DNA of 64,000 nucleotides, taken from NCBI RefSeq assembly GCF_000314005.1, contig NZ_JH980292.1, positions 310,001 to 374,000 on the forward strand, written 5' to 3'. The stretch's first letter is position 1, and every line of letters starts with the position of its first letter. This DNA comes from Spirulina subsalsa PCC 9445 (GTDB lineage Bacteria; Cyanobacteriota; Cyanobacteriia; Cyanobacteriales; Spirulinaceae). Made by a program: the position numbers and the translations under genes. Positions 1 to 64,000 of this stretch are shown here, one piece after another. A model generated the notes under the pieces. That model did not search any database, was not told the DNA's origin, and saw only the letters and a list, made by a program, of their open reading frames with translations.

Positions 1-1928
1 CCTTGGAACAACTACAACGTTCTCGTCAACGGCTCCAAGAATTAGATGCGCTCAAGTTGGAGGTGTCCCCTCTGTTGGAACAGCGTCACCGTTTGGGGAT
101 GGAAGTGGAGCGAGTTCGCGCCCGTTATCAAGCGCGCTTGGAACAGTTGCAAGTGACTAAGGGGAGGATTGAGGAACAAATCTCCGCGATTCCTCAGTTG
201 CGACAACGGATTTTAAGTGTTGATGCTCAGGTGGTGGCGTTGGAAAAAAAACAGGTCTATCGGGAACGAGTGCATGATAAGGGACAAGAACGGAACTTGT
301 TCCGCAGTCGTTTGGAGGAGCAGGAACGGCAGAATGAACAGCAAATTGGGGAGTTACAGCAAAAGCTGGATTTATTGGCGGTGCAGGGGGCAGTCTGTCC
401 CTTGTGCGATCGCGCTCTTGATGAAGACCATCGCCGCCATGTGATCGAAAAAACCCAAGCGCAACAGGAACAACTGCAAAAACAAATCTGGGCGATTCGA
501 GAAGATATGGCCACTTGTGAGCGAGAGTTAACCAAACTGCGGCAGGAATATAAACAACTGGAGCAAGAATTAAAGGTGCATCCCACCTTGACTCAAGAAC
601 GAGGCCAGTTAGAAGCCCAGTTAGAACACAGTTGTGAGCAGTACGAACGACTGCAAGAACTTGAAGAGGAGATGAGCGAGTTAGAACGCTCTCTGACGGT
701 GGGGGGCTATGCCCTAGAACTCCATCAGGAACTGCACCAACTCAATGAAAGGATAGTGCAGTTAAACTATGATGAACAAACCCATGCGTTAGTGCAGGGG
801 GAGGTGAAACAGCGACAGTGGGCGGAAATTAAACAGTCGAAAATTGACGATGCCAAGCGGAAACAAGGGGAGTTAGCCCGTCAACGGCCCCAATTGTGCG
901 ATCGCCTGACCCAAATCCAACAACAGATCGCCCAACTCGAACAAAACTCCGATCTGCAACGGCAGATTCAACAAGTCAAAGCTCAAATGAGCGCCCTGGG
1001 CTATAATCGTCAGGAACATAGTCACCTCACCGAAACCTTGCGCGCCATGCAGGGGGCCGAACTGCGCTATCATCAACTCAAACAAGCTCAGGCCGAACTG
1101 CCCCAAGTCCAAGGTCAAGAGGAGGAAAAACGGCAGTTATTACAGGTGCGAGAACAAGATCGCCAGAACACGGGGCAAGAGATTCAGCAGTTAATCAGCC
1201 GCATGGCAGAAATACCCGACTATCGCCCCCAAATCCAAGCCTTAGAACAAACCCTACAAGAAAATCGACAGGCGTTAGATCATCGGATTGCCGAACAAGG
1301 GCGCTTAGGGGAACAATTGCGCCAACTTGAACACTACGAGCAGGAATATAAACGGACTCAGGAAAAGATTCAAAAGGTCCGCCAACAGTACCGAGTCTAT
1401 CAGGAACTGAGCCAAGCCTTCGGGAAAAATGGCATTCAGGCACTAATGATTGAGAATATTCTCCCCCAACTTGAAGCCGAAACTAACCAGATTCTCGCTC
1501 GCTTGACGGGGAATCAACTACACGTTCAATTTATTACCCAAAAGGTAAGCAAGAGCAATCAAGGCAAGAAAAACGCCAAAATGATTGACACCCTAGAGAT
1601 TCTGATTGCTGATGCCCAAGGGACCCGCGCTTATGAGACGTATTCCGGGGGCGAGGCCTTTCGCATTAACTTTTCCATTCGTTTAGCCCTAGCGCGACTG
1701 TTAGCCCAACGTTCTGGGGCATCATTGCAAATGCTAATTGTCGATGAGGGATTTGGCACCCAAGATGGGGAAGGATGCGATCGCCTCATTGCCGCCATTA
1801 ACGCCATTGCCAGTGATTTCGCTTGTATTTTAGCCGTTACCCATATGCCCCAATTTAAGGAAGCGTTCCAGTATCGGATAGAAGTACAGAAAACGGAACA
1901 AGGTTCTCAGTTGCGAGTGTTGAGTTAG
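1..1928 (+). CDS. sbcC: SbcC-type exonuclease ATPase subunit (3' part)
   Basis: This is the C-terminal part of an SMC-like ATPase; the gene begins before the window, so the N-terminal Walker A half is missing. SbcC pairs with SbcD as a DNA end- and hairpin-processing nuclease in the cytoplasm. Seen here: long Gln/Glu/Leu-rich coiled coils on both sides of a zinc-hook motif CPLC (about residues 132-135 of the visible part), then the ABC signature YSGGEAFRINFSIRLALA, Walker B LIVDEG and a final ATPase segment ending in a histidine-containing switch (AVTHMPQF). Together these identify the SbcC/Rad50 family. No SbcD is visible, so it may lie upstream or elsewhere. Confidence 0.9.
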   Translation, partial: LEQLQRSRQRLQELDALKLEVSPLLEQRHRLGMEVERVRARYQARLEQLQVTKGRIEEQISAIPQLRQRILSVDAQVVALEKKQVYRERVHDKGQERNLFRSRLEEQERQNEQQIGELQQKLDLLAVQGAVCPLCDRALDEDHRRHVIEKTQAQQEQLQKQIWAIREDMATCERELTKLRQEYKQLEQELKVHPTLTQERGQLEAQLEHSCEQYERLQELEEEMSELERSLTVGGYALELHQELHQLNERIVQLNYDEQTHALVQGEVKQRQWAEIKQSKIDDAKRKQGELARQRPQLCDRLTQIQQQIAQLEQNSDLQRQIQQVKAQMSALGYNRQEHSHLTETLRAMQGAELRYHQLKQAQAELPQVQGQEEEKRQLLQVREQDRQNTGQEIQQLISRMAEIPDYRPQIQALEQTLQENRQALDHRIAEQGRLGEQLRQLEHYEQEYKRTQEKIQKVRQQYRVYQELSQAFGKNGIQALMIENILPQLEAETNQILARLTGNQLHVQFITQKVSKSNQGKKNAKMIDTLEILIADAQGTRAYETYSGGEAFRINFSIRLALARLLAQRSGASLQMLIVDEGFGTQDGEGCDRLIAAINAIASDFACILAVTHMPQFKEAFQYRIEVQKTEQGSQLRVLS

Positions 1929-2172
1929 TAGGGGAGAAACCCTATCGGCTTCCTTCGTTAGGGGAGAAATTCGGGCAACTAAACGCTATAAAGAGGTTCT
2001 CAATTTGGATGTGTTTCAGTTCACAACCCCATCCTTTGATTGAGGTGGGGAAAAAATCAGGGGGTGGAGCGTCAAAATTGATCATTATTCCCTGGGCTGG
2101 ATTGCTCCATAGAGGCCTGAAAGCTATACTCAATGATCAACGTGCCACTAAACCCCAATCCCTAGGCTGTTC

Positions 2173-3228
2173 ATGAGCGATTTACAACAGGAAATACAAC
2201 AACAGGGAGCGACTTTCTCCCCAGAGAGTCCCAGTCCCTTGGGGAATGACTCAGAAGCCTATCTGAGCATCATTTCAGGCTCCGGGGTGTGGATGTATCT
2301 TCCCGCTCAAAACGGATTGTTAGAACTCTCAGACCAAGACTGTCGGCAATTCCTCCACAATCAAAGCACAAATCAAATCCAAACGCTCAAACCCGGAGCG
2401 GGCTGTCAGACGGTTTTTGTCACCTCCACCGCTCGCACCCTTGATTTAGCCACGGTTTACGTCACAGAAAACAGTGTCTTAACCCTCGTTTCCCCCAGTC
2501 AACGGGAAAATCTGCTCCTTTGGTTAGACCGCTATCTATTCCCAATGGATCGGGTTAAAATTCAGGATATTTCCGCAGAATTCGCCGTTTTTCGCCTGTT
2601 TGGGGTCTTTAATGAGGAAAAAATCAAAACCTTGGGGTTAGAAGCCTTACAGGGGCAGCCAGAAGCCTCTCACGGAGTCTTTAACCTCGGAGGGGTAGAG
2701 GTACGGGTGGCGGTGGGCAATGGTTTAGGTCTGCCCGGTTATACCCTGATTGTGCCTCAAGCTCATGTTGCCAGTCTGGGGGAGACGTTGAGGGATTTGG
2801 GGATTCAACCAGTGGGGGAACAGGTTTGGGAACAATTGCGCATTCGCCAAGGTTGTCCAGCCCCGGAATTAGAACTCACGGAGGACTATAACCCCCTAGA
2901 AGCGGGATTATGGGGCGCTATCTCCTTTAATAAAGGCTGTTACATTGGTCAGGAAACGATTGCCCGCCTCAACACCTATCAAGGGGTGAAACAGCGCCTT
3001 TGGGGGGTGAAATTGAATCAAGGGGTTTCCCCCGGCCAAGCGGTGAAGGTGGGGGAACAGAAAATCGGAGTTCTGACCAGTTGCACCAGCACCCCCGATG
3101 GGATTTGGGGTTTAGCCTACATTAAAACTAAGGCCGGAGGGGCAGGTTTAACGGTACAGGTGGGGGAGGCTACGGGGGAAGTGGTGGCTGTTCCTTTTCT
3201 GACCCATGAGTATGTTACAGGGTCGTGA
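2173..3228 (+). CDS. ygfZ: YgfZ/GcvT-like folate-binding protein
   Basis: The protein (351 aa) belongs to the YgfZ branch of the aminomethyltransferase fold, which binds tetrahydrofolate and supports maintenance of iron-sulfur enzymes. The diagnostic motif KGCYIGQE is at about residues 254-261, with Cys256 as the family's conserved cysteine. A GcvT-like N-terminal domain precedes it and a small barrel-like C-terminal domain follows. The stop codon TGA (3226-3228) lies inside an IS200/IS605-type right-end relic that begins at 3225, so the original C-terminus may have been altered. The last 14 bases overlap the convergent TrpD-like gene. Confidence 0.88.
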   Translation: MSDLQQEIQQQGATFSPESPSPLGNDSEAYLSIISGSGVWMYLPAQNGLLELSDQDCRQFLHNQSTNQIQTLKPGAGCQTVFVTSTARTLDLATVYVTENSVLTLVSPSQRENLLLWLDRYLFPMDRVKIQDISAEFAVFRLFGVFNEEKIKTLGLEALQGQPEASHGVFNLGGVEVRVAVGNGLGLPGYTLIVPQAHVASLGETLRDLGIQPVGEQVWEQLRIRQGCPAPELELTEDYNPLEAGLWGAISFNKGCYIGQETIARLNTYQGVKQRLWGVKLNQGVSPGQAVKVGEQKIGVLTSCTSTPDGIWGLAYIKTKAGGAGLTVQVGEATGEVVAVPFLTHEYVTGS

Positions 3229-4309
3229 ACTTACCCCACCCTGCCGTTGGCGAGGAAGGGAATTCCCCAACATTTTTGTTAATTTGCTCTAATTTAGCCG
3301 CTACCTGCCCACTTTCCAGTAGGTTTTGAGCTTGTTGGATGCCCTCGGAGAGTTGGGCGACTTGACCACAACGCCACAGATAAAAGCCCCCATTCCACAG
3401 GACCGCCGGCCAGAGTGGGGACGTTTGTCCTGCAAGGGTGGCGCGGATTTGGCTGAGTAACTCTTCTGGGGAGTTTAAGGGGACTTCTGTTCCCCCTAAA
3501 CCGTAATCCCGGGCATGGAGTTTGAGGCGTTCTCGTGCCTCGAAATTGCCGGGATCGTGACAGGTTATAATGGCGGTGCGATCGCGAGGTAAATCACAAC
3601 TCCCCTCTAAACCCTTAATTAACGTATGTTTCCCCACCTCCCGCCATCTCAACGCCTCTTGGATAAAATGTTCCGTCGGGGGATGCACATATCCCGCCAG
3701 CAGGTGATAATTCCCCTCATAGGGCGACCAAATCAACTCTAAAGTCGCAAAGGGTGGACGCTTGCCGATTTCGTCCCGATAGGTGGTGAGAGCGTCAAAT
3801 CCCGGAAAATGGGCAGGGGTATAAAAGAAACCTAGCCCGGTTGTTTCCAGCATCTTCTGGACAGCATCGAGAGTTAAGGGGCGAAAATCTACCCCCAAAG
3901 CTTGCCAAATTTGCACCAGGGGAATTCCGTATTTAGTGGGCATAGCGTCCCCCCCATGCAGAACCACAGACCGCCCAGAAGCCGCTAAAATCAAGGCTGT
4001 GAGAACTGTAACCGGGGCTGTGCGCGATCGCCCATCATAGGGAGTCCCCAACACCAGCACCTCAGATTCCCCCCCCACATCCCCCAAACGAGGACACAGT
4101 TCATCATAAGCCTCCAACATCCCCGCCAACTCCTCCCCCGTCGGCCGCTTAATCCGATGAGCAATCAAAAACGCCCCAATTTGAGCCGGAGTCGCCTCCT
4201 CTCTCAAAATCATCAAAGTAGCGGTTTTGGCCTCATCCCAAGTCAAATTCTTCCCCGTATGGGGACCACTCCCGATTTTTTTCAGCAAATCACGAAATAC
4301 AGCACTCAT
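3215..4309 (-). CDS. Anthranilate phosphoribosyltransferase-like protein (TrpD2/YbiB type)
   Basis: The 364-residue protein has the nucleoside phosphorylase/TrpD fold: a helical N-terminal domain (about 1-75, with the ATPAQIGAFLIAHRIKRPTG segment) and an alpha/beta domain with the glycine-rich GRSVVLHGGDAMPTKYG region around 130-150. Cyanobacteria commonly carry such a TrpD paralogue besides true TrpD. The family binds nucleic acid or phosphoribosyl substrates, and this member's substrate is unknown. The last ~20 residues, rich in Ser, Pro, Thr and Gly, are encoded by the IS200/IS605-type relic at 3225-3266. The C-terminal tail is therefore probably acquired, and the reading frame overlaps ygfZ. 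Confidence 0.8.
   Translation of the reverse strand: MSAVFRDLLKKIGSGPHTGKNLTWDEAKTATLMILREEATPAQIGAFLIAHRIKRPTGEELAGMLEAYDELCPRLGDVGGESEVLVLGTPYDGRSRTAPVTVLTALILAASGRSVVLHGGDAMPTKYGIPLVQIWQALGVDFRPLTLDAVQKMLETTGLGFFYTPAHFPGFDALTTYRDEIGKRPPFATLELIWSPYEGNYHLLAGYVHPPTEHFIQEALRWREVGKHTLIKGLEGSCDLPRDRTAIITCHDPGNFEARERLKLHARDYGLGGTEVPLNSPEELLSQIRATLAGQTSPLWPAVLWNGGFYLWRCGQVAQLSEGIQQAQNLLESGQVAAKLEQINKNVGEFPSSPTAGWGKFTTL
3225..3266 (-). repeat. IS200/IS605-type right-end relic
   Basis: On the minus strand this reads GGAATTCCC, an imperfect hairpin (CCTCGCC/GGCAGG), then GGGTGGGG and a terminal GTTCAC. A near-identical copy (about 54 bases including flank) lies at 24297-24353. The layout GAATCCC, hairpin, GGG, TCA(A) matches the right end of the intact tnpB element at 28766. 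It supplies the stop codon of ygfZ and the tail of the TrpD-like gene. Confidence 0.6.
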
Positions 4310-4342
4310 TGATTAACTCTTCAGACCTTCTTGAATCCTATC

Positions 4343-5113
4343 CTAATCCATGGCAATTCCCGCACTCATCACCTGAGAGGAAGCACCCCCTTGAGGATAG
4401 TCCAGTAAGCGCTGGAAAGAATAACCCATCCCCCGTTCCGTGATGATATATTCCGGTTGTTTGGGGTCGTTTTCAATCTTGCCCCGTAACCGGGAAATAT
4501 GAACATCGACTAAGCGTAAATCCCCCGTTTGACGAGGAGTATAACCCCAAATCGCCTCTAGAATCTCCGCTCTAGAAATCGGCTCCCCCGCCTGACGAAT
4601 CAACAGTTGCAGCACATTAAACTCAATTTCAGTCAAGCGGACAATACTATTGCCAGAAAATACCTTGCGCTTGTTGGTGTCTACCGTCAGTTTACCAATC
4701 CGCAAGACCCCGCCATCAGGATTAGAACGGTATTCTGTCTTTTTCACCCGTCGTAAAATGGTACTAATCCGGGCTTCTAGTTCTTTCGGAGAAAAAGGTT
4801 TTACTAAATAATCATCTGCTCCAATTTGCAACCCTGTAATCCGGTCTGCAACATCGGATAAAGCCGTGAGCATAATGATAGGAATTTCAGAGAATTTTCG
4901 TATTTCTTGACAGATATAATAGCCATCTCCTTTGGGAATCATAACATCTAAAATGACCAGATCGGGAGACTCTTGATCAAATAATTTCAAGGCTTCCTCT
5001 CCGTCCGATGCGGTGACGACTTCATAGCCCACCATCGAGAGACGAGTTTCTAAAATTCGCCGCACCGCAGGCTCATCATCTACGACCAAGATTTTTGCAT
5101 TGTGGTTGTCCAC
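4343..5113 (-). CDS. rpaB: OmpR-family response regulator RpaB
   Basis: This is a two-domain transcription factor. The receiver domain has KILVVDDE, phospho-acceptor Asp56 in LVILDVM, and the TALSDVADRITGLQIGADDYLVKPFSPKELEAR stretch typical of RpaB/Ycf27. The winged-helix DNA-binding domain follows (about 140-245). In cyanobacteria RpaB controls high-light genes and phycobilisome-photosystem coupling and is essential. I choose the GTG at 5113 because it gives MDNHNAKILVVDDE, like family starts, and has GGAAGG five bases upstream; a TTG at 5146 would add 11 residues. RpaB versus its paralogue RpaA is judged from the receiver sequence. Confidence 0.88.
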   Translation of the reverse strand: MDNHNAKILVVDDEPAVRRILETRLSMVGYEVVTASDGEEALKLFDQESPDLVILDVMIPKGDGYYICQEIRKFSEIPIIMLTALSDVADRITGLQIGADDYLVKPFSPKELEARISTILRRVKKTEYRSNPDGGVLRIGKLTVDTNKRKVFSGNSIVRLTEIEFNVLQLLIRQAGEPISRAEILEAIWGYTPRQTGDLRLVDVHISRLRGKIENDPKQPEYIITERGMGYSFQRLLDYPQGGASSQVMSAGIAMD

Positions 5114-5226
5114 GTTCCCTTCCAGACTAACTTTGCGTCTGTCCAATTGTTATCAAGGTTATAACTATTCAAATAATAGCATGAGTCTTTTTACTTAAGC
5201 AAACTAACTAAAAATAATAAAAAAAT

Positions 5227-5292
5227 CTGACCTTTTAACACAAATTTTGTTATAATCCCAATGAATTTATCTCGCCTAGACTCCGGGCGAGA
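5227..5292 (+). promoter_or_regulatory. Promoter with extended -10 and leader hairpin
   Basis: TGTTATAAT (TATAAT at 5251-5256) is a consensus extended -10 box, with a weak CTGACC about 18 bases upstream as a possible -35. The leader then has a seven-base stem, TCTCGCC (5270-5276) with GGCGAGA (5286-5292). It precedes the small open frame at 5313 and then truB. No start site was mapped; this is inferred from motifs. Confidence 0.5.
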
Positions 5293-5312
5293 AAATCAGG
5301 GGAGTTTAAATT

Positions 5313-5441
5313 ATGTTTACAATTTTATCATTGCTGATCCCCGCCTGTTATTATCAAGGGCAAAATTCGGTCTGCACTCTGACCCAAGGAAGATATTGCC
5401 CTGGGCTATGTGAAAATGGCTCACGGAGTAGGGCTGACTGA
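5313..5441 (+). CDS. Possible small secreted cysteine-containing peptide (42 aa)
   Basis: I do not recognise this short frame. It begins MFTILSLLIPAC, a hydrophobic segment with a lipobox-like IPAC, and continues with three more cysteines (C21, C29, C33) in a polar tail. AGGGGAG lies eight bases before the ATG, and a strong promoter-like sequence and hairpin precede it. It ends 42 bases before truB. It could be a small lipoprotein or secreted peptide, a leader peptide for truB, or a chance frame. No arginine or lysine precedes the hydrophobic stretch, which weakens the signal-peptide reading. Confidence 0.3.
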   Translation: MFTILSLLIPACYYQGQNSVCTLTQGRYCPGLCENGSRSRAD

Positions 5442-5483
5442 GTAGGGTCTACCGAGTCCTGATAATTAATAATTAATAATTAA

Positions 5484-6371
5484 TTGCCTGTGTTTGGCTT
5501 CTTAAATCTTAACAAATCGGCTGGTTTGACATCTCATGACTGTGTGGCAAGGGTGCGACGACTGCTGAAACTGAAGCGCGTAGGACATGGCGGAACCTTA
5601 GACCCGGCAGCAACGGGGGTTTTGCCCATTGCCTTGGGTCGGGCAACGCGCTTGTTGCAGTATTTGCCCGAGGGCAAGTCCTACCGGGCGCGCATTCGTT
5701 TAGGGGTTCGTACCAGTACGGATGATTTAGAGGGAGAGGTTTTAGGGACGACTTCAGCCGAGGGGGTAACACGGGAGGCCGTGGAGGTGTTGTTAGGGGA
5801 GTTTGTGGGAGAAATTGAACAGATGCCGCCTGTGTATAGTGCCATTAAGCAGGGAGGAAAACCCCTGTATGCCAGGGCAAGGGCGGGGGAAGTGGTAGAA
5901 GTACCAAGGCGATTGGTAAAGATTGACCGGGTGGCGCTAGTGAGTTGGCAGACTGGGGAGTGGCCGGAGTTGGAGGTAGACATTGATTGTGGGGGCGGGA
6001 CTTATATCCGGTCGATTGCCCGGGATTTGGGGGAAAAATTAGGGGTAGGGGGGACGCTAGCGCATTTGACGCGGACGTTAAGTTGTGGCATGAGGTTAGG
6101 GGAAGGGGTGACGTTGGAGGAGTTGGCGGCACAGGTAGAGGGGGGCAGTTTTAGTCCTTTGGGGGTGGATATGCCTTTAGGACATTTACCCAAGGTGGTG
6201 TTAGGGGAGGAGGAAGCCCAACGTTGGTGTCAGGGTCAAAGGGTGTTGTTGTCGGAGGAGGTGGGAGGGGCTGTGCTGCGAGTGTACAGTGAACAAGGCT
6301 TTCTCGGTGTAGGTTTAGGTCAGGGGGAAGGGGAGATGAGGGTGTTGGTGCCTAAGACGGTTGTTTATTAG
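5484..6371 (+). CDS. truB: tRNA pseudouridine(55) synthase TruB
   Basis: TruB converts uridine 55 in the T-loop of tRNAs to pseudouridine. The 295-residue protein opens with GFLNLNKSAGLTSHDCVARVRR and has the catalytic motif GHGGTLDPAATGVLP, with Asp40 as nucleophile. Further TruB signatures are YSAIKQGGKPLYARARAGE and CGGGTYIRSIARDLG. A C-terminal PUA-like tail follows from about residue 215. The start is a TTG, chosen because MPVFGFLNLNK matches the family N-terminus; there is no clear ribosome-binding site. The coding strand is very G-rich compared with the following gene. Confidence 0.93.
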   Translation: MPVFGFLNLNKSAGLTSHDCVARVRRLLKLKRVGHGGTLDPAATGVLPIALGRATRLLQYLPEGKSYRARIRLGVRTSTDDLEGEVLGTTSAEGVTREAVEVLLGEFVGEIEQMPPVYSAIKQGGKPLYARARAGEVVEVPRRLVKIDRVALVSWQTGEWPELEVDIDCGGGTYIRSIARDLGEKLGVGGTLAHLTRTLSCGMRLGEGVTLEELAAQVEGGSFSPLGVDMPLGHLPKVVLGEEEAQRWCQGQRVLLSEEVGGAVLRVYSEQGFLGVGLGQGEGEMRVLVPKTVVY

Positions 6372-8342
<1,971 letters not shown>

Positions 8343-8394
8343 TTTTATTGTTTTGTTGGGTTACGCTTTTCCTGTGCCTAACCTACGGGGTGAT

Positions 8395-8514
8395 TATACC
8401 CAATGAAATAGACTTGAGGGCAAAAGCCTGAATTTCCCCTGTTCCCTGTTCCCTGTTCCCCCTTCCCCAAACCTCCCTCTACTGCACACAACTCAAGTTA
8501 AATTGGTTGGTATA
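8395..8514. repeat. MITE-like repeat, family B (copy 1)
   Basis: The ends are imperfect inverted repeats: TATACCCAATGAAATAGACT at the left, and at the right the complement of TATACCAACCAATTTAACTT. The interior has GGGCAAAAGCCTGAATTTCC and heptamer repeats. A second copy is at 42698-42797 and a fragment at 21701-21747, which shows it is dispersed. Confidence 0.6.
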
Positions 8515-8516
8515 AG

Positions 8517-8566
8517 AAACCCGGTTTCCCCCTGTCAGAACAAGCAGAGAAACCGGGTTTTTTCAG
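8517..8566 (+). terminator. Rho-independent terminator after pgm
   Basis: AAACCCGGTTTC (8517-8528) pairs with GAAACCGGGTTT (8549-8560), followed by a run of T. It lies between convergent pgm and gifB and mainly terminates plus-strand transcription. Confidence 0.75.
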
Positions 8567-8629
8567 ACAGGTATTCAGGACTAGCAAAAGCAATAGGTCA
8601 CTACAAATGCTGTTCCTGAACTCAACACA

Positions 8630-9022
8630 CTAAACCAACTGTGCAGTTAAACCAATCTCTTGGGCGGCACGATTGAACATCACCCGTTGACGGTGTAAAT
8701 TATCCCGTTGATTTTGCCAGAATAAGGCACAAGCTTTCTGACGAACAGAAGGATGAGAATTAACGGTTTCTTGAACAGGTGTATTGCCGTTCCCTGAGTT
8801 ATTGCTCTCAGCACCTGTGCGATAATGAACACCCCGATAGATTAAATCTAACGTTGGTTTTTGAACCGGGGGTTTTTGCAGATTGCGGAATCGCCATTCC
8901 AAACCGCGATACTTACCCGTTACACCCATTTCTACTGTGTCCACTGGGCTGGGTTGATAATCGTAAGTAACACCGCGATAAGTGAGTTGCGTAGTTTTCG
9001 ATTGCGCAGTTCTCGTTTGCAT
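8630..9022 (-). CDS. gifB: Glutamine synthetase inactivating factor IF17 (GifB)
   Basis: GifB binds and inactivates glutamine synthetase when nitrogen is plentiful. The 130-residue protein has two DUF4278-like repeats (LTYRGVTYDY... and LIYRGVHYRTG, about 13-70), a linker, and a C-terminal IF7-like tail (about 93-126) ending RVMFNRAAQEIGL, whose arginines correspond to the GS-contact region of the family. I choose the ATG at 9022 because GGAGG (9031-9035) sits eight bases before it; an ATG at 9037 would add five residues. The assignment is strengthened by the upstream glutamine riboswitch and NtcA box, the known control layout of gifB. Family assignment is from recalled sequence features, not a search. 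Confidence 0.85.
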   Translation of the reverse strand: MQTRTAQSKTTQLTYRGVTYDYQPSPVDTVEMGVTGKYRGLEWRFRNLQKPPVQKPTLDLIYRGVHYRTGAESNNSGNGNTPVQETVNSHPSVRQKACALFWQNQRDNLHRQRVMFNRAAQEIGLTAQLV

Positions 9023-9064
9023 GGTCTTCGCCTCCATAGCGAGCGTATCGTGTTCGTTAAATGA

Positions 9065-9144
9065 GGCGCGTTCCTTCGGGATGGCTCCCTACTTCCGTCT
9101 CCCAAGAGGGGGACTCTCAACTTAGAGTCTTTTGGGGATGAACG
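9065..9144 (-). promoter_or_regulatory. Glutamine riboswitch (glnA RNA type)
   Basis: On the minus strand the leader reads CGTTCATCCC, a variable stem-loop, GGGAGACGGAAGTAGGG and finally CCCGAAGGAACGCGCC. The P1 pairing CGTTC/GAACG, the core ACGGAAGTAGG and the closing CCGAAGGAACG are the hallmarks of the glutamine aptamer described for cyanobacterial gifB leaders, where glutamine raises expression. It ends about 30 bases before the gifB ribosome-binding site. Confidence 0.85.
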
Positions 9145-9159
9145 ATTGTTTTTGTTTCT

Positions 9160-9173
9160 GTATCTATTGTTAC
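9160..9173 (-). promoter_or_regulatory. NtcA-binding site upstream of gifB
   Basis: The sequence GTA-TCTATTGT-TAC is a perfect GTA-N8-TAC NtcA palindrome. It sits 16 bases before the riboswitch, about where the promoter should be. That position fits repression, as known for gif genes under nitrogen limitation. The start site is not mapped. Confidence 0.75.
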
Positions 9174-9277
9174 CGTTTACTCGAAAAATGTCAAGGGGGG
9201 AGGGAAAAATTCGAGAAACCCAGTCTAGGTGTGCCTCTCAAGCCCTACCGAGAGCCTTGCTACCCTTCCGATTCGTA

Positions 9278-9410
9278 GATTGTAGGGTGCGTTAGGCGCT
9301 TTTTAAAACTGGAATCAAACTCAACCAAGTTTATCAGCGCCGTAACGCACCACAACCTTACTGATTCTTGTGATTTCCCCTTCAACCCAGTGCCTAACAC
9401 ACTCTACGGG
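9278..9410. repeat. 133-bp MITE-like repeat (copy 1)
   Basis: It begins GATTGTAGGGTGCGTTAGGC and ends with CCTAACACACTCTACGGG, which is roughly the inverse of its start, so the ends form a terminal inverted repeat. A copy at 10102-10234 differs at only six positions. The two flank the Uma2 gene as direct repeats. The rest of the 9023-9414 gap is the gifB leader and promoter; I see no gene there. Confidence 0.75.
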
Positions 9411-9414
9411 AAAG

Positions 9415-10029
9415 TTAAGCCTCAAAAATCTGTTTAGCCGTTAAGTCTAATTCAGGAAAAGCCACAGACTCAACCTTATCATTCCCTCGGAATTGCTTAA
9501 CTTCATACTCCCCATTAACCATTATATAAATTGAAAGGGTGGGAGATTTGGGTTCACCAATAAAACGCCGTCCTCCTAACCCTAAATAATCCACAACCCA
9601 ATATTCTGGGATTGCCATTAATTCATAATCTCCAGCTTGTCTCAGATAATCATTCTGCCAGTTAGTGCTAACCACTTCCACCACTAACCGCACCGAACTC
9701 CCCAAGGTAATAATAGACTCTTTTTGCCAACGAGGTTCGTTACTTAACTCGCCTTTATTCAACACGATTATATCTGGTTGATAACCTGATTCATTGTCAT
9801 CTAAGGGTTTCAGCAAACAGTCACCGGGGATAGAGTAAGGTAATTCGCAACGGTCAATTTGAACTGCCAATTTTAAGCAGATAAATCCTATAATACTAGA
9901 GTGAGATCCTGTTCCTAACGGCATTTCTATAATATTCCCGCTGTGTAGTTCATACCTGCGTCTGGCATTTTCTGGATACCAGGTTACAAATTCATCAAAG
10001 GATATGGGTCTGGTAATGGTTTGAGTCAT
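9415..10029 (-). CDS. Uma2-family putative endonuclease
   Basis: Uma2 (DUF820) proteins have a PD-(D/E)XK nuclease-like fold and are highly multiplied in cyanobacteria; their cellular role is not settled. This 204-residue protein shows the usual order: ISFDEFVTWYPENARRRYEL at the N-terminus, then YQPDIIVLNKGE (candidate metal-binding Asp), VRLVVEVVSTNW (candidate Glu), DYELMAIPEYWVVDYLGLGGRRFIG and the hydrophobic C-terminus. The ATG at 10029 (MTQTITRP) is preferred over one nine codons upstream. The gene sits between two 133-bp direct repeats and has no evident operon partner. Confidence 0.8.
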   Translation of the reverse strand: MTQTITRPISFDEFVTWYPENARRRYELHSGNIIEMPLGTGSHSSIIGFICLKLAVQIDRCELPYSIPGDCLLKPLDDNESGYQPDIIVLNKGELSNEPRWQKESIITLGSSVRLVVEVVSTNWQNDYLRQAGDYELMAIPEYWVVDYLGLGGRRFIGEPKSPTLSIYIMVNGEYEVKQFRGNDKVESVAFPELDLTAKQIFEA

Positions 10030-10101
10030 AATCAAAAGGCAATAGGCGATCGTCACTAATGAATGATGCTATAATTTTCCTAGCTTAATGTATTTAATCC
10101 A

Positions 10102-10234
10102 GATTGTAGGGTGCGTTAGGCGCTTTTTAAAACTGGAATCAAACTCAACCAAGTTTATCAGCGCCGTAATGCACCACAACCCTACTGATTCTTATGATTT
10201 CCCCTTCAACCTAGCGCCTAACACACCCTACGGG
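10102..10234. repeat. 133-bp MITE-like repeat (copy 2) and degraded relatives
   Basis: It is about 95% identical to the copy at 9278-9410. Further degraded pieces of the same family follow at about 10264-10325 and 10338-10408, recognisable by CGTAACGCA and GCCTAACGCACCCTA. No gene is seen in 10030-10445. Confidence 0.75.
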
Positions 10235-10445
10235 AATCGGTGCGTTACTGGGAATTGGTGTGTTACGGTGCTATTTCCTTGATTCTTGTGATTTCACCTT
10301 CTAGCAAGCGCGTAACGCAGCCTACAGAGGGAATTTGTGCGTTACGGCACTTATCAGATGGGTTGGATTTCATTTAATATTTAAGCAAGTGCCTAACGCA
10401 CCCTACTACTACGGCAACTATTATCAGTGGAGAAATAGTGTAACT

Positions 10446-11030
10446 ATGCCAAAAACCATGACCCCTTTAACCTTAAATTTAGACCAAGTTAATCTAAGTC
10501 ATGAACAGTTTTATCAGTTGTGTCAAAATAATCGCAACTTAAACTTTGAACGCACGGCTCAAGGAGAATTAATTATTATGCCACCTGTTGGAGGGGATAG
10601 CGGCAATCGAGAAGCCGATTTAATCATTGATTTGGGAATCTGGAATCGACAAACTAACCTAGGCTATATCTTTAGTTCCTCCACTGTATTTATATTACCC
10701 AATGGTGCCAACCGTTCCCCCGATGTGGCATGGATTCGCCAGGAACGTTACGCCGCATTAACCCCCGAACAACGGCAGAAATTCCCCCCCATTGCACCGG
10801 ATTTTGTAATTGAATTAAGGTCAGCAACTGATGATTTAAAAATGCTCCATAATAAAATGCAAGACTCTATGGACGCGGGGGTACAATTAGCATGGCTCAT
10901 TAACCCCCAACAGCAACAAGTAGAAATTTATCGGTTGGGGAAAGAGGTAGAAGTGCAGGATTTACCCGCAGAGTTATCCGGTGAGGAAATATTGCCCGGG
11001 TTTAGGTTGAGTTTGCCCAGGTATTTGTAG
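10446..11030 (+). CDS. Uma2-family putative endonuclease
   Basis: This second Uma2/DUF820 protein (194 aa) belongs to a different subgroup from its neighbour. Its motifs are GELIIMPPVGGDSGNREADLI, SSSTVFILPNGANRSPDVAWI (candidate catalytic Asp) and PDFVIELRSATDDLKMLHNKM (candidate Glu), with a C-terminal beta strand LPGFRLSLPRYL. I choose the ATG at 10446; an upstream ATG 37 codons earlier lies in degraded repeat sequence and its translation is not family-like. It transcribes away from the other Uma2 gene. Confidence 0.8.
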   Translation: MPKTMTPLTLNLDQVNLSHEQFYQLCQNNRNLNFERTAQGELIIMPPVGGDSGNREADLIIDLGIWNRQTNLGYIFSSSTVFILPNGANRSPDVAWIRQERYAALTPEQRQKFPPIAPDFVIELRSATDDLKMLHNKMQDSMDAGVQLAWLINPQQQQVEIYRLGKEVEVQDLPAELSGEEILPGFRLSLPRYL

Positions 11031-11050
11031 TTGCCAGAAAAACGCCCAAA

Positions 11051-11083
11051 GAAAAACGCCCAAAGTACAAAGACTTTGAGCGC
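11051..11083 (-). terminator. Terminator after ilvB
   Basis: On the minus strand GCGCTCAAAGT pairs with ACTTTGGGCG across a short loop, followed by TTTTTC. It begins 26 bases after the ilvB stop. Confidence 0.6.
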
Positions 11084-11108
11084 TGCTTCTGATTACCCAA
11101 TATCCCGC

Positions 11109-12986
11109 TTAGAGTTTTGTTCCACACTCGGAGCAGAATTTGTGAGCCGTTGAATTTTTCGCCCCACATTGGCTACAGTGGATAATGCCCACCGCTTGGT
11201 CAATTTTGCTCTTTTCGGGTAAACCCAACATTTGAGCGTTACTCTTGCCGGGGGCAATCATGGGATAACAGTTTTCATCCTGCTTGACATGGGCATCCAC
11301 CAACACCGGACCGTTATGAGCTAACATTTCTGCGATCGCCTCTTTCAAATCCGACCGCTTCTGAACTAACATTCCCTTAACCCCGAAAGCATCCGCTAAC
11401 TTGACTAAATCCGGCATCCCAGCCTGCATATTCGAGGCCACATAGCGCTCCCCATAGAAAGTCTGTTGCCACTGCCTCACCATCCCCTGCCAGCCATTAT
11501 TGACGACCACAGTCTTGACATTAATCCCATACTGTGCTAGGGTCGCAAGTTCCTGTAAATTCATTTGGAAACTGGCATCACCGCTAATACAAATCACCTG
11601 CTCCTCGGGTAAAGCCACTTTCACCCCCATAGCCGCAGGTAGACCATAACCCATTGTTCCCAAACCTGCACTAGAAATCCAGCGACGGGGGCCATAGTTA
11701 ATAAACTGCGCCGCCCACATTTGGTGCTGACCGACATCCGTCGTGTAATAGGCATAGGGGGCTTGACGGCCAATTTCCACAATCACCTCTTGAGGAGATA
11801 AACTCGACCCATGATGAGGCACCACTAAAGGATAATCTCTCCGCCACTCCTTAATCTGCTCTAACCAAGCATGGGTACGGTCATCACTCGGAGGAATATT
11901 CAACTCGTGAACGCGACCTAAGATTTGGTTTAACACCACCTTCACATCGCCCACAATCGGCACATTGGGGGCTTTATTTTTGCCCACTTCCGCCGGGTCA
12001 ATATCAATGTGGATAATTTGGGCTTTACAAGCAAACGCCTCTAATTTCCCCGTTACCCGGTCATCAAAGCGCGCCCCGACCGCAATCAACAAATCACATT
12101 CCGTTACTGCAAAGTTGGCGTAGGCCGTGCCGTGCATTCCCAACATTCCCACGGACAGGGAATGATTTTCGTCAAAAGACCCCAAGCCCATTAAAGTGGT
12201 TGTGACCGGGATTTGGAAATGTTCCGCCAACTGCTTCAACTCTTGATGAGCCCCTGACGTAACCGCCCCGCCCCCAATGTAGAGCAATGGCCGTCTGGCT
12301 TCCTGCATTAACTGAATCGCCGCGTTAATTTGGCGGGGATTGCCCTTAATCGTGGGACGATAGCCTGCTAACTTGACCTCACCGGGATTCACAGGCACAT
12401 AATTACACTCTTCGAGTCCCACATCTTTGGGGATATCCACCAACACCGGACCGGGGCGGCCTGTACTGGCAATATGGAAGGCTTCGGCGATAATGCGCGC
12501 CATATCTTCGGCCTGTCTCACCACATAGGAATTCTTGACAATGGGTAGGGTAATGCCCCAGATATCTGTTTCTTGGAAGGCATCCGTTCCAATGGCCGCC
12601 CGTCCCACCTGTCCGGTAATCACCACCATGGGAATAGAATCTAGATGAGCCGTCGCAATCCCGGTGACTAAGTTCGTCGCCCCCGGTCCAGAAGTGGCAA
12701 AACAAACCCCCACTTTCCCCGTAGCGCGAGCATAACCATCGGCCGCATGGGAGGCACCCTGTTCATGTCGCACTAGGATATGTTGGACATCGCCTCTGGC
12801 TTCGGCTCGATAAATTTCATCATAAATCGGCAGAATGGCTCCGCCGGGATAACCAAAAATATGTTTCACCCCATGACGCACAAGACTATCAATGAGGGCA
12901 AAAGCTCCAGTACAACGGGTGGGAGCTTGGGTCGAAGAACTAGATTGTGGAACGCTTGAAGAAACCACGGCTATTTTTTGCAACAA
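11109..12986 (-). CDS. ilvB: Acetolactate synthase large subunit with C-terminal zinc ribbon
   Basis: IlvB condenses pyruvate with pyruvate or 2-oxobutyrate using thiamine diphosphate, the first common step of branched-chain amino acid synthesis. Seen are the N-terminal [16 protein letters not shown], catalytic Glu in [19 protein letters not shown], the central FAD-type domain and the ThDP motif [29 protein letters not shown]. After the normal end ([15 protein letters not shown]) come ~40 extra residues holding Cys604, Cys607, Cys618 and Cys621 (CSQC and CSEC), a CxxC-x10-CxxC zinc ribbon that ordinary IlvB lacks. The start is a TTG with no clear ribosome-binding site, so the N-terminus is uncertain. 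No ilvN is adjacent. Confidence 0.92.
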
Positions 12987-13043
12987 TATATTTGTACTGT
13001 TTTTGAGATTTTTCTGTGGGGTTCACAGAAGATGAGCAACGCC

Positions 13044-13090
13044 CTAGGGTTAAGGCACTAGGGTTAAGGCACTAGGGTTAAGGCACTAGG
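13044..13090. repeat. 14-bp tandem repeat, 3.4 copies
   Basis: Three perfect tandem copies of CTAGGGTTAAGGCA plus a partial fourth lie about 60 bases upstream of the ilvB start. The rest of the 12987-13359 gap holds an IS200/IS605-type right-end relic at 13169 and no visible gene. Confidence 0.85.
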
Positions 13091-13168
13091 ATGAGCGATA
13101 GTGTAGGCCGCTACAGATCAGCGCGCTATTGACGAGGTTAACCTGAGACGGCGACTTTTTGGCGTTCC

Positions 13169-13203
13169 TTGACACTCCCCAGTCCAAAGTCAAGGGGATT
13201 CTC
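13169..13203 (-). repeat. IS200/IS605-type right-end relic
   Basis: On the minus strand this reads GAGAATCCCCTTGACTTTGG followed by ACTGGGGAGTGTCAA: GAATCCCC, an interior loop, GGGGAGTGTCAA. It matches the right-end pattern of the intact tnpB element at 28766. No transposase lies beside it. Confidence 0.65.
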
Positions 13204-13359
13204 AGTTCGTTGGGAGTCCATTGACTTTACCCTCCTTATCCGAGATCACTATAGCACAGAGGCAGGCTATCGGCGAAGAGAAAGCCGCTCTAGAAGGGTG
13301 GGGCTTGTGCTAACATTGTCTACCTTTGGGTAACTTTGTCCGGATTTTTACGAGCGATT

Positions 13360-13722
13360 TTATTGATCCGAATTGATCAGATCCGAGGGGGGGCGATCGC
13401 TACTCCAAGCCCACCACACCTGTCCACAGTCGCACTCATAGAACTCCTGCCATTTACGGCGATAGTCTTCACTGATTACAGGGGCGCGGCGATTAATCCA
13501 AACTCGTTGGGCCTGGTAAGAGGAAGCCCCACAACGGGGACAACAAAAAGAAAAGGCGTGTTTAGCTTGTTCTGTCCAAGGGGGTGGGGTGGGATCAAAA
13601 GCTTCCATGACTTGGGGGTGCAAAGGGTTAAAGCCTAGCTTACCAAACTTCAGCGACAGACCACTAGCGGGCTGTAATAGATTGACGCTCCCATCGCTAA
13701 AAGCGAGGGATTCCCTGTTCAT
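13360..13722 (-). CDS. Conserved hypothetical zinc-ribbon protein
   Basis: The 120-residue protein has a C-terminal zinc ribbon: CCPRCGA (about residues 60-66) and CDCGQVWWAWSSDRPP near the end. I know of no assigned function, but the WTEQAKHAFSFCCPRCGASS core looks like a cyanobacterial conserved protein. The first 14 residues (MNRESLAFSDGSVN) are encoded by the right end of a decayed IS200/IS605 element (13682-13715). The ATG overlaps the stop of the tnpB remnant as ATGA. The native start was probably replaced or lies near LLQPASGL. Confidence 0.65.
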   Translation of the reverse strand: MNRESLAFSDGSVNLLQPASGLSLKFGKLGFNPLHPQVMEAFDPTPPPWTEQAKHAFSFCCPRCGASSYQAQRVWINRRAPVISEDYRRKWQEFYECDCGQVWWAWSSDRPPSDLINSDQ

Positions 13723-13880
13723 CCAGTTACCTTATCTAGGAGGCTTTCACCTAATAGACAGTGGGTAGTCTGTCCAAGGGCTTGAATTTCTGTCCGCCCG
13801 ACAGTATTCGCTTTTTGAAGTAGGTTTTTAGCGGCGTTTTCATCCCTATCCAAAACACAACCACAAGAACAAATCAATGT
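13719..13880 (-). pseudogene. tnpB: tnpB C-terminal remnant
   Basis: Translation of the minus strand gives a zinc-finger end CSCG, the RuvC-III motif CVLDRDENAAKNLL, then GRTEIQALGQTTHCLLGESL and a stop at 13719. This is the conserved C-terminus of TnpB. Nothing of the N-terminal or RuvC-I and II regions remains, so no nuclease can be made. Confidence 0.75.
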
Positions 13881-13925
13881 GTTATGTTAGAGTTATAGCA
13901 TTTCACTGCACTAACTGTCAAGGGT

Positions 13926-14021
13926 ATGGAAATTAATTATTTTAAGACTCGCCGGGCTACATTTAATCTCACTGTCTACATAGTCTTGGTGAATAAATAC
14001 CGTAGAAATATGTCGAGAATC
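13926..14021 (+). pseudogene. tnpA: tnpA (Y1 transposase) N-terminal remnant
   Basis: The frame MEINYFKTRRATFNLTVYIV followed by LVNKYRRNM matches the N-terminal strand of IS200-type HUH transposases, whose usual form is LTYHIVLVTKYRR. The HUH motif and catalytic tyrosine are absent, because the frame runs into left-end sequence. It is divergent from the tnpB remnant, the IS605-type arrangement. Confidence 0.65.
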
Positions 14022-14204
14022 AGGATTCCCCTGAATATTAGTTGTGCTTCGCTGTCTTATATTGGTCGGCTTTTCATCTCATCGGTAAAACCGAGAGCCT
14101 TTGCTGCGCAACGTTTCACGAACAAGCCGACATTTTAGGTAAAAAAGAGTATTATCCCATCGAGCATTTCAACAATTGTCAATTTTTGACGGGTTGAAAT
14201 CGAT

Positions 14205-14240
14205 GGAATCCCTGTCCGTTTAGGGTGGGGTGGATGTCAA
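14205..14240 (+). repeat. IS200/IS605-type right-end relic
   Basis: GGAATCCC, a G-rich stretch and GGTGGATGTCAA follow the right-end pattern in plus orientation, 20 bases before the next gene. Just upstream, CCATCGAGCATTTCAAC (from about 14157) and GTTGAAATCGATGG form an imperfect inverted repeat. Confidence 0.5.
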
Positions 14241-14260
14241 CAGCGATAATATATCGGTAA

Positions 14261-16258
14261 ATGGTGAATGATTGGCGAATTTGGTTAGAGGCCAATCCTC
14301 TACGGGTGACTCCTGAGACTCCCCTTAAGGAAATTTTGGCCCGAATGCAGGCCGCCCAGTGCCCAGAAAATGCCCCTCTCGCCCTCGTTGGGGAGCAAGA
14401 TCGACCCTTGGGGCTTTTTAGCCTCGAAACTTTGCTCTATGGTGTGTTAAAGGGGGAAGAGTGGCTGAATTTGACAGTGGGTGAGGTGATGGAATCCCTG
14501 CCTCCTCCGGTGCGAGTCTGTGGGGATTGTCTCGTTGCTCCTGCGCTGGATGATTCTCCCTATTTTCCGGTAGTGGATGAACAGGATCGATTTGTGGGGG
14601 TGATCCGTCAGGGGAATTTGCGATTGTATCAAACTCTTGAGCCTATGGGTCGGGAACAAGCGGCAGAGGTGGAAGGGGAGCAATTCTTCGGTAAAATGAG
14701 CCAATCTCTTCAGGAGGCGTTTGATTTACCCCGCTTGCTCCAGAAGACGGTACAGGAAATTCAAAGGTTGTTGGGGGTGGATCGGGTGTTGGTCTATCAA
14801 ATCCAACCCCAGTATATTCCCTTAGCTCCGGCACTAGGGACAAAAATTGCTGAAGCGGTGGGGGAGAATCTTCCGCCTTTGACGGGAGTTCATTTCCCTT
14901 CGGACAATTTCCCCTCTAGTTGTTCCTATTGCTATCAACAAGGGATTATTCACAGTCCGGGGGATACACAACAGGAGGAGATGCCTTTGTGCTTGCACCA
15001 GTTTATTGAACAGTCTCAAAGTCGTGGGACGTTGGTTGTGCCTATTCTGCAACGGGAGAGTCTCTGGGGATTGTTAATTGTGCAACAAGGCAGAGAAACT
15101 AGAGACTGGAAACGCTTGGAAATTCGCCTTTTGCAACGGATTGCGGGTCAGTTGGCGATCGCAACTTACCAATCCGAACTTCAGGACACCTTACAGCAAG
15201 AACTCTACCAACGCCAACAAACTCAGCAAGCTTTATCTATCAGTCAACAGCGTTTAGAATACCTGCTCATCTCTAGCCCCGGTGTTCTTTATACTTGTAA
15301 TATCCAAGAAGGGCGAGCGACGTTTATCAGTCAGAATGCCGAAAAGCTGATAGGTTATAGTCTTGCCGAAATGATGCAACCCGGTTTTTGGTTACAGCAT
15401 CTTCATCCTGACGATCAAGCGTTAATTGAGCAATCTGGATTATTGAACCTTTTGGCACAAGAACACTATCATTTAGAATACCGTTTTCTCCATCAGGATG
15501 GCTCTTACCGTTGGATCTATGATCAGATTAAAGTGATCTACGATGAAACAGGCAACCCCATTGAGATCATCGGCTATTGGTTGGATATTAGCGATCGCAA
15601 AGTCACGGAATTTAAACTAAGAAAATCCCTCCAAGAGAAGGAAATCCTACTCAAAGAAATTCACCACCGGGTTAAAAATAACTTGCTTGTCGTTTCCCAT
15701 CTGCTGGAATTTCAAGCGGAATATCTCCAAAGTCCTGAACTGGTTAAAACCCTCGAAGATAGCCAAAATCGGATTTATTCGATGGCATTAATTCATGAAA
15801 AGCTCTATCACTCCACAGGGCTAGATTTAATTGATTTTGGAGAATATCTCACCGCTTTATTAGAAAACCTGATTGAAACCTATCAAGTGAGTGAACAACA
15901 GATCGGATTTTCTCTTTCCATTGAGCCTGTTTTTCTCAATATTGAAACCGCCCAACCCTGCGCCCTAATTGTTAACGAACTCCTGAGTAATGCGTTAAAA
16001 CACGCTTTTCCAGATGGCCGCAAAGGACAAGTTTATTTAGAGCTTAAACAGGATGCAGAACAATGGATTCAAATTAAAGTACAAGATAATGGCATTGGCT
16101 TCCCTCCATCTCTTGATTTTCGTCAGGTTGAATCATTAGGGATGGAGTTAGTCTGTACATTAACAGAACAAATTGAAGGAAAAATTAAGCTGGATCGAAC
16201 TCAAGGAACTTGCTTTGAACTCAGGTTTAAAGAACTGAATTATCCCCAACGAGTTTAG
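14261..16258 (+). CDS. CBS-GAF-PAS hybrid sensor histidine kinase (HisKA_2 type)
   Basis: This is a 665-residue soluble sensor kinase. Order: a CBS-like pair (about 8-125), a phytochrome/cyanobacteriochrome-like GAF domain (about 155-300), PAS with PAC (331-448), a HisKA_2 dimerisation domain with EIHHRVKNN (phospho-acceptor probably His469) and an HATPase (N-box NELLSNALKHAF at 572, DNGIGFP at 609). In the GAF, Cys244 (PLCLHQF) falls where cyanobacteriochromes attach bilin, but the usual following His is Leu; Cys221 and Cys224 are extra. It may be a light sensor or have lost its chromophore. No response regulator is adjacent. Confidence 0.82.
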   Translation: MVNDWRIWLEANPLRVTPETPLKEILARMQAAQCPENAPLALVGEQDRPLGLFSLETLLYGVLKGEEWLNLTVGEVMESLPPPVRVCGDCLVAPALDDSPYFPVVDEQDRFVGVIRQGNLRLYQTLEPMGREQAAEVEGEQFFGKMSQSLQEAFDLPRLLQKTVQEIQRLLGVDRVLVYQIQPQYIPLAPALGTKIAEAVGENLPPLTGVHFPSDNFPSSCSYCYQQGIIHSPGDTQQEEMPLCLHQFIEQSQSRGTLVVPILQRESLWGLLIVQQGRETRDWKRLEIRLLQRIAGQLAIATYQSELQDTLQQELYQRQQTQQALSISQQRLEYLLISSPGVLYTCNIQEGRATFISQNAEKLIGYSLAEMMQPGFWLQHLHPDDQALIEQSGLLNLLAQEHYHLEYRFLHQDGSYRWIYDQIKVIYDETGNPIEIIGYWLDISDRKVTEFKLRKSLQEKEILLKEIHHRVKNNLLVVSHLLEFQAEYLQSPELVKTLEDSQNRIYSMALIHEKLYHSTGLDLIDFGEYLTALLENLIETYQVSEQQIGFSLSIEPVFLNIETAQPCALIVNELLSNALKHAFPDGRKGQVYLELKQDAEQWIQIKVQDNGIGFPPSLDFRQVESLGMELVCTLTEQIEGKIKLDRTQGTCFELRFKELNYPQRV

Positions 16259-16355
16259 GGCTTGAGTTGGGAGCAGGGGAGTAGGGGGGGAGGGGGAGCA
16301 GGGGAGACGAGCAATTAAGACTTATTCCCTATTCCCTGTTCCCCGTTCCCTTCAA
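16259..16355. repeat. Heptamer repeat block between convergent genes
   Basis: G-rich (GGGAGCAGGGGAG) and complementary C-rich (TATTCCCTGTTCCCCGTTCC) arrays face each other. They could fold into a hairpin between the kinase and gltB 3' ends. No conventional terminator is seen. Confidence 0.6.
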
Positions 16356-19300
16356 TTAACTACCCCCAATTCGAGCCACATCACGGGCATTCTCTTCAAA
16401 AGCAGCGCTTAGGGCATCATCGCCACTTAAACCCGCTTGTAGAGCCTTCTGGATGGCTTGTAGCACCCGTTTGTAATCCCGAGGCATAACTTTCACGAAC
16501 TTGGGTCGCATTTCCTCCCAATTCTCTAAAACCTGTTGTGCTTTCCGACTTTGGGTATATTTAGCGTGGTTTTGGATCATTTGGTGAATCTCGGTGATCT
16601 CTTCGGGATCTTCCAAGGTTTCTAAGTCCGACATCTCGGTATTACAACGGCTGGCAAAATCCCCCGCTTCATCCAAGACGTAGGCAATCCCGCCACTCAT
16701 CCCAGCGCCAAAATTGCGCCCGGTACTACCGAGGACGATCACTTTTCCGCCCGTCATGTACTCACAGGCATGATCTCCTACTGCTTCCACCACAGTCCGG
16801 ACTCCAGAGTTCCGCACACAGAAGCGCTCCCCGGCGACTCCGCCAATATAGGCCTCGCCTCCGGTGGCTCCGTAGAAGGCTACATTACCGATGATGATGT
16901 TTTCTTCGGGAACAAAGCTAGAAACGGGGGGAGCATAAACAATGACTTTGCCGCCACTGAGTCCTTTTCCAAAGTAGTCGTTGGCATCCCCTTCTAACTC
17001 TAGGGTGACTCCCTTGGGAACAAAGGCCCCAAAGCTTTGACCTGCGCTGCCTTGGAAGTGCAAATGCACTGTATCCTCCGGCAGGCCGTCCCAGTGACGT
17101 TTGGTGATTTCGTTGCCCAAAATCGTCCCCACTACCCGATTAGTGTTTTTAATCGGTAAGGTGGCCTTCACTTTTTCGCCGTTTTCAATGGCAGGTTTGC
17201 ACAAATCCAACAGGGTGGTCATGTCAAGGGATTTGTCTAAGCCATGATCTTGGGTCATTTGGCAATAGCGCCCTACTTCAGGCCCCACTTCGGGCTGATA
17301 GAGAATCTTAGACAAATCAATGCCTTTGGCTTTCCAATGATCAACCGCTTGTTTGGCTTCTAATACATCGGTCCGACCGACCATTTCGTTGATGGTGCGG
17401 AATCCGAGTTGCGCCATGATTTCCCGTAATTCTTGGGCGACAAACTTCATAAAGTTAACCGTATATTCGGGATCTCCGATGAAGTTTTTGCGCAGTTCGG
17501 GGTTTTGGGTGGCGATACCTGCGGGACAGGTGTTCATGTGGCAAACGCGCATCATGATGCAGCCGAGGGTGACGAGGGGGGCGGTGGAAAAGCCGTATTC
17601 TTCCGCGCCGAGGAGGGTGGCGATCGCAATATCTCGCCCGGTTTTCATCTGACCATCGGTTTCTACGGCAATCCGAGAACGCAGATTATTTAACACTAAG
17701 GTTTGATGGGTTTCGGCTAATCCTAACTCCCACGGTAAGCCCGCGTGCTTAATCGAGGTCTGGGGAGAGGCCCCGGTTCCCCCATCAAACCCGGAAATCA
17801 GCACCACGTCGGCGTGGGCTTTGGATACCCCGGCCGCAATCGTTCCGACTCCCACCTCTGAGACTAACTTCACACTAATCCGGGCTTCCCGATTGGCGTT
17901 TTTCAGGTCGTGGATGAGTTCCGCTAAGTCCTCAATGGAATAAATATCATGGTGGGGCGGCGGGGAAATTAAACCCACACCGGGGGTTGAGTGGCGCACT
18001 TTAGCAATCCAAGGATAGACCTTCCGGCCGGGCAGTTGTCCCCCTTCTCCGGGTTTCGCCCCTTGCGCCATCTTGATCTGAATTTCTTTCGCTTGGGACA
18101 AGTACAAACTGGTGACACCAAAGCGCCCCGAAGCCACCTGTTTAATGGCGCTATTTTTCGAGTCGCCCCGTTCATTAGTCCAAGTATAGCGTTCTGGGTC
18201 TTCCCCCCCTTCCCCAGTGTTGGAACGGCCGCCGATGCGATTCATGGCAATGGCTAGGCTTTCGTGGGCTTCTTTGGAAATCGACCCATAACTCATCGCC
18301 CCGGTTTTGAAGCGTTTCATAATCGCTTCAATGGGTTCTACTTCCTCTAAGGGAATGGGATCCCGGGCTTTGAACTCCAACAGACCGCGCAGGGTGAAAT
18401 ACTGCTTGTTCTGTTCGTTAATCAAGACCGCATATTTCTTATACAGGTCATAGTCCCCGGTTTGCACGGCTTTTTGTAAGCTGTGGATGGCTTCGGGACT
18501 CAACAGGTGCGCCTCGCCATCTTTGCGCCATTGATACTCCCCACCCACATCTAAGGTGTGACCATTGGTGGGACGGTCGGGGAAGGCGTGGCTATGGCGT
18601 AAAATAGCCTCTTTCGTAATGACTTCTAAATCTGACCCTTCAATGCGGGAAGCAGTCCAAGAGAAGTATTTATCCACCACCGAATGATCTAAGCCAATGG
18701 CCTCGAAAATTTGCGCCCCTCGGTAACTTTGAATGGTGGAAACCCCAATCTTCGAGGCGACTTTAATCACGCCTTTAGTCGCCGCTTTGATGTAATTCTT
18801 ACAGGCCTTGTCGTATTCCACATTCACCAGTAAGCCCTCTTGGATCATCTGGTCGATGGTTTCAAAGGCTAAGTAAGGGTTAACGGCACAGCAACCATAG
18901 CCAATTAAGGTGGCGTAGTGGTGAACTTCCCGAGGTTCGCCGGACTCTAGGATTAAGCCCACACGGGTACGGGTGCCTTCCCGAATCAGGTGATGGTGTA
19001 ACCCCGCAACGGCTAATAAGGCGGGAATGGGGGCATGATTGGTATCTACGCCCCGGTCGGAGAGAATAATTAGGTTGATGCCGTCGTTAATGGCCTGACT
19101 GGCTTGGCTAAATATCTCCTCCATCCGACCTTCTAGCCCTTGAACTCCGGCTTTAGGGTCAAAGAGGATGGGCAGGGTAATCGATTTAAAGCCGCCCTCG
19201 TCTACATATTTTAATTTAGCTAACTCCCCATCGGTCAGAATGGGGGTCGGTAGGCTAATCAAATGACAGCTTTCGGGTTGGGGTTCCAGTAGGTTCCGTT

Positions 19301-20945
19301 CCGCCCCAATGGTTGTCTCGGCGGAGGTAATAATCGCCTCCCGGATGGAGTCAATGGGGGGGTTAGTGACTTGGGCGAATAGTTGCTGGAAGTAGTCATA
19401 GAGCAACTTGGGACGGTCGGAGAGTACCGCTAGGGGGGTATCGGTTCCCATCGACCCCACCGCTTCCACACCATCCCGCGCCATGGGGGTCATCAGGATG
19501 CGCAACTGCTCAAAGGTATAGCCGAAGGCGGTCTGACGTTGGACGAGGGGCAGGGTGTCGGTGAGAGGTTGCAGGGTGGGCGCGTCTTTGAGGTCGGCTA
19601 GATTAACCATCTGTTGGTCAATCCACTCTTGATAGGGTTGGGCGCTGGCGATGCTGTGCTTAATTTCTTCATCGGCGACAATGCGCCCTTCGGCCATGTT
19701 GACCAAGAACATCCGACCGGGTTGGAGGCGACCTTTAAAGGCAACTCGTTCCGGTTCGATGGGTAATACTCCCGCTTCCGAGGCCATAATCACTAAGTCA
19801 TCATGGGTGACGTAGTAGCGGGAGGGGCGTAACCCGTTGCGGTCAAGGACTGCGCCGATCATGGTGCCGTCGGTGAAGGCAATGGAGGCTGGACCATCCC
19901 AGGGTTCCATTAAGCAGGAGTGGTATTTATAAAACGCCTTTTTCTCTGCACTCATGGACTCGTGATTGGTCCAAGGTTCAGGAATCATCATCATGACGGC
20001 GTGGGGGAGGGAGCGCCCGCCTAAAACCAGTAGTTCTAGGGCATTATCAAAGATGGTGGAGTCGCTGCCTTCAAGGTTGATGACGGGCTGAATTTTTTCG
20101 AGGTCGTCCCCAAACAGGTCGGATTTAAACAGGGACTGGCGGGCGTGCATCCAGTTAATATTGCCTCGGAGGGTGTTAATCTCGCCGTTATGGGCAATGT
20201 AGCGGTAGGGGTGCGATCGCTCCCAACTGGGGAATGTATTGGTACTGAAGCGGGAATGCACTAAAGCTAGAGCGCTTTCCATGTCGGGATCATGGAGTTC
20301 GGGGTAATATTCCCCCACCTGGACAGGCATCAACATCCCTTTATAAACCATCGTCCGACAGGAGAGACTGGCGGGGTACCAACAAGGATCTAAACCGGTT
20401 GCCCGGATTTCGTGTGATCGCTTCCGGATAATATAGAGTTTCCGATCAAAAGCCAGATCATCGGTCAGATTAGCCCCCCGTTGGATGAATACCTGTTCCA
20501 TAAAAGGCTCACTGGCTTGAGCCGTTGCCCCCAAAGGACTATTATTGGTGGGAACATCACGCCACCCTAACACCTGTTGCCCTTCCTCGGCCACAATCTG
20601 CTCAAAGCGCTGACGGCTTTGTTGCCTCTGTTGGGGGTCCCGGGAACTATAAATCATCCCCACCCCATACTGTCCGGGTTCAGGTAAATTAATATTCTCG
20701 GCGGCGGCCACTTTTTTGAGAAACTTGTGCGGCACTTGCATCAATATCCCAGCACCGTCGCCCGTATTCGGTTCACAGCCACAGGCGCCTCGGTGGTCTA
20801 GATTGAATAGTATGGTTAAGGCTTGTTCGATAATTTCATGTGATTTCTTCCCCAACTTATGAACAATAAAACCAACACCACAAGCGTCATGCTCGAACTG
20901 TGGCTCATATAATCCTTGTTTAGACGGCAGCTTGTTGCTGTTCAT
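16356..20945 (-). CDS. gltB: Glutamate synthase large subunit
   Basis: GOGAT transfers the amide of glutamine to 2-oxoglutarate, giving two glutamates and completing the GS-GOGAT cycle. The 1529-residue protein has a propeptide ending in HDA before the class II amidotransferase Cys22 (CGVGFIV). It also has the central domain, the FMN/3Fe-4S synthase domain with [19 protein letters not shown], and the C-terminal GXGXG beta-helix. The N-terminal [19 protein letters not shown] resembles the NAD(P)H-type GltB rather than the ferredoxin-type GlsF (usually CMEHRGGC), so I call gltB; the distinction is from recall. No gltD is adjacent. The region upstream (20946-21300) has no perfect GTA-N8-TAC site. 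Confidence 0.9.
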
Positions 20946-21306
20946 TGATGCTTCTCTATAACACTTAGGGTTCAGTTCGTTTTCAGCCTGAATCTAGAGG
21001 GCGGGAAGCTTTTAAGCCTAGATTCCTACACTTTAACGTTGTTTGATTCTCGATCAATCTTTTGGGTTCGGGGCGAGTTCTTAAGGAAATTTTAGACTCA
21101 TCTTTACAACTTGTTAGGGTTTGAGCCTCTTTGGGGGGGAGTATTTTTACCGGGGGTTCAGAATCCTTAGCTGGGGGCTATCCTTGGTCAGATAAGGGTT
21201 TTTGCGCCTTAGAACCCAAGGATTTTACCCAAACGCCCCCAAATCTTATCGTTTTGTTAACTGACATCCATCAGGGGATGACATAGAATGAAATTGTCGT
21301 TAAAAT

Positions 21307-21320
21307 GTAGTTAAAGTTAC
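21307..21320 (+). promoter_or_regulatory. NtcA-binding site upstream of the gifA-like gene
   Basis: GTA-GTTAAAGT-TAC is a perfect GTA-N8-TAC palindrome, 57 bases before the small gene at 21377. This spacing allows it to overlap the promoter and repress, as known for gifA. The rest of 20946-21376 shows no other gene. Confidence 0.7.
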
Positions 21321-21376
21321 AGAAATAACGCACTGGCTTTGAACTGTATTGTAATTTACCATCGGAGATCCAGATT

Positions 21377-21511
21377 ATGATGATCAACAAACAAGCTCGA
21401 TTATTGAATGCTCGCAAGCGCGAACGCGACAACAACCGTCATCGTCAAATCTCTACCCTAATTCGTTCTGCTTCTGGTTTAGAAAACAATAATGAAGGTG
21501 AAATGCGCTAG
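21377..21511 (+). CDS. gifA: Small basic protein, candidate glutamine synthetase inactivating factor IF7 (GifA)
   Basis: IF7 is a short, basic, intrinsically disordered inhibitor of glutamine synthetase. This 44-residue frame has Arg/Lys-rich sequence with QAR at 6-8, Arg13, NR at 20-21 and Gly34. These match, without gaps, positions I recall in Synechocystis IF7 (QAR with Arg8, NR with Arg21, Gly34). The third key arginine, Arg28, is Leu28 here, with Arg30 nearby. GGAG lies nine bases before the ATG, a perfect NtcA box is upstream and a strong terminator is downstream, so it is a discrete transcription unit. It is shorter than the usual ~65 residues. It could instead be an unrelated small basic protein; the regulation supports gifA. 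Confidence 0.6.
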   Translation: MMINKQARLLNARKRERDNNRHRQISTLIRSASGLENNNEGEMR

Positions 21512-21585
21512 ACTCTAATGCTTTGTTCTCTTGATTGCTAATCATCACCAGCTTGCAACAAGAAATAAGGTGTTCAATTTATAAG

Positions 21586-21618
21586 CGGCAGGATTTCTAG
21601 GAAGATCCTGCCGTTTTT
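21586..21618 (+). terminator. Terminator of the gifA-like gene
   Basis: CGGCAGGAT (21586-21594) pairs perfectly with ATCCTGCCG (21605-21613), followed by TTTTT. It lies 75 bases after the small gene's stop codon. Confidence 0.85.
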
Positions 21619-21641
21619 GGCGAGAGAAAGATGTCTACTGA

Positions 21642-21839
21642 GGGCTTGCTGAATAACTCTATTCGTGGGGCTAGGGAACAGGGAACGGGGAACAGGGAAC
21701 AGGGGAAATTCAGGTTTTTGCCCTCAAGTCTATTTAATTTGGTATAAACGGCTGAAAGTCCTAGTAACACTGCTTAGAGGGATATATTGCTACGCAACGC
21801 TTCGCGTTCGCGGAGCGTCACGAAGTGAACAGCAGACCC
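21642..21839. mobile_element. MITE family A, copy C, with 6-bp target duplication
   Basis: The left end is GGGCTTGCTGAATAA and the right end is the complement of GGGTCTGCTGTTCAC. TACTGA flanks it perfectly on both sides (21636-21641 and 21840-21845). The interior carries heptamer repeats, a fragment of repeat family B (21701-21747) and a palindromic GCTTCGCGTTCGCGGAGCGT block. It ends directly against the ppx stop codon. Confidence 0.7.
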
Positions 21840-21845
21840 TACTGA

Positions 21846-23486
21846 TTAACTCCCTTGTACCTCCACCTGAACTTTCACTCCAAACTCTTCCTCAAATACG
21901 TCCTTTTTATACTCTAAATTCCATTTCTCCAAACCACAATCATCCCCAGAAATACGGGGAGTCAGATATAAAATTAATTCCTTGTGGTGGGGGTAATAAT
22001 CACAGTCAATGGAAGCGACTCCTCCAATTTGCCGACGGTCACAGGCTACGGCAAGACGTAAAATAGCACTAAGTTGATCGACAACATGGCGATAGTGCTT
22101 GTTCGGTAGGTTTTGATAGTTTTCGTGTTTCTTTTTAGGCTTATTTTTCCGGTGATAACGGGCAATATTAGCAATCACTTCTATTTCCGTTTCCGTAAAG
22201 CCTAATAACTCCGCATGACGAATGAGATAATAGGAGTGTTTATGGTGGGCAGAATGACTAATATAAAGACCACTATTATGGAGCATTCCGGCCGCCCATA
22301 ATAGTTCTCGTTCTTCTTCGTTCCAGTAGTGTAGTTTGTCGTGGAGTTGGTCAAATAAACTGAGGGCAAATTGTGCCACGCGCTCACTATAGTCCATTTT
22401 GACTTTGTATTTGCGGGCAATTTTATAAACACTGCGTTCTCGGACTTCACTTTGAAAACGGAGGCGATCGCTAATTAAACCATGAGACAGCATCCAATCG
22501 ACGATCATCCCTTCCCTTAAGGCTCGTTCACAGATGATAATTTCCTTAAGATCCAACATCTGCATGGCTTCCGTCAGAATTACCGCCCCCGCTACAATAA
22601 TCTCAGCGCGTCTTTCCGACATTCCGGGCAGGTTTAGGCGATCGCTATAATCAGAACTCGCGAGGGTATGAGTCAGGTCTAGTAAGGTTTCCTGGCTAAT
22701 CCGATACCCTTGGAGAGGATTGGGAGGATTGCCTGTGGTCATCTTAGCGTGGAGGACAGCCAAGGTTTCAATCGTCCCGGAAGTCCCGACTAAACGGGGA
22801 ACTTCCCCCGCTTCTAGCCCCTTTTGAATCTGTTCGACTGGGCGTTCTAACATCCCCCGCACATAAGCCCGTAAATAGGTTAACTCTTGGGAGCTAATGG
22901 GATCTGTCGTGATAAACTCATGGGTTAAACGCACCGCCCCCACTTTGGTACTACTGAGAAAACGGGCTTCTTGGCGATCGCACAAAACCAACTCCGTAGA
23001 CCCGCCACCAATATCAATAATCACATGGGGAGTCGGATCAAATTCCATCCCCGACAAAACCCCTAAATAAATCCGTCTCGCCTCCTCCGGCCCTGAAATC
23101 AGGTCAATTTGTAACCCTAACTCCTTATCCACCCGTTTAATAAACTCATTGCCATTGGGAGCTTCCCGCACCGCACTGGTGGCCGCCGCTACAATATATT
23201 GCGCCCCAAAACTGGTCGCTAAGTTCTGACAGCGTGCCAGAGTCGTCATCGCCCGTTCCACCGCTTCTGGGGTGAGATCCCCCGTCTTGGGGTCAGAATC
23301 CCCTAAACGCACCGTATCCTTTTCCCGCGCAATAATCGTAAAGGCCGGAAGATGTGGATCAATCCGGACTACCACCATATGAATGGAGTTAGTCCCAATA
23401 TCAATCGCCGCTAGGCGAACTTCTTCGGTAATTTGCAGGTCAGGGGAATGGTCTACCGTCGGCCAAGGTGCAATAGGATCAAGCAT
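21846..23486 (-). CDS. ppx: Exopolyphosphatase / Ppx-GppA phosphatase
   Basis: The enzyme hydrolyses terminal phosphate of polyphosphate, or ppGpp-related pentaphosphate. The 546-residue protein has an actin-like ATPase fold with AAIDIGTNSIHMVVV near residue 27 and DIGGGSTEL around 160. A C-terminal HD-like helical domain (about 330-520) contains LLWAAGMLHNSGLYISHSAHHKHS, as in the long Ppx form. The stop codon touches the target duplication of a MITE at 21840, so the end is at an insertion boundary. Ppx versus GppA cannot be separated by sequence here; polyphosphatase is the usual cyanobacterial role. Confidence 0.88.
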   Translation of the reverse strand: MLDPIAPWPTVDHSPDLQITEEVRLAAIDIGTNSIHMVVVRIDPHLPAFTIIAREKDTVRLGDSDPKTGDLTPEAVERAMTTLARCQNLATSFGAQYIVAAATSAVREAPNGNEFIKRVDKELGLQIDLISGPEEARRIYLGVLSGMEFDPTPHVIIDIGGGSTELVLCDRQEARFLSSTKVGAVRLTHEFITTDPISSQELTYLRAYVRGMLERPVEQIQKGLEAGEVPRLVGTSGTIETLAVLHAKMTTGNPPNPLQGYRISQETLLDLTHTLASSDYSDRLNLPGMSERRAEIIVAGAVILTEAMQMLDLKEIIICERALREGMIVDWMLSHGLISDRLRFQSEVRERSVYKIARKYKVKMDYSERVAQFALSLFDQLHDKLHYWNEEERELLWAAGMLHNSGLYISHSAHHKHSYYLIRHAELLGFTETEIEVIANIARYHRKNKPKKKHENYQNLPNKHYRHVVDQLSAILRLAVACDRRQIGGVASIDCDYYPHHKELILYLTPRISGDDCGLEKWNLEYKKDVFEEEFGVKVQVEVQGS

Positions 23487-23621
23487 GGGTTTTGTTGTCT
23501 CTCAATATCTGCATGGGGGTCAAGGAGGATACGCCCCACAGGAACCTACTAGGGTTTCTCCTTCTTAGTTTCCCTCAGATAGGGTCGATTTCCGAGAGAA
23601 CTTAACAAAATTTGCACAAGA

Positions 23622-23644
23622 AAAGCGGGCAAACTGCCCGCTTT
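23622..23644 (-). terminator. Terminator after the peroxiredoxin gene
   Basis: AAAGCGGGC (23622-23630) pairs with GCCCGCTTT (23636-23644). On the minus strand it is followed by TTTTCTT. It lies between prx and ppx, which share direction. Confidence 0.8.
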
Positions 23645-23672
23645 AGCCTAAATGGGGGTATTTAGTCAGGGT

Positions 23673-24245
23673 CTAGCCCACAAATTCTAAACGAGGCTCA
23701 GAAACACCTTGAGATTCAGTCCCTTTCAGGTACGCTAACATGGTGTCTGCATCAGAGGTTTCAAAGGGATCACTGGGGCAGTTGTCAGAGTAACCGGGCT
23801 CAACAAACAGTTTTTCAATCTTGCCATCGTTCACCAGCATGGAGTAGCGCCAAGAACGCATCCCGAAACCGAGGTTAGCTTTATCTACTAACATCCCCAT
23901 TTTGCGGGTGAATTCGCCGTTGCCATCGGGCAGTAAGAACACATTTTTCGCGCCGATTTGTTTGCCCCACTGGAACATCACAAAAGCATCGTTCACGGAA
24001 ACGCAGATGATTTGATCTACGCCTTGGGCTTTGAATTCTTCGTATAATTCTTCATAACGGGGCAGGTGGTTAGAGGAGCAGGTGGGGGTGAAGGCTCCAG
24101 GAAGGGAGAATACCACTACTTTTTTGCCGCCGAAGATTTCTTGAGTGGTTTTGTCTTCCCAACGGTAGGGATTGGGACCCGGCACGGACTCATCACGCAC
24201 GCGGGTTTTAAATACGACATCAGGCACTCTTTCAATTGCAGCCAT
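23673..24245 (-). CDS. Type II (Prx5-like) peroxiredoxin
   Basis: This thiol peroxidase reduces hydrogen peroxide and alkyl hydroperoxides in the cytoplasm. The 190-residue protein has the Prx5-type active site [18 protein letters not shown] with peroxidatic Cys56, then [16 protein letters not shown] and a second cysteine in DNCPSDPF. Its gene is divergent from a PerR-type regulator, a gene pair also present in Synechocystis (sll1621/slr1738). Between them lie PerR-like palindromes, so peroxide induction is expected. Confidence 0.9.
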
Positions 24246-24296
24246 AAATAACCTCTCAATATTTAATCAGTGTTTGAACTGTTTGGTTTGAACTGT

Positions 24297-24338
24297 GTGA
24301 ACTACCCCACCCTGCCGTTGGCGAGGAAGGGGAATTCC
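24297..24338 (-). repeat. IS200/IS605-type right-end relic
   Basis: Nearly identical to the relic at 3225-3266, and similarity continues another 15 bases (to about 24353). It lies 52 bases upstream of the peroxiredoxin start, in the prx-perR intergenic region. Confidence 0.6.
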
Positions 24339-24403
24339 GCAACATTTTTGTTAAAGCAATTGCCAAGGCATTGCAACGGTTTCACTGGGTTGTTTCCTCA
24401 CAT

Positions 24404-24491
24404 ATCTCAGAATAATTCTGATTTAAGAAAAAGTCAATAGTAATAATTACCTAATTTATTAATTTTTCCTAAAAAAGAACTATTCTGAGAT
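24404..24491. promoter_or_regulatory. PerR/Fur-type operators between prx and perR
   Basis: TCAGAATAATTCTGA (24407-24421) is a perfect 7-1-7 palindrome of the PerR-box class. ATTCTGAGAT at 24482-24491 is the exact inverse of ATCTCAGAAT at 24404-24413, giving a second half-site in opposite orientation. The spacing suggests one element per divergent promoter. PerR as the binder is inferred from adjacency. Confidence 0.7.
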
Positions 24492-24646
24492 AGGACTGCT
24501 AACATAGAACAATCAAGGAGGCTGTAATCGGCAAGAAATCATGACTTAGTGAGGGTCCGTGGGTCGTGGGGCTGTTGAGTCGGTAAAATCCTTTAGCGAG
24601 GGAGTGTTAATTTTCGCGGTTTATTGTGGAGTCGGAGTAAGGTGAT

Positions 24647-25075
24647 ATGCAGCAGCAAGCGGATCAAATCGTTAAAACCATGAAAAGCAAGGGCTTACGG
24701 GTGACACCTCAGCGATTTGCCGTTTATGCCAATTTGCTGGAACGGAAGGATCACCCGACGGCTGAACAAATTTTGCAAGATTTAAACCAAGAAGCGCCGA
24801 GGTCTTCTCAGGCGACGGTGTATAGTTCTCTACAGGCTTTGTGTCAGGTGAATTTAGTCAAGGCGGTGTTATTGGAGGAGGGGGTTTGTCGGTATGATGC
24901 CAACGTCAACCGCCATCACCATTTCCGTTGTAAATGTTGTGGCAAAATTGAGGATATTCCTTGGGAAGATTTTCCAGAAATGACCTTTGAGCGATTGCGT
25001 CCCGGTTTACAGGTGGAGGGGTATGAGGTGACAGTGCATGGGGTGTGCGATCGCTGTGAATATTCTAGGGAATAG
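24647..25075 (+). CDS. perR: PerR-type Fur-family peroxide regulator
   Basis: This Fur-family repressor (142 aa) has an N-terminal winged helix (LRVTPQRFAVYANLLERKDHPTAEQI...SSQATVYSSLQAL) and a dimerisation/metal domain. HHHFRCKCCGKIEDI supplies the regulatory metal-site histidines and CKCC, and CDRC near the C-terminus completes the structural Cys4 zinc site. PerR proteins release DNA when metal-catalysed oxidation hits a histidine. Divergence from a peroxiredoxin gene and the palindromes in between support PerR rather than Fur or Zur. GGAG precedes the ATG by several bases. Confidence 0.85.
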   Translation: MQQQADQIVKTMKSKGLRVTPQRFAVYANLLERKDHPTAEQILQDLNQEAPRSSQATVYSSLQALCQVNLVKAVLLEEGVCRYDANVNRHHHFRCKCCGKIEDIPWEDFPEMTFERLRPGLQVEGYEVTVHGVCDRCEYSRE

Positions 25076-25175
25076 GGAACAGGGAATAGGGGAGAGGGGG
25101 AGCAGGGGAATAGTGGCTAGTGAATAGCCAAAACTCTTTTATTTTAGGGAACGGGGAACGGGAAGGGGGAGGTAA
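25076..25175. repeat. Heptamer repeat block
   Basis: GGGAACAGGGAATAGGGG-type arrays follow perR directly. A stretch reading AATAGTGGCTAGTGAATAGC matches one at about 6400, so the block is dispersed. A C-rich block continues after the MITE (about 25365-25440). No gene is visible in 25076-25446. Confidence 0.65.
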
Positions 25176-25181
25176 TAGGTA

Positions 25182-25342
25182 GGGCTTGCTGAATAAGTCC
25201 GAGAGTTGGGGAATCGGGAGTCGGGAGTCGGGAGTCGGGAGTCGGGAATAGGCAATCGTGCCAGTTTTAGATGATCTGTTCCCTGTTAAGAGTTCCCTGT
25301 TCCCTTGTTGAGCCTAGCATAGGCGTGTTATTCAGCAGACCC
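25182..25342. mobile_element. MITE family A, copy A, with 6-bp target duplication
   Basis: The ends are GGGCTTGCTGAATAA and TTATTCAGCAGACCC, inverted repeats of each other. The perfect duplication TAGGTA flanks it (25176-25181 and 25343-25348). The interior is nearly the same as the copy at 38843 and has no coding capacity. Confidence 0.8.
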
Positions 25343-25446
25343 TAGGTAATAAGTAGTAAGTCTTAATTCCTTGTCTCCCTCTCTCCCCCTCCCCCCGCGC
25401 CCCTACGCCGATTCCCGACTCCCTAATTTCCCTATTCCTCTGCTTA

Positions 25447-26040
25447 TCAAGAGGGCTTCGCTTGTTTAACTGGGCAATGAAGCGCCTCGTCACTAGGAGG
25501 AGGGGAGATGGGGGGGGTTTGGCTTCCCCGAGGTTTCAGTAAATGGACGGCCATGGCATAGGGGAGTCCGGGGGAGTTAGGGGGAATGGGAGAAGGTTGG
25601 GAACGTAAGGGACAAGAGGGGGGAAGGCTGCCAATTTGTTGTAGGCGATCGCGCAATCCCCTTAAATGTTCTTGGGTATCCTTGGGAAGGCGAGGTTTCG
25701 GCAACTCAGAATTAGGCCAAGAGGGAATATCATGACAGGGGCAAGCATTGGGAGGTGTTCCGCGTAATTTTAAGGGAATGGGCATATCACAACGGGCGCA
25801 AAGAATGAGATCCCAGGCAGGGGACAATAGAGCTTGAATCGTGGTATCTGTACCTTCTAAGTAGCAGTCCCGACCCTCAGCGGCTAAAATCTGTTGCCAA
25901 CACTGCTCAAATTCTGGAGAATAGCGATCGCCCTGCACAATCGATTGAGGTTTGATCACTTGTCCATTGTGTAAATGAACCGATTTTCCTAGTAATAACC
26001 AATGAGCAAGGTATTGTTTAACGTGGTCAACAGATGCCAT
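25447..26040 (-). CDS. Conserved hypothetical protein with zinc-finger motif
   Basis: I do not recognise a named family. The 197-residue protein has an N-terminal region (VDHVKQYLAHWLLLGKSVHLHNG) that looks folded, a putative metal site CARCDMP...CPCHD at about 94-116, and a proline-rich low-complexity C-terminus (SLPPSCPLRSQPSPIPPNSPG) consistent with disorder. The order of features resembles cyanobacterial conserved proteins of unknown role. It is divergent from trpS and downstream of nothing obvious. Confidence 0.65.
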   Translation of the reverse strand: MASVDHVKQYLAHWLLLGKSVHLHNGQVIKPQSIVQGDRYSPEFEQCWQQILAAEGRDCYLEGTDTTIQALLSPAWDLILCARCDMPIPLKLRGTPPNACPCHDIPSWPNSELPKPRLPKDTQEHLRGLRDRLQQIGSLPPSCPLRSQPSPIPPNSPGLPYAMAVHLLKPRGSQTPPISPPPSDEALHCPVKQAKPS

Positions 26041-26263
26041 AAGACGTAAGGGTAAGGGTTTTGTGCGCTCTCTGTTTCGATCCTACTGTGATTTTTTCGG
26101 AATTCCCATGCAATGTCTGATCTCTTGCCCCTGCCCGAGTCCCGATTTCCCCACGGTTCCTTGCTGCTTAAGGAGTTAACCATAAAGCGGGGACATCTTT
26201 GGGCATAATTGAGGAAAGAAAACCATTATGTGAAGCGTAGATAACCTTCCCTTACTAAGACGC

Positions 26264-27274
26264 ATGAGTAAAAAGCGAGTTCTTTCAGGAGTTCAACCCA
26301 CCGGGAATTTACATTTAGGCAACTATTTAGGGGCAATTCGGAACTGGGTGGAGTCTCAACAGGACTATGACAATTATTTTTGTGTGGTGGATTTACACGC
26401 CATTACAGTTCCCCATAACCCCGCCAGCTTGGCGGCTGATACTTATGCGATCGCCGCCCTCTATTTAGCTTGTGGCATTGACCTACAATATTCTACAATT
26501 TTCGTCCAGTCCCATATTTCCGCCCACAGTGAACTCGCTTGGTTATTGAACTGTGTCACCCCCATTAATTGGCTAGAACGGATGATTCAGTTTAAAGAAA
26601 AGGCGATTAAACAGGGGGAAAATGTCAGCGTGGGCTTATTGGATTATCCCGTGCTGATGGCGGCCGACATTTTGCTCTATGATGCAGATTTAGTCCCGGT
26701 GGGAGAAGACCAAAAGCAGCATATTGAGTTAACACGGGATATTGTCATTCGCATGAATGACCAATTCGGCAAACCGGAGCAACCAGTGTTAAAACTCCCG
26801 GATCCCTTAATTCGCAAGGATGGAGCGCGGGTGATGAGTTTGACCGATGGCAGCAAGAAAATGTCGAAGTCGGATCCCTCAGAGCAGAGTCGGATTAACC
26901 TGTTGGATAGTCCCGATGCGATCGCCAAAAAAATTAAACGCTGCAAAACCGATCCCATCAAAGGCCTAGAATTCGACAACCCCGAACGCCCCGAATGTAA
27001 TAACCTCTTAACCCTTTATGCCTTACTCTCTGGGCAAAGTAAAGAAGCCGTCGCCCAAGAATGTCAAGATATGGGCTGGGGGCAATTTAAACCCCTGTTA
27101 ACAGAAACCACCATTGCGGCACTAGAACCCATCCAAAGGAAATATCAGGACATTATGGCAGATCCGGGCTATTTAGACGGTATTTTACGGGAAGGTCGCC
27201 AGAAAGCCGAACAGAGCGCCCAAGTCGTGTTAGAGCGAGTCAAAACCGCGTTAGGCTTTTCCCTGCCCTTGTGA
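26264..27274 (+). CDS. trpS: Tryptophanyl-tRNA synthetase
   Basis: TrpS charges tRNA-Trp. The 336-residue protein has the class I HIGH-type motif PTGNLHLGNYLGA near residue 12-24, the tryptophan-site DLHAIT and LMAADILLYDADLVPVGEDQKQH, and KMSKS (about 197-201) in GSKKMSKSDPS. Length and order are normal for bacterial TrpS. The frame opens with ATG after GACGC; no strong ribosome-binding site is visible. It converges with the patX-like gene. Confidence 0.95.
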   Translation: MSKKRVLSGVQPTGNLHLGNYLGAIRNWVESQQDYDNYFCVVDLHAITVPHNPASLAADTYAIAALYLACGIDLQYSTIFVQSHISAHSELAWLLNCVTPINWLERMIQFKEKAIKQGENVSVGLLDYPVLMAADILLYDADLVPVGEDQKQHIELTRDIVIRMNDQFGKPEQPVLKLPDPLIRKDGARVMSLTDGSKKMSKSDPSEQSRINLLDSPDAIAKKIKRCKTDPIKGLEFDNPERPECNNLLTLYALLSGQSKEAVAQECQDMGWGQFKPLLTETTIAALEPIQRKYQDIMADPGYLDGILREGRQKAEQSAQVVLERVKTALGFSLPL

Positions 27275-27287
27275 AGAGAAAAACAGC

Positions 27288-27312
27288 AAAAAGGGACACT
27301 CTCTTGTGTCCC
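27288..27312 (-). terminator. Terminator of the patX-like gene
   Basis: GGGACAC (27293-27299) pairs with GTGTCCC (27306-27312). On the minus strand it is followed by TTTTT (27292-27288), 25 bases past the stop at 27337. Confidence 0.8.
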
Positions 27313-27336
27313 TGATGATTGGATTACAAATGGATT

Positions 27337-27606
27337 TTAAGCCATTTCTTTCGGGGTTTTTTCTTCGAGTCGTCCACTGCCGCGCTCCTTAGTTGCATCA
27401 AACTCTTTATGGCCTTTATAACGGTTCACTCGGCCACTGCCGCGATCGCTAGAGCAGTAATCGCTACAAGTGTCAGACCCCGCGCTAGGCTCGGCTGAAC
27501 TGATTTGCAGAGGTTCGCGCACCGTGCTAATTTCAGTTAGTCCTGCCTTCACAGCCGGAACAATTGATAGTAAGCTCAGGAGAACTACTGTAATGTATGT
27601 GTGCAT
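27337..27606 (-). CDS. patX: PatX-like secreted precursor with two RGSGR motifs
   Basis: PatX proteins are small exported precursors containing the pentapeptide RGSGR, the signal that binds HetR and sets heterocyst pattern; they accompany HetR in many filamentous cyanobacteria. This 89-residue protein has a signal peptide (MHTYITVVLLSLLSIVPAVKA, cleavage near A21), a polar linker with two cysteines (Cys47, Cys51), and RGSGR twice: at 55-59 (SSDRGSGRVNRY) and 75-79 (TKERGSGRLEE). Two copies, the second not at the extreme C-terminus, are unusual. A strong terminator follows, and an 11-bp inverted repeat lies just upstream. hetR is not in the window. Low codon bias against chance: both motifs use the same CGC GGC AGT GG(C/A) CGA codons. 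Confidence 0.75.
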   Translation of the reverse strand: MHTYITVVLLSLLSIVPAVKAGLTEISTVREPLQISSAEPSAGSDTCSDYCSSDRGSGRVNRYKGHKEFDATKERGSGRLEEKTPKEMA

Positions 27607-27617
27607 AGCAAATTTAA

Positions 27618-27648
27618 TCCGTGTCAGGTTTCTATTTCCTGATACGGA
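27618..27648 (-). promoter_or_regulatory. Inverted repeat upstream of the patX-like gene
   Basis: TCCGTGTCAGG (27618-27628) and CCTGATACGGA (27638-27648) match as an inverted repeat at 10 of 11 positions with a nine-base spacer. It begins 12 bases before the start codon. It could be an operator or a leader hairpin; there is no T-run to make it a terminator. Confidence 0.5.
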
Positions 27649-27707
27649 GTTTCTTGCTATTCATCAGGACAAATTTTTCACATCCCCTGATCTCTAGTTC
27701 TCAAAAA

Positions 27708-28553
27708 TTAAGCTCCGCGCAGAGATTTTTCTAAAGTGGGGGGATCTATGCCTAATTCCGTCAGCAACACTAAAGCGGGACAAAACTTTTCTGGGTGGGG
27801 GAGTAACTGCTTCCAGAGACGAGTCACCCCTAACAAGAGATGCTCACTACCGATCAAAATATGACCCGATGCGATCGCCTCCTCCAGAGAAAACTGTAAA
27901 ACTTGTTGAGCCATCGGGGAAAATGCCATAATCCCCCCTTTTTGAGCCTCTAATTTACTCTTGACAAAAGACCGTGCTTGTGCTAAATCTAAACCCGCCA
28001 ACTTCAAAGCCCGTGCCGCCCCCCCGCTGCCTTCCCCCAACAACCCTAAAAGAATATGTTCCGTCTCTATCTTCTCCTGTTTTAAGCGCATCGCCTCCAT
28101 CCGTGCCAACAGCAACACCTGCACCGCTTTTCCCCCCAAGCGCTCATAAATATGATGGGGAATAAACGCCTCTAAATCCTCTTGTTGGGGGTTTTTGTGG
28201 AGAATTTGACCTAACACAAACCCCTCATTATGTTGAGTAATCTTCTGCCAGTCCACAATATGCTGTTTCACACAACATTCTGTATAAAAAAAGGCAATTA
28301 AATCCTCCAACACTTCTGTATTCAGGGAATAAAACACATATTGTTTATCTTTTCTCACCCGGACAATTCCCTGTTGTTTTAACTTATCTAAATGACGAGA
28401 AATGGCAGAATTGGAAATCTTAACTCGTTCAAGCAGTTCTGCTACTGTAATTTCGTGGGGGTACTTTTTCACCAGAAACCGCACAATAAACAAGCGGACG
28501 GGTGAGCCTAAAGCCCCCAACAAACCAGCATAGCGTGTTGTACTTGATTTCAT
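27708..28553 (-). CDS. ArsR-type regulator fused to Clp N-terminal domain
   Basis: A 281-residue fusion. Residues about 5-95 form an ArsR-family winged helix (LLGALGSPVRLFIVRFLVKK...NSAISRHLDKLKQQGIVRVRKDKQYVFYSL). Residues about 140-275 form a double Clp N repeat (AVQVLLLARMEAMRLKQEKIETEHILLGLLGEG and QVLQFSLEEAIASGHILIGSEHLLLG). Clp N domains bind adaptors and substrates of ClpA/C. No AAA+ domain is present. A cysteine pair (CC near 93) could sense metal or redox. The role is not known; it may tie transcription to Clp proteolysis. It lies upstream of the patX-like gene in the same direction. Confidence 0.75.
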   Translation of the reverse strand: MKSSTTRYAGLLGALGSPVRLFIVRFLVKKYPHEITVAELLERVKISNSAISRHLDKLKQQGIVRVRKDKQYVFYSLNTEVLEDLIAFFYTECCVKQHIVDWQKITQHNEGFVLGQILHKNPQQEDLEAFIPHHIYERLGGKAVQVLLLARMEAMRLKQEKIETEHILLGLLGEGSGGAARALKLAGLDLAQARSFVKSKLEAQKGGIMAFSPMAQQVLQFSLEEAIASGHILIGSEHLLLGVTRLWKQLLPHPEKFCPALVLLTELGIDPPTLEKSLRGA

Positions 28554-28620
28554 AGTTTTAGTGATTTTTTACCAAAAATACTAGAGTTTTTTTTGAATAG
28601 GATTGAGTTTTATACCCCTT

Positions 28621-28765
28621 TTAAAGGGGCATCAAATCATCAAGTTTTAATGCTAAATTCGGGAATAGACGAGAGGAAATTAACTCCCCTAAACGATATT
28701 GTTCCTGTTGATAAAATCCGTTGACTAACTCACAGACAGTAAAAGTCGGTTGCTTTGGCTTACCG
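28621..28765 (-). pseudogene. Uma2-family pseudogene, C-terminal fragment
   Basis: The minus strand translates to GKPKQPTFTVCELVNGFYQQ, continuing EQYRLGELISSRLFPNLALK and LDDLMPL before a stop at 28621. It aligns with the end of the Uma2 protein at 9415 (GEPKSPTLSIYIMVNGEYEV). The intact tnpB element begins at 28766, so the gene is broken there. The N-terminal part is at 30112-30161. Confidence 0.75.
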
Positions 28766-28813
28766 TTGAACCTCCCATCGCTGAAAGCGAGGGATTCCCA
28801 TATAGACTCTTAT
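28766..28813 (-). ncRNA. Candidate omega-RNA scaffold / right end of the tnpB element
   Basis: After the tnpB stop the minus strand reads GGGAATCCCTCGCT, loop, AGCGATGGGAGGTTCAA, a hairpin that ends at the element boundary. In the IS200/IS605 family such right ends form the 3' part of the guide RNA, with the guide taken from the flank. The flank here begins CGGTAAGCC. No RNA evidence is available. Confidence 0.5.
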
Positions 28814-29998
28814 CTAGACCGAAGTCCCCGACAGAACGCCATTACTGGGCTGTTTGACCACGGGCGCACCGACCGCAGTTAATCCACGCTGTTTTACTAT
28901 TATTGAAGCAGCAACATCCCGATCCACGGTGTAGCCACATTCAGAGCAAGAGTGAACCCTTTGAGAGAGTTCTTTCTTCCCTGTATGGGTTCCACATTCA
29001 GGACAAACTTGAGAGGTATAGTCTGGATTTACCTTGGCAAAATATGTATCCGTTTGAGAACAAACATATTCCAAAATAGTAAAGAATTGACCTAAACCCA
29101 TATCTAGAGACTGCTTACAGAATAGTCCTCTACTCCAAGCTGTGAAGTTAATATCTTCAACAAATACCATCCCGACTCCATCACAGAGTTGATGGGCTAA
29201 CTTGAAGTGGTAATCCTTTCTTCTGTTGGCTACAGCTTCATGTAATAGAGCGATCCGATGCTGTAGTTTCTGCCATTTATTGGACCCTTTGTTTTTATTT
29301 TTAAGCCTTCTTTGTAGTAATTTAATCTTACGCCGTGCTTTATCTAAAAACTTCGGCCTAGGAAGAATCAAACCGTCGGAAGTTGCCAGCATACTTTGAA
29401 TCCCAACATCAATCCCCAAAGCGTGACCATGAGGTATTGGGGTTGGGATATTAACATCAAGCTCAATTGCTAAGTTGACATAGTAACCCGATGCTTTCTT
29501 GATTACTTGAACTTGTTTGATCTTAAAACCCTCTGGAATATCCCGTGACTTGACAAACTTAACTTCCCCCAATAGAGGCATCTTTAGCTTGTTACCATTG
29601 ACTTCAATTCTGCTACTAACTAAATTAAAAGACTTCATGTTCCTCTTGAAGCGAGGAAAACCTAGTCCCTTGCTTTTCATGTCGTTAAACGCCCGATCTA
29701 ATTTCCGCAATGTTTGCTGCATCGCTTGGGCATTACCAGACTTAAGGAAATCGTTAGTCTTTTTAGCTTGGGTTAGATTGGCAGATTGAGTATGGTAGTT
29801 AGGATATTCAAAGGGAGCAACAATATATTCAGAACGAATAGAGCAAGCGTTAACCTGACAACTACGACTGTTATACCAAAGCTTTCTTTGAGCCAAAGCA
29901 TAGTTCCAAACAGATTGGCAGACAGTTAAATTCAATTCGATCTTCTCTGTCTGCTCTTTGGTTGGAATTATCTTATAGTTGTAAGTAAGGTTAAGCAT
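28814..29998 (-). CDS. tnpB: TnpB RNA-guided endonuclease
   Basis: TnpB is the RuvC-type nuclease of IS200/IS605 elements and ancestor of Cas12; guided by an omega RNA it cuts the empty donor site and favours retention of the element. The 394-residue protein has an N-terminal wedge/REC-like region (N-terminus to ~190), RuvC-I GIDVG with Asp197, RuvC-II FVEDINF with Glu281, a CPEC...CSEC zinc finger (Cys332, 335, 351, 354) and RuvC-III DRD with Asp361. All catalytic acids are present, but the usual DRDxNAA reads DRDVAAS. It looks intact. Confidence 0.92.
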   Translation of the reverse strand: MLNLTYNYKIIPTKEQTEKIELNLTVCQSVWNYALAQRKLWYNSRSCQVNACSIRSEYIVAPFEYPNYHTQSANLTQAKKTNDFLKSGNAQAMQQTLRKLDRAFNDMKSKGLGFPRFKRNMKSFNLVSSRIEVNGNKLKMPLLGEVKFVKSRDIPEGFKIKQVQVIKKASGYYVNLAIELDVNIPTPIPHGHALGIDVGIQSMLATSDGLILPRPKFLDKARRKIKLLQRRLKNKNKGSNKWQKLQHRIALLHEAVANRRKDYHFKLAHQLCDGVGMVFVEDINFTAWSRGLFCKQSLDMGLGQFFTILEYVCSQTDTYFAKVNPDYTSQVCPECGTHTGKKELSQRVHSCSECGYTVDRDVAASIIVKQRGLTAVGAPVVKQPSNGVLSGTSV

Positions 29999-30111
29999 TC
30001 AATTCTTGCTCATTGCTAGTAAGATTATAGCACAATTTTACAATTCGGGGGATACTGTTGTAATATGTCGTCATTCATCCCGTCGATAAAATCGAAGGTC
30101 TTCTTCCGACG

Positions 30112-30161
30112 ATCAAGATAAATTGTTCAAAGTTTAGGGTTTTAGGTTGGGTGTAGGTCAT
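30112..30161 (-). pseudogene. Uma2-family pseudogene, N-terminal fragment
   Basis: The minus strand from ATG at 30161 gives MTYTQPKTLNFEQFIL and then the tnpB element. This matches the usual Uma2 start (FEQF[IL]EWYPE type). About 130 residues that should lie between this and the C-terminal fragment are missing, so a deletion accompanied or preceded insertion. Confidence 0.65.
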
Positions 30162-30189
30162 AATTTGGTGTGAGGTTCAATTTGAGGAG

Positions 30190-30298
30190 TTTTTAGGTGT
30201 TTTATCCCCCTAAATCCCCCTTTGAAAGGGGGACTTTACTTGGGTTTTATCCCTTGGGAAGGGGGACTTTGATTGGGTTTTATCCCTTGGAAAGGGGG
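30190..30298. repeat. Tandem GGGTTTTATCCCTTGG repeats
   Basis: Two to three units of about 33 bases (GGGTTTTATCCCTTGGGAAG, then GGGGACTTTGATT) run into the 3' end of def. The last six residues of Def and its stop codon are encoded by the repeat. A related CCCCTTTTAAAGGGG palindrome lies at about 28616. Confidence 0.7.
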
Positions 30299-30828
30299 GC
30301 TTCCGACAGAATCAGGGCTTGATATTCTTCCTCAGTAAAACGATCGGCTTCGCTTGCCAAACGATCCACAAATAAAATGCCGTCGAGATGATCTAACTCA
30401 TGCTGAAAAATCCGTGCGACAAAATCTGTTAAAACCTGTTGTTGAGGGTGTCCCCAACGGTCTAAATAACTGACCTCAATTTGGCGATCGCGCTTCACCA
30501 AACCCCGGACACCCGGCACACTCAAACACCCCTCCCAATCCTTCACCATCTCCCCCGAATAGCTCAGAATACAAGGGTTAATCATCACCGTGGGTTCCAT
30601 CTCCGGAGCATAGGGATAGCGCCCATTAGGTCGAGAGGCCACCACAAACAAACGGCAGGACTCCGAGACTTGCGGCGCTGCAATTCCCACCCCCTTGGCC
30701 GCTAATCCCGTAGCAATCAGACGATCCATCCACCCCTGCCAAGCCCGGTCTAAAATAGTCTCTAGGGGGTCAGCCTTTTGGCGCAAAATAGGATCACCGA
30801 TCTCAATGATGGAGAGGAGTTCAGTCAT
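30280..30828 (-). CDS. def: Peptide deformylase
   Basis: Def removes the formyl group from nascent protein N-termini. The 182-residue protein has all three motifs: GVGIAAPQV (about 46-54), EGCLSVPG with metal-ligand Cys (about 98-105) and QHELDHLDG with the two His ligands and catalytic Glu (about 141-149). Length is typical. The C-terminal residues APLSKG come from a repeat that overlaps the gene end, beyond the catalytic core, so activity should be unaffected. Confidence 0.93.
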   Translation of the reverse strand: MTELLSIIEIGDPILRQKADPLETILDRAWQGWMDRLIATGLAAKGVGIAAPQVSESCRLFVVASRPNGRYPYAPEMEPTVMINPCILSYSGEMVKDWEGCLSVPGVRGLVKRDRQIEVSYLDRWGHPQQQVLTDFVARIFQHELDHLDGILFVDRLASEADRFTEEEYQALILSEAPLSKG

Positions 30829-31132
30829 AATTTCCTTTGGTCAGATGCGTTATTCCTCCATTGTGGCTTATGTCACCCCCTCTTGAACGATCTGGGGGGA
30901 AATCCCCCCCCCTGAGTGGTAGTCCCCCCAGTTATTCGCTACACTTAGCTTAATTCTTGGGTTTGATAGGATAGGGTGCAACTACAGAGAATCTAGTGTT
31001 ATTAATTTGACGTGGCAAACGCCGATCACCTCCAATGGCCAAAATATTGAGTAGAGTGGAGAAAAATCAACTCAACTTAACCCTGTTGGCCTTGTTACCC
31101 AACCTTAGCCCCCCTGAGACTGGGAGTGTACT
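30829..31132 (+). other. Intergenic region upstream of the cyclase
   Basis: The gap contains CTGGGGGG (30889-30896) pairing with CCCCCCAG (30924-30931) across G/C-rich sequence, a possible hairpin. No gene, riboswitch or clear promoter was recognised. Confidence 0.4.
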
Positions 31133-32797
31133 ATGACAGAGTTACGGCTACGCTTACATATTGAAGGGACTCCGGAACGAGTGGTAAGTGTAGCATCATC
31201 TGAATTTATCATTGGTCGTCTACCTGAGTGTGATTTGTGTCTACCGTTTTCGGAAATTTCTCGACACCATACCCGGATTTTTCAAAACTCCGTACAGGAA
31301 TGGATGATTGAGGATCTAGGGAGTACCAATGGCACACTTTTAAATCAAGTCCAGTTACAGGGATCTGCCCCACTACACCATAATGATGTGGTGCAAGTTG
31401 GAAATGCCTTCGTGATTGCCTATCTCATTGAATCGAGTACCGCTACCCACACGACGGAAGTCTCCCACAGTCCCACCCGCATGACGATTTTACGCAGTGC
31501 GGAGGAGTTACAAAAGCAATGGTTACAATCGGAAGATAGCAGTCGGGGGGAAACGTTTAATATTCAGCAACGGGCGATTTCTCGTTTACAGTATTTGGTG
31601 GAAATTGCCAAGGATTTAAACTCGGCCGAATCCATTGAGGCGATTTTCAATCGGGTGCAGGATGTGGTGTTTAAGGAATTAAAAAATATTCAACGTCTGG
31701 CGCTGCTGGTGGATGTGGATACGAATGGGGAATTAACGTTAATTGATGCGGCCACTCGTTTTGAACTCCCGGATTATCTGAACACGCGGACTCATAGCTG
31801 GATTAGTCGGAGTATCTGTAAACAGGTTTTTAAGGAAAAAGTAGCGATTAAAACCGTTGATGCTCAAGAAGATAAACGCTTTGAAGGAGAACATAGTATT
31901 TTAGCCAAAGGGATTCGCGGGGCTTTAGCGGTGCCCTTGTGGGATAAAAACCAAGTGGTGGGGGTAATGTATGCGGATGCGAGTTTGAATCTCAAAACCT
32001 CCGACGCTTCGGAAGATGAGGAGGATTTGAGCTTTTTCTCTACGGTGGCCAATTTGGTGGCCTATAGTGTGCAACGGTGGTTATTAACGCGGAAACTCCA
32101 AGGAGAGGAACGGATTCGGCAACAGTTGGAACGTTATCACTCCCCGTCGGTGGTGCAACAGTTAATTGCGGTGGGGGCGTTAGATCATGGAAGATTAAAG
32201 CCCAAGGAAGCAGAAATTAGTATTATTTTCGCCGATTTAGTGGGGTTTACGGCGATGTCGGAACGGATGACTCCGGCACAAATTGCCAAACTGTTGGATC
32301 GGTTTTTTGAGGAGATGTTGCAGTATGTGTTTAAGTTTGGGGGAACGTTAGATAAGTTTATTGGTGATTGTATTATGGCCTTTTTTGGTGCGCCGGAACC
32401 TCAATCCGACCACGCGGATCGGGCGGTAGCGGCGGCGGTGGGGATGTTGCGCCATTTAGACCGTTTAAATGCGGCGAAAGTCTGGCCGGAACCTTTAGAG
32501 ATTCATGTGGCGATTAATAGCGGTAAAGCGGTAGTGGGGGATGTGGGGAGTCACCAACGGGTAGATTATACGGTATTGGGGGCGACGGTGAATCTAGCGG
32601 CTCGTTTGGAGGCCATTTGTCCCCCTTGTGAGTGTGTGATTTCGGAGGATACCTATAAACGGTTAAAACGCCCGCAAGGCTTCTATTTGCTGGGAGAACG
32701 GACGTTTAAGGGGATTGACCGACCGATTAAAGTTTACCAAACTCGTCACCGTCAGCGATCGCAATCTATCAGCCAACAACCCACCGCTCAAATTTGA
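31133..32797 (+). CDS. FHA-GAF class III adenylate cyclase
   Basis: A 554-residue soluble cyclase. Order: FHA domain (about 5-100, with GR, S-H and NGT phosphothreonine-binding residues), GAF domain (about 165-315), a helical linker, and a class III cyclase homology domain (360-530). Metal ligands Asp368 (FADLVGF) and Asp412 (KFIGD), adenine-specifying Lys408 and Asp478 (VDYTVLG), Asn487 and Arg491 (VNLAARLE) are all present, so it should make cAMP. The FHA domain suggests control by Ser/Thr phosphorylation. The neighbouring kinase-like gene is convergent. Confidence 0.9.
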   Translation: MTELRLRLHIEGTPERVVSVASSEFIIGRLPECDLCLPFSEISRHHTRIFQNSVQEWMIEDLGSTNGTLLNQVQLQGSAPLHHNDVVQVGNAFVIAYLIESSTATHTTEVSHSPTRMTILRSAEELQKQWLQSEDSSRGETFNIQQRAISRLQYLVEIAKDLNSAESIEAIFNRVQDVVFKELKNIQRLALLVDVDTNGELTLIDAATRFELPDYLNTRTHSWISRSICKQVFKEKVAIKTVDAQEDKRFEGEHSILAKGIRGALAVPLWDKNQVVGVMYADASLNLKTSDASEDEEDLSFFSTVANLVAYSVQRWLLTRKLQGEERIRQQLERYHSPSVVQQLIAVGALDHGRLKPKEAEISIIFADLVGFTAMSERMTPAQIAKLLDRFFEEMLQYVFKFGGTLDKFIGDCIMAFFGAPEPQSDHADRAVAAAVGMLRHLDRLNAAKVWPEPLEIHVAINSGKAVVGDVGSHQRVDYTVLGATVNLAARLEAICPPCECVISEDTYKRLKRPQGFYLLGERTFKGIDRPIKVYQTRHRQRSQSISQQPTAQI

Positions 32798-32894
32798 CCC
32801 CTGAAGGAGATCAAGCCAGTTCGACTCGTCAGGGGGGTGAATGGGTACTACCCTAGTTAGAGCCATCCTGTCAGGACAAGCTGATTCCTTGATT

Positions 32895-32931
32895 GAAGAA
32901 TCCCCGTGTTGTGATAGCTAGGAAGTGTCAA
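32895..32931 (+). repeat. IS200/IS605-type right-end relic
   Basis: GAAGAATCCCC, an interior, GGAAGTGTCAA: right-end pattern in plus orientation. Its last bases contain the stop codon (TCA on this strand) of the large kinase-like gene at 32928-32930, so it marks the end of that gene. Confidence 0.6.
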
Positions 32932-35900
32932 TCTTCTAAAGGGGGAGCGCCGCGACTGAGCAGAAGTTGTACCATGCCAGTGCGTCCGGTTTTGGTGGCC
33001 AAAGCAAGGGGGATATTGCCGTCTTGATCTTTGATGGTAAAATCCGCCTCCTGAGTGAGCAGTAAATCAAGTAAGTCTTGACGATTCATGCGGATGGCGG
33101 CATGGAGGGGGGTTGTGCCGAGACATTCTGAGCAAACGACATTAGGACTGGCTCCGGCTTCTATGAGCATTTTCACCCGTTCGGTGTTTCCGGCCGCAAT
33201 GGCTCGGTGGAGAATTGAACCGTTGGGGGTGTTGAGGTTAACGTCTGCTCCCCGTTGGATTAGGAGTTGGGCGATCGCATTATCCTGAACTAAATACAAA
33301 GGAGACTGCTGATTCTGGTCTACAACATTCACCGTTGCGCCCCCATCAAGCAATAACTGGGTCAATTCCAGATTATTCCGTTCGACGCTTTTATGTAGGG
33401 CTGTCTGTCCTTGAGGGTTGGGTTGATTGGGATCTGCCCCTCGCTTCAATAATAACTGCACTAAGGGCAGGTTATTGTTCTCCACCGCACACTGAAGGAT
33501 GGGTAAAACCCGGGATTGAAGAATGCCCCCGGAGGTTTCATAGTATAGGGTGACAGTGGCGTTCGGACGACCCGCCCGGTCGAGATAATCTTGAGTAAAG
33601 GTGAGGTTATGGCACACATCGGAGGGGGTTCGCCCCATGGCACTAGGGAGCGCCCATTTTCCCAAGGATAGCAGGGCTAACATGAAACAAAGTAACGTGA
33701 TGCTGATTTTAGACAGGGGAATCTTCCCTTGTTGGCGCAGCACTTTGCCCCCTTGATAAATTAAGTATCCCAAGACGACCAACAAGATCACGGCACAATA
33801 AGACGGGGCGAGGGTTCCCCGATCTAAGAGTAATTCCACCACCATCCCCCCGCTCAGAGTGCTTAAGAGAATCAAAGCCGTGGAAGCTTTGCCGAATTCG
33901 GCTTTTAGGTTTTGGCAAGCGCGAATCCCGGGTACCACAGAGGCGGGATTAGAACTTTTAATTACTAGAACTAAGCCCGTGAATACATAGGCGGCGATCG
34001 CACCCAATAAAGCCGCGGCCAGAGAACCCAACCCTTCGGCGGCGTTCATCAAGGCAATAGCAATCATAATCCCCGCGCCGAAGAGTGACCCTAATTGTAA
34101 GGTGGGATTGCCCACTTGCCGACTGAAGAAATACCCCGCTACACTCCCCGCCATCCCCAAAGCCAATAAACTGGCATTGATGGCTGACTCAGAAAAGACC
34201 TCCGTCGCCAAGGCCGTACAAGCCCAAGCGATGACAAATAACAGCCCCAGAAAGCCCACCGGGCGCTGATAAACCCGAGGGGAGGGTTTGAGGTCGGCGC
34301 GCAGTTCTTCGGGTACATCCCCCGCATAAGGCGTGTGTAAGGTTAAAAAGTTTTCTAAATAGGGTCTAGCTCGTTCGTCCCAATCGGAGCGGGGTTGTTC
34401 GATTAAATCCCAGTCTAACATCCACAGTTGACCCGTCCCATCTTGACGGGCGGCCACCCCATAACGGCCATCTCGACTAAAGGCCACACTCAACACGGGG
34501 GAAGATTCTTCAAAGGTGCGCAAACACAGCCCCGTCGTAGTATTCCAGAGGCGCAGGGTTTGGTCTAAACTACCCGAGAGTAGATAATGACCATCGGGGC
34601 TAAAGGCGACGGCCGTCACAATGCCTTCATGGCCGTAGAGGGTGCGAATTTTTCGCCCCACGCGCACCGCCCAAACTGAGAGGGTGTGGTCGGTGCTGGC
34701 GGAGACTACATAGTTCCCATCAGGGCTAAAGGTAACGGAGGTTAAGCCGGAACGCAACCCGGACACGGTTTGCAAAGATTCCCCGGTGGCAATTTGCCAG
34801 TATTGCCAGTTGCCCAAGGTGGTGGGAGAAAGCAGGGCGAGGGCAACGGAACCGTCGGTTCTGGGGGTGGGGGCGGTGGTGGTTTGGCTGGGATAGCCTT
34901 GATGGGCGAGGCTGGTTCCGGCTTCGCTAGAGATGCAGTATTGACCATCGGGGCTAAATTGAACGGCGGTGATGGGGGTTTGGTGACCGCTAAAGGTGCG
35001 CAAACAGCGCCCGGTGGCAATTTCCCACAGTTGCACTCGGCCTTGATAGCCTCCGGTCATGAGATACAGACCATCGGGACTGACGGCTAGGGCGGTGATG
35101 CCTTGGGAGTCTACGGTCAAGTTATAGAGACAGATTCCGCTTTCAATTTCCCAAATATGCACCTTCCCGGCACTCGTCCCGGCAAAGATATATTGACCAT
35201 CGGGGCTAAATTGAACGATGGTGATGGCTTCTTGCCCCATTTGATAGAACTGGCGGACGGCTTCTCCGGTGGCGACGTTCCAGAGTTTGAGCGTGCGATC
35301 GCTACTTCCCGATACCAACCATTGACTATCGGCACTAAAGGCTACCGTGGTCATGGCCTTATAATGTCCCGTCAACGTGAAGGCTTCCCAAGCATCTTGT
35401 AAGGGGCCCCGAGGCAGACGGGTATAGAGTTCCGTCCAGAGGGCGAGGGAACGGGGTTCGTGGCGGTAGCCCGGCAGGGAGCGCGCCCGACGTAAACATT
35501 GGACGGCGGTCAGGGTGTCCCCCTGTCCAAAAGCCCGTTTGGCTTGAGCCAGTTCCTGCTCGTAGATTTCTGAGTCCGAAAGCAAGTTAGCGGTGGGGTG
35601 AACGGTGCAAAGACGCAAGGGAGCAGCGGGGGCGGGGGTATAACAGTGAATTTGCCACAGTTGTACTCCCATCCCCCCCACCAGGGCATAATGACCATCG
35701 GGACTAATGGCGACGGTTTGGCCGCTATCTTGAAAGCTAAAGGTGCGTAAACAGCGCCCAGTTTCCACTGACCAGAGTTTGAGGGACTGTCCGGCTGTGA
35801 CCAGATAGCGCCCATCGGCACTTAAGGTTAGGGCGGTGATATGGGTCCGATCGGTTTTCAGGGTGCGTAAACAGCGCCCCGTGGCCAGTGACCAGATTTC

Positions 35901-37973
35901 TAGGTTATAGTCCACCGTGGCGGCGATGAAATAACGACCATTGGGGAAAATACAGACGGCGTTTTGCTGCATGGCTCGACAGTCGAACTCCCGCACACAT
36001 TGCCCGGTTTCTAGTTTCCAGAGTTTGATGGTTTCCCCGACCGTTAGGGCATAGCGACCTTGAGGGGTTAGGAGAATGCGATCGCCATTGAGTTGGCTCA
36101 TATATAGAGTTTGTCCCGTGGCCACTTCCACCAAGGTTAACGTCAGGGAATCCTGCCACAGTTCATAACGCCCATCGGCACTGGCGGCTAATACTTGAGT
36201 TCGGGGGAGGGTGGTAGAAGGGGGGAACGTCGCCAACACTTCCCCAATTTCCGCCACCTCACTGGGGGGCAATTCTCCCCGAGGGCTAACCTGTTCTTCC
36301 AAAGGAGTGGCCGGGACTTCAAACATACACAGCCCTTTCCCACTGATTAAACTCCACACCTTGAGGGTAATCACTGGGATAAACTGCCGGGGATAGGCCG
36401 GGTGATTGGGGGGTGGGGGTAACATTTTCGACCCCACGGACAAGACATAGCGGTTATCCGGCGTAATAGACACCCCTTGCACCGCTTCCCCAATCTCCCC
36501 GGCGAAAACGTGCCGTTGATGGGTCTGAAAATCCCACAATTCCATCGTGCCATCTTGTTTCCCGGCTAACCCATAGCGCCCATCTTGACTAAAACAAACT
36601 GCATTGACTTGGGTGGGGTTACTTTGGCCGCGCACCTGCCCCAAAGGAGTGGGACAAAGGCGCTTCGACTGAGAAAGACGGTTTTGAGCTTGGGCGATAC
36701 TGGTTTGAACTTCTTCCGGCACGGGTTCTCCCATTTGCCCCCACATCTGCAAGGCACTTTCACAGTCATCCCGTTCCCAATGGATACAGCCCCAGAGATA
36801 GCTATTTAACCAAGAGGCTTGAGGGGGGAGGGTTTTCGCCAGTTCTTCTAGTAGGGTGGCATCGGTAATCTGACGCATTCGCCATAACAGCAGCCCGCAG
36901 TTATAGACCGATTCCGGGTGTCCGGGTTGATGGCGTAGGGCTTGATCCCACAGTTGCAAGGCTTCGGAGGTTTCCCCAAGGTCTAAGAGGGCGAGGGCGC
37001 GGTTGTTGAGGTGTTCGGCTAAGGGTTCTTGACTCAAGGCTTGACGGGGGTAGGCGGTGCCGATCACTGCCTGATAAATCTGCATCAGTTGTCCGGCGAC
37101 CTCTTGGAAGCGATAGGGGCGATCGCCGGGATATTCTTGAAAACAATGGCGGAGTAGATGCACCAAGCCTTCCGGCATCAAGGGCAAATGGGAAGGGGCT
37201 GTCGTTTGGAGATATTGATGGAGTAAATGAGACGCGATCGCCCCCCGATTCCAATTCCGCCCCCCTTGGAACATTTCCAGCACCATTAACCCCCAACTCC
37301 AGAAATCTGTCTGGTGGTGAATGGCTTCCCCCCGTTCCTGTTCCGGGGAACAATAGGCCGGAGTCCAACCGCCCCAAGGGGTAAGGGTAAATTTATCCTC
37401 GTTCGCCCGCCGATCCAAAGGATTCCACAGGACATTCCCCCCATGAACCGCCCGCAGATTTCCCCAACCCCAATCCGTCACCTTAACCGTCCCGAGTGAG
37501 GTTAACAACACATTACTGGGCTTAAAATTCTGGTGTTTTAAACCCTTACTGTGGGCATAATCCAAAGCCCAAGCGCATTGGATGCCAATATCGAAAATCC
37601 GTTTGAGGGCGGCTGTATTGCCCCCATGATAGAGTCTCTCCTGACTAATCCACTGTTCTAGAGTTCCGCCACCAATGGCCTCGGTAAAAATCAGGGGATG
37701 ATCTTCCACAACTCGCCCATAAAAGCAACTCACCAGATGGGGATGTAATCCTAAATCAACCCACTGCCCGGTTGTATGTTGCAGACTTTCTAATCCACCC
37801 ACCCCAGCCAGCACATCAGGATGAGGCACTTTCAAGATTAAGTCCTGATTCCAGCCCTCATGGTGGACTTGATAAACCGTCCCTAACCCCCCTTCTCCGA
37901 GGATGGTTTTGACCCGATACAGGTCGAGGATTGTCTGTCCGACTTTAAAACGGTTGGCAACCTGAGCCTGCAT
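32928..37973 (-). CDS. Pseudokinase-TPR-WD40-membrane-ankyrin protein
   Basis: A giant 1681-residue protein. Residues about 20-300 are a Ser/Thr kinase fold: glycine loop GEGGLG (26-31), Lys48, and APE-like SPE, but the catalytic loop reads HQNFKPSN, with Asn149 in place of the essential Asp, and DFG is DWG (Asp167). It is probably a pseudokinase. TPR-like helices follow (320-430), then about a dozen WD40 repeats (450-1190, FSPDGxY signatures), a stretch of six or so membrane helices (1235-1450) and five ankyrin repeats (1490-1675). I choose ATG at 37973 with AGGAG ten bases upstream; a TTG at 38024 would add 17 residues. Confidence 0.85.
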   Translation of the reverse strand: MQAQVANRFKVGQTILDLYRVKTILGEGGLGTVYQVHHEGWNQDLILKVPHPDVLAGVGGLESLQHTTGQWVDLGLHPHLVSCFYGRVVEDHPLIFTEAIGGGTLEQWISQERLYHGGNTAALKRIFDIGIQCAWALDYAHSKGLKHQNFKPSNVLLTSLGTVKVTDWGWGNLRAVHGGNVLWNPLDRRANEDKFTLTPWGGWTPAYCSPEQERGEAIHHQTDFWSWGLMVLEMFQGGRNWNRGAIASHLLHQYLQTTAPSHLPLMPEGLVHLLRHCFQEYPGDRPYRFQEVAGQLMQIYQAVIGTAYPRQALSQEPLAEHLNNRALALLDLGETSEALQLWDQALRHQPGHPESVYNCGLLLWRMRQITDATLLEELAKTLPPQASWLNSYLWGCIHWERDDCESALQMWGQMGEPVPEEVQTSIAQAQNRLSQSKRLCPTPLGQVRGQSNPTQVNAVCFSQDGRYGLAGKQDGTMELWDFQTHQRHVFAGEIGEAVQGVSITPDNRYVLSVGSKMLPPPPNHPAYPRQFIPVITLKVWSLISGKGLCMFEVPATPLEEQVSPRGELPPSEVAEIGEVLATFPPSTTLPRTQVLAASADGRYELWQDSLTLTLVEVATGQTLYMSQLNGDRILLTPQGRYALTVGETIKLWKLETGQCVREFDCRAMQQNAVCIFPNGRYFIAATVDYNLEIWSLATGRCLRTLKTDRTHITALTLSADGRYLVTAGQSLKLWSVETGRCLRTFSFQDSGQTVAISPDGHYALVGGMGVQLWQIHCYTPAPAAPLRLCTVHPTANLLSDSEIYEQELAQAKRAFGQGDTLTAVQCLRRARSLPGYRHEPRSLALWTELYTRLPRGPLQDAWEAFTLTGHYKAMTTVAFSADSQWLVSGSSDRTLKLWNVATGEAVRQFYQMGQEAITIVQFSPDGQYIFAGTSAGKVHIWEIESGICLYNLTVDSQGITALAVSPDGLYLMTGGYQGRVQLWEIATGRCLRTFSGHQTPITAVQFSPDGQYCISSEAGTSLAHQGYPSQTTTAPTPRTDGSVALALLSPTTLGNWQYWQIATGESLQTVSGLRSGLTSVTFSPDGNYVVSASTDHTLSVWAVRVGRKIRTLYGHEGIVTAVAFSPDGHYLLSGSLDQTLRLWNTTTGLCLRTFEESSPVLSVAFSRDGRYGVAARQDGTGQLWMLDWDLIEQPRSDWDERARPYLENFLTLHTPYAGDVPEELRADLKPSPRVYQRPVGFLGLLFVIAWACTALATEVFSESAINASLLALGMAGSVAGYFFSRQVGNPTLQLGSLFGAGIMIAIALMNAAEGLGSLAAALLGAIAAYVFTGLVLVIKSSNPASVVPGIRACQNLKAEFGKASTALILLSTLSGGMVVELLLDRGTLAPSYCAVILLVVLGYLIYQGGKVLRQQGKIPLSKISITLLCFMLALLSLGKWALPSAMGRTPSDVCHNLTFTQDYLDRAGRPNATVTLYYETSGGILQSRVLPILQCAVENNNLPLVQLLLKRGADPNQPNPQGQTALHKSVERNNLELTQLLLDGGATVNVVDQNQQSPLYLVQDNAIAQLLIQRGADVNLNTPNGSILHRAIAAGNTERVKMLIEAGASPNVVCSECLGTTPLHAAIRMNRQDLLDLLLTQEADFTIKDQDGNIPLALATKTGRTGMVQLLLSRGAPPLED

Positions 37974-38039
37974 GAAATCATTACTCCTGTGCTGTATGGA
38001 TGGATTAAGCCCTGATTCTAGCAAAAAAGGTGATACATC

Positions 38040-38185
38040 TAAGCATTAAGGCGGAGAGTCGGGAGTTGGGAGCAGGGGAGAGGTAATAGGGAATAGGTAA
38101 TAATTCTTGATTCCTCGACTCCCGACTCCCTAGGGCGCAAGCCTTGCGCCCCTACACCGACTCTCGATGCCTTGACTTCTAACGT
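38040..38185. repeat. Heptamer repeats and GGGCGCAAG palindrome
   Basis: Contains GGGAGTTGGGAGCAGGGG, CTCCCGACTCCC and the palindrome CTAGGGCGCAAGCCTTGCGC, the same composite seen at 6400-6660. No gene in 38025-38216. Confidence 0.65.
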
Positions 38186-38216
38186 TGAGCCTTAATTTGT
38201 CAATATTCCCTATCCC

Positions 38217-38714
38217 TTAAATCCCAATAACATATTTTTTCCATTCCTCATTCCGACCACTGCGAATATAGCGGGCGATTTCAAAATGTAGACTACTATA
38301 AGGGCGACGAGGTTGGCTCAGTAAAGGCATCTGCGCCTCATTCGGAGTCCGATTGCCTTTGTGGACATTACAACGCACACAAGCAGAGACTAAATTCTCC
38401 CAAGTGTCTCCTCCCCCTCGGGAGCGCGGAATCACATGATCTAAGGTTAAATTATCCCCTCGGAAACGACAGTATTGACAAGAGTGGTCATCTCGTTCGA
38501 GAATATTCCTCCGGGTCAGCGGAATCTCTTTGTAAGGAACTCGCACATAATAACGCAGTCGAATCACCGTCGGGGTAGGGAAGCGCCTATAAATCTCTTG
38601 GGTTTCAAACTCAAGCTGTTCGGCTTTTCCCTTAAGTAACAAAACGACCGCTCGCCGCCAACTCGTGATGTTGAGCGGTTCATAGGAGGCGTTCAGCACC
38701 AGAACCTTGCCCAT
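38217..38714 (-). CDS. HNH endonuclease
   Basis: The 165-residue protein has a complete HNH nuclease: CQYCRF (about 85-90), LTLDHVIPRSRGGGDTWENLVSACVRCNVHKGNRTP, so the His-Asn-His-type core and four zinc cysteines are present. This single-domain HNH family, beginning MGKVLVLNASYEPLNITSWRRAV, is widely conserved in cyanobacteria. Its substrate is unknown. It does not lie in an intron or next to a restriction gene. A right-end relic and MITE lie upstream. Confidence 0.88.
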   Translation of the reverse strand: MGKVLVLNASYEPLNITSWRRAVVLLLKGKAEQLEFETQEIYRRFPTPTVIRLRYYVRVPYKEIPLTRRNILERDDHSCQYCRFRGDNLTLDHVIPRSRGGGDTWENLVSACVRCNVHKGNRTPNEAQMPLLSQPRRPYSSLHFEIARYIRSGRNEEWKKYVIGI

Positions 38715-38785
38715 TGTTCCTGTATTGTATAAAAGTGTTACTAAAATCTTACTGAAGATGGTAGCACAGGTTTTTCAATTGGTTG

Positions 38786-38820
38786 TTGACACTCCGGCGC
38801 CTAAAGGTGTGGGGGTTCTT
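38786..38820 (-). repeat. IS200/IS605-type right-end relic
   Basis: On the minus strand: AAGAACCCCCACACCTTTAG then GCGCCGGAGTGTCAA. It fits the right-end pattern (GAA-CCCC, loop, GGAGTGTCAA), 72 bases upstream of the HNH gene start. No tnpB is near. Confidence 0.6.
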
Positions 38821-38842
38821 GGTTTTGAGCAAGCCCTAATTA

Positions 38843-38988
38843 GGGCTTGCTGAATAAGTCCGAGAGTTGGGGAATCGGGAGTCGGGAGTCGGGAATAGGC
38901 AATCGTGCCAGTTTTAGATGATCTGTTCCCTGTTAAGAGTTCCCTGTTCCCTTGTTGAGCCTAGCATCTGGTGTTATTCAGCAGACCC
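38843..38988. mobile_element. MITE family A, copy B, with 6-bp target duplication
   Basis: Ends GGGCTTGCTGAATAA and TTATTCAGCAGACCC; perfect TAATTA on both sides (38837-38842 and 38989-38994). Same interior as the copy at 25182, with fewer GGGAGTC units. Confidence 0.8.
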
Positions 38989-38997
38989 TAATTAAAC

Positions 38998-39357
38998 TCA
39001 ACGACGGCGTTTCCGTTTAGTCAAGAGAAAGCGGGGAATGGGAAGCACGCGGCCTCTGGGGGTTCTCCGTTCCCGACATTTACGCCGCGCTTGGGCTTCA
39101 GCAATGCCGGGGGCGGTGCGTCGCTCACCCGCCTGTTCTTCCATGGTTTTCGGTCGATCGAGTTCTGAGGGGGGTTCGTCACTATTCCACCAGGCCACAA
39201 TCCACCCCCCAGAAAACCCGCCTAAGCCGCCTAAAATAATGCTCACGGTGACTTGATAGCCCAAGGCAACGAGTGCCAAGAGGAAGAAGAGCCAGAGTAA
39301 CAAGCCTATGGATACCCCTTGAACCACATCATCGCCTTTTTTCTTGGATTCAGCCAT
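38998..39357 (-). CDS. Small membrane protein of unknown function
   Basis: This 119-residue protein has two predicted membrane helices (about 15-34, SIGLLLWLFFLLALVALGYQ; and 36-55 with glycine-rich VSIILGGLGGFSGGWIVAWW). A polar, highly basic C-terminus ends KRKRRR. I do not recognise a named family. It begins nine bases after larE ends, in the same direction, so it probably belongs to the larE operon. A MITE with target duplication sits just past its stop. Confidence 0.7.
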   Translation of the reverse strand: MAESKKKGDDVVQGVSIGLLLWLFFLLALVALGYQVTVSIILGGLGGFSGGWIVAWWNSDEPPSELDRPKTMEEQAGERRTAPGIAEAQARRKCRERRTPRGRVLPIPRFLLTKRKRRR

Positions 39358-39366
39358 TTTTGAAGA

Positions 39367-40188
39367 TCAGGCAGAGGTGGAAGCGAGTTCCAAAACTCGA
39401 TTCAGTTTGCCGCTTTGATAGCCTTCGAGATCCAAGGTAACGTAAAGAAAGCCTAGTGCTTGGAAGGCTTGGACGAGGGAGGGTAAGTCTGTACTTAAGA
39501 CAAACTCTTTAATTTCATGGGGGGGGAGTTCAATCCGGGCGGTGTCTCCTGCGGAACGGACGCGGATATTTTGTAGTCCTAATTTGCGTAAGTGGACTTC
39601 GGCCCGGCCGACTCGTTGTAATTTGGCGATGGTGATTTCTTCGCCGTAGGGAAACCGAGAACTGAGACAAGGTTGAGCGGGTTTATCCCACCAGGGTAAA
39701 CCTAAGTGCTGACTAAGTTGGCGGACTTGGGTTTTGGTAATGCCGAGTTCGGCTAAGGGCGATCGCGCTCCTCGTTCTTTGGCGGCTTGAATGCCGGGGC
39801 GATAGTCTTTTAAGTCGTCTGCATTCACCCCATCAATCACATAAGGATACCCCCATTCTTGGGCGAGGGGTTTTAAGGTGTCGTGAAGTTCGCTTTTACA
39901 GAAATAACAGCGGTTGACGGGGTTGGCGGTATATTGGGGGTTGCTCATTTCGTGGGTTTCGACGCAGTGATGTTGAATCCCCAAGGTAGCGGCTTGAATT
40001 TTGGCATCTTCTAAATCTTCCGGTAGGAGGGACGGAGAGATAGCCGTAACGGCCAGAGCGCGATCGCCTAAAACATCATAGGCCACCTTGGCCACTAAGG
40101 TACTATCAATTCCCCCGGAATAGGCAATCAATGCCCGATCCATTGAGGCAAATAAAGTGTGTAGTTGAGTCAGCTTGGCCTCTAACAT
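39367..40188 (-). CDS. larE: ATP-dependent sacrificial sulfur transferase LarE
   Basis: LarE-family proteins adenylate a pyridine dinucleotide carboxylate and donate sulfur for the nickel-pincer cofactor of lactate racemase. The 273-residue protein has the PP-loop AYSGGIDSTLVA (about 21-32), NRCYFCKSELHD and PCLSSRFPYGE. Three cysteines sit in the region where some LarE proteins bind an iron-sulfur cluster and others use a sacrificial Cys. The ATG at 40188 (MLEAKL) is preferred to one 17 codons upstream. No larA, B or C is adjacent, so the substrate may differ. It follows an ABC permease gene. Confidence 0.85.
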   Translation of the reverse strand: MLEAKLTQLHTLFASMDRALIAYSGGIDSTLVAKVAYDVLGDRALAVTAISPSLLPEDLEDAKIQAATLGIQHHCVETHEMSNPQYTANPVNRCYFCKSELHDTLKPLAQEWGYPYVIDGVNADDLKDYRPGIQAAKERGARSPLAELGITKTQVRQLSQHLGLPWWDKPAQPCLSSRFPYGEEITIAKLQRVGRAEVHLRKLGLQNIRVRSAGDTARIELPPHEIKEFVLSTDLPSLVQAFQALGFLYVTLDLEGYQSGKLNRVLELASTSA

Positions 40189-40269
40189 GGTTAGATTAAT
40201 CCTTTGGGTAGATTGAGCAGAACAGAGTTTTGAAATCAAACCCCTATTGTATCGCCCCCCTTCCGGTGT

Positions 40270-41043
40270 CTAAAACTGCCTACGGGAGAAAATGAGAATC
40301 GCCACTGTCAACAAAACAATCATATACACCAAGGCATAAACCCCACTCCCCAACAATTCAAGACTTGGGGGAACTAAACCATAAACGGCCTCATTGCGGA
40401 AATTGAGACGGGATAAATCCGGCAACACGAGATAGAGATTCTGCGTCACCGCTTCAATCGTTGGGTTTTTGCTCAGTTTCCCCAAGGCCACCAAATCCGG
40501 GCTTAAATGTCCCATCACATAGACGGCCAAGGAGAGTAAAACCGCTAACAGGGAACTGGTAAAAGACCCAAACATCAAGGCCGTAGCCACTAGCACCCCC
40601 AATTCTAACCACAGGTACAGTAAGGAGAGGGCAATAGAGGACAGAGGAAATATAATATTAGAGGCCAACAACAATCCCAGATAAATTCCCGTCATACTGA
40701 GGAGCAAGACGGCTAGAACCATCCAGAGTCCTAAATGCTTACCCACAATGAACTCTGAAGGACTCACGGGTTTAGGTATCATGACCAGTACCGTGTGTTT
40801 TTCAATTTCCTTACTGATTAATCCTGTGCCGACAAAAATCGCCACGACACTGGTTAGCAGACCAATCACCCCTAAGCCAAAATCGAGAAAAATTTTGTCT
40901 TCTGTCAGGGCTGAAACCTCGGGCAGAAAGGATACTGCCGCCACCAACAGCAAACCGAATAAACCGAGTAGATACAAAATGCGATCGCGGATGACCTCTC
41001 GAAACCCATTGGCTGCGATCGCCCAAACTCTTCCCCCATTCAC
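40270..41043 (-). CDS. ABC-2-type transporter permease
   Basis: The 257-residue protein has six or so membrane helices typical of ABC-2 permeases: an N-terminal amphipathic start (VWAIAANGFREVIRDRILYLLGLFGLLL), the helix SVVAIFVGTGLISKEIEKHTVLVMIPKPVSPSEFIVGKHLG that carries the conserved E-x-G coupling region, and a C-terminal MIVLLTVAILIFSRRQF. It needs a separate ATPase, not visible here. Substrate unknown. It is the first gene of a minus-strand run with larE and a small membrane protein. Confidence 0.82.
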   Translation of the reverse strand: MNGGRVWAIAANGFREVIRDRILYLLGLFGLLLVAAVSFLPEVSALTEDKIFLDFGLGVIGLLTSVVAIFVGTGLISKEIEKHTVLVMIPKPVSPSEFIVGKHLGLWMVLAVLLLSMTGIYLGLLLASNIIFPLSSIALSLLYLWLELGVLVATALMFGSFTSSLLAVLLSLAVYVMGHLSPDLVALGKLSKNPTIEAVTQNLYLVLPDLSRLNFRNEAVYGLVPPSLELLGSGVYALVYMIVLLTVAILIFSRRQF

Positions 41044-41111
41044 TCGTTTTCTTCTCCCAAACTCTTGATCATTACGATTTTATTCAGATGATATCCTCCC
41101 CAGTTTAACCC

Positions 41112-42563
41112 ATGCTCAACCTCATCGAGTCCTTAATCAGAAATTTTCGTACTGTTTTTAATACCCCGATTTTCCCCGGAGAACCTCCCATTACACTCTG
41201 GGCAATCATTGAGCTTATTTTAGTTTTTTGCCTTGTTATTCTCTTAGTTCGTCTCCTGAGAAACCTACTTAAAAACAAACTGCTTTTACCCCTTAAACTC
41301 GATGTGGGCAACCGTGAAGCCATTGCCACCATTTTAAGTTACAGTTTAGGAACAGTCTTTTTTCTTGGCTTTGTCCAAAGCCTTGGCTTTAATATTCAAT
41401 CCCTATTATTTCTCATTGGAAGTTTAGGCTTTGGGATTGGTTTTGCTTTACAAGATGTTATACGAAATTTTATTAGTGGATTGATTCTATTAGTTGAACA
41501 AAAAATAAAGGTTGAAGACTTTATTGAATTTGACGGACTAGCGGGTTATGTTAAAGCCATTTCCTTACGAGCGATTGTGATTCGGACTCGCTCAGGGGGG
41601 GATGTAATTGTCCCAAATAATAAACTGGTCGAAAGTAAAGTTTTAAACTGGAGCTATGGTGATCCTCAAGGACGGCTTGATATCCCTATTGGTGTAGCCT
41701 ATGGGAGTGATCCTGTTTCGGTCACAGAAGCCTTGTTAAATGCGGCTTATTTAGAAAATAACGTCTTACATGAACCATCCCCGCAAGTTTTATTTATCCG
41801 TTTTGGAGATAATGCCTTAGAATTTGAGCTACGAGTCTGGATTAATGGATTTGACCGAGAACCTTTGATTAGAAGTTCTCTAAATTATTGGATTGATTAT
41901 ATATTCCGTCAAAATGGAATTGAAATTCCCTTTCCTCAACGAGATTTATGGTTAAAAAATCCAGAAATTCTAAATTCCATCATCCATCCACCCTCTCCCC
42001 AAGTTCTCCAGAAAACCTCATCAGAGAGTACCGTAAAAACAGGAAAAAAAAGCCATTCTGTACGGGATTTACTCAAGCAAGTGGTTTACTTTGAGAACTT
42101 AACCGACATAGAATTACGGCAATTCATTGAAATTGGCTATCGTAAACGACTTTATCCTGAACAGGTTTTATTTAAAGAAGGAGATCGCGGAGATGCCTTT
42201 TATATTGTTCTATCGGGTTCAGTTGATGTGGTGGTGCAAAAAATCAATAAACATCTGGCAACGTTGGGAGAGGGGCGTTTTTTTGGTGAACTCTCTTTAC
42301 TGTTAGGAATTCCCCGCACAGCAACCGTAATCGCCAAAACAGAAACAATTTTATTTACAATCAACGACAAAGGCTTTAAAAAATTGCTCAAAGACCATCC
42401 TGAAATGGCAGAAGTGATTGTCCAAGAACTGGCAAAACATCAACAAGAATTATCAGAACGGCGGCAACAATTGCGAGATATGGGGTTAGAAGAAGACACA
42501 GAACAGGATAAAAATCTAGTCAACTGGGTGCGTCGTCGATTAACAGTTTTATTTAACTTTTAA
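41112..42563 (+). CDS. MscS-type channel with cyclic-nucleotide-binding domain
   Basis: The 483-residue protein is a bCNG-type channel. N-terminal membrane helices (about 28-50, 73-92, 96-130) include the pore-lining GSLGFGIGFALQDVIRNFISGLILL. The MscS beta domain follows (135-280), and a cyclic-nucleotide-binding domain (about 315-450) has the phosphate-binding cassette FGELSLLLGIPRTATV with the key Glu and Arg. Cyclic AMP is the likely ligand, and the window also encodes an adenylate cyclase 10 kb away. A coiled C-terminus ends the protein. Confidence 0.88.
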   Translation: MLNLIESLIRNFRTVFNTPIFPGEPPITLWAIIELILVFCLVILLVRLLRNLLKNKLLLPLKLDVGNREAIATILSYSLGTVFFLGFVQSLGFNIQSLLFLIGSLGFGIGFALQDVIRNFISGLILLVEQKIKVEDFIEFDGLAGYVKAISLRAIVIRTRSGGDVIVPNNKLVESKVLNWSYGDPQGRLDIPIGVAYGSDPVSVTEALLNAAYLENNVLHEPSPQVLFIRFGDNALEFELRVWINGFDREPLIRSSLNYWIDYIFRQNGIEIPFPQRDLWLKNPEILNSIIHPPSPQVLQKTSSESTVKTGKKSHSVRDLLKQVVYFENLTDIELRQFIEIGYRKRLYPEQVLFKEGDRGDAFYIVLSGSVDVVVQKINKHLATLGEGRFFGELSLLLGIPRTATVIAKTETILFTINDKGFKKLLKDHPEMAEVIVQELAKHQQELSERRQQLRDMGLEEDTEQDKNLVNWVRRRLTVLFNF

Positions 42564-42571
42564 AGCTATTC

Positions 42572-42600
42572 GTTGCTTCCCATAGGTTGGGTGAAGCAAC
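42572..42600 (+). terminator. Hairpin after the MscS-like gene
   Basis: GTTGCTTC (42572-42579) pairs with GAAGCAAC (42593-42600) nine bases after the stop codon. It lacks a T-run, so its efficiency as a terminator is uncertain. Confidence 0.4.
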
Positions 42601-42697
42601 AGCAAAATTTAACAAAATAGAGGACAAAGGTACATCTTTTTTTAATAATCTGTTCCCTCAAACTAGAGACTCTGTACCCCACCAGCAGGAGAATTGT

Positions 42698-42797
42698 TAT
42701 ATCAAATGAAATAGACTTGAGGGCAAAAGCCTGAATTTCCCCTGTTCCCCACACCTTCCCCTACTGCCCACAACTCAAGTTAAATTGGTGTTGTATC
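42698..42797. repeat. MITE-like repeat, family B (copy 2)
   Basis: Left end TATATCAAATGAAATAGACT, right end complementary to it (ACTCAAGTTAAATTGG then TGTTGTATCA). It shares GGGCAAAAGCCTGAATTTCC with copy 1 at 8395. It ends 26 bases before the next start codon, so it may carry that gene's promoter or leader. Confidence 0.6.
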
Positions 42798-42823
42798 ATT
42801 GATACAGAAAAAGTCAAGAACCT

Positions 42824-43624
42824 ATGGAAACTAGCCTCTTCTCTCACCTTAAAACAAGCGGATGGACTGTTCTAGTCCTTCTCCTATCAATGGGTGCTAT
42901 TATTGGCCTCCAGCGCCCTCGTTTAGCAACCTTACTCCAACCTGTCACAGAATTAGATCGAGCGCGAGTTGAACAGGAAGTACAACGGGAGGCCTTGCGT
43001 CTTGCTGTAATTCGTCACTTACCGAGTTTAGGGTTTGATAATCTCTGGGCAAATTGGGTCTTTTTGCGTTACCTTCAATATTTCGGGGATGATGAAGCAA
43101 GAGCCATCACAGACCATTCTTTAGTGTTGCCCTATTTTGAAATTATTTTAGAGCGAGATCCTCGTTTTCGGGATGCCTATAGTTTTTTGGCAACGGGAGG
43201 GTCAATTTTCGCTGCCCAACCCCAAGAAGCGAATGATTTAATGGAGGAAGCGTTCCAATATGTGCAACCCAGAGCGCCTTATCGGGCTTATTATATCCTC
43301 CGTCATAAGGCAATTAACCAGTTATTGTTTCTGGGGGATGGGGAAGCCGCGCGACGTTCTTATGAATTAGCGGCACAGTGGGCGACGGATTATTATTCTG
43401 ACCCAGAAAGTCAGAAAGTGGCCGAATTATCGCGAGAGATGGCTGATTTTTTACGCAAAAATCCAGCCAGTCCAACGGCTCAAATTTCGGCCTGGTTAAT
43501 GATATTAGGAACGGTGCAGGATGACCGAACGCGACAAATTGCGTTAGACCAAATCCAAGCTTTAGGGGGCAGAATTGAAGTGAGTCCAGAAGGACAAATT
43601 CAAGTTCTTCCCCCGTCGGAGTAG
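42824..43624 (+). CDS. Conserved hypothetical, membrane-anchored TPR-like protein
   Basis: The 266-residue protein begins with a membrane helix (about 12-30, GWTVLVLLLSMGAIIGLQ) and continues with helical repeat-like sequence: RHLPSLGFDNLWANWVFLRYLQYFGDDEARA, DRSFRDAYSFLATGGSIFA-type stretches and a TPR-like EAFQYVQPRAPYRAYYILRHKAINQLL. It is a cyanobacterial conserved protein of unknown role, probably facing the periplasm or lumen. It is convergent with the YbjN gene, with only six bases between them. Confidence 0.65.
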   Translation: METSLFSHLKTSGWTVLVLLLSMGAIIGLQRPRLATLLQPVTELDRARVEQEVQREALRLAVIRHLPSLGFDNLWANWVFLRYLQYFGDDEARAITDHSLVLPYFEIILERDPRFRDAYSFLATGGSIFAAQPQEANDLMEEAFQYVQPRAPYRAYYILRHKAINQLLFLGDGEAARRSYELAAQWATDYYSDPESQKVAELSREMADFLRKNPASPTAQISAWLMILGTVQDDRTRQIALDQIQALGGRIEVSPEGQIQVLPPSE

Positions 43625-43630
43625 GGTGAT

Positions 43631-44095
43631 TTATAATCCGAATTCAGCTTGTAGCCGATCATCATTGTCGTCGGCAATGGTTGCCACGAGGGTGATGGCG
43701 CGAGAAATTTCTCCGGGGTAGAGATCGGCTATTGTCCTCTGATGAGAAACTACTACTTGGTCGTTTAGTAGAGCAAAGCAGGTTTCAAAGGTTCCTGACC
43801 AATTCATGGCCATTAGTTGTTTCATTAACTCTAATTCGTTTTTGGCGGGTAGGGTGAGGATGGGCGACCAAACGGTTAATAGGTCATCATTCTTGGTTCC
43901 AGTCATCTGCACAAAGACTTCAACACTGCCATATTGGAATTTCCAGAGGGTTCCCTGTTCGCCGTGATTGACCATGGCGCTGTCATTTTGTTCTAAGCTG
44001 GAAATCACGGTTTCAATGATTTCCTGATAATTGAGGTTTTCTGTTTCTGCTAAGTCTTCTTCTTGAACAATGGGATCTAGATTATCGACGGTCAT
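43631..44095 (-). CDS. YbjN/type III chaperone-like domain protein
   Basis: The 154-residue protein has the YbjN-like beta-alpha fold: VNHGEQGTLWKFQYGSVEVFVQMTGTKNDDLLTVWSPI, then LPAKNELELMKQLMAMNWSGTFETCFALLNDQVVVSHQRTIADLYPGEISRAI, which resembles type III secretion chaperones. Function is unknown; such proteins are frequent in cyanobacteria. The ATG at 44095 is preferred over one ten codons upstream. It is acidic overall. Confidence 0.75.
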   Translation of the reverse strand: MTVDNLDPIVQEEDLAETENLNYQEIIETVISSLEQNDSAMVNHGEQGTLWKFQYGSVEVFVQMTGTKNDDLLTVWSPILTLPAKNELELMKQLMAMNWSGTFETCFALLNDQVVVSHQRTIADLYPGEISRAITLVATIADDNDDRLQAEFGL

Positions 44096-44136
44096 AGTAT
44101 TTTGCCTATTCTGAGGTTGCAACAAGAGCTAAACGT

Positions 44137-44271
44137 TTGAAAGTTTACCCTGATTTTCGCCCGCTTCCCCTTGGGGGAAGGCGGGGAAAAGTAGCAGATC
44201 CAATCTTGAAATGGGTCGCTTTGCCTATTGTACTCATCCTCGGAGTGCTATTCTGTCTCAAATGGGCTTGA
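44137..44271 (+). CDS. Possible small membrane protein (44 aa)
   Basis: I do not recognise it. From TTG at 44137 it reads MKVYPDFRPLPLGGRRGKVA then DPILKWVALPIVLILGVLFC and LKWA: a basic N-terminus and one membrane helix flanked by lysines. Such small single-pass proteins are common in photosynthetic complexes. The evidence is weak: the start is a TTG with only GAG upstream, and it is only 41 bases from the divergent YbjN start. It could be the end of a decayed gene. The rest of 44126-44467 has only a right-end relic. Confidence 0.3.
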   Translation: MKVYPDFRPLPLGGRRGKVADPILKWVALPIVLILGVLFCLKWA

Positions 44272-44406
44272 GGTTAAGAGTGTTAAGGCTCAAAAACCTT
44301 GTTTTTCGTGGGTTTGTGAATATTTATGACGTTATCTAAAGTTTCAGGAGATTTGCCCTCTAGTTTAGTGGGAGAAATCCTGCTAAATTAAGGCGAGTCT
44401 ATGAAT

Positions 44407-44442
44407 GAAGAATCCCTGTCTATGCAGAGCGGGGAGTGTCAA
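44407..44442 (+). repeat. IS200/IS605-type right-end relic
   Basis: GAAGAATCCCTGTC, an interior, GCGGGGAGTGTCAA: right-end pattern in plus orientation, 26 bases before the exporter permease gene. No transposase nearby. Confidence 0.65.
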
Positions 44443-44467
44443 CCTTTCCCATTGAGCAATCCGGCGA

Positions 44468-45310
44468 ATGTCTCACAGTTCTAGCCCTAAACCCCCTACG
44501 TTAATTATTGAAGCGGGGAAAACGGAAAAACACTATTGGCGCGATCTTTGGCGCTATCGGGAGTTGTTTTATTTTTTGGCTTGGCGGGATGTGTTGGTGC
44601 GTTACAAACAAACGGCCATCGGTATGGCTTGGGCATTACTTCAGCCCTTTTTAACGATGGTAGTATTAACGGTGGTGTTTGGTCGGTTGGCTCAGTTGCC
44701 GTCGGATGGCGCACCCTACCCGATCTTGGTGTTTGCGGCGATGTTGCCATGGCAGTTTTTCGCTAATTCTTTATCGGCTTGTAGTAATAGTTTGATTACT
44801 AATGCTCATGTGATCTCTAAGGTCTATTTTCCCCGTCTGATTGTGCCAGCGAGTGCGGTGGTGGTGAGTTTTGTGGATTTTTTGGTGGCGGGGATGATGT
44901 TGTTGTTGTTGATGGTGGTGTACAATTTTGTCCCGACTTGGCGGATTATTTTCTTGCCGTTGTTTATTGCGATCGCCGCGTTAGCCAGTTTGGGGGCTGG
45001 ATTATGGCTGTCGGCCTTGAATGTGAAGTATCGGGATTTCCGCTATATTGTGCCGTTTATCGTCCAGTTTGGGCTGTATCTCTCTCCGGTGGGGTTTAGT
45101 AGTAATGTGGTGCCAGAACGCTGGCGCTTGTTGTATTCTCTCAATCCGATGGTGGGGGTGATTGATGGGTTCCGTTGGGCGATTTTGGGGGGAAATTTTC
45201 ATCTTTATCTGCCGGGATTTTTCCTGTCTCTGTTTTTACTGTTGGTGCTGTTGGTTAGCAGTTTGTGGTATTTCCGCAAGACAGAACGAACTTTTGCGGA
45301 TATCATTTAG
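44468..45310 (+). CDS. Polysaccharide ABC exporter permease (Wzm/TagG type)
   Basis: The 280-residue protein has the ABC-2 permease layout for polysaccharide export: a cytoplasmic N-terminus ending RYRELFYFLAWRDVLVRYKQTAIGMAWALLQPFLTMVVLTVVFGRLAQLP, six membrane helices, and the conserved late segment YLSPVGFSSNVVPERWRLLYSLNPMVGVIDGFRWAIL. It carries an undecaprenyl-linked glycan across the plasma membrane. The ATPase partner is the next gene, 43 bases downstream. This pair opens the surface-polysaccharide cluster. Confidence 0.9.
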   Translation: MSHSSSPKPPTLIIEAGKTEKHYWRDLWRYRELFYFLAWRDVLVRYKQTAIGMAWALLQPFLTMVVLTVVFGRLAQLPSDGAPYPILVFAAMLPWQFFANSLSACSNSLITNAHVISKVYFPRLIVPASAVVVSFVDFLVAGMMLLLLMVVYNFVPTWRIIFLPLFIAIAALASLGAGLWLSALNVKYRDFRYIVPFIVQFGLYLSPVGFSSNVVPERWRLLYSLNPMVGVIDGFRWAILGGNFHLYLPGFFLSLFLLLVLLVSSLWYFRKTERTFADII

Positions 45311-45353
45311 GGGAAAAATACTTATTGCTCTTTACGGTTGACCTGATTGCCCC

Positions 45354-46631
45354 ATGTCCGATGTTGCCATTCGTGTGGAAAATCTCGGTAAGAAGTATCT
45401 GCTTAACCATCAGCAGGAGAGCGATCGCTATGCTTTACGGTATGCGATCGCCAATGGGGTGAAACGGTGGGGGAAACGCCTCTTGCACCCCCGGCAAGGG
45501 TTGACTCGTCCTGAGATTGAGGAGTTCTGGGCGCTCGATGATGTGTCCTTTGAGATTGAACAAGGCGATCGCGTCGGCATCATCGGCCGCAATGGTGCCG
45601 GAAAATCTACCCTCCTAAAAATTCTTAGCCGCATCACTGAACCCACTACCGGACGCATTACTCTAAAGGGGAGAGTGGCCAGTTTATTGGAAGTTGGTAC
45701 CGGATTCCACCCAGAACTGACGGGACGGGAAAATATTTATTTAAATGGTTCAATTTTGGGCATGAGTCGCCAAGAAATTAACCGAAAATTTGATGAAATT
45801 GTGGCTTTTGCTGAAATTGAAAAGTTTCTCGATACCCCGGTTAAACGCTATTCTTCGGGGATGTATGTTCGTTTGGCTTTTGCCGTTGCTGCCCATTTAG
45901 AGCCGGAAATTTTAGTGATTGATGAAGTTCTAGCGGTGGGAGATGCCCAATTTCAAAAAAAATGTCTGGGCAAAATGGAAACGGTGGGAAAAGAGGGTCG
46001 GACGGTGATTTTTGTCAGCCATCAAATGGGCATGGTGAATCAGCTATGTAATCAGGCGTTTTGGTTAAGTCAAGGGGTTTTAATTCAACAAGGTTCACCC
46101 CAGACCATTATTAATGCTTACCTAGAGTCCATGAATCAAGGGGATAGCAACCGCTTTGTTGCCTCTCCTGATTTGCCCAATGAAATTCATATTTTTAGTG
46201 CTGAAACTGTCAATAATTTAGGGGAAGCATACAAACAGTTTGCTCACAATGAACCCATTATTTTAAGAACTAAGATAAAAGTATTAAGTTGGATTGAGAA
46301 TACAAATTTTTGTCTGGTGTTAAGTGACAGGCCAGGGCGAAAAATTTTCACATCGGAGTATAGTTTAGATAAGATTGAGTCAAGGGCGGAGGAGTTTGAG
46401 CTAGCGTTTGAAATTCCTCCCAACTTTTTACAACCCAATTCTTATTATTTTGATTTATGTCTTCATGTTCCCAATGTGCGTCATATTGAAACTATCTCAG
46501 AAGTCTGTGAGTTTAGTATTATTGACTTTGGGTCAGATTTTTCAATGTATAATGAAGAGGTGGACAGGGGCTGCATATTTGCCACATTTTGTCAATGGCA
46601 GGTTCAATATTTAATGGGTCATGAGGTCTGA
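45354..46631 (+). CDS. Polysaccharide ABC exporter ATPase with Wzt C-terminal domain
   Basis: The 425-residue ATPase has Walker A GRNGAGKST (about 78-86), signature YSSGMYVRLAFAVAAH (about 172) and Walker B ILVIDEVLAVGD. Beyond residue ~260 is a beta-rich Wzt_C domain (NEIHIFSAETVNNLGEAYKQ...NSYYFDLCLHVPN), which in O-antigen exporters recognises the modified non-reducing end of the glycan. This suggests that the exported polymer is capped, perhaps by the methyltransferase two genes on. It pairs with the preceding permease. Confidence 0.9.
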   Translation: MSDVAIRVENLGKKYLLNHQQESDRYALRYAIANGVKRWGKRLLHPRQGLTRPEIEEFWALDDVSFEIEQGDRVGIIGRNGAGKSTLLKILSRITEPTTGRITLKGRVASLLEVGTGFHPELTGRENIYLNGSILGMSRQEINRKFDEIVAFAEIEKFLDTPVKRYSSGMYVRLAFAVAAHLEPEILVIDEVLAVGDAQFQKKCLGKMETVGKEGRTVIFVSHQMGMVNQLCNQAFWLSQGVLIQQGSPQTIINAYLESMNQGDSNRFVASPDLPNEIHIFSAETVNNLGEAYKQFAHNEPIILRTKIKVLSWIENTNFCLVLSDRPGRKIFTSEYSLDKIESRAEEFELAFEIPPNFLQPNSYYFDLCLHVPNVRHIETISEVCEFSIIDFGSDFSMYNEEVDRGCIFATFCQWQVQYLMGHEV

Positions 46632-46791
46632 ATTTTATGCTTTGAGAACCGATGGTTTTTAGTCCACTCATTGCAACCCCAGATATTCGACAAATTGACT
46701 CAATTGTTGTGAAAATAGCAGGCTTAAACAGAACCTAGAATCGTTGTGATTTGATGGTTCATGGTAACTCTCCTTTAGAGATGATGGCATT

Positions 46792-47685
46792 ATGACACAG
46801 TTTGATTTTACGCTTTTTTCGCTGGAGGAACAGCAGAGTTTAATTGATTTGGTTGAAAAAATTCCCCACAGTCCTCTGGAATTGGCGGATATTTGGCATC
46901 TCCTTGATGAGATTTGGGATGAGTTAGGTTGTAATAATGAAAGGTTAGAAGAACATCAAATTAAAGCCTTTTATCAACATCCTGTTTGGTTACTCAATGG
47001 GGTATTTACCGAAACGGATTCTGTCTCTGTACAACATCGCCTTTCTATTGCCACTTGGGTAGCCCAAAATCCAGAAGTTACAAGGGTTTTGGACTTTGGG
47101 GGGGGCAGTGGTGCGATCGCCCGTTTCATTGTCCAAAAGAATCCGCAGCAAGCTGTAGATATTTATGAACCTTTCCCCCATCCTTATTTTGTACAACAAA
47201 CGAAACCCTTTCCCCAGATTAAATTTATTCAACAGTCTGGCAATAATTATGATTGTTTAATTAGCACCGATGTTTTAGAACACACAGATGATCCTTTAAA
47301 ATTACTGGCTGAGATGATTTCAACGGTGCGGATTCAGGGATGGTTAATCCTCGCGAATTGTTTTCTCCCGGTGATTAAATGTCATATTCCCTCAACTTTT
47401 CATCTTCACTATACTTTTGATCAGTTTGCTGAAAAAATGGGGCTTAAATGCCTAGGAGAATGTGCAGGTAGTCACGGCAAAATTTATCAAAAAGTGGCTG
47501 ATGTTGCCTTAGATTGGGAAACTCTACGTCGTTTAGAAAAAGGTTCTCAAAAAACCCATAAAATCCGCCAAACCTATCAGCATTGGGTTCATCCTGTTTC
47601 CCTCCGTCTGAAATATTGGCTGGAACATCCCCTAGATTCAGTGCAGAAAATGGCCTCAAAGCTTCAACCTAACAGGAAAGGATAG
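46792..47685 (+). CDS. Class I SAM-dependent methyltransferase
   Basis: The 297-residue protein has SAM motif I VLDFGGGSGAIARFIV (about 100-115), motif II-like AVDIYEPF, and YDCLISTDVLEHTDDPLKLLAEM. The substrate cannot be told; position in the glycan cluster suggests a sugar or glycan. The N-terminal 90 residues are helical and family-specific. A 160-base gap with no recognisable gene precedes it. Confidence 0.8.
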   Translation: MTQFDFTLFSLEEQQSLIDLVEKIPHSPLELADIWHLLDEIWDELGCNNERLEEHQIKAFYQHPVWLLNGVFTETDSVSVQHRLSIATWVAQNPEVTRVLDFGGGSGAIARFIVQKNPQQAVDIYEPFPHPYFVQQTKPFPQIKFIQQSGNNYDCLISTDVLEHTDDPLKLLAEMISTVRIQGWLILANCFLPVIKCHIPSTFHLHYTFDQFAEKMGLKCLGECAGSHGKIYQKVADVALDWETLRRLEKGSQKTHKIRQTYQHWVHPVSLRLKYWLEHPLDSVQKMASKLQPNRKG

Positions 47686-47693
47686 ATTCAACT

Positions 47694-48929
47694 ATGGTTG
47701 AAGTGCTACACATTAATCAATCGGATATCAAAGGGGGGGCGGCTATTGCAGCTTATCGTCTCCATCAGGGGTTATTGCAGCAGGGGGTAGAGTCGCGTTT
47801 ACTGGTAGGAGAAGCAAAACAGGCAGGCGATCGCATTGCTATTATACCCCGTCGTCTCAGGTTAGAAAACCAGCTTTCTCGCCTTAATCGACGCTTGAGT
47901 TTAAACTATCTCAATGTCATCAGCAGTTTTGAAATTCCCCGCCATCCCTTTTATCAGCAAGCAGAAATCCTGAATTTTCATAACCTCCATACGGGTTATT
48001 TTAACTACTTAGCCCTTCCCTCTCTCACCCGTGAAAAGCCTGCGGTGTGGACACTTCATGATATGTGGAGTTTTACCGGACATTGTGCCTATAGTTACGA
48101 TTGCGATCGCTGGAAAATTGGCTGTGGTCATTGTCCCTATCCCCAAGAATACCCCGAAATCACCACGGATCACACCCCTTGGGAATGGAAACTCAAAAAC
48201 TGGCTTTATCAACAGTCTAACTTAACCATTGTTACCCCCAGTCATTGGTTAGCCCAACAAGTGAAACAGAGTCTCTTAAAACACTGTCATCTTGAAGTCA
48301 TTCCCTATGGCATTGATTTAGACACTTATCAGCCTATTTCCCCCTCTCTTGCCCGCACTGCCTTGGGCATTAATCACTATAAAAATGTCCTTTTATTTGG
48401 CGTAGAAAACCTCAGTTATCGCCGCAAAGGTGCAGATTTATTAATCGATGCCTTAGAAAAATTACCCCCCACCCTGAAACAGGAAACCGTCCTGCTCACC
48501 TTTGGGAATAGTAGTGATAAAATTGCTCAAATCGTCGGAATTCCTAACGTAAACCTAGGCTATATAGAAAGTGATCGACTCAAAGCGTTATGTTATTCTG
48601 CCGCCACCTTAACCCTATTTCCCACCCGTGCCGATAACTTACCCCTCGTCTTACAAGAAAGTTTAGCCTGTGCTACTCCTATTATTTCCTTTAATGTGGG
48701 AGGAGTACTAGAATTAATTGAATCTGGCAAAACCGGATACCTAGCAGAAGCCGAAAATGTAGAACAATTTACCCAAGGAATTTTAGAACTTTTGGAAAAT
48801 TCCAGTCTGGTTGAAAAAATGTCCCAAAATTGTCGTAAAATAGCAGAGCAACGATACAGTTTAAGCCAACAAGCCCAGCAGTATAAAAACTTATATTATC
48901 ACACTTTAAGCCACTTTAAACCCTCATGA
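47694..48929 (+). CDS. Glycosyltransferase family 4
   Basis: A 411-residue GT-B enzyme. The N-terminal domain begins VLHINQSDIKGGAAIAAYRLHQGL, with ALTLHDMWSFTGHCAYSYDCDRWKIGCGHCP, a pattern common in GT4 enzymes of cyanobacterial and bacteroidal capsule clusters. The C-terminal domain carries the nucleotide-sugar-binding ESLACATPIISFNVGGVLELIESGKTGYL with the E-x7-E motif. Starts nine bases after the methyltransferase and overlaps the next gene by four (ATGA). Confidence 0.88.
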   Translation: MVEVLHINQSDIKGGAAIAAYRLHQGLLQQGVESRLLVGEAKQAGDRIAIIPRRLRLENQLSRLNRRLSLNYLNVISSFEIPRHPFYQQAEILNFHNLHTGYFNYLALPSLTREKPAVWTLHDMWSFTGHCAYSYDCDRWKIGCGHCPYPQEYPEITTDHTPWEWKLKNWLYQQSNLTIVTPSHWLAQQVKQSLLKHCHLEVIPYGIDLDTYQPISPSLARTALGINHYKNVLLFGVENLSYRRKGADLLIDALEKLPPTLKQETVLLTFGNSSDKIAQIVGIPNVNLGYIESDRLKALCYSAATLTLFPTRADNLPLVLQESLACATPIISFNVGGVLELIESGKTGYLAEAENVEQFTQGILELLENSSLVEKMSQNCRKIAEQRYSLSQQAQQYKNLYYHTLSHFKPS

Positions 48930-49972
48930 CGATTCTCACACAAGCCCTCCATTTAAAAGATTTGCCCCCTCCCCCCTCCGACAAAACCGGATGGCCTTGG
49001 GATCTAGAAATAAACCTCTTAAATCAAGTAGTAGATCCTGAACAATTGCCCTTAATTACCATTGTCACCCCCAGTTACAATCAAGGACAATTTTTGGAGG
49101 AAACCATTCGCTCGATTTTACTCCAAGGCTACCCCAACCTAGAATATATTATTATTGACGGAGGCAGTGATGACAATACCTTAGAGATTATTCGCCAATA
49201 TGAACCCTTTTTAGCCTACTGGATTAGTGAACCTGATGGCGGACAATCTGAGGCACTAAATAAAGGCTTTAAACGGGCAACAGGGGAACTCATTGGCTGG
49301 CAAAATTCCGATGATACCTATGCTCCCCATGCTTTATGGTATGCGGCCAATGCTTATTTAAACAATCCTGCTGCTGATGTTATTTATGGGGAAGTTCACC
49401 ATATTGATGAACAGGATAATTTTATCAAAAAATATCCCGTTATTGAAGCAACAGTTGAAAACATGATCCCTTACTCTAGCGTGAGTAATCATTCCGTTTT
49501 CTATCATCGTAAAATCTTTGAAAATCAGCAATGGATTAACTCCGAACTAAAACACTGCATGGATCAGGAATTTCACTTACGCTTACTCTTAAAAGGGTAT
49601 CAATTCACCTACGAACCTCGTATTATTGGCTATTGGCGCATTCATGAACAAGCCAAATCCACCCGACAATTAGAAGTCTGGTCAAAAGAAGCCTTTCAAC
49701 TCTGTAAATCCCTCTATCAGCAATCTGATCTTGAGCCAAAAATTCGGCAAAAAGCGAAAGACTGTCTCTATGGATTTTGTTTAGATAACTTCAGTAAAGG
49801 CAGGGTGGAAAACTTCCATGAAACCGTCAGGGAAATTATCCAGCTTTTTGGTCTTCAAGGGCTAACCTTCAGTATTATGGTAAAATACCTAATTTCCCTC
49901 GTCGGTAGTGAGAATTTATCTCGACTCCTTGCCTTAAAAAATCGCTGGAAAAATCTACCCCAGAATCAATAA
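48926..49972 (+). CDS. Glycosyltransferase family 2
   Basis: A 348-residue GT-A enzyme with LITIVTPSYNQGQFLEETIRSIL, the nucleotide-binding IIDGGSDDNTLEIIRQYE, SEPDGGQSEALNKGFKRATGELIGWQNSDDTY (DD metal-binding motif) and RIIGYWRIHEQAKS. Starts within the preceding stop, so translational coupling is likely. Acceptor unknown. Confidence 0.88.
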   Translation: MTILTQALHLKDLPPPPSDKTGWPWDLEINLLNQVVDPEQLPLITIVTPSYNQGQFLEETIRSILLQGYPNLEYIIIDGGSDDNTLEIIRQYEPFLAYWISEPDGGQSEALNKGFKRATGELIGWQNSDDTYAPHALWYAANAYLNNPAADVIYGEVHHIDEQDNFIKKYPVIEATVENMIPYSSVSNHSVFYHRKIFENQQWINSELKHCMDQEFHLRLLLKGYQFTYEPRIIGYWRIHEQAKSTRQLEVWSKEAFQLCKSLYQQSDLEPKIRQKAKDCLYGFCLDNFSKGRVENFHETVREIIQLFGLQGLTFSIMVKYLISLVGSENLSRLLALKNRWKNLPQNQ

Positions 49973-49978
49973 TTTAAC

Positions 49979-50824
49979 ATGGTAAACTTTGCCTATCGTG
50001 CAGCACGACTCCAAGGGAAACTAACTCGTTCCCTCTATCAAAAAATTATCCCCCAAATCGTCAAAAAGCCCATCACACAAACCCCAAAAATTAAGGCTGT
50101 TGTTTATGCCTTATCCTGTGAGCGAGATTTCCCGGAACAAGTGGTGAGTTTACGTTCTTTCTTAAACCATGTAGGGATTCCTGAACAGTTTATTATTATC
50201 TCAGATGGTTATAGCGCCAAGAGTTGCCAGTTATTGCAACAGATTCATCCCTGCGTCAAAATTATCCCCTTAAACGAGTTTATTGGAACTAAACTCCCGG
50301 CTAAAGTTTACCACTACGCTCAGATTCAATCAATGGGGAAAAAGTTAGCGACTCTGCTTTCTATCCCCCACCATACCGTTAGTATTTACACCGATTCCGA
50401 TATTCTCTTTTTCCCCGGTGCCAGCGCGTTAATCCCCCTAATTGAGTCCTCAGCCTGCCATTCCTACTATTTACCAGACTCCAATCCTGCCTTTGATTTT
50501 CGCCTCATCCACCACCCCCAAGAGGCAGAAAATCCCATCAATGGGGGGTTTATTTTATTTAAAAAAGCACCGGATTGGACTGAGGGAATAGAGCGTTTTT
50601 TAAACCTTCCAGAAGAACCCAATTATTTTACAGAACAAACCATTGTTCACTTGACAATGCACCAAGACTGTGCTAGAGCTTTACCCTCTCAACATTATAT
50701 TATGGGTCGAGAAGACGAGTTTATTTATTTAGATCAATATGCGCGACAAAAGGATGTTATTTTACGTCATTATGTAACCCCGGTTCGCCATAAATTTTGG
50801 GGTAACTTTGAGTTTTTATTCTAA
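49979..50824 (+). CDS. Putative GT-A-type glycosyltransferase
   Basis: The 281-residue protein resembles nucleotide-sugar transferases: a strand-rich N-terminus (KAVVYALSCERDFPEQVVSLRSFL), the metal-binding-like YTDSDILFF (about 139-147, DxD), NPINGGFILFKKAPDW and NYFTEQTIVHLTMH. I would not name a GT family from this. It lies seven bases after the GT2 gene and 12 before the next GT4 gene, so it is part of the operon. Confidence 0.65.
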   Translation: MVNFAYRAARLQGKLTRSLYQKIIPQIVKKPITQTPKIKAVVYALSCERDFPEQVVSLRSFLNHVGIPEQFIIISDGYSAKSCQLLQQIHPCVKIIPLNEFIGTKLPAKVYHYAQIQSMGKKLATLLSIPHHTVSIYTDSDILFFPGASALIPLIESSACHSYYLPDSNPAFDFRLIHHPQEAENPINGGFILFKKAPDWTEGIERFLNLPEEPNYFTEQTIVHLTMHQDCARALPSQHYIMGREDEFIYLDQYARQKDVILRHYVTPVRHKFWGNFEFLF

Positions 50825-50836
50825 CCCTTTAAGCCC

Positions 50837-51997
50837 ATGAAAAGACCGCTTAAAATCCTGATGATGCTCCATATGCCCTGGAATCGAAACCTAGGCGGTT
50901 CACGGGTACAAATTGAACTAGCCGATGAATTGATGAAACTGGGGCATCAGGTGGAAAAGTTTGCCTTTGAGGATGCCTTTCCTCAGTTTAAAGGCACAGC
51001 ATGGGAGACGATAACTCGACCGGATTTTGCGGTTAAAGCCAATAAATTTATTCAAAGCTACGGTCATCATTTTGATATAATTGACGCGCATCAAGGCAAC
51101 TTAACGTTACCCAAAGAAAAGCTTAATTTTCAGGGACTATGGATAAGTCGTTCTGTGGGACTTCATGAACTCTATTTTCAGTTTGAATGTGCCGCAGCGC
51201 GACGGTTTCCGCCCTCTCGCTTCAAGGTTCGTCTGTGGAATCAATTATTACGATGGCGCAATTATCGAGAAGTGATGAACTGTCACAAAAGCTTTCAGTA
51301 TTGCGATATAATTAATCTGCCTAATGCTACAGAATTAGACTATTTAGAAACCTTTGCTGAGAAAACGGTAGTCTTTCCCTTTGGACTATCTCAAGAACGA
51401 CGAGAGGTATTAAAAGCGGCGATACAGCCTGTTTCTCTACGCTTATCTCATCCGAAAGTGGCGTTTATTGGGACGTGGGGGTATCGGAAAGGTTCGCAAG
51501 ATTGGGGGGGGATTATCCGGGAAATTCGCGCACAAATTCCGTCGGTTGAATTCGTCTTTTTAGGCACAGGATTAAGTGAGGAAAAAGTATTACAGGATTT
51601 AGAAATGAGTCGGGTTTCTTGGCTGAAAGTGATTCCCCAGTATGAGAGTGAACAATTGCCTAAATTATTAGGGGATTGTACGGTGGGAGCATTCCCCAGC
51701 TATTTAGAGGGTTTTGGCTTTGCGGTGTTAGAAAAACTGGCGGCTGGTTTACCAACTGTGGCCTATAATGTAGCCGGACCGAAGGATATTTTAGCCTCTC
51801 TGCAAGAGACAAGTTTAGTGCCTGTGGGAGATGGGCAACAATTCAGTCAAAAAATTATTGAAATTTTGCAATATGATGAGGGGAGTTATCAGGAATTACA
51901 GCGTCAGGGATGGGAATTAATGGAACAATTTGCTTGGGAAAAAATTGCCCGGGATATGTTATATGTTTATCAGTGCCGTCTGGAAGCGATGGGATGA
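50837..51997 (+). CDS. Glycosyltransferase family 4
   Basis: A 386-residue GT-B enzyme. It begins KILMMLHMPWNRNLGGSRVQIELADELMKLGHQV, with a C-terminal domain VAFIGTWGYRKGSQDWGGII and FPSYLEGFGFAVLEKLAAGLPTVAYNVAGPKDIL (E-x7-E type). The stop overlaps the next start as ATGA. The acceptor is unknown. Confidence 0.88.
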   Translation: MKRPLKILMMLHMPWNRNLGGSRVQIELADELMKLGHQVEKFAFEDAFPQFKGTAWETITRPDFAVKANKFIQSYGHHFDIIDAHQGNLTLPKEKLNFQGLWISRSVGLHELYFQFECAAARRFPPSRFKVRLWNQLLRWRNYREVMNCHKSFQYCDIINLPNATELDYLETFAEKTVVFPFGLSQERREVLKAAIQPVSLRLSHPKVAFIGTWGYRKGSQDWGGIIREIRAQIPSVEFVFLGTGLSEEKVLQDLEMSRVSWLKVIPQYESEQLPKLLGDCTVGAFPSYLEGFGFAVLEKLAAGLPTVAYNVAGPKDILASLQETSLVPVGDGQQFSQKIIEILQYDEGSYQELQRQGWELMEQFAWEKIARDMLYVYQCRLEAMG

Positions 51998-52842
51998 GTT
52001 CAACTGGAGTTAAACTAAGTATTGCATTAGTGACGCGGAATCGTCCTGAGTCTCTCAATCGCTGTCTGGAAACTGTGCGATCGCAAAATTGCCAACCTTA
52101 TGAGATAGTCGTCTCAGATGACTCCGATCCTGACCATCGTAGCACCACCCAGGCGATCGCAGAACATTGGCATTGTCGCTATATTCCTGGCCCCGGTAGG
52201 GGATTATATGCCAATCGGAATCACGTTGCTTTCGCTTGTCTCGGCACCCATATCCGCACAATGGATGATGATCATATCTTACCCCCCGGTCATCTGGCAC
52301 AATGTTTAGTAGCCCTAGAACAAGATCCTTTTTCCATCTGGACAACGGGAGAAATTGGCTATATTAATGGAGAATATTGTGCCACAGCCCACCGAGCGAA
52401 TCAACTCTGTAAATCGGGAGTCGGGATGACCATTGAAAACCTCGATGATAACTGGGGAATTGCCGATGGTTCAACCATCTATCCTCGCGTAATTTTTGAC
52501 CAAGGTTTAGCCATGTTAGAAGACTATCGTTATGGTTCTAGTTATTTAGAATTTGGAGCTTATTTATACTATCATGGCTTTCGTTCCCGATGTATCCCTA
52601 ACGCTTACATTGAACACTACGGGGATGAAATGACCATTACTCGTTACAATGCTACCATTTTAGAAAGTTATCTCTACGCCAGTTTGTGCTTTAATTTGTA
52701 CTTTAAACGCAGTTATACCAATGCGCTTAAATATGCCATGATTTACCTCTGGAAACTTCGCCAAGATGCCCCCATTTTCCCCCGTTTAACCCGCATTTTA
52801 AACCACATCGAGCAACGTTGGGGAAAAGCCCCCATCTCCTAA
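51994..52842 (+). CDS. Glycosyltransferase family 2
   Basis: A 282-residue GT-A enzyme with KLSIALVTRNRPESLNRCLETVRSQ, IVVSDDSDPDHRSTTQ, GPGRGLYANRNHVAF and the metal-binding RTMDDDHILPPGH. The start ATG at 51994 overlaps the previous stop by four bases; an earlier frame opening at 51910 would overlap the previous gene by 88 bases and adds non-family sequence. Confidence 0.86.
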   Translation: MSSTGVKLSIALVTRNRPESLNRCLETVRSQNCQPYEIVVSDDSDPDHRSTTQAIAEHWHCRYIPGPGRGLYANRNHVAFACLGTHIRTMDDDHILPPGHLAQCLVALEQDPFSIWTTGEIGYINGEYCATAHRANQLCKSGVGMTIENLDDNWGIADGSTIYPRVIFDQGLAMLEDYRYGSSYLEFGAYLYYHGFRSRCIPNAYIEHYGDEMTITRYNATILESYLYASLCFNLYFKRSYTNALKYAMIYLWKLRQDAPIFPRLTRILNHIEQRWGKAPIS

Positions 52843-52867
52843 ATTCCTGCTAAATTAGTTATCTACC

Positions 52868-54712
52868 ATGTTTGTTCTCTTTTGCCTGTGGCTCATTTTA
52901 GGAAGTATTAGCTGGATTATTGGCACTGGGGTACTCCAGCGCACTCATGCCGTCAGTATAGCTCGATTCGGCGATCGCACCATCCTCGCCCTTTGGTTAG
53001 GAATCACACTCCTAGGGATTTCCCTCCTCGCCACTTCCCTCCTCCTCCCCCTCTCCCCCCTCGTCGGTGGTGTCGTTGCCCTCCTCCTAATTCTAGCCGC
53101 CCTACAGAACAAAAACACACGCCAAGAACTCTACAAACTCCCCACCCATCTATCCCTTAAAAGAATCCTAATCTACAGTATAATCGGCGTAATAATCGCC
53201 CTCTTCAATGCCCAACCCGTCACCGCTTACGACACCGGACTTTATCATTTTCCCGTCATTCAATGGCTATCCGAACATGGCACCGTCTTCGGATTAGCCC
53301 TCCTTTCCTACACCTTCGGTTATCCCTCCTCTTGGTTAGCCCTAGCCACCCCCTTTAATTTACCCACGATTGGCACCCATTTAGCCGCCACAACCGGAGG
53401 ATTTGCCCTCATTCTTTGCCTCGCCCAAGGCATCATAGCCCTCGAACGAATTTGGCGAAAAAACCATCAATTTGTTGACTATTTCTTACTCATCTCAACC
53501 CTCATTTGCCTACCCATTTATATCTGGTTCAGTCTCCCCATATCCCCCTCCCCAGACGTGCCGCTATTAGGTCTATCTATCCTTGTTCCTTGGTTAATTC
53601 TCCTATTGAGTCAAGCCCCCAAACCCCCGCAAAAAACCGTCATTGATGCCAGTCTAATCGTTCTAATTTTAGCCGCCGCAGGACTGACCATTAAACTCAC
53701 AGGCATGGTTTTATTTCTCACCAGCTTTGTCTTTTACCTATTCTTTAACACCTTTAGCCTAAAACGCTTATTTACAGGCATAATAACCAGTCTTATCCTG
53801 TTATTTCCCATGTTCAGTTATGGTCTGATTACCTCCGGTTGTCCCCTCTATCCAGCCCCCCTCTTTTGTGTTAATGTCTTCCCTTGGTCCGTCGGCACAG
53901 AAACAGCCCGTCAATCCGCTAAAGTCATCCAAAACTGTGCGCGTTGGTTGTGTCCCCCCGACCAACCCCCCGACGCGGAACCGTGGGATTGGGTTATTCC
54001 GTGGCTCATTGACCAACGACAAGCCACCTTTTTAATCCTTTGTTCCCTAGTTTTTCTCTACCTTCTTTATCGGTTATGGCAGCAAGATAAAATCTTTATC
54101 AACGGACAAAAATATATAATCAGTTTAGGGAGTTTAGGCACTTTATATATGCTTTATGGTAGTCCATCTTTAAGAATTGGCTTAGGCTATCTTTTTATCA
54201 TCCCCGCCTTTTCTCTTGCTCTCGCTTTTGAGCATAGAAAACCAGTAAAGGCTTTCTCCTTTCTGATCATTGTTTTAACCACAAACCTCTGGTTAGGGGT
54301 TTCCTCTACTCTAGTTTTGGTCTTTGTTTCTACCCTTATTTTAACCTTAGTTGCTTATGTATTTTCTCCTAAAATCAGTGATAAATTCTACTGGATAATG
54401 TTCCTGATTTTAGTCAGCATTGTACAGATTAGAATGATACCGACCTACTTTGCTGGCTTTAACTGGATTCTCCCCCCTCCTTTACCCACCTTACCCTCCG
54501 AACAATTAATCACTGAAACGGTTAATGATGTGGAATATACCACCATGAACCCGAACTATTTATGGGAACGAGAAATCGGATTTTGGTCAACTCCCGATCA
54601 ATGTTGGGCAACTCCTCTCCCTTGTAGCCCCTTTCTAACCCACGATGATATTAGACTGCGTGACCCGGAACAAGGTATTAGAGGAGGATTTATTAGAAAT
54701 GAGCAAATTTAA
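52868..54712 (+). CDS. Polytopic membrane protein, possibly glycan polymerase or GT-C
   Basis: A 614-residue protein with about twelve membrane helices. After the second helical pair comes a loop with TAYDTGLYHFPVIQWLSEHG, similar to the acceptor loop in membrane glycosyltransferases. Near the C-terminus is a polar region (NYLWEREIGFWSTPDQCWATPLPCSPF). It may be an oligosaccharide polymerase or lipid-linked-sugar transferase; I cannot choose. The codons near its 3' end overlap the next gene by 14 bases. Confidence 0.65.
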   Translation: MFVLFCLWLILGSISWIIGTGVLQRTHAVSIARFGDRTILALWLGITLLGISLLATSLLLPLSPLVGGVVALLLILAALQNKNTRQELYKLPTHLSLKRILIYSIIGVIIALFNAQPVTAYDTGLYHFPVIQWLSEHGTVFGLALLSYTFGYPSSWLALATPFNLPTIGTHLAATTGGFALILCLAQGIIALERIWRKNHQFVDYFLLISTLICLPIYIWFSLPISPSPDVPLLGLSILVPWLILLLSQAPKPPQKTVIDASLIVLILAAAGLTIKLTGMVLFLTSFVFYLFFNTFSLKRLFTGIITSLILLFPMFSYGLITSGCPLYPAPLFCVNVFPWSVGTETARQSAKVIQNCARWLCPPDQPPDAEPWDWVIPWLIDQRQATFLILCSLVFLYLLYRLWQQDKIFINGQKYIISLGSLGTLYMLYGSPSLRIGLGYLFIIPAFSLALAFEHRKPVKAFSFLIIVLTTNLWLGVSSTLVLVFVSTLILTLVAYVFSPKISDKFYWIMFLILVSIVQIRMIPTYFAGFNWILPPPLPTLPSEQLITETVNDVEYTTMNPNYLWEREIGFWSTPDQCWATPLPCSPFLTHDDIRLRDPEQGIRGGFIRNEQI

Positions 54713-55847
54713 ACGCACAATTTACTTAATTTATCAAATTATTTTAGCTAAAATATTAGATGGTCTTTTGCTATTTTATCAGCGAAGACAAGCCGTTCCT
54801 CACTTGCCAGAAGACCCATTAGAACACCCTGAATCAATTTTTATTTTACGCAACAATGACTTAGGCGATTTACTCATTATTACCCCACTACTTGACGCAC
54901 TAAGAAAACAATTTCCTCAAACCAAAATTGTTTTAGGAATAGGACACTGGGCGACAGAGATTGTTCAACATAACCCCCACATTAGCGAAATTATCCTAAT
55001 CAATGCCCCTTGGTTTAATCGCGTCATTCCCCAGCAAAAAATAACCGATATTTTTACTTATATTTTTACCTCCCCAGAAGTGGCAAAACTCAGCCAACAA
55101 AAATTTACTATCGGGATTGATATTTTTGGCAGCTATTGGGGGGCTTTCCTCTTACTTCGGGCTAAAATTCCCTATCGTTTGGGGGTTAAAGGGTATGCCG
55201 GAGGATATCAGGCTATGCAGCAATATGTCCAGTATAATGAACGTGAACAAGTGGGGCGTTCTGCCTTGCGCTTTGCCGAACTTTTAGGAGTGCAAGACTT
55301 ACCCCAATGTCGCCCCCAACTCTTTTTAACCAGCGAGGAAAAAGCCGAGGGTGAGAAAAAATGGTCTGAGGTTGCTACAGAATCCCAACAGCGTGTTATT
55401 GTAGCCGCAGGATCTGGTTTAGAAGCCAAATGTTGGCCGTTGGATTATTATATTGAATTAGTCCGAGAACTAGCCCAACGTGATAGTCTTAAAATCATCC
55501 TCATTGGCGGAAAAGGAGATATTCTAGCCGCCCAAAAAATCAGTTCATCTGCCCCTAACACGATTAACCTAGTCGGGAAAATGACCTTACGAGAAACCTT
55601 TGCACTAACAGCCCTGTCTCAGCTTGTCCTGTGTAATTCTAGCATGATGATGCACGCCGCCGCCGCGTTTTCTATTCCTACCCTAGTCTTGCTAGGTGAT
55701 AGTTTTGCCTCTCAAGCTCAACATGATGACCAATGGGGCTATGAGTCTTGCTATCATAGTTTAGGCAAAGAGTTAGGACAACGAGACAAAATTTATACAC
55801 CCGATGAGGTTTTAAATTATGCTCGGTACAATCAATTATTATTTTGA
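54699..55847 (+). CDS. Glycosyltransferase family 9 (heptosyltransferase-like)
   Basis: A 382-residue GT-B protein with FILRNNDLGDLLIITPLLDALRKQFP (about 48-73), GTP-type VIVAAGSGLEAKCWPLDYYIELVREL, and NLVGKMTLRETFALTALSQLVLCNSSMMMHAAAAFSIPTLVLLG, the classic GT9 pattern. GAGGAGG lies about 11 bases before the ATG at 54699, which decides the start. It overlaps the preceding gene by 14 bases. Substrate could be heptose or another sugar. Confidence 0.86.
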   Translation: MSKFKRTIYLIYQIILAKILDGLLLFYQRRQAVPHLPEDPLEHPESIFILRNNDLGDLLIITPLLDALRKQFPQTKIVLGIGHWATEIVQHNPHISEIILINAPWFNRVIPQQKITDIFTYIFTSPEVAKLSQQKFTIGIDIFGSYWGAFLLLRAKIPYRLGVKGYAGGYQAMQQYVQYNEREQVGRSALRFAELLGVQDLPQCRPQLFLTSEEKAEGEKKWSEVATESQQRVIVAAGSGLEAKCWPLDYYIELVRELAQRDSLKIILIGGKGDILAAQKISSSAPNTINLVGKMTLRETFALTALSQLVLCNSSMMMHAAAAFSIPTLVLLGDSFASQAQHDDQWGYESCYHSLGKELGQRDKIYTPDEVLNYARYNQLLF

Positions 55848-55873
55848 TCTCAATCCATCCCCTATTTTTTACC

Positions 55874-57490
55874 ATGAATATACATTCATTTAAAACTTTA
55901 AAATCGGCTCATTTACTCAACAATCTCTTAATCTATCTTAAAGTAAATTGGGCGTTAACCATTGGCCTCTTTTTAGCCGTATCTGTTCGCCTTACTTTTT
56001 GGATTTATACCGATCGAACCTGGGAAGATGCCTTAATTACCACAACCCACGCCATGAGTGCGGCCGAGGGAATTGGTTTAACCCATCACGCGGGAGAACC
56101 TCCCATTCACGGTTTTACCTCTGTTCTTTCTGTTCTGATTCCTTTAGTAGCAGAGGTAACAGTTTCAGGATCGGGTATATTTTTCCTGAAACTTTGTTCA
56201 GTGATTGCTAGTGTTTTGACGTTAATTTATGCCCATTCTATTGGTCAAAAATATAACCTTGATCAGTGGTCAAGCTTATTTGTTTTAGTGTTCTTAGCCT
56301 GTGATTATCAGCACATTTTTTATGGAATGGCAGGCATGGAAACTCAAGTCGCCGTTGCCATTATTGTGGCGGGGGCTTTTTATGTTATAAATCGGGCAAC
56401 TATTCCCAGTGGAATTTGTTTAGGTTTAGCGTTATTAGCCCGTCCTGATTTTGTTTTGTGGGTTGCCCCTGCGTTATTTTTTCTGGGTGTCTATAACTGG
56501 AAAATTGCTAGAAATTCGGGTATTATTGCCTTTCTTGTTACCCTGCCTTGGTTAATCTTTACCTTGCTTTATTATGGTTCTCCTGTGCCGAATCCCATTA
56601 AAGCAAAAGCTGGGTTTTATTTTCAGGATCAACTGACAGAACATTCCTCCAAGTTAGCTGAATGGATGCACTGGATTGGGGTAAGACTGGATATGCACCG
56701 ACTGCAAACTTGGAAGATGTTAACCCCTCTCTATAATGTTAATTCCGCCATTATTATTGATCCTCCAATTCGCTTTCGTTATGCCATCATCTTTGCTTTC
56801 ATTTTTGTTACGTTAGCCTTGATTGGCATTTGGACTAAGCGTCGTTCCCTTGAGTTTTACCCCATCATTGGCTATTTAGGCATTTATTTAGTTTACCGAG
56901 TTCTCTTTGTTTTTCCTTTCTATTTTGATTGGTATTTACCCCCCTTTACGGCTTTTTTGGTTCTCTGTGCTGGCCTTGGAATTCATCGCTTAGGTAAAGC
57001 GTCATGGCAGGTTAAGCGAGGTTTAGCGATTGTTCTTTCTCTCGCCTATGCTTTCCATATTCCCTTTACCTTTCCCTTAGAACAGCGTGTACAATCAATT
57101 GAGAATCAAGTGCGTAGACCGTTGGGAGAATATTTAGGTCAAGTCATTCAACCCGGAGAAGCTATTACCTCTGAATCTTCCGGCTACATTGGCTATTATT
57201 CAAGGGGATTACTGTGGGATTTTCCCGGTTTAACGTCCCATACTTCTCGGCAGGTTTTAGAGAATGTGCCACCGGAGGATAACAATTTATACTATTTGAT
57301 TGCTCAGTTAGAACCGACATGGATTGTTTTACGACCTAATGAACGAGATGAGCTAGCGAGAATGTACCCAGAAATCTATGCTAAATATCGGGTACATAAA
57401 CACCTGAAGTCAGAAGTAGATTTAAACTATTTATTTATGTCTTATACCAGTATTGATCAAGAATTCTGGTTAATGCGTCGTGAGGATTAA
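55874..57490 (+). CDS. GT-C-type membrane glycosyltransferase
   Basis: A 538-residue protein with about ten membrane helices. The first loop holds TDRTWEDALITTTHAMSAAEGIG, with adjacent Glu-Asp typical of the catalytic acid of GT-C enzymes that use polyprenyl-phosphate sugars. A long C-terminal extracytoplasmic part contains SSGYIGYYSRGLLWDFPGL. I choose ATG at 55874; a TTG 30 bases upstream is the alternative. The family cannot be named. Confidence 0.72.
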   Translation: MNIHSFKTLKSAHLLNNLLIYLKVNWALTIGLFLAVSVRLTFWIYTDRTWEDALITTTHAMSAAEGIGLTHHAGEPPIHGFTSVLSVLIPLVAEVTVSGSGIFFLKLCSVIASVLTLIYAHSIGQKYNLDQWSSLFVLVFLACDYQHIFYGMAGMETQVAVAIIVAGAFYVINRATIPSGICLGLALLARPDFVLWVAPALFFLGVYNWKIARNSGIIAFLVTLPWLIFTLLYYGSPVPNPIKAKAGFYFQDQLTEHSSKLAEWMHWIGVRLDMHRLQTWKMLTPLYNVNSAIIIDPPIRFRYAIIFAFIFVTLALIGIWTKRRSLEFYPIIGYLGIYLVYRVLFVFPFYFDWYLPPFTAFLVLCAGLGIHRLGKASWQVKRGLAIVLSLAYAFHIPFTFPLEQRVQSIENQVRRPLGEYLGQVIQPGEAITSESSGYIGYYSRGLLWDFPGLTSHTSRQVLENVPPEDNNLYYLIAQLEPTWIVLRPNERDELARMYPEIYAKYRVHKHLKSEVDLNYLFMSYTSIDQEFWLMRRED

Positions 57491-57511
57491 ATCCGAGGAG
57501 AGGAAAGCGGG

Positions 57512-58588
57512 ATGAAAACCTTAGTGCAAATTGTGCCGACGTTACCTCCGGGAGTCGATGGTTTGGGAGATTACGCCCTCTATTTGGCTCAACAATTAAA
57601 GCAAGATTGGCACATTAACACCCGCTTTGTAGTGGGAGATGCCAATTGGCAAGGAACGCCAAACATAGAGGATTTTTCCGTCAGGGCTGTGTCGGAACGT
57701 TCTGCTAAAAGTCTCGGTGTTTTGTTAGAAGATACAGAGCAGATTTTACTCCAATATTCTGGCTATGGTTATGCACAACGAGGATGTCCTAATTGGTTAG
57801 CAAAAGGGTTAAAAACGTGGCGACAACAGGGGGGGTATTTAGTGACCTTTTTTCATGAACTCTATGCCTATGATCACGGCCCCCCTTGGAGTAGTTCCTT
57901 TTGGTACTCTCCCCTGCAAAAACGGGTAGCGCGTCGTTTGGTGCAACTGAGCGATCGCACCCTAACCAGTAAACAAGCCTATGCCCAGCGTTTACAAGCC
58001 TTACACCCTGCCCAAAGTTCCCCCATCTCCTCCCTCCCCGTCTTCTCCACCATCGGAGAACCCCCCCATTTAACCCCCTTAAACCAACGAACGAGACGGA
58101 TGATAGTCTTTGGTCATCGTAACAGCAGAACCCTCGCCTATGAGCGGGATTTCGCCCAATTAGAGCGCGTTTGCCAGGCACTGGAGATCACCGAAATTGA
58201 AGATATTGGCGTTCCCCTAGATTTTCCCCTACCTTGCGTTAATGGGGTGACAGTGCGACCGTGGGGGGTGCTAGATGCCGGGAAAATTAGCGCACTCATG
58301 CAGGATGCGATCGCCGGATTTCTAAGCACACCTCCCCCAGCCTACCTCGCTAAGTCTACCATATTTGCGGCCTACTGCGCTCATGGTTTAATTCCCGTGT
58401 TAACCTTACCCCAACAGCAACCCGAAGATCACCTAACCGCCATGCAGGACTACTGGCACGCCCACCCAGAGCAAGTTAGCTTATCCTTCACTCAAGGAGA
58501 AGCGATCGCCCACCAAGCCCATTGTTGGTATCAAGACCATAGCTTACCCAAACAAGCTAAAATTATAGCGACTCTTTTTAGCCCTTAA
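57512..58588 (+). CDS. Glycosyltransferase-like protein (GT4-related)
   Basis: A 358-residue protein with a GT-B-like N-terminus: KTLVQIVPTLPPGVDGLGDYALYLAQQL, LLQYSGYGYAQRGCPNWL and LVTFFHELYAYDHGPPWSSSFW. The C-terminal half is weaker and lacks a clear E-x7-E motif (KSTIFAAYCAHGLIPVLTL in that position), so it may be inactive or divergent. AGGAGAGG is upstream of the ATG at good spacing. It lies in the glycan operon. Confidence 0.7.
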   Translation: MKTLVQIVPTLPPGVDGLGDYALYLAQQLKQDWHINTRFVVGDANWQGTPNIEDFSVRAVSERSAKSLGVLLEDTEQILLQYSGYGYAQRGCPNWLAKGLKTWRQQGGYLVTFFHELYAYDHGPPWSSSFWYSPLQKRVARRLVQLSDRTLTSKQAYAQRLQALHPAQSSPISSLPVFSTIGEPPHLTPLNQRTRRMIVFGHRNSRTLAYERDFAQLERVCQALEITEIEDIGVPLDFPLPCVNGVTVRPWGVLDAGKISALMQDAIAGFLSTPPPAYLAKSTIFAAYCAHGLIPVLTLPQQQPEDHLTAMQDYWHAHPEQVSLSFTQGEAIAHQAHCWYQDHSLPKQAKIIATLFSP

Positions 58589-58602
58589 TCTGTAAATATT
58601 CA

Positions 58603-60063
58603 ATGGCGTTATCTGACCTTAAATTTCCCTTCTTCAAAACATTTAGCTTTACTGTTTTAACCCCAATTGTGTTATTTTGGTTATCTCTGTATGCCCTAGG
58701 TTATCCCTTGCCCGGCGATGATGATCTCTTCTTTATTGGGGCTGGCATTCACCTTGCAGAAACAGGAAATTTTGTCAACCCATTTCTATCCCAATGGGCT
58801 GAACAAACCATCGACCGATTCTATGTTCAACCCCCCTTTTATTCCTACGCTCTTGCCCTATGGTTACAAATTTTTAGCATCACAACTCGCAGTTTTCTCC
58901 TCTTCCAGTTCTTCTGTTATAGCAGCTTTTCAATTTTCCTAGCCTTAACCCTACGAAAGTTAAAATTTTCCCCTTTAGCGTCTTGGGCTATTATCCTCTG
59001 TGCTGCACTGTGGCTGCTGTTCGGAGGGCTAAGACAAGATGCCTTTGCCACCGCCTTATTGATGGCCGGGTTATATTATCTTTTAACCGATCAAGTGGTT
59101 TATTACCTAATTGGTTTTACAATTTTAGGTCTTTCCGTCCTTTCTTCTCCAGTTAATATTGCCTATGCCACCCCTTTAGCTTGGGCTATCCTAATCCGTA
59201 ACTTTATGACCCAAAAATCCTCAATCTTAATCCGGCAGTATGTCACTCCAAGGCTGTTGATGCTGCTGAGTGCAATTGTTATAGTTTTTCTCCTATTTTT
59301 ACTCAGTATTAACTTTGAACTGGCGCGCTTTTTTGCCGATCTCGGTTGGCACTCTGACCTACGACGTTCCCCCATCTCCCGTATTATACCTAACTTGATT
59401 TTTATTGTTACAGGAGGGTATGGAAAAATCACCTATGGAGGACTCTATATTTTTAGTATTTTCTTCGCCGGATTATTGTTTATAAAACGGAAAACAACCC
59501 CCAAACAGTTATATTGTGTCTTGCTAAGTTTGCTGCTAGCGATAATCTTGGGACTCATCACCTATGCCAACACCTTAGCCTCTAATATTAATTTCCTGCT
59601 TTGGGTGAGTATTATTCTAACCTTAAATAAACTAGACCTAAAAGCCCTTCATCGCCAAATCCTCTGTTGTATCGCTTTTCTTTTGTTATTAATTAATTAC
59701 AGTTCAACTCTCTTAAACCTAGTGTTTGTCGATCATAGACTAGATCCCCCAGAAACGATTGCTGAAATTGTTGATTATGTGGCTAACAACCCAGAAAAAA
59801 CCTATTTTATAGATGGAATTTCTGCTCGTTATATTTTTGACTATAAATTACCCCCTAGAGCCGTGAGTTGGGAATTTTCAGGAGAACCCGCAATGGGGCC
59901 TCCAACTTCCCTCGCGGATAAGTCTGAAAATGAGGTCTGGATTATTTCCCGTAGGCAAGCATGGCACGTTCCCGAGTTACCAGATTATCCTAGATTGACA
60001 TTACTAGGTCGTCGTTTTAAAAGTATTGCCGCCCAACCTCATAAAATTCTTCTCATTCCTTAA
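58603..60063 (+). CDS. GT-C-like membrane protein (paralogue 1)
   Basis: A 486-residue polytopic protein. Its first extracytoplasmic loop reads GDDDLFFIGAGIHLAETGNF followed by VNPFLSQW and RFYVQPPFYSY, an acidic-triad loop as in ArnT/PMT-type transferases. The C-terminus repeats a periplasmic motif (FDYKLPPRAVSWEFSGEP...RRQAWHVPELPDYPRL). It is a close paralogue of the next gene, so the two arose by tandem duplication. The sugar donor is unknown. Confidence 0.68.
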   Translation: MALSDLKFPFFKTFSFTVLTPIVLFWLSLYALGYPLPGDDDLFFIGAGIHLAETGNFVNPFLSQWAEQTIDRFYVQPPFYSYALALWLQIFSITTRSFLLFQFFCYSSFSIFLALTLRKLKFSPLASWAIILCAALWLLFGGLRQDAFATALLMAGLYYLLTDQVVYYLIGFTILGLSVLSSPVNIAYATPLAWAILIRNFMTQKSSILIRQYVTPRLLMLLSAIVIVFLLFLLSINFELARFFADLGWHSDLRRSPISRIIPNLIFIVTGGYGKITYGGLYIFSIFFAGLLFIKRKTTPKQLYCVLLSLLLAIILGLITYANTLASNINFLLWVSIILTLNKLDLKALHRQILCCIAFLLLLINYSSTLLNLVFVDHRLDPPETIAEIVDYVANNPEKTYFIDGISARYIFDYKLPPRAVSWEFSGEPAMGPPTSLADKSENEVWIISRRQAWHVPELPDYPRLTLLGRRFKSIAAQPHKILLIP

Positions 60064-60129
60064 CTGATTCATGATTTCCCCCAACAATCATCACGGGATT
60101 CCTTATCAATTACATCAGGATCTAATTTT

Positions 60130-61605
60130 ATGATTCAAGCAAAACTGATCCCTTTTCAAAATTTTAAGTCCATTATCAAAAACTACTATTTTCAAGTTTT
60201 TACCCCTATTCCCTTGTTTTGGCTGGTTTTTTATGCCCTAGGATTTCCTCCTCCTATGGATGATGATTTATTCTTTATTGGGGCTGCTATAAACTTAGCT
60301 AAAACGGGAAATTTTGTTAATCCATTATTAGCCTTGTGGTCAGATAGAGCGATTGACCGATTCTATGTTCAGCCTCCCTTTCATTCTCATATTTTGGGCT
60401 TTTGGCTTCAACTATTTGGCGTAAATACCGCTAGTCTTTTAGCCTTTCAGGTGTTCTGTTACTTTGTCTTTTCTGTTTTCTTAGCCCTTTTGCTCAAAAG
60501 ATATAAATTTCCGTGGTTTACTCCCTTAGCGATTACCCTTTGTTACGGTCTATTTATGTTTGGTTTTGGGTTACGCCAAGATGGGATCTCCATGGCTTTT
60601 TTAGCCCTAGGTTTATGGCTGATTTCCTATGATCAATATCTCGCCTATTTTTTCGGGTTTGTTTGTTTAGGTTCAAGTATTCTTTCCTTACCCGTTAATA
60701 TGGTAATAGCAATCCCGTTTGGTTTAGGGATTCTGATCCGCAACTTTTGGTCAATCAAAGACGCTCCAGTGACGCTTAAAAAGCATCTATTTTATACCTC
60801 AATGATTTGGGGGTTAGCTGTTTTATTTACATTTTTTATTCTTTTACTCAGTATCAACTTTGAATTGTCTCGTTTTCTCTCTGATTTATCTTGGTGTGCC
60901 TCCCTCCGTCGCCAACCGATTAGTAACTTAATCCCAAGTATTATTTGGCAAATTTCTATAGGGGCTGGAAAAATGATTTACGGCAGTCTTTACGGTTTAT
61001 TGCTTGCTGTAGAAATCTTGGTTTTAATCAATTATAAAAAACAGGAAAATTTAATCAAAGGATTTTTAGTGATTAGCAATATTTCATTAGGAACAATGCT
61101 AATTGCTTATTCTAATGTCTTGGGAACAAATTTTAATTTTTTCTGTTGGGTCTGTGTGATCATTCTTTTATCGAAATCTACTCTCCCGGCAATTTCTCGA
61201 AAAATTCTAGGATTAATGGCGGCCGTTATTGTCTTCATTAATTACAGTCCCACGTTTCTCACACTCTTCTTCCAAGATAGAACTGTCTCTACAAGCGTAC
61301 AAGAAGCTAAAGAGTTTGTCGAAGCTCATCCCAATACAGCCTACTGGGTTGATAGTATTGCGGCAAGGTTTGTCTTTGACTATGATATTCCTGAAGGGTC
61401 AGTAGGCTGGGAGTTTTCGAGCGGTTCGGTTTTCTTCTTGCCGAGTTCTGTCGCCCAAAAACCACCAGATATGGTCTGGATTATTGGGACTAAACAGGCT
61501 TGGCATATTCCTGATGAATTACCGGACTACCCACGATTACAAGTATTTGGTCGAGAATTTCAAAGTATTGCTCGTAAACCTTATGATGTTTTAATCATTG
61601 AATAA
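60130..61605 (+). CDS. GT-C-like membrane protein (paralogue 2)
   Basis: A 491-residue paralogue of the preceding protein, with the same loop (MDDDLFFIGAAINLAKTGNF, RFYVQPPFHSH), the same transmembrane layout and the same end (WEFSSGS...KQAWHIPDELPDYPRLQVFGREFQSIARKPYDVLIIE). Differences are spread along the length, so duplication is not recent. The two may add alternative sugars. It is 67 bases after paralogue 1. Confidence 0.68.
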   Translation: MIQAKLIPFQNFKSIIKNYYFQVFTPIPLFWLVFYALGFPPPMDDDLFFIGAAINLAKTGNFVNPLLALWSDRAIDRFYVQPPFHSHILGFWLQLFGVNTASLLAFQVFCYFVFSVFLALLLKRYKFPWFTPLAITLCYGLFMFGFGLRQDGISMAFLALGLWLISYDQYLAYFFGFVCLGSSILSLPVNMVIAIPFGLGILIRNFWSIKDAPVTLKKHLFYTSMIWGLAVLFTFFILLLSINFELSRFLSDLSWCASLRRQPISNLIPSIIWQISIGAGKMIYGSLYGLLLAVEILVLINYKKQENLIKGFLVISNISLGTMLIAYSNVLGTNFNFFCWVCVIILLSKSTLPAISRKILGLMAAVIVFINYSPTFLTLFFQDRTVSTSVQEAKEFVEAHPNTAYWVDSIAARFVFDYDIPEGSVGWEFSSGSVFFLPSSVAQKPPDMVWIIGTKQAWHIPDELPDYPRLQVFGREFQSIARKPYDVLIIE

Positions 61606-61617
61606 ATTAGGCAAATT

Positions 61618-62883
61618 ATGTCATCTCCAGCTAATGGTCGCTTAAAGTTTTTGGGTGCAGCGAGTTTAAGCACTGCGTTTAATTTGGTCTTAATCTCTGT
61701 CCTGATTGAACAATTACAATGGGATGGGAATATAGCCAATTTGGTGGCTGTAGAAGTGTCCTTACTGTTTGGTTTTTTGGCTTATCGTTTGTTGGTGTGG
61801 TCAGGGGGAAATTGGCAGATTCAGGATGTGTTGCTCAAGCAAATCCCCCTCTACCATATCTCTCATGGGGCGGCTTTATTGGGGCGGATTTTGCTGATTT
61901 TTCCCCTGTTGAACTATTGGGGGGTACATTATGGGGTAAATACCCTTGCCGGGGCGATTTTTGGGGGGATTTTGAATTATCTGGTGAGCGATCGCATTCT
62001 ACCAGAATTAAGGCGATCGCATTTCCACTATCCCGAAGCCCTCGCCCCCTCCCTCGTTGCCTCTGGACCCCGTGCAGAACGTCCCGATTCCCTCCCCCCC
62101 GTCGATCTTCTTTCTATCGTTATTCCAGCGTATAACGAGGAAGGAAGTATTAGCCCCACCGTCCACAAACTCAGCCAGCGCCTAGAGGAAGCAGACTTAA
62201 ACTATGAGATTTTAGTAGTCAATGATAACAGCCGCGATCGCACAGAACAAATCCTGCAACAACTGCACCAAGAAAACCCCCGCGTTCGTTACATTAATAA
62301 CTACTACCCCAACGGTTTTGGTTTTGCCGTCCGGTGTGGAGTCGAAAACTTTCAAGGGGATGCCGTTATTGTCTACATGGGCGACAGTTCGGACAGTCCC
62401 GATAATATTATAGACTACTACGAACAACTGCAAGCAGGCTATGAATGCGTCTTTGGTTCGCGCTTCATCCAAGGCAGCAAAATTGTAGACTATCCCACCC
62501 ACAAACTCCTAATTAACCGTTTAGCCAACTGGTTTGTTAAAGTCCTCTTTGGACTCGACTACAACGACACCACCAACGCCTTTAAAGCCTACCGGAAAGA
62601 AGTCATTCAAGGCATTTCGCCCTTACTTTCCCATCACTTTAACCTCACCGTAGAAATGCCCCTAAAAGCCATCGTCCGAGGCTACTCCTACACCATTGTT
62701 CCCATTACTTGGCACAACCGCAAAGCGGGAGTTTCCAAACTCAAAATCAAAGAAATGGGCAGTCGTTACCTCTTTATTGTCCTCTCCATCTTCTTAGAAC
62801 AAAAACTATCGGGAGGAGACTATCACCGCAGCAGAAACCCCATCGCTCAATCTCCCATAAGTTCTCATAAATCGTCAAACTAA
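61618..62883 (+). CDS. GtrA-GT2 fusion glycosyltransferase
   Basis: A 421-residue fusion. Residues about 8-130 are a four-helix GtrA domain (LKFLGAASLSTAFNLVLISV...GAIFGGILNYLVSDRIL), usually thought to flip or anchor polyprenyl-linked sugar. Residues about 155-400 are a DPM1-like GT2 (LSIVIPAYNEEGSISPTVHK, LVVNDNSRDRTEQIL, VYMGDSSDSPD, FGSRFIQGSKIVDYP). It probably makes a polyprenyl-phosphate sugar for the GT-C enzymes just upstream. The usual order is GT2 then GtrA; here it is reversed. Confidence 0.85.
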   Translation: MSSPANGRLKFLGAASLSTAFNLVLISVLIEQLQWDGNIANLVAVEVSLLFGFLAYRLLVWSGGNWQIQDVLLKQIPLYHISHGAALLGRILLIFPLLNYWGVHYGVNTLAGAIFGGILNYLVSDRILPELRRSHFHYPEALAPSLVASGPRAERPDSLPPVDLLSIVIPAYNEEGSISPTVHKLSQRLEEADLNYEILVVNDNSRDRTEQILQQLHQENPRVRYINNYYPNGFGFAVRCGVENFQGDAVIVYMGDSSDSPDNIIDYYEQLQAGYECVFGSRFIQGSKIVDYPTHKLLINRLANWFVKVLFGLDYNDTTNAFKAYRKEVIQGISPLLSHHFNLTVEMPLKAIVRGYSYTIVPITWHNRKAGVSKLKIKEMGSRYLFIVLSIFLEQKLSGGDYHRSRNPIAQSPISSHKSSN

Positions 62884-62918
62884 ACCCCAGTCAAGTTATT
62901 AAAAATTCCCCAAACATC

Positions 62919-63983
62919 ATGAGCGAAAAAATTCTAATTCTAGGCGGTGCTGGCTTTATCGGAAGTTCCCTCGCCCTTAACCTCAAACAACAATATCCTG
63001 ACGCGCATATTATCTGTTTAGATAACCTCAGACGGCGCGGTTCAGAACTAAATCTCCCTCGCTTCAAAGCCGCTAATATTGACTTTATTCATGGAGATAT
63101 TCGCAGCGAAGCAGATTTAGATCCCGCCATCTTAGCCGTTGATACTATCATTGATTGTTCCGCCGAACCCTCTGTATTAGCGGGATTTAGTTCCCCCCAA
63201 TACGTGCTACAAACCAACCTTATCGGCACAATGAACATCTTAGAACTAGCCCGCAAACTATCAGCCCGTTTACTCTTTTTATCCACCAGTCGCGTTTATC
63301 CCATTGAACCGATTAAGCAACTCAATCTGATTGAAACAGAAACCCGCTTTCAACTGGCAGAAAAACAACCTTATCCCGGCATTTCTCCCCAAGGAATTAG
63401 CGAAGAATTTCCCCTAACGGGGGCGCGTTCCCTGTACGGTGCGACCAAACTCGCGTCAGAATTACTCATTGAAGAATACCGCCATGCTTATGGTTTAAAA
63501 GCCATTATTAACCGTTGTGGGGTGATTACTGGGCCCTGGCAAATGGGGAAAGTAGACCAAGGGGTTTTTACCTTTTGGATGGCTGCCCACTACTTTAAAA
63601 AATCCCTGCGCTATATTGGTTATGGTGGAACGGGGAAACAAGTTCGAGACTTACTTCATGTGAATGATTTATTTAACTTAGTGCAGTATCAACTGGAACA
63701 TTTTGCTGAATTAGATGGAGATGTTTTAAATGTAGGAGGAGGGCTAGATGTGAGTCTTTCCTTATTAGAAACAACTCAAATCTGTGCAGAAATTACAGGT
63801 CATCAGATTCCCATTGAAGGGGTTTTAGCAGAACGGGAGGGCGATGTTCCCTTATTTATTACAGATGCCTGTAAAATGAAAGAAAAAACGGGCTGGAATC
63901 CTGCTTATTCCGCCCGACAAACTTTGTTAGATATTTACCAATGGATTCAACAAAATGAGTCCTTACTCTCCGGCATTTTATGA
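62919..63983 (+). CDS. NAD-dependent epimerase/dehydratase (CDP-paratose epimerase-like)
   Basis: A 354-residue extended SDR enzyme. NAD-binding GGAGFIGSSLALNL is at about 9-22, with LDNLRRRGSELNLPRF, then SAEPSVLAGFSSP, SSTSRVYP and catalytic YGATK (Tyr near 174). It resembles CDP-paratose 2-epimerase (RfbE) in the FDNL-RRGS and QVRDLLHVNDL segments; other sugar-nucleotide epimerases are possible. It supplies a precursor for the glycan. The gene ends 17 bases before the window edge. Confidence 0.82.
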   Translation: MSEKILILGGAGFIGSSLALNLKQQYPDAHIICLDNLRRRGSELNLPRFKAANIDFIHGDIRSEADLDPAILAVDTIIDCSAEPSVLAGFSSPQYVLQTNLIGTMNILELARKLSARLLFLSTSRVYPIEPIKQLNLIETETRFQLAEKQPYPGISPQGISEEFPLTGARSLYGATKLASELLIEEYRHAYGLKAIINRCGVITGPWQMGKVDQGVFTFWMAAHYFKKSLRYIGYGGTGKQVRDLLHVNDLFNLVQYQLEHFAELDGDVLNVGGGLDVSLSLLETTQICAEITGHQIPIEGVLAEREGDVPLFITDACKMKEKTGWNPAYSARQTLLDIYQWIQQNESLLSGIL

Positions 63984-64000
63984 CCTTGTTACTCAAATGA

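Follow-up and report, generated by a model that had tools for sequence, protein, structure and literature searches.

PatX proteins, known from Anabaena/Nostoc PCC 7120 and further cyanobacteria that have HetR, share an export-type N-terminus, an RG(S/T)GR motif, the presence of hetR and a DIF1-like box about 60 nt ahead of the start codon, for which the distance limit is 69 nt upstream. PatS is a peptide of 13-17 aa with one RGSGR motif at its end and no export signal, and HetN, which also carries RGSGR, is described as ketoacyl-reductase-like. Tandem copies of one signal peptide behind a signal peptide are found in yeast prepro-alpha-factor and in neuropeptide polyproteins, and multi-core cyanobactin precursors hold several core peptides in one cyanobacterial precursor. 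The PatX-HetR pair has been called an ancient patterning system of multicellular bacteria.

The DIF1 element (TCCGGA) has been reported as a patS/patX promoter element (PMC7761841; PMC7377430). Fusions in E. coli showed that the Nostoc PatX signal sequence drives export, and Nostoc genetics together with cleavage in an E. coli reporter identified PatP as the peptidase that matures PatX (PMC12756182). The same report describes binding of HRGTGR to HetR and no HetR interaction of signal-less PatX in a two-hybrid test, and its authors suggest necridia or filament fragmentation as the process controlled (PMC12756182). On the receptor side, PatS6 (ERGSGR) is bound in a cleft of the HetR hood domain with a Kd of 12 nM; binding is abolished by E253A, and the Kd is 91 nM for E254A, 427 nM for D256A, 2252 nM for D270A and 1626 nM for D278A (PMC4649674). 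For the first PatS6 residue the side chain is irrelevant and the free amine matters, R223 lies near the C-terminal carboxyl group, an N-terminal extension is expected to reduce affinity, and the hood dimer takes two PatS6 (PMC4649674). The free-amine, carboxyl and extension data in that report imply that HetR wants a freed XRGSGR.

The window analyzed here is a 64,000-nt stretch of the 5.32 Mb, two-contig genome of Spirulina subsalsa PCC 9445. The original prediction described, on its minus strand, a PatX-like protein with a signal peptide, RGSGR motifs at residues 55-59 and 75-79 and a terminator of its own, and both motif positions proved correct. The features of the locus are as follows.

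27664..27669, minus strand: DIF1-like box, TCCTGA, at -63
27618..27648, minus strand: inverted repeat TCCGTATCAGG-N9-CCTGACACGGA, in the leader that separates the DIF1-like box from the start codon
27337..27606, minus strand: patX-like gene with two RGSGR motifs, an 89-aa ORF with an ATG start
27544..27606, minus strand: signal-peptide-like N-terminus, residues 1-21, from the sequence by eye and the alignment consensus
27454..27468, minus strand: CxxxC pair, C47 and C51, directly ahead of the first motif, in 8/11 aligned family rows
27430..27444, minus strand: first RGSGR, residues 55-59, in the context SSD-RGSGR-V
27370..27384, minus strand: second RGSGR, residues 75-79, in the context TKE-RGSGR-L, which includes ERGSGR, the PatS6 hexapeptide
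27292..27313, minus strand: terminator-like hairpin 3' of the gene, 8 pairs followed by TTTT

The full translation is MHTYITVVLLSLLSIVPAVKAGLTEISTVREPLQISSAEPSAGSDTCSDYCSSDRGSGRVNRYKGHKEFDATKERGSGRLEEKTPKEMA. Its N-terminus, MHTYITVVLLSLLSIVPAVKA, looks by eye like a Sec signal peptide with a probable cut after AVKA, and it is similar to the MRxYxSxxLSSLL start that forms the alignment consensus of other PatX proteins. The hairpin (27313-27292) agrees with the predicted terminator and is weak by itself, as one was found against 0.6 expected in shuffles. When the ORF was compared with that of the sister genome G001, we counted 8 synonymous and 5 nonsynonymous differences outside the motifs and 2 and 0 inside them; therefore, it behaves as coding DNA.

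PatX-like identity is supported by this shared N-terminus, by the DIF1-like box, one mismatch away from DIF1, and by a series of relatives that runs from single-motif to multi-motif proteins. The same genome encodes HetR (HetR_C domain, E = 3.3e-44). The protein scores 13.2 bits against the cut-off of 30 of the NCBIfam PatX model (NF047413), a curated threshold that carries no biological definition, and a Pfam and NCBIfam search of it gave no match above a cut-off. In Oscillatoria PCC 10802, the same model gives 28.7 bits to a single-motif, hetR-linked gene (below the cut-off) and 69.1 bits to a six-motif gene (above it), which indicates that the threshold fails to track biology across lineages. 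A comparison with 50,697 phage records gave no match at E <= 0.1. The Spirulina protein differs from described PatX in having two conserved motifs instead of one, both internal rather than terminal, in the CxxxC ahead of the first motif, in the inverted repeat downstream of the box, and in the distance of about 150 kb between its gene and hetR. With PatS it shares the exact ERGSGR of its second unit, yet at 89 aa and with an export-type N-terminus it is no PatS; HetN is set apart by its description.

The exact TCCGGA is absent from the -63 place in the window and occurs at -61 in the relative G008. Among 172 distinct PatX-like genes, whose proteins were chosen without use of the box, 135 have TCCNGA between -67 and -55, compared with 0.7% in base shuffles. 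Within -92 to -45, TCCNGA is present in 39/42 multi-motif genes; the exact TCCGGA was seen in 8/42 of these and in 57/130 single-motif genes. In G240, a genome discussed below, the DIF1 box is degraded.

The inverted-repeat pattern matches the Spirulina genome once, at patX, and with up to 3 mismatches it occurs at one place, again patX, in 4/6 family genomes searched. The exceptions are G008, where the arms are the same but the gap is 10, and G005, where they are altered; a reversed control of the pattern gave one match each in G005 and G007. More broadly, inverted repeats scoring at least 8 were found in 12/82 non-redundant patX leaders (0.5% in base shuffles), mostly centered near -24, and six of the twelve come from Spirulina's own family. 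The arms differ by lineage while their complementarity is kept (CCGTATCAGG/CCTGACACGG, ATCAAGTA/TACTTGAT, TGAATCACT/AGTGATTCA). With a transcription start some 35 nt beyond the box, the left arm would overlap the -10 region, which would point to a DNA operator. The repeat was also considered as the described HetR site, gggN5ccc (PMC4649674), and rejected, because its arms are 9 apart.

Using the Spirulina two-motif protein (P0001) as a query, we found matches in 11 of the 13 genomes of the family, and an alignment profile added a twelfth, G002. All twelve encode a PatX with 2 to 4 motifs; in the remaining member, G004, which has HetR, neither P0001 nor two profiles found a PatX. Nine of the twelve proteins have two motifs, G008 has an RGCGR plus two RGSGR, G009 has three, and G007 (taken to be strain ESFC-1) has four, three of them within a TKERGSGRLDGQ repeat. 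Judged from these sequences, the repeated motif is a trait of the family, and the question raised by the original prediction, whether duplication is common in the lineage, is answered positively by these 12/13 genomes and by further families described below.

We think it probable that the Spirulina protein is an alpha-factor-like PatX polyprotein that would release several HetR-inhibiting XRGSGR hexapeptides. The precursor would be exported and cut by a periplasmic peptidase (PatP in Nostoc), each unit would yield one hexapeptide, in Spirulina DRGSGR and ERGSGR, and these would re-enter cells and free HetR from DNA, so that repetition of the unit might give more inhibitor molecules per transcript. 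Since HetR grips the amine of a free N-terminus through E254 and D256 and has R223 by the free C-terminus, internal units would have to be cut at both ends, and a lone unit at the very C-terminus would need one cut. In favor of this reading are the PatX-like start, the two conserved RGSGR motifs, the DIF1-like box and an intact HetR inhibitor site, all in the same genome. Against it stand the score of 13.2 bits against a cut-off of 30, G004 with HetR and no PatX found, an 11-unit PatX in G240 without HetR, and the report that effects of a patX deletion in the non-heterocystous Leptolyngbya BL0902 are largely hetR-independent (PMC11298460). The likeness to alpha-factor and neuropeptide polyproteins is an analogy of layout without homology: theirs is eukaryotic dibasic processing, while release from the Spirulina precursor is what we infer. 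Cyanobactin precursors, in turn, lead to modified natural products made with dedicated enzymes, not to HetR signals.

The rival that survives best holds that only one motif, probably K-E-RGSGR, is released and used, the other being a remnant or spacer. The contexts of the two motifs do differ, as the first mostly follows the CxxxC pair and the second follows K73, invariant across the 11-row family alignment; K-[EA]-RGSGR is found in 12/12 PatX-bearing family genomes and ERGSGR, letter for letter, in 10/12. Moreover, the first motif has become RGCGR in G008, and some arrays contain decayed copies. However, the first motif is kept as RG[SC]GR in 12/12 genomes, with 164 synonymous and 11 nonsynonymous pairwise codon differences, all 11 from the S-to-C change in G008, whereas the five codons before it have 33 and 274. 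The second motif in order has 203 and 0, and the three codons after it 22 and 148. We therefore regard a single working motif as unlikely, while granting it a real minority chance.

The polyprotein reading depends on HetR as the receptor. hetR, whose absence would have counted against the original prediction, is present: the HetR_C domain was found once in the Spirulina genome, about 150 kb from patX, in a protein of 299 aa whose alignment with solved HetR structures is gap-free. It is 74% identical to the HetR of a structure that we take to be the Anabaena one, and all six PatS6-contact residues (R223, E253, E254, D256, D270 and D278) are kept. The residue numbers agree with those of PMC4649674. 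The closest named record, HetR of Spirulina subsalsa FACHB-351, is 98% identical, and the next 80%.

Among 43 genomes checked (the family plus genomes with multi-motif matches), 41 have HetR. The two without are G012, which is 82% complete, and G240, which is 99% complete and in which neither domain nor protein search found HetR; a gap in its 320-contig assembly is a possible cause. As an observation apart, G240 (L056/L220, L395, L399) combines its 11-unit PatX with two further single-motif PatX-like genes and no HetR found. Contact residues are intact in 31/35 HetRs from the family and the multi-motif genomes. Three of the 35, from G004, G007 and G008, carry E254T. HetR of the 17-unit genome G446 (L368) carries D278N and an acidic stretch of about 30 residues inserted after helix 12 and ahead of strand 4, in the loop beside the PatS6 N-terminus; it is the sole D278N and the sole long acidic loop among the aligned HetRs. 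In a second set of 75 loci, which includes some of the same genomes, 70 are intact and two are too short to judge, with E254T in two (ESFC-1 itself and L200) and E254T/D256N in one (Mastigocoleus testarum).

These data also bear on whether PatX in filaments that lack heterocysts has a signaling target different from HetR, which the repeats would then serve. The HetR-independent transcriptome effects in Leptolyngbya BL0902 (PMC11298460) and G240, with its 11 units and no HetR found, point that way; the presence of HetR in 41/43 genomes, the inhibitor site kept in 31/35 sequences and the standing of RGSGR as a known HetR ligand point the other way. We give this alternative a small though appreciable chance. 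It is very improbable that the protein works uncut, as a multivalent ligand that links both inhibitor clefts of one HetR dimer or joins several dimers. The binding of two PatS6 per hood dimer (PMC4649674) and the 2 to 17 units of these proteins would suit such a ligand, but HetR contacts the free N-terminal amine and extension is expected to weaken binding (PMC4649674), signal-less PatX gave no two-hybrid interaction with HetR (PMC12756182), and the precursor seems to be exported while HetR acts on DNA inside the cell. Finally, an unrelated secreted protein with RGSGR by chance or slippage might fit the score below the NCBI cut-off and the third RG[ST]GR in the window's open frames (three seen, one of them in a 42-codon frame outside the patX-like gene, against 0.24 expected when all window frames of 40 codons or more are counted), and was rejected as having a negligible probability, because a pair within 89 aa is expected at 4.5e-5 from the residue make-up of those frames, the pair is conserved in 12/13 genomes with synonymous drift, and the PatX-like start and DIF1-like box accompany it.

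Precursors with several motifs are found well beyond the family. The NCBI PatX model matched above its cut-off in 57/386 genomes of the phylum, and below it in 1/14 control genomes; the best 30 of its matches, all from family f6, which we take to be heterocyst-formers, have one motif each. A profile of the family PatX (A1) matched at E <= 0.1 in 108/388 genomes of the order, and a broader one of 22 rows (A2) at E <= 0.5 in 293/388, many of these matches being weak. We inspected a partial sample of the profile matches, many chosen for long frames or several matches, so that the numbers given next should not be taken as frequencies; several of the retrieved matches contained no RGSGR frame at all. 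Multi-motif PatX-like precursors were seen in 8 families of the order, Spirulina's own (f1) included, and in 2 named records, and the series of relatives comprises 1, 2, 3, 4, 5, 6, 11 and 17 units. The longest arrays belong to f17, with 17 RGSGR units in a 48-bp tandem repeat in G446 and 11 in G240. In f50 there are six units in the genomes taken to be Oscillatoria PCC 10802 and Prado101 and five in the one taken to be O. princeps; three f11 genomes have 5, 4 and 4; in f58, G486 and G423 have four and three more genomes have three; and G458 (f46) has four. Three units also occur in f50 genus g158 and f17 genus g167, and two in f50 genus g170, in f4 (g48, g187) and in G638 (f7). The named records, reached through HetR, are Leptolyngbyaceae SM2_5_2 with two units and Synechococcales GL140_1 with three.

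By eye, the repeat units seem unrelated across lineages (KSDFQSFDDGRGSGRI, KSEDARGSGRVENTPDA, LELAQAPEILxPELSYRGSGR, NPDDDDSRGSGRFTTNQNLNFVADGK, HQLLAENSESEESAHRGSGRKEKESTGEEAQAK and the TKERGSGRLDGQ of ESFC-1), which argues for separate expansions. On a HetR tree of 51 rows, 6 state changes are needed and supported branches force only 2; sampling was deliberately rich in multi-motif genomes, and 13 heterocystous rows were labelled single with their own PatX unread. Within arrays, all differences between the counted copies are silent (in L056, for example, 121 synonymous and 0 nonsynonymous), a zero that is partly built in, as the copies were picked by motif. Decayed copies are present as well: RSSDR in L056, RDSGR twice in L075 and two altered ends in L074. 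In a related observation, the first unit in the PatX of L055/L146 (Kastovskya adunca by L146) has decayed to HRGSDRREF and the second, CHRGSGRREFC, is intact; this PatX is perhaps a former two-unit form.

A multi-motif gene adjoins hetR in ESFC-1, G008, three f11 genomes, G638 and the two named records (L199 and L200), and the patX at that place has a single motif in several genomes, among them Arthrospira PCC 9108 and Okeania SIO2C9. Oscillatoria PCC 10802 combines a hetR-linked single-motif patX with another single-motif gene and the six-unit gene. In multi-motif proteins, RGSGR is followed by I, L, V or F in 105/154 motifs, a tally in which related arrays are counted many times, and in single-motif proteins by R, K or the protein end in 99/121; the C-terminal cut of internal units may therefore differ. 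Separately, L093 and L094 (G660 and G633; f6) contain a short PatS-like ORF with two RGSGR and no export signal, MMVFFDCERGSGRVDAVMFLSDDRGSGRIDTMMNTNS. In L119, L120 and L121 (f10, g22), two small export-type genes are neighbors, with RGSGR in one and RGCGR near the end of the other; RGCGR recurs in G008 and L243/L247.

Extending the polyprotein reading, we tentatively propose, and would not be surprised to see revised, that non-heterocystous filaments repeatedly made PatX a tandem polyprotein of up to 17 units, a bacterial counterpart of alpha-factor precursors, in which the number of units would set the dose heritably and in places be accompanied by a weakened HetR site (D278N and an acidic insertion at 17 units; E254T at 3-4 units). 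That high copy number compensates for a weak HetR site is speculation. The sole D278N and sole long acidic loop among aligned HetRs do fall in the genome with 17 units, and 3-4 units accompany E254T in G007, in G008 (RGCGR counted) and in L200. However, Mastigocoleus testarum has an E254T/D256N HetR and a single-motif PatX, G004 combines E254T with no PatX found, and the site is intact in G451, G462, G484 and G500, which have 5-6 units. The idea that many ligands offset a weak receptor is an attractive speculation with very few cases and a counter-example.

The NCBI PatX model already covers the six-unit Oscillatoria protein at 69.1 bits. A literature search for multiple, two or repeated RGSGR gave no match; the PatX-defining survey (Elhai and Khudyakov 2018, 10.1111/mmi.14003), which may already mention repeated motifs, lay outside its scope. 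The available text of PMC7761841, PMC12756182, PMC11298460 and PMC9284123 mentions no repeated motif. A search for multi-copy peptide pheromone precursors in bacteria likewise gave no match. Natural precursors with 1 to 17 units amount to a ready-made dose series and, with internal units that would be cut on both sides, to a test of maturation.

Spirulina is a coiled, non-heterocystous filament of the Spirulinaceae that makes no heterocysts. Its multi-motif gene is the single PatX-like gene found in the genome by the broad profile A2, of which the Spirulina protein is itself one row (E 1.1e-16). A DNA-pattern search of the genome for RG[ST]GR gave at least 173 + 145 matches, compared with at least 218 + 248 in a reversed control, and was uninformative, so that further PatS- or HetN-like genes are possible. 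With a sole PatX found and no heterocysts, Spirulina is a clean case, one that lets the older, non-heterocyst role of the peptide be asked about directly.

The gene lies between trpS (26264-27274, plus strand) and a gene for an ArsR-type HTH fused to a Clp N-terminal domain (Clp_N; 27708-28553, minus strand), the latter lying immediately 5' of patX in the two Spirulina genomes. Both neighbors adjoin patX in the sister genome (L003) too, and neither was found at the other 34 short patX loci compared. Elsewhere in the window, an IS605 OrfB/TnpB-type protein with a Cas12f-like TNB domain is encoded at 28814-29998 (minus strand), and a glutamine riboswitch (Rfam RF01739, 48.4 bits) is located at 9065-9146 (minus strand).
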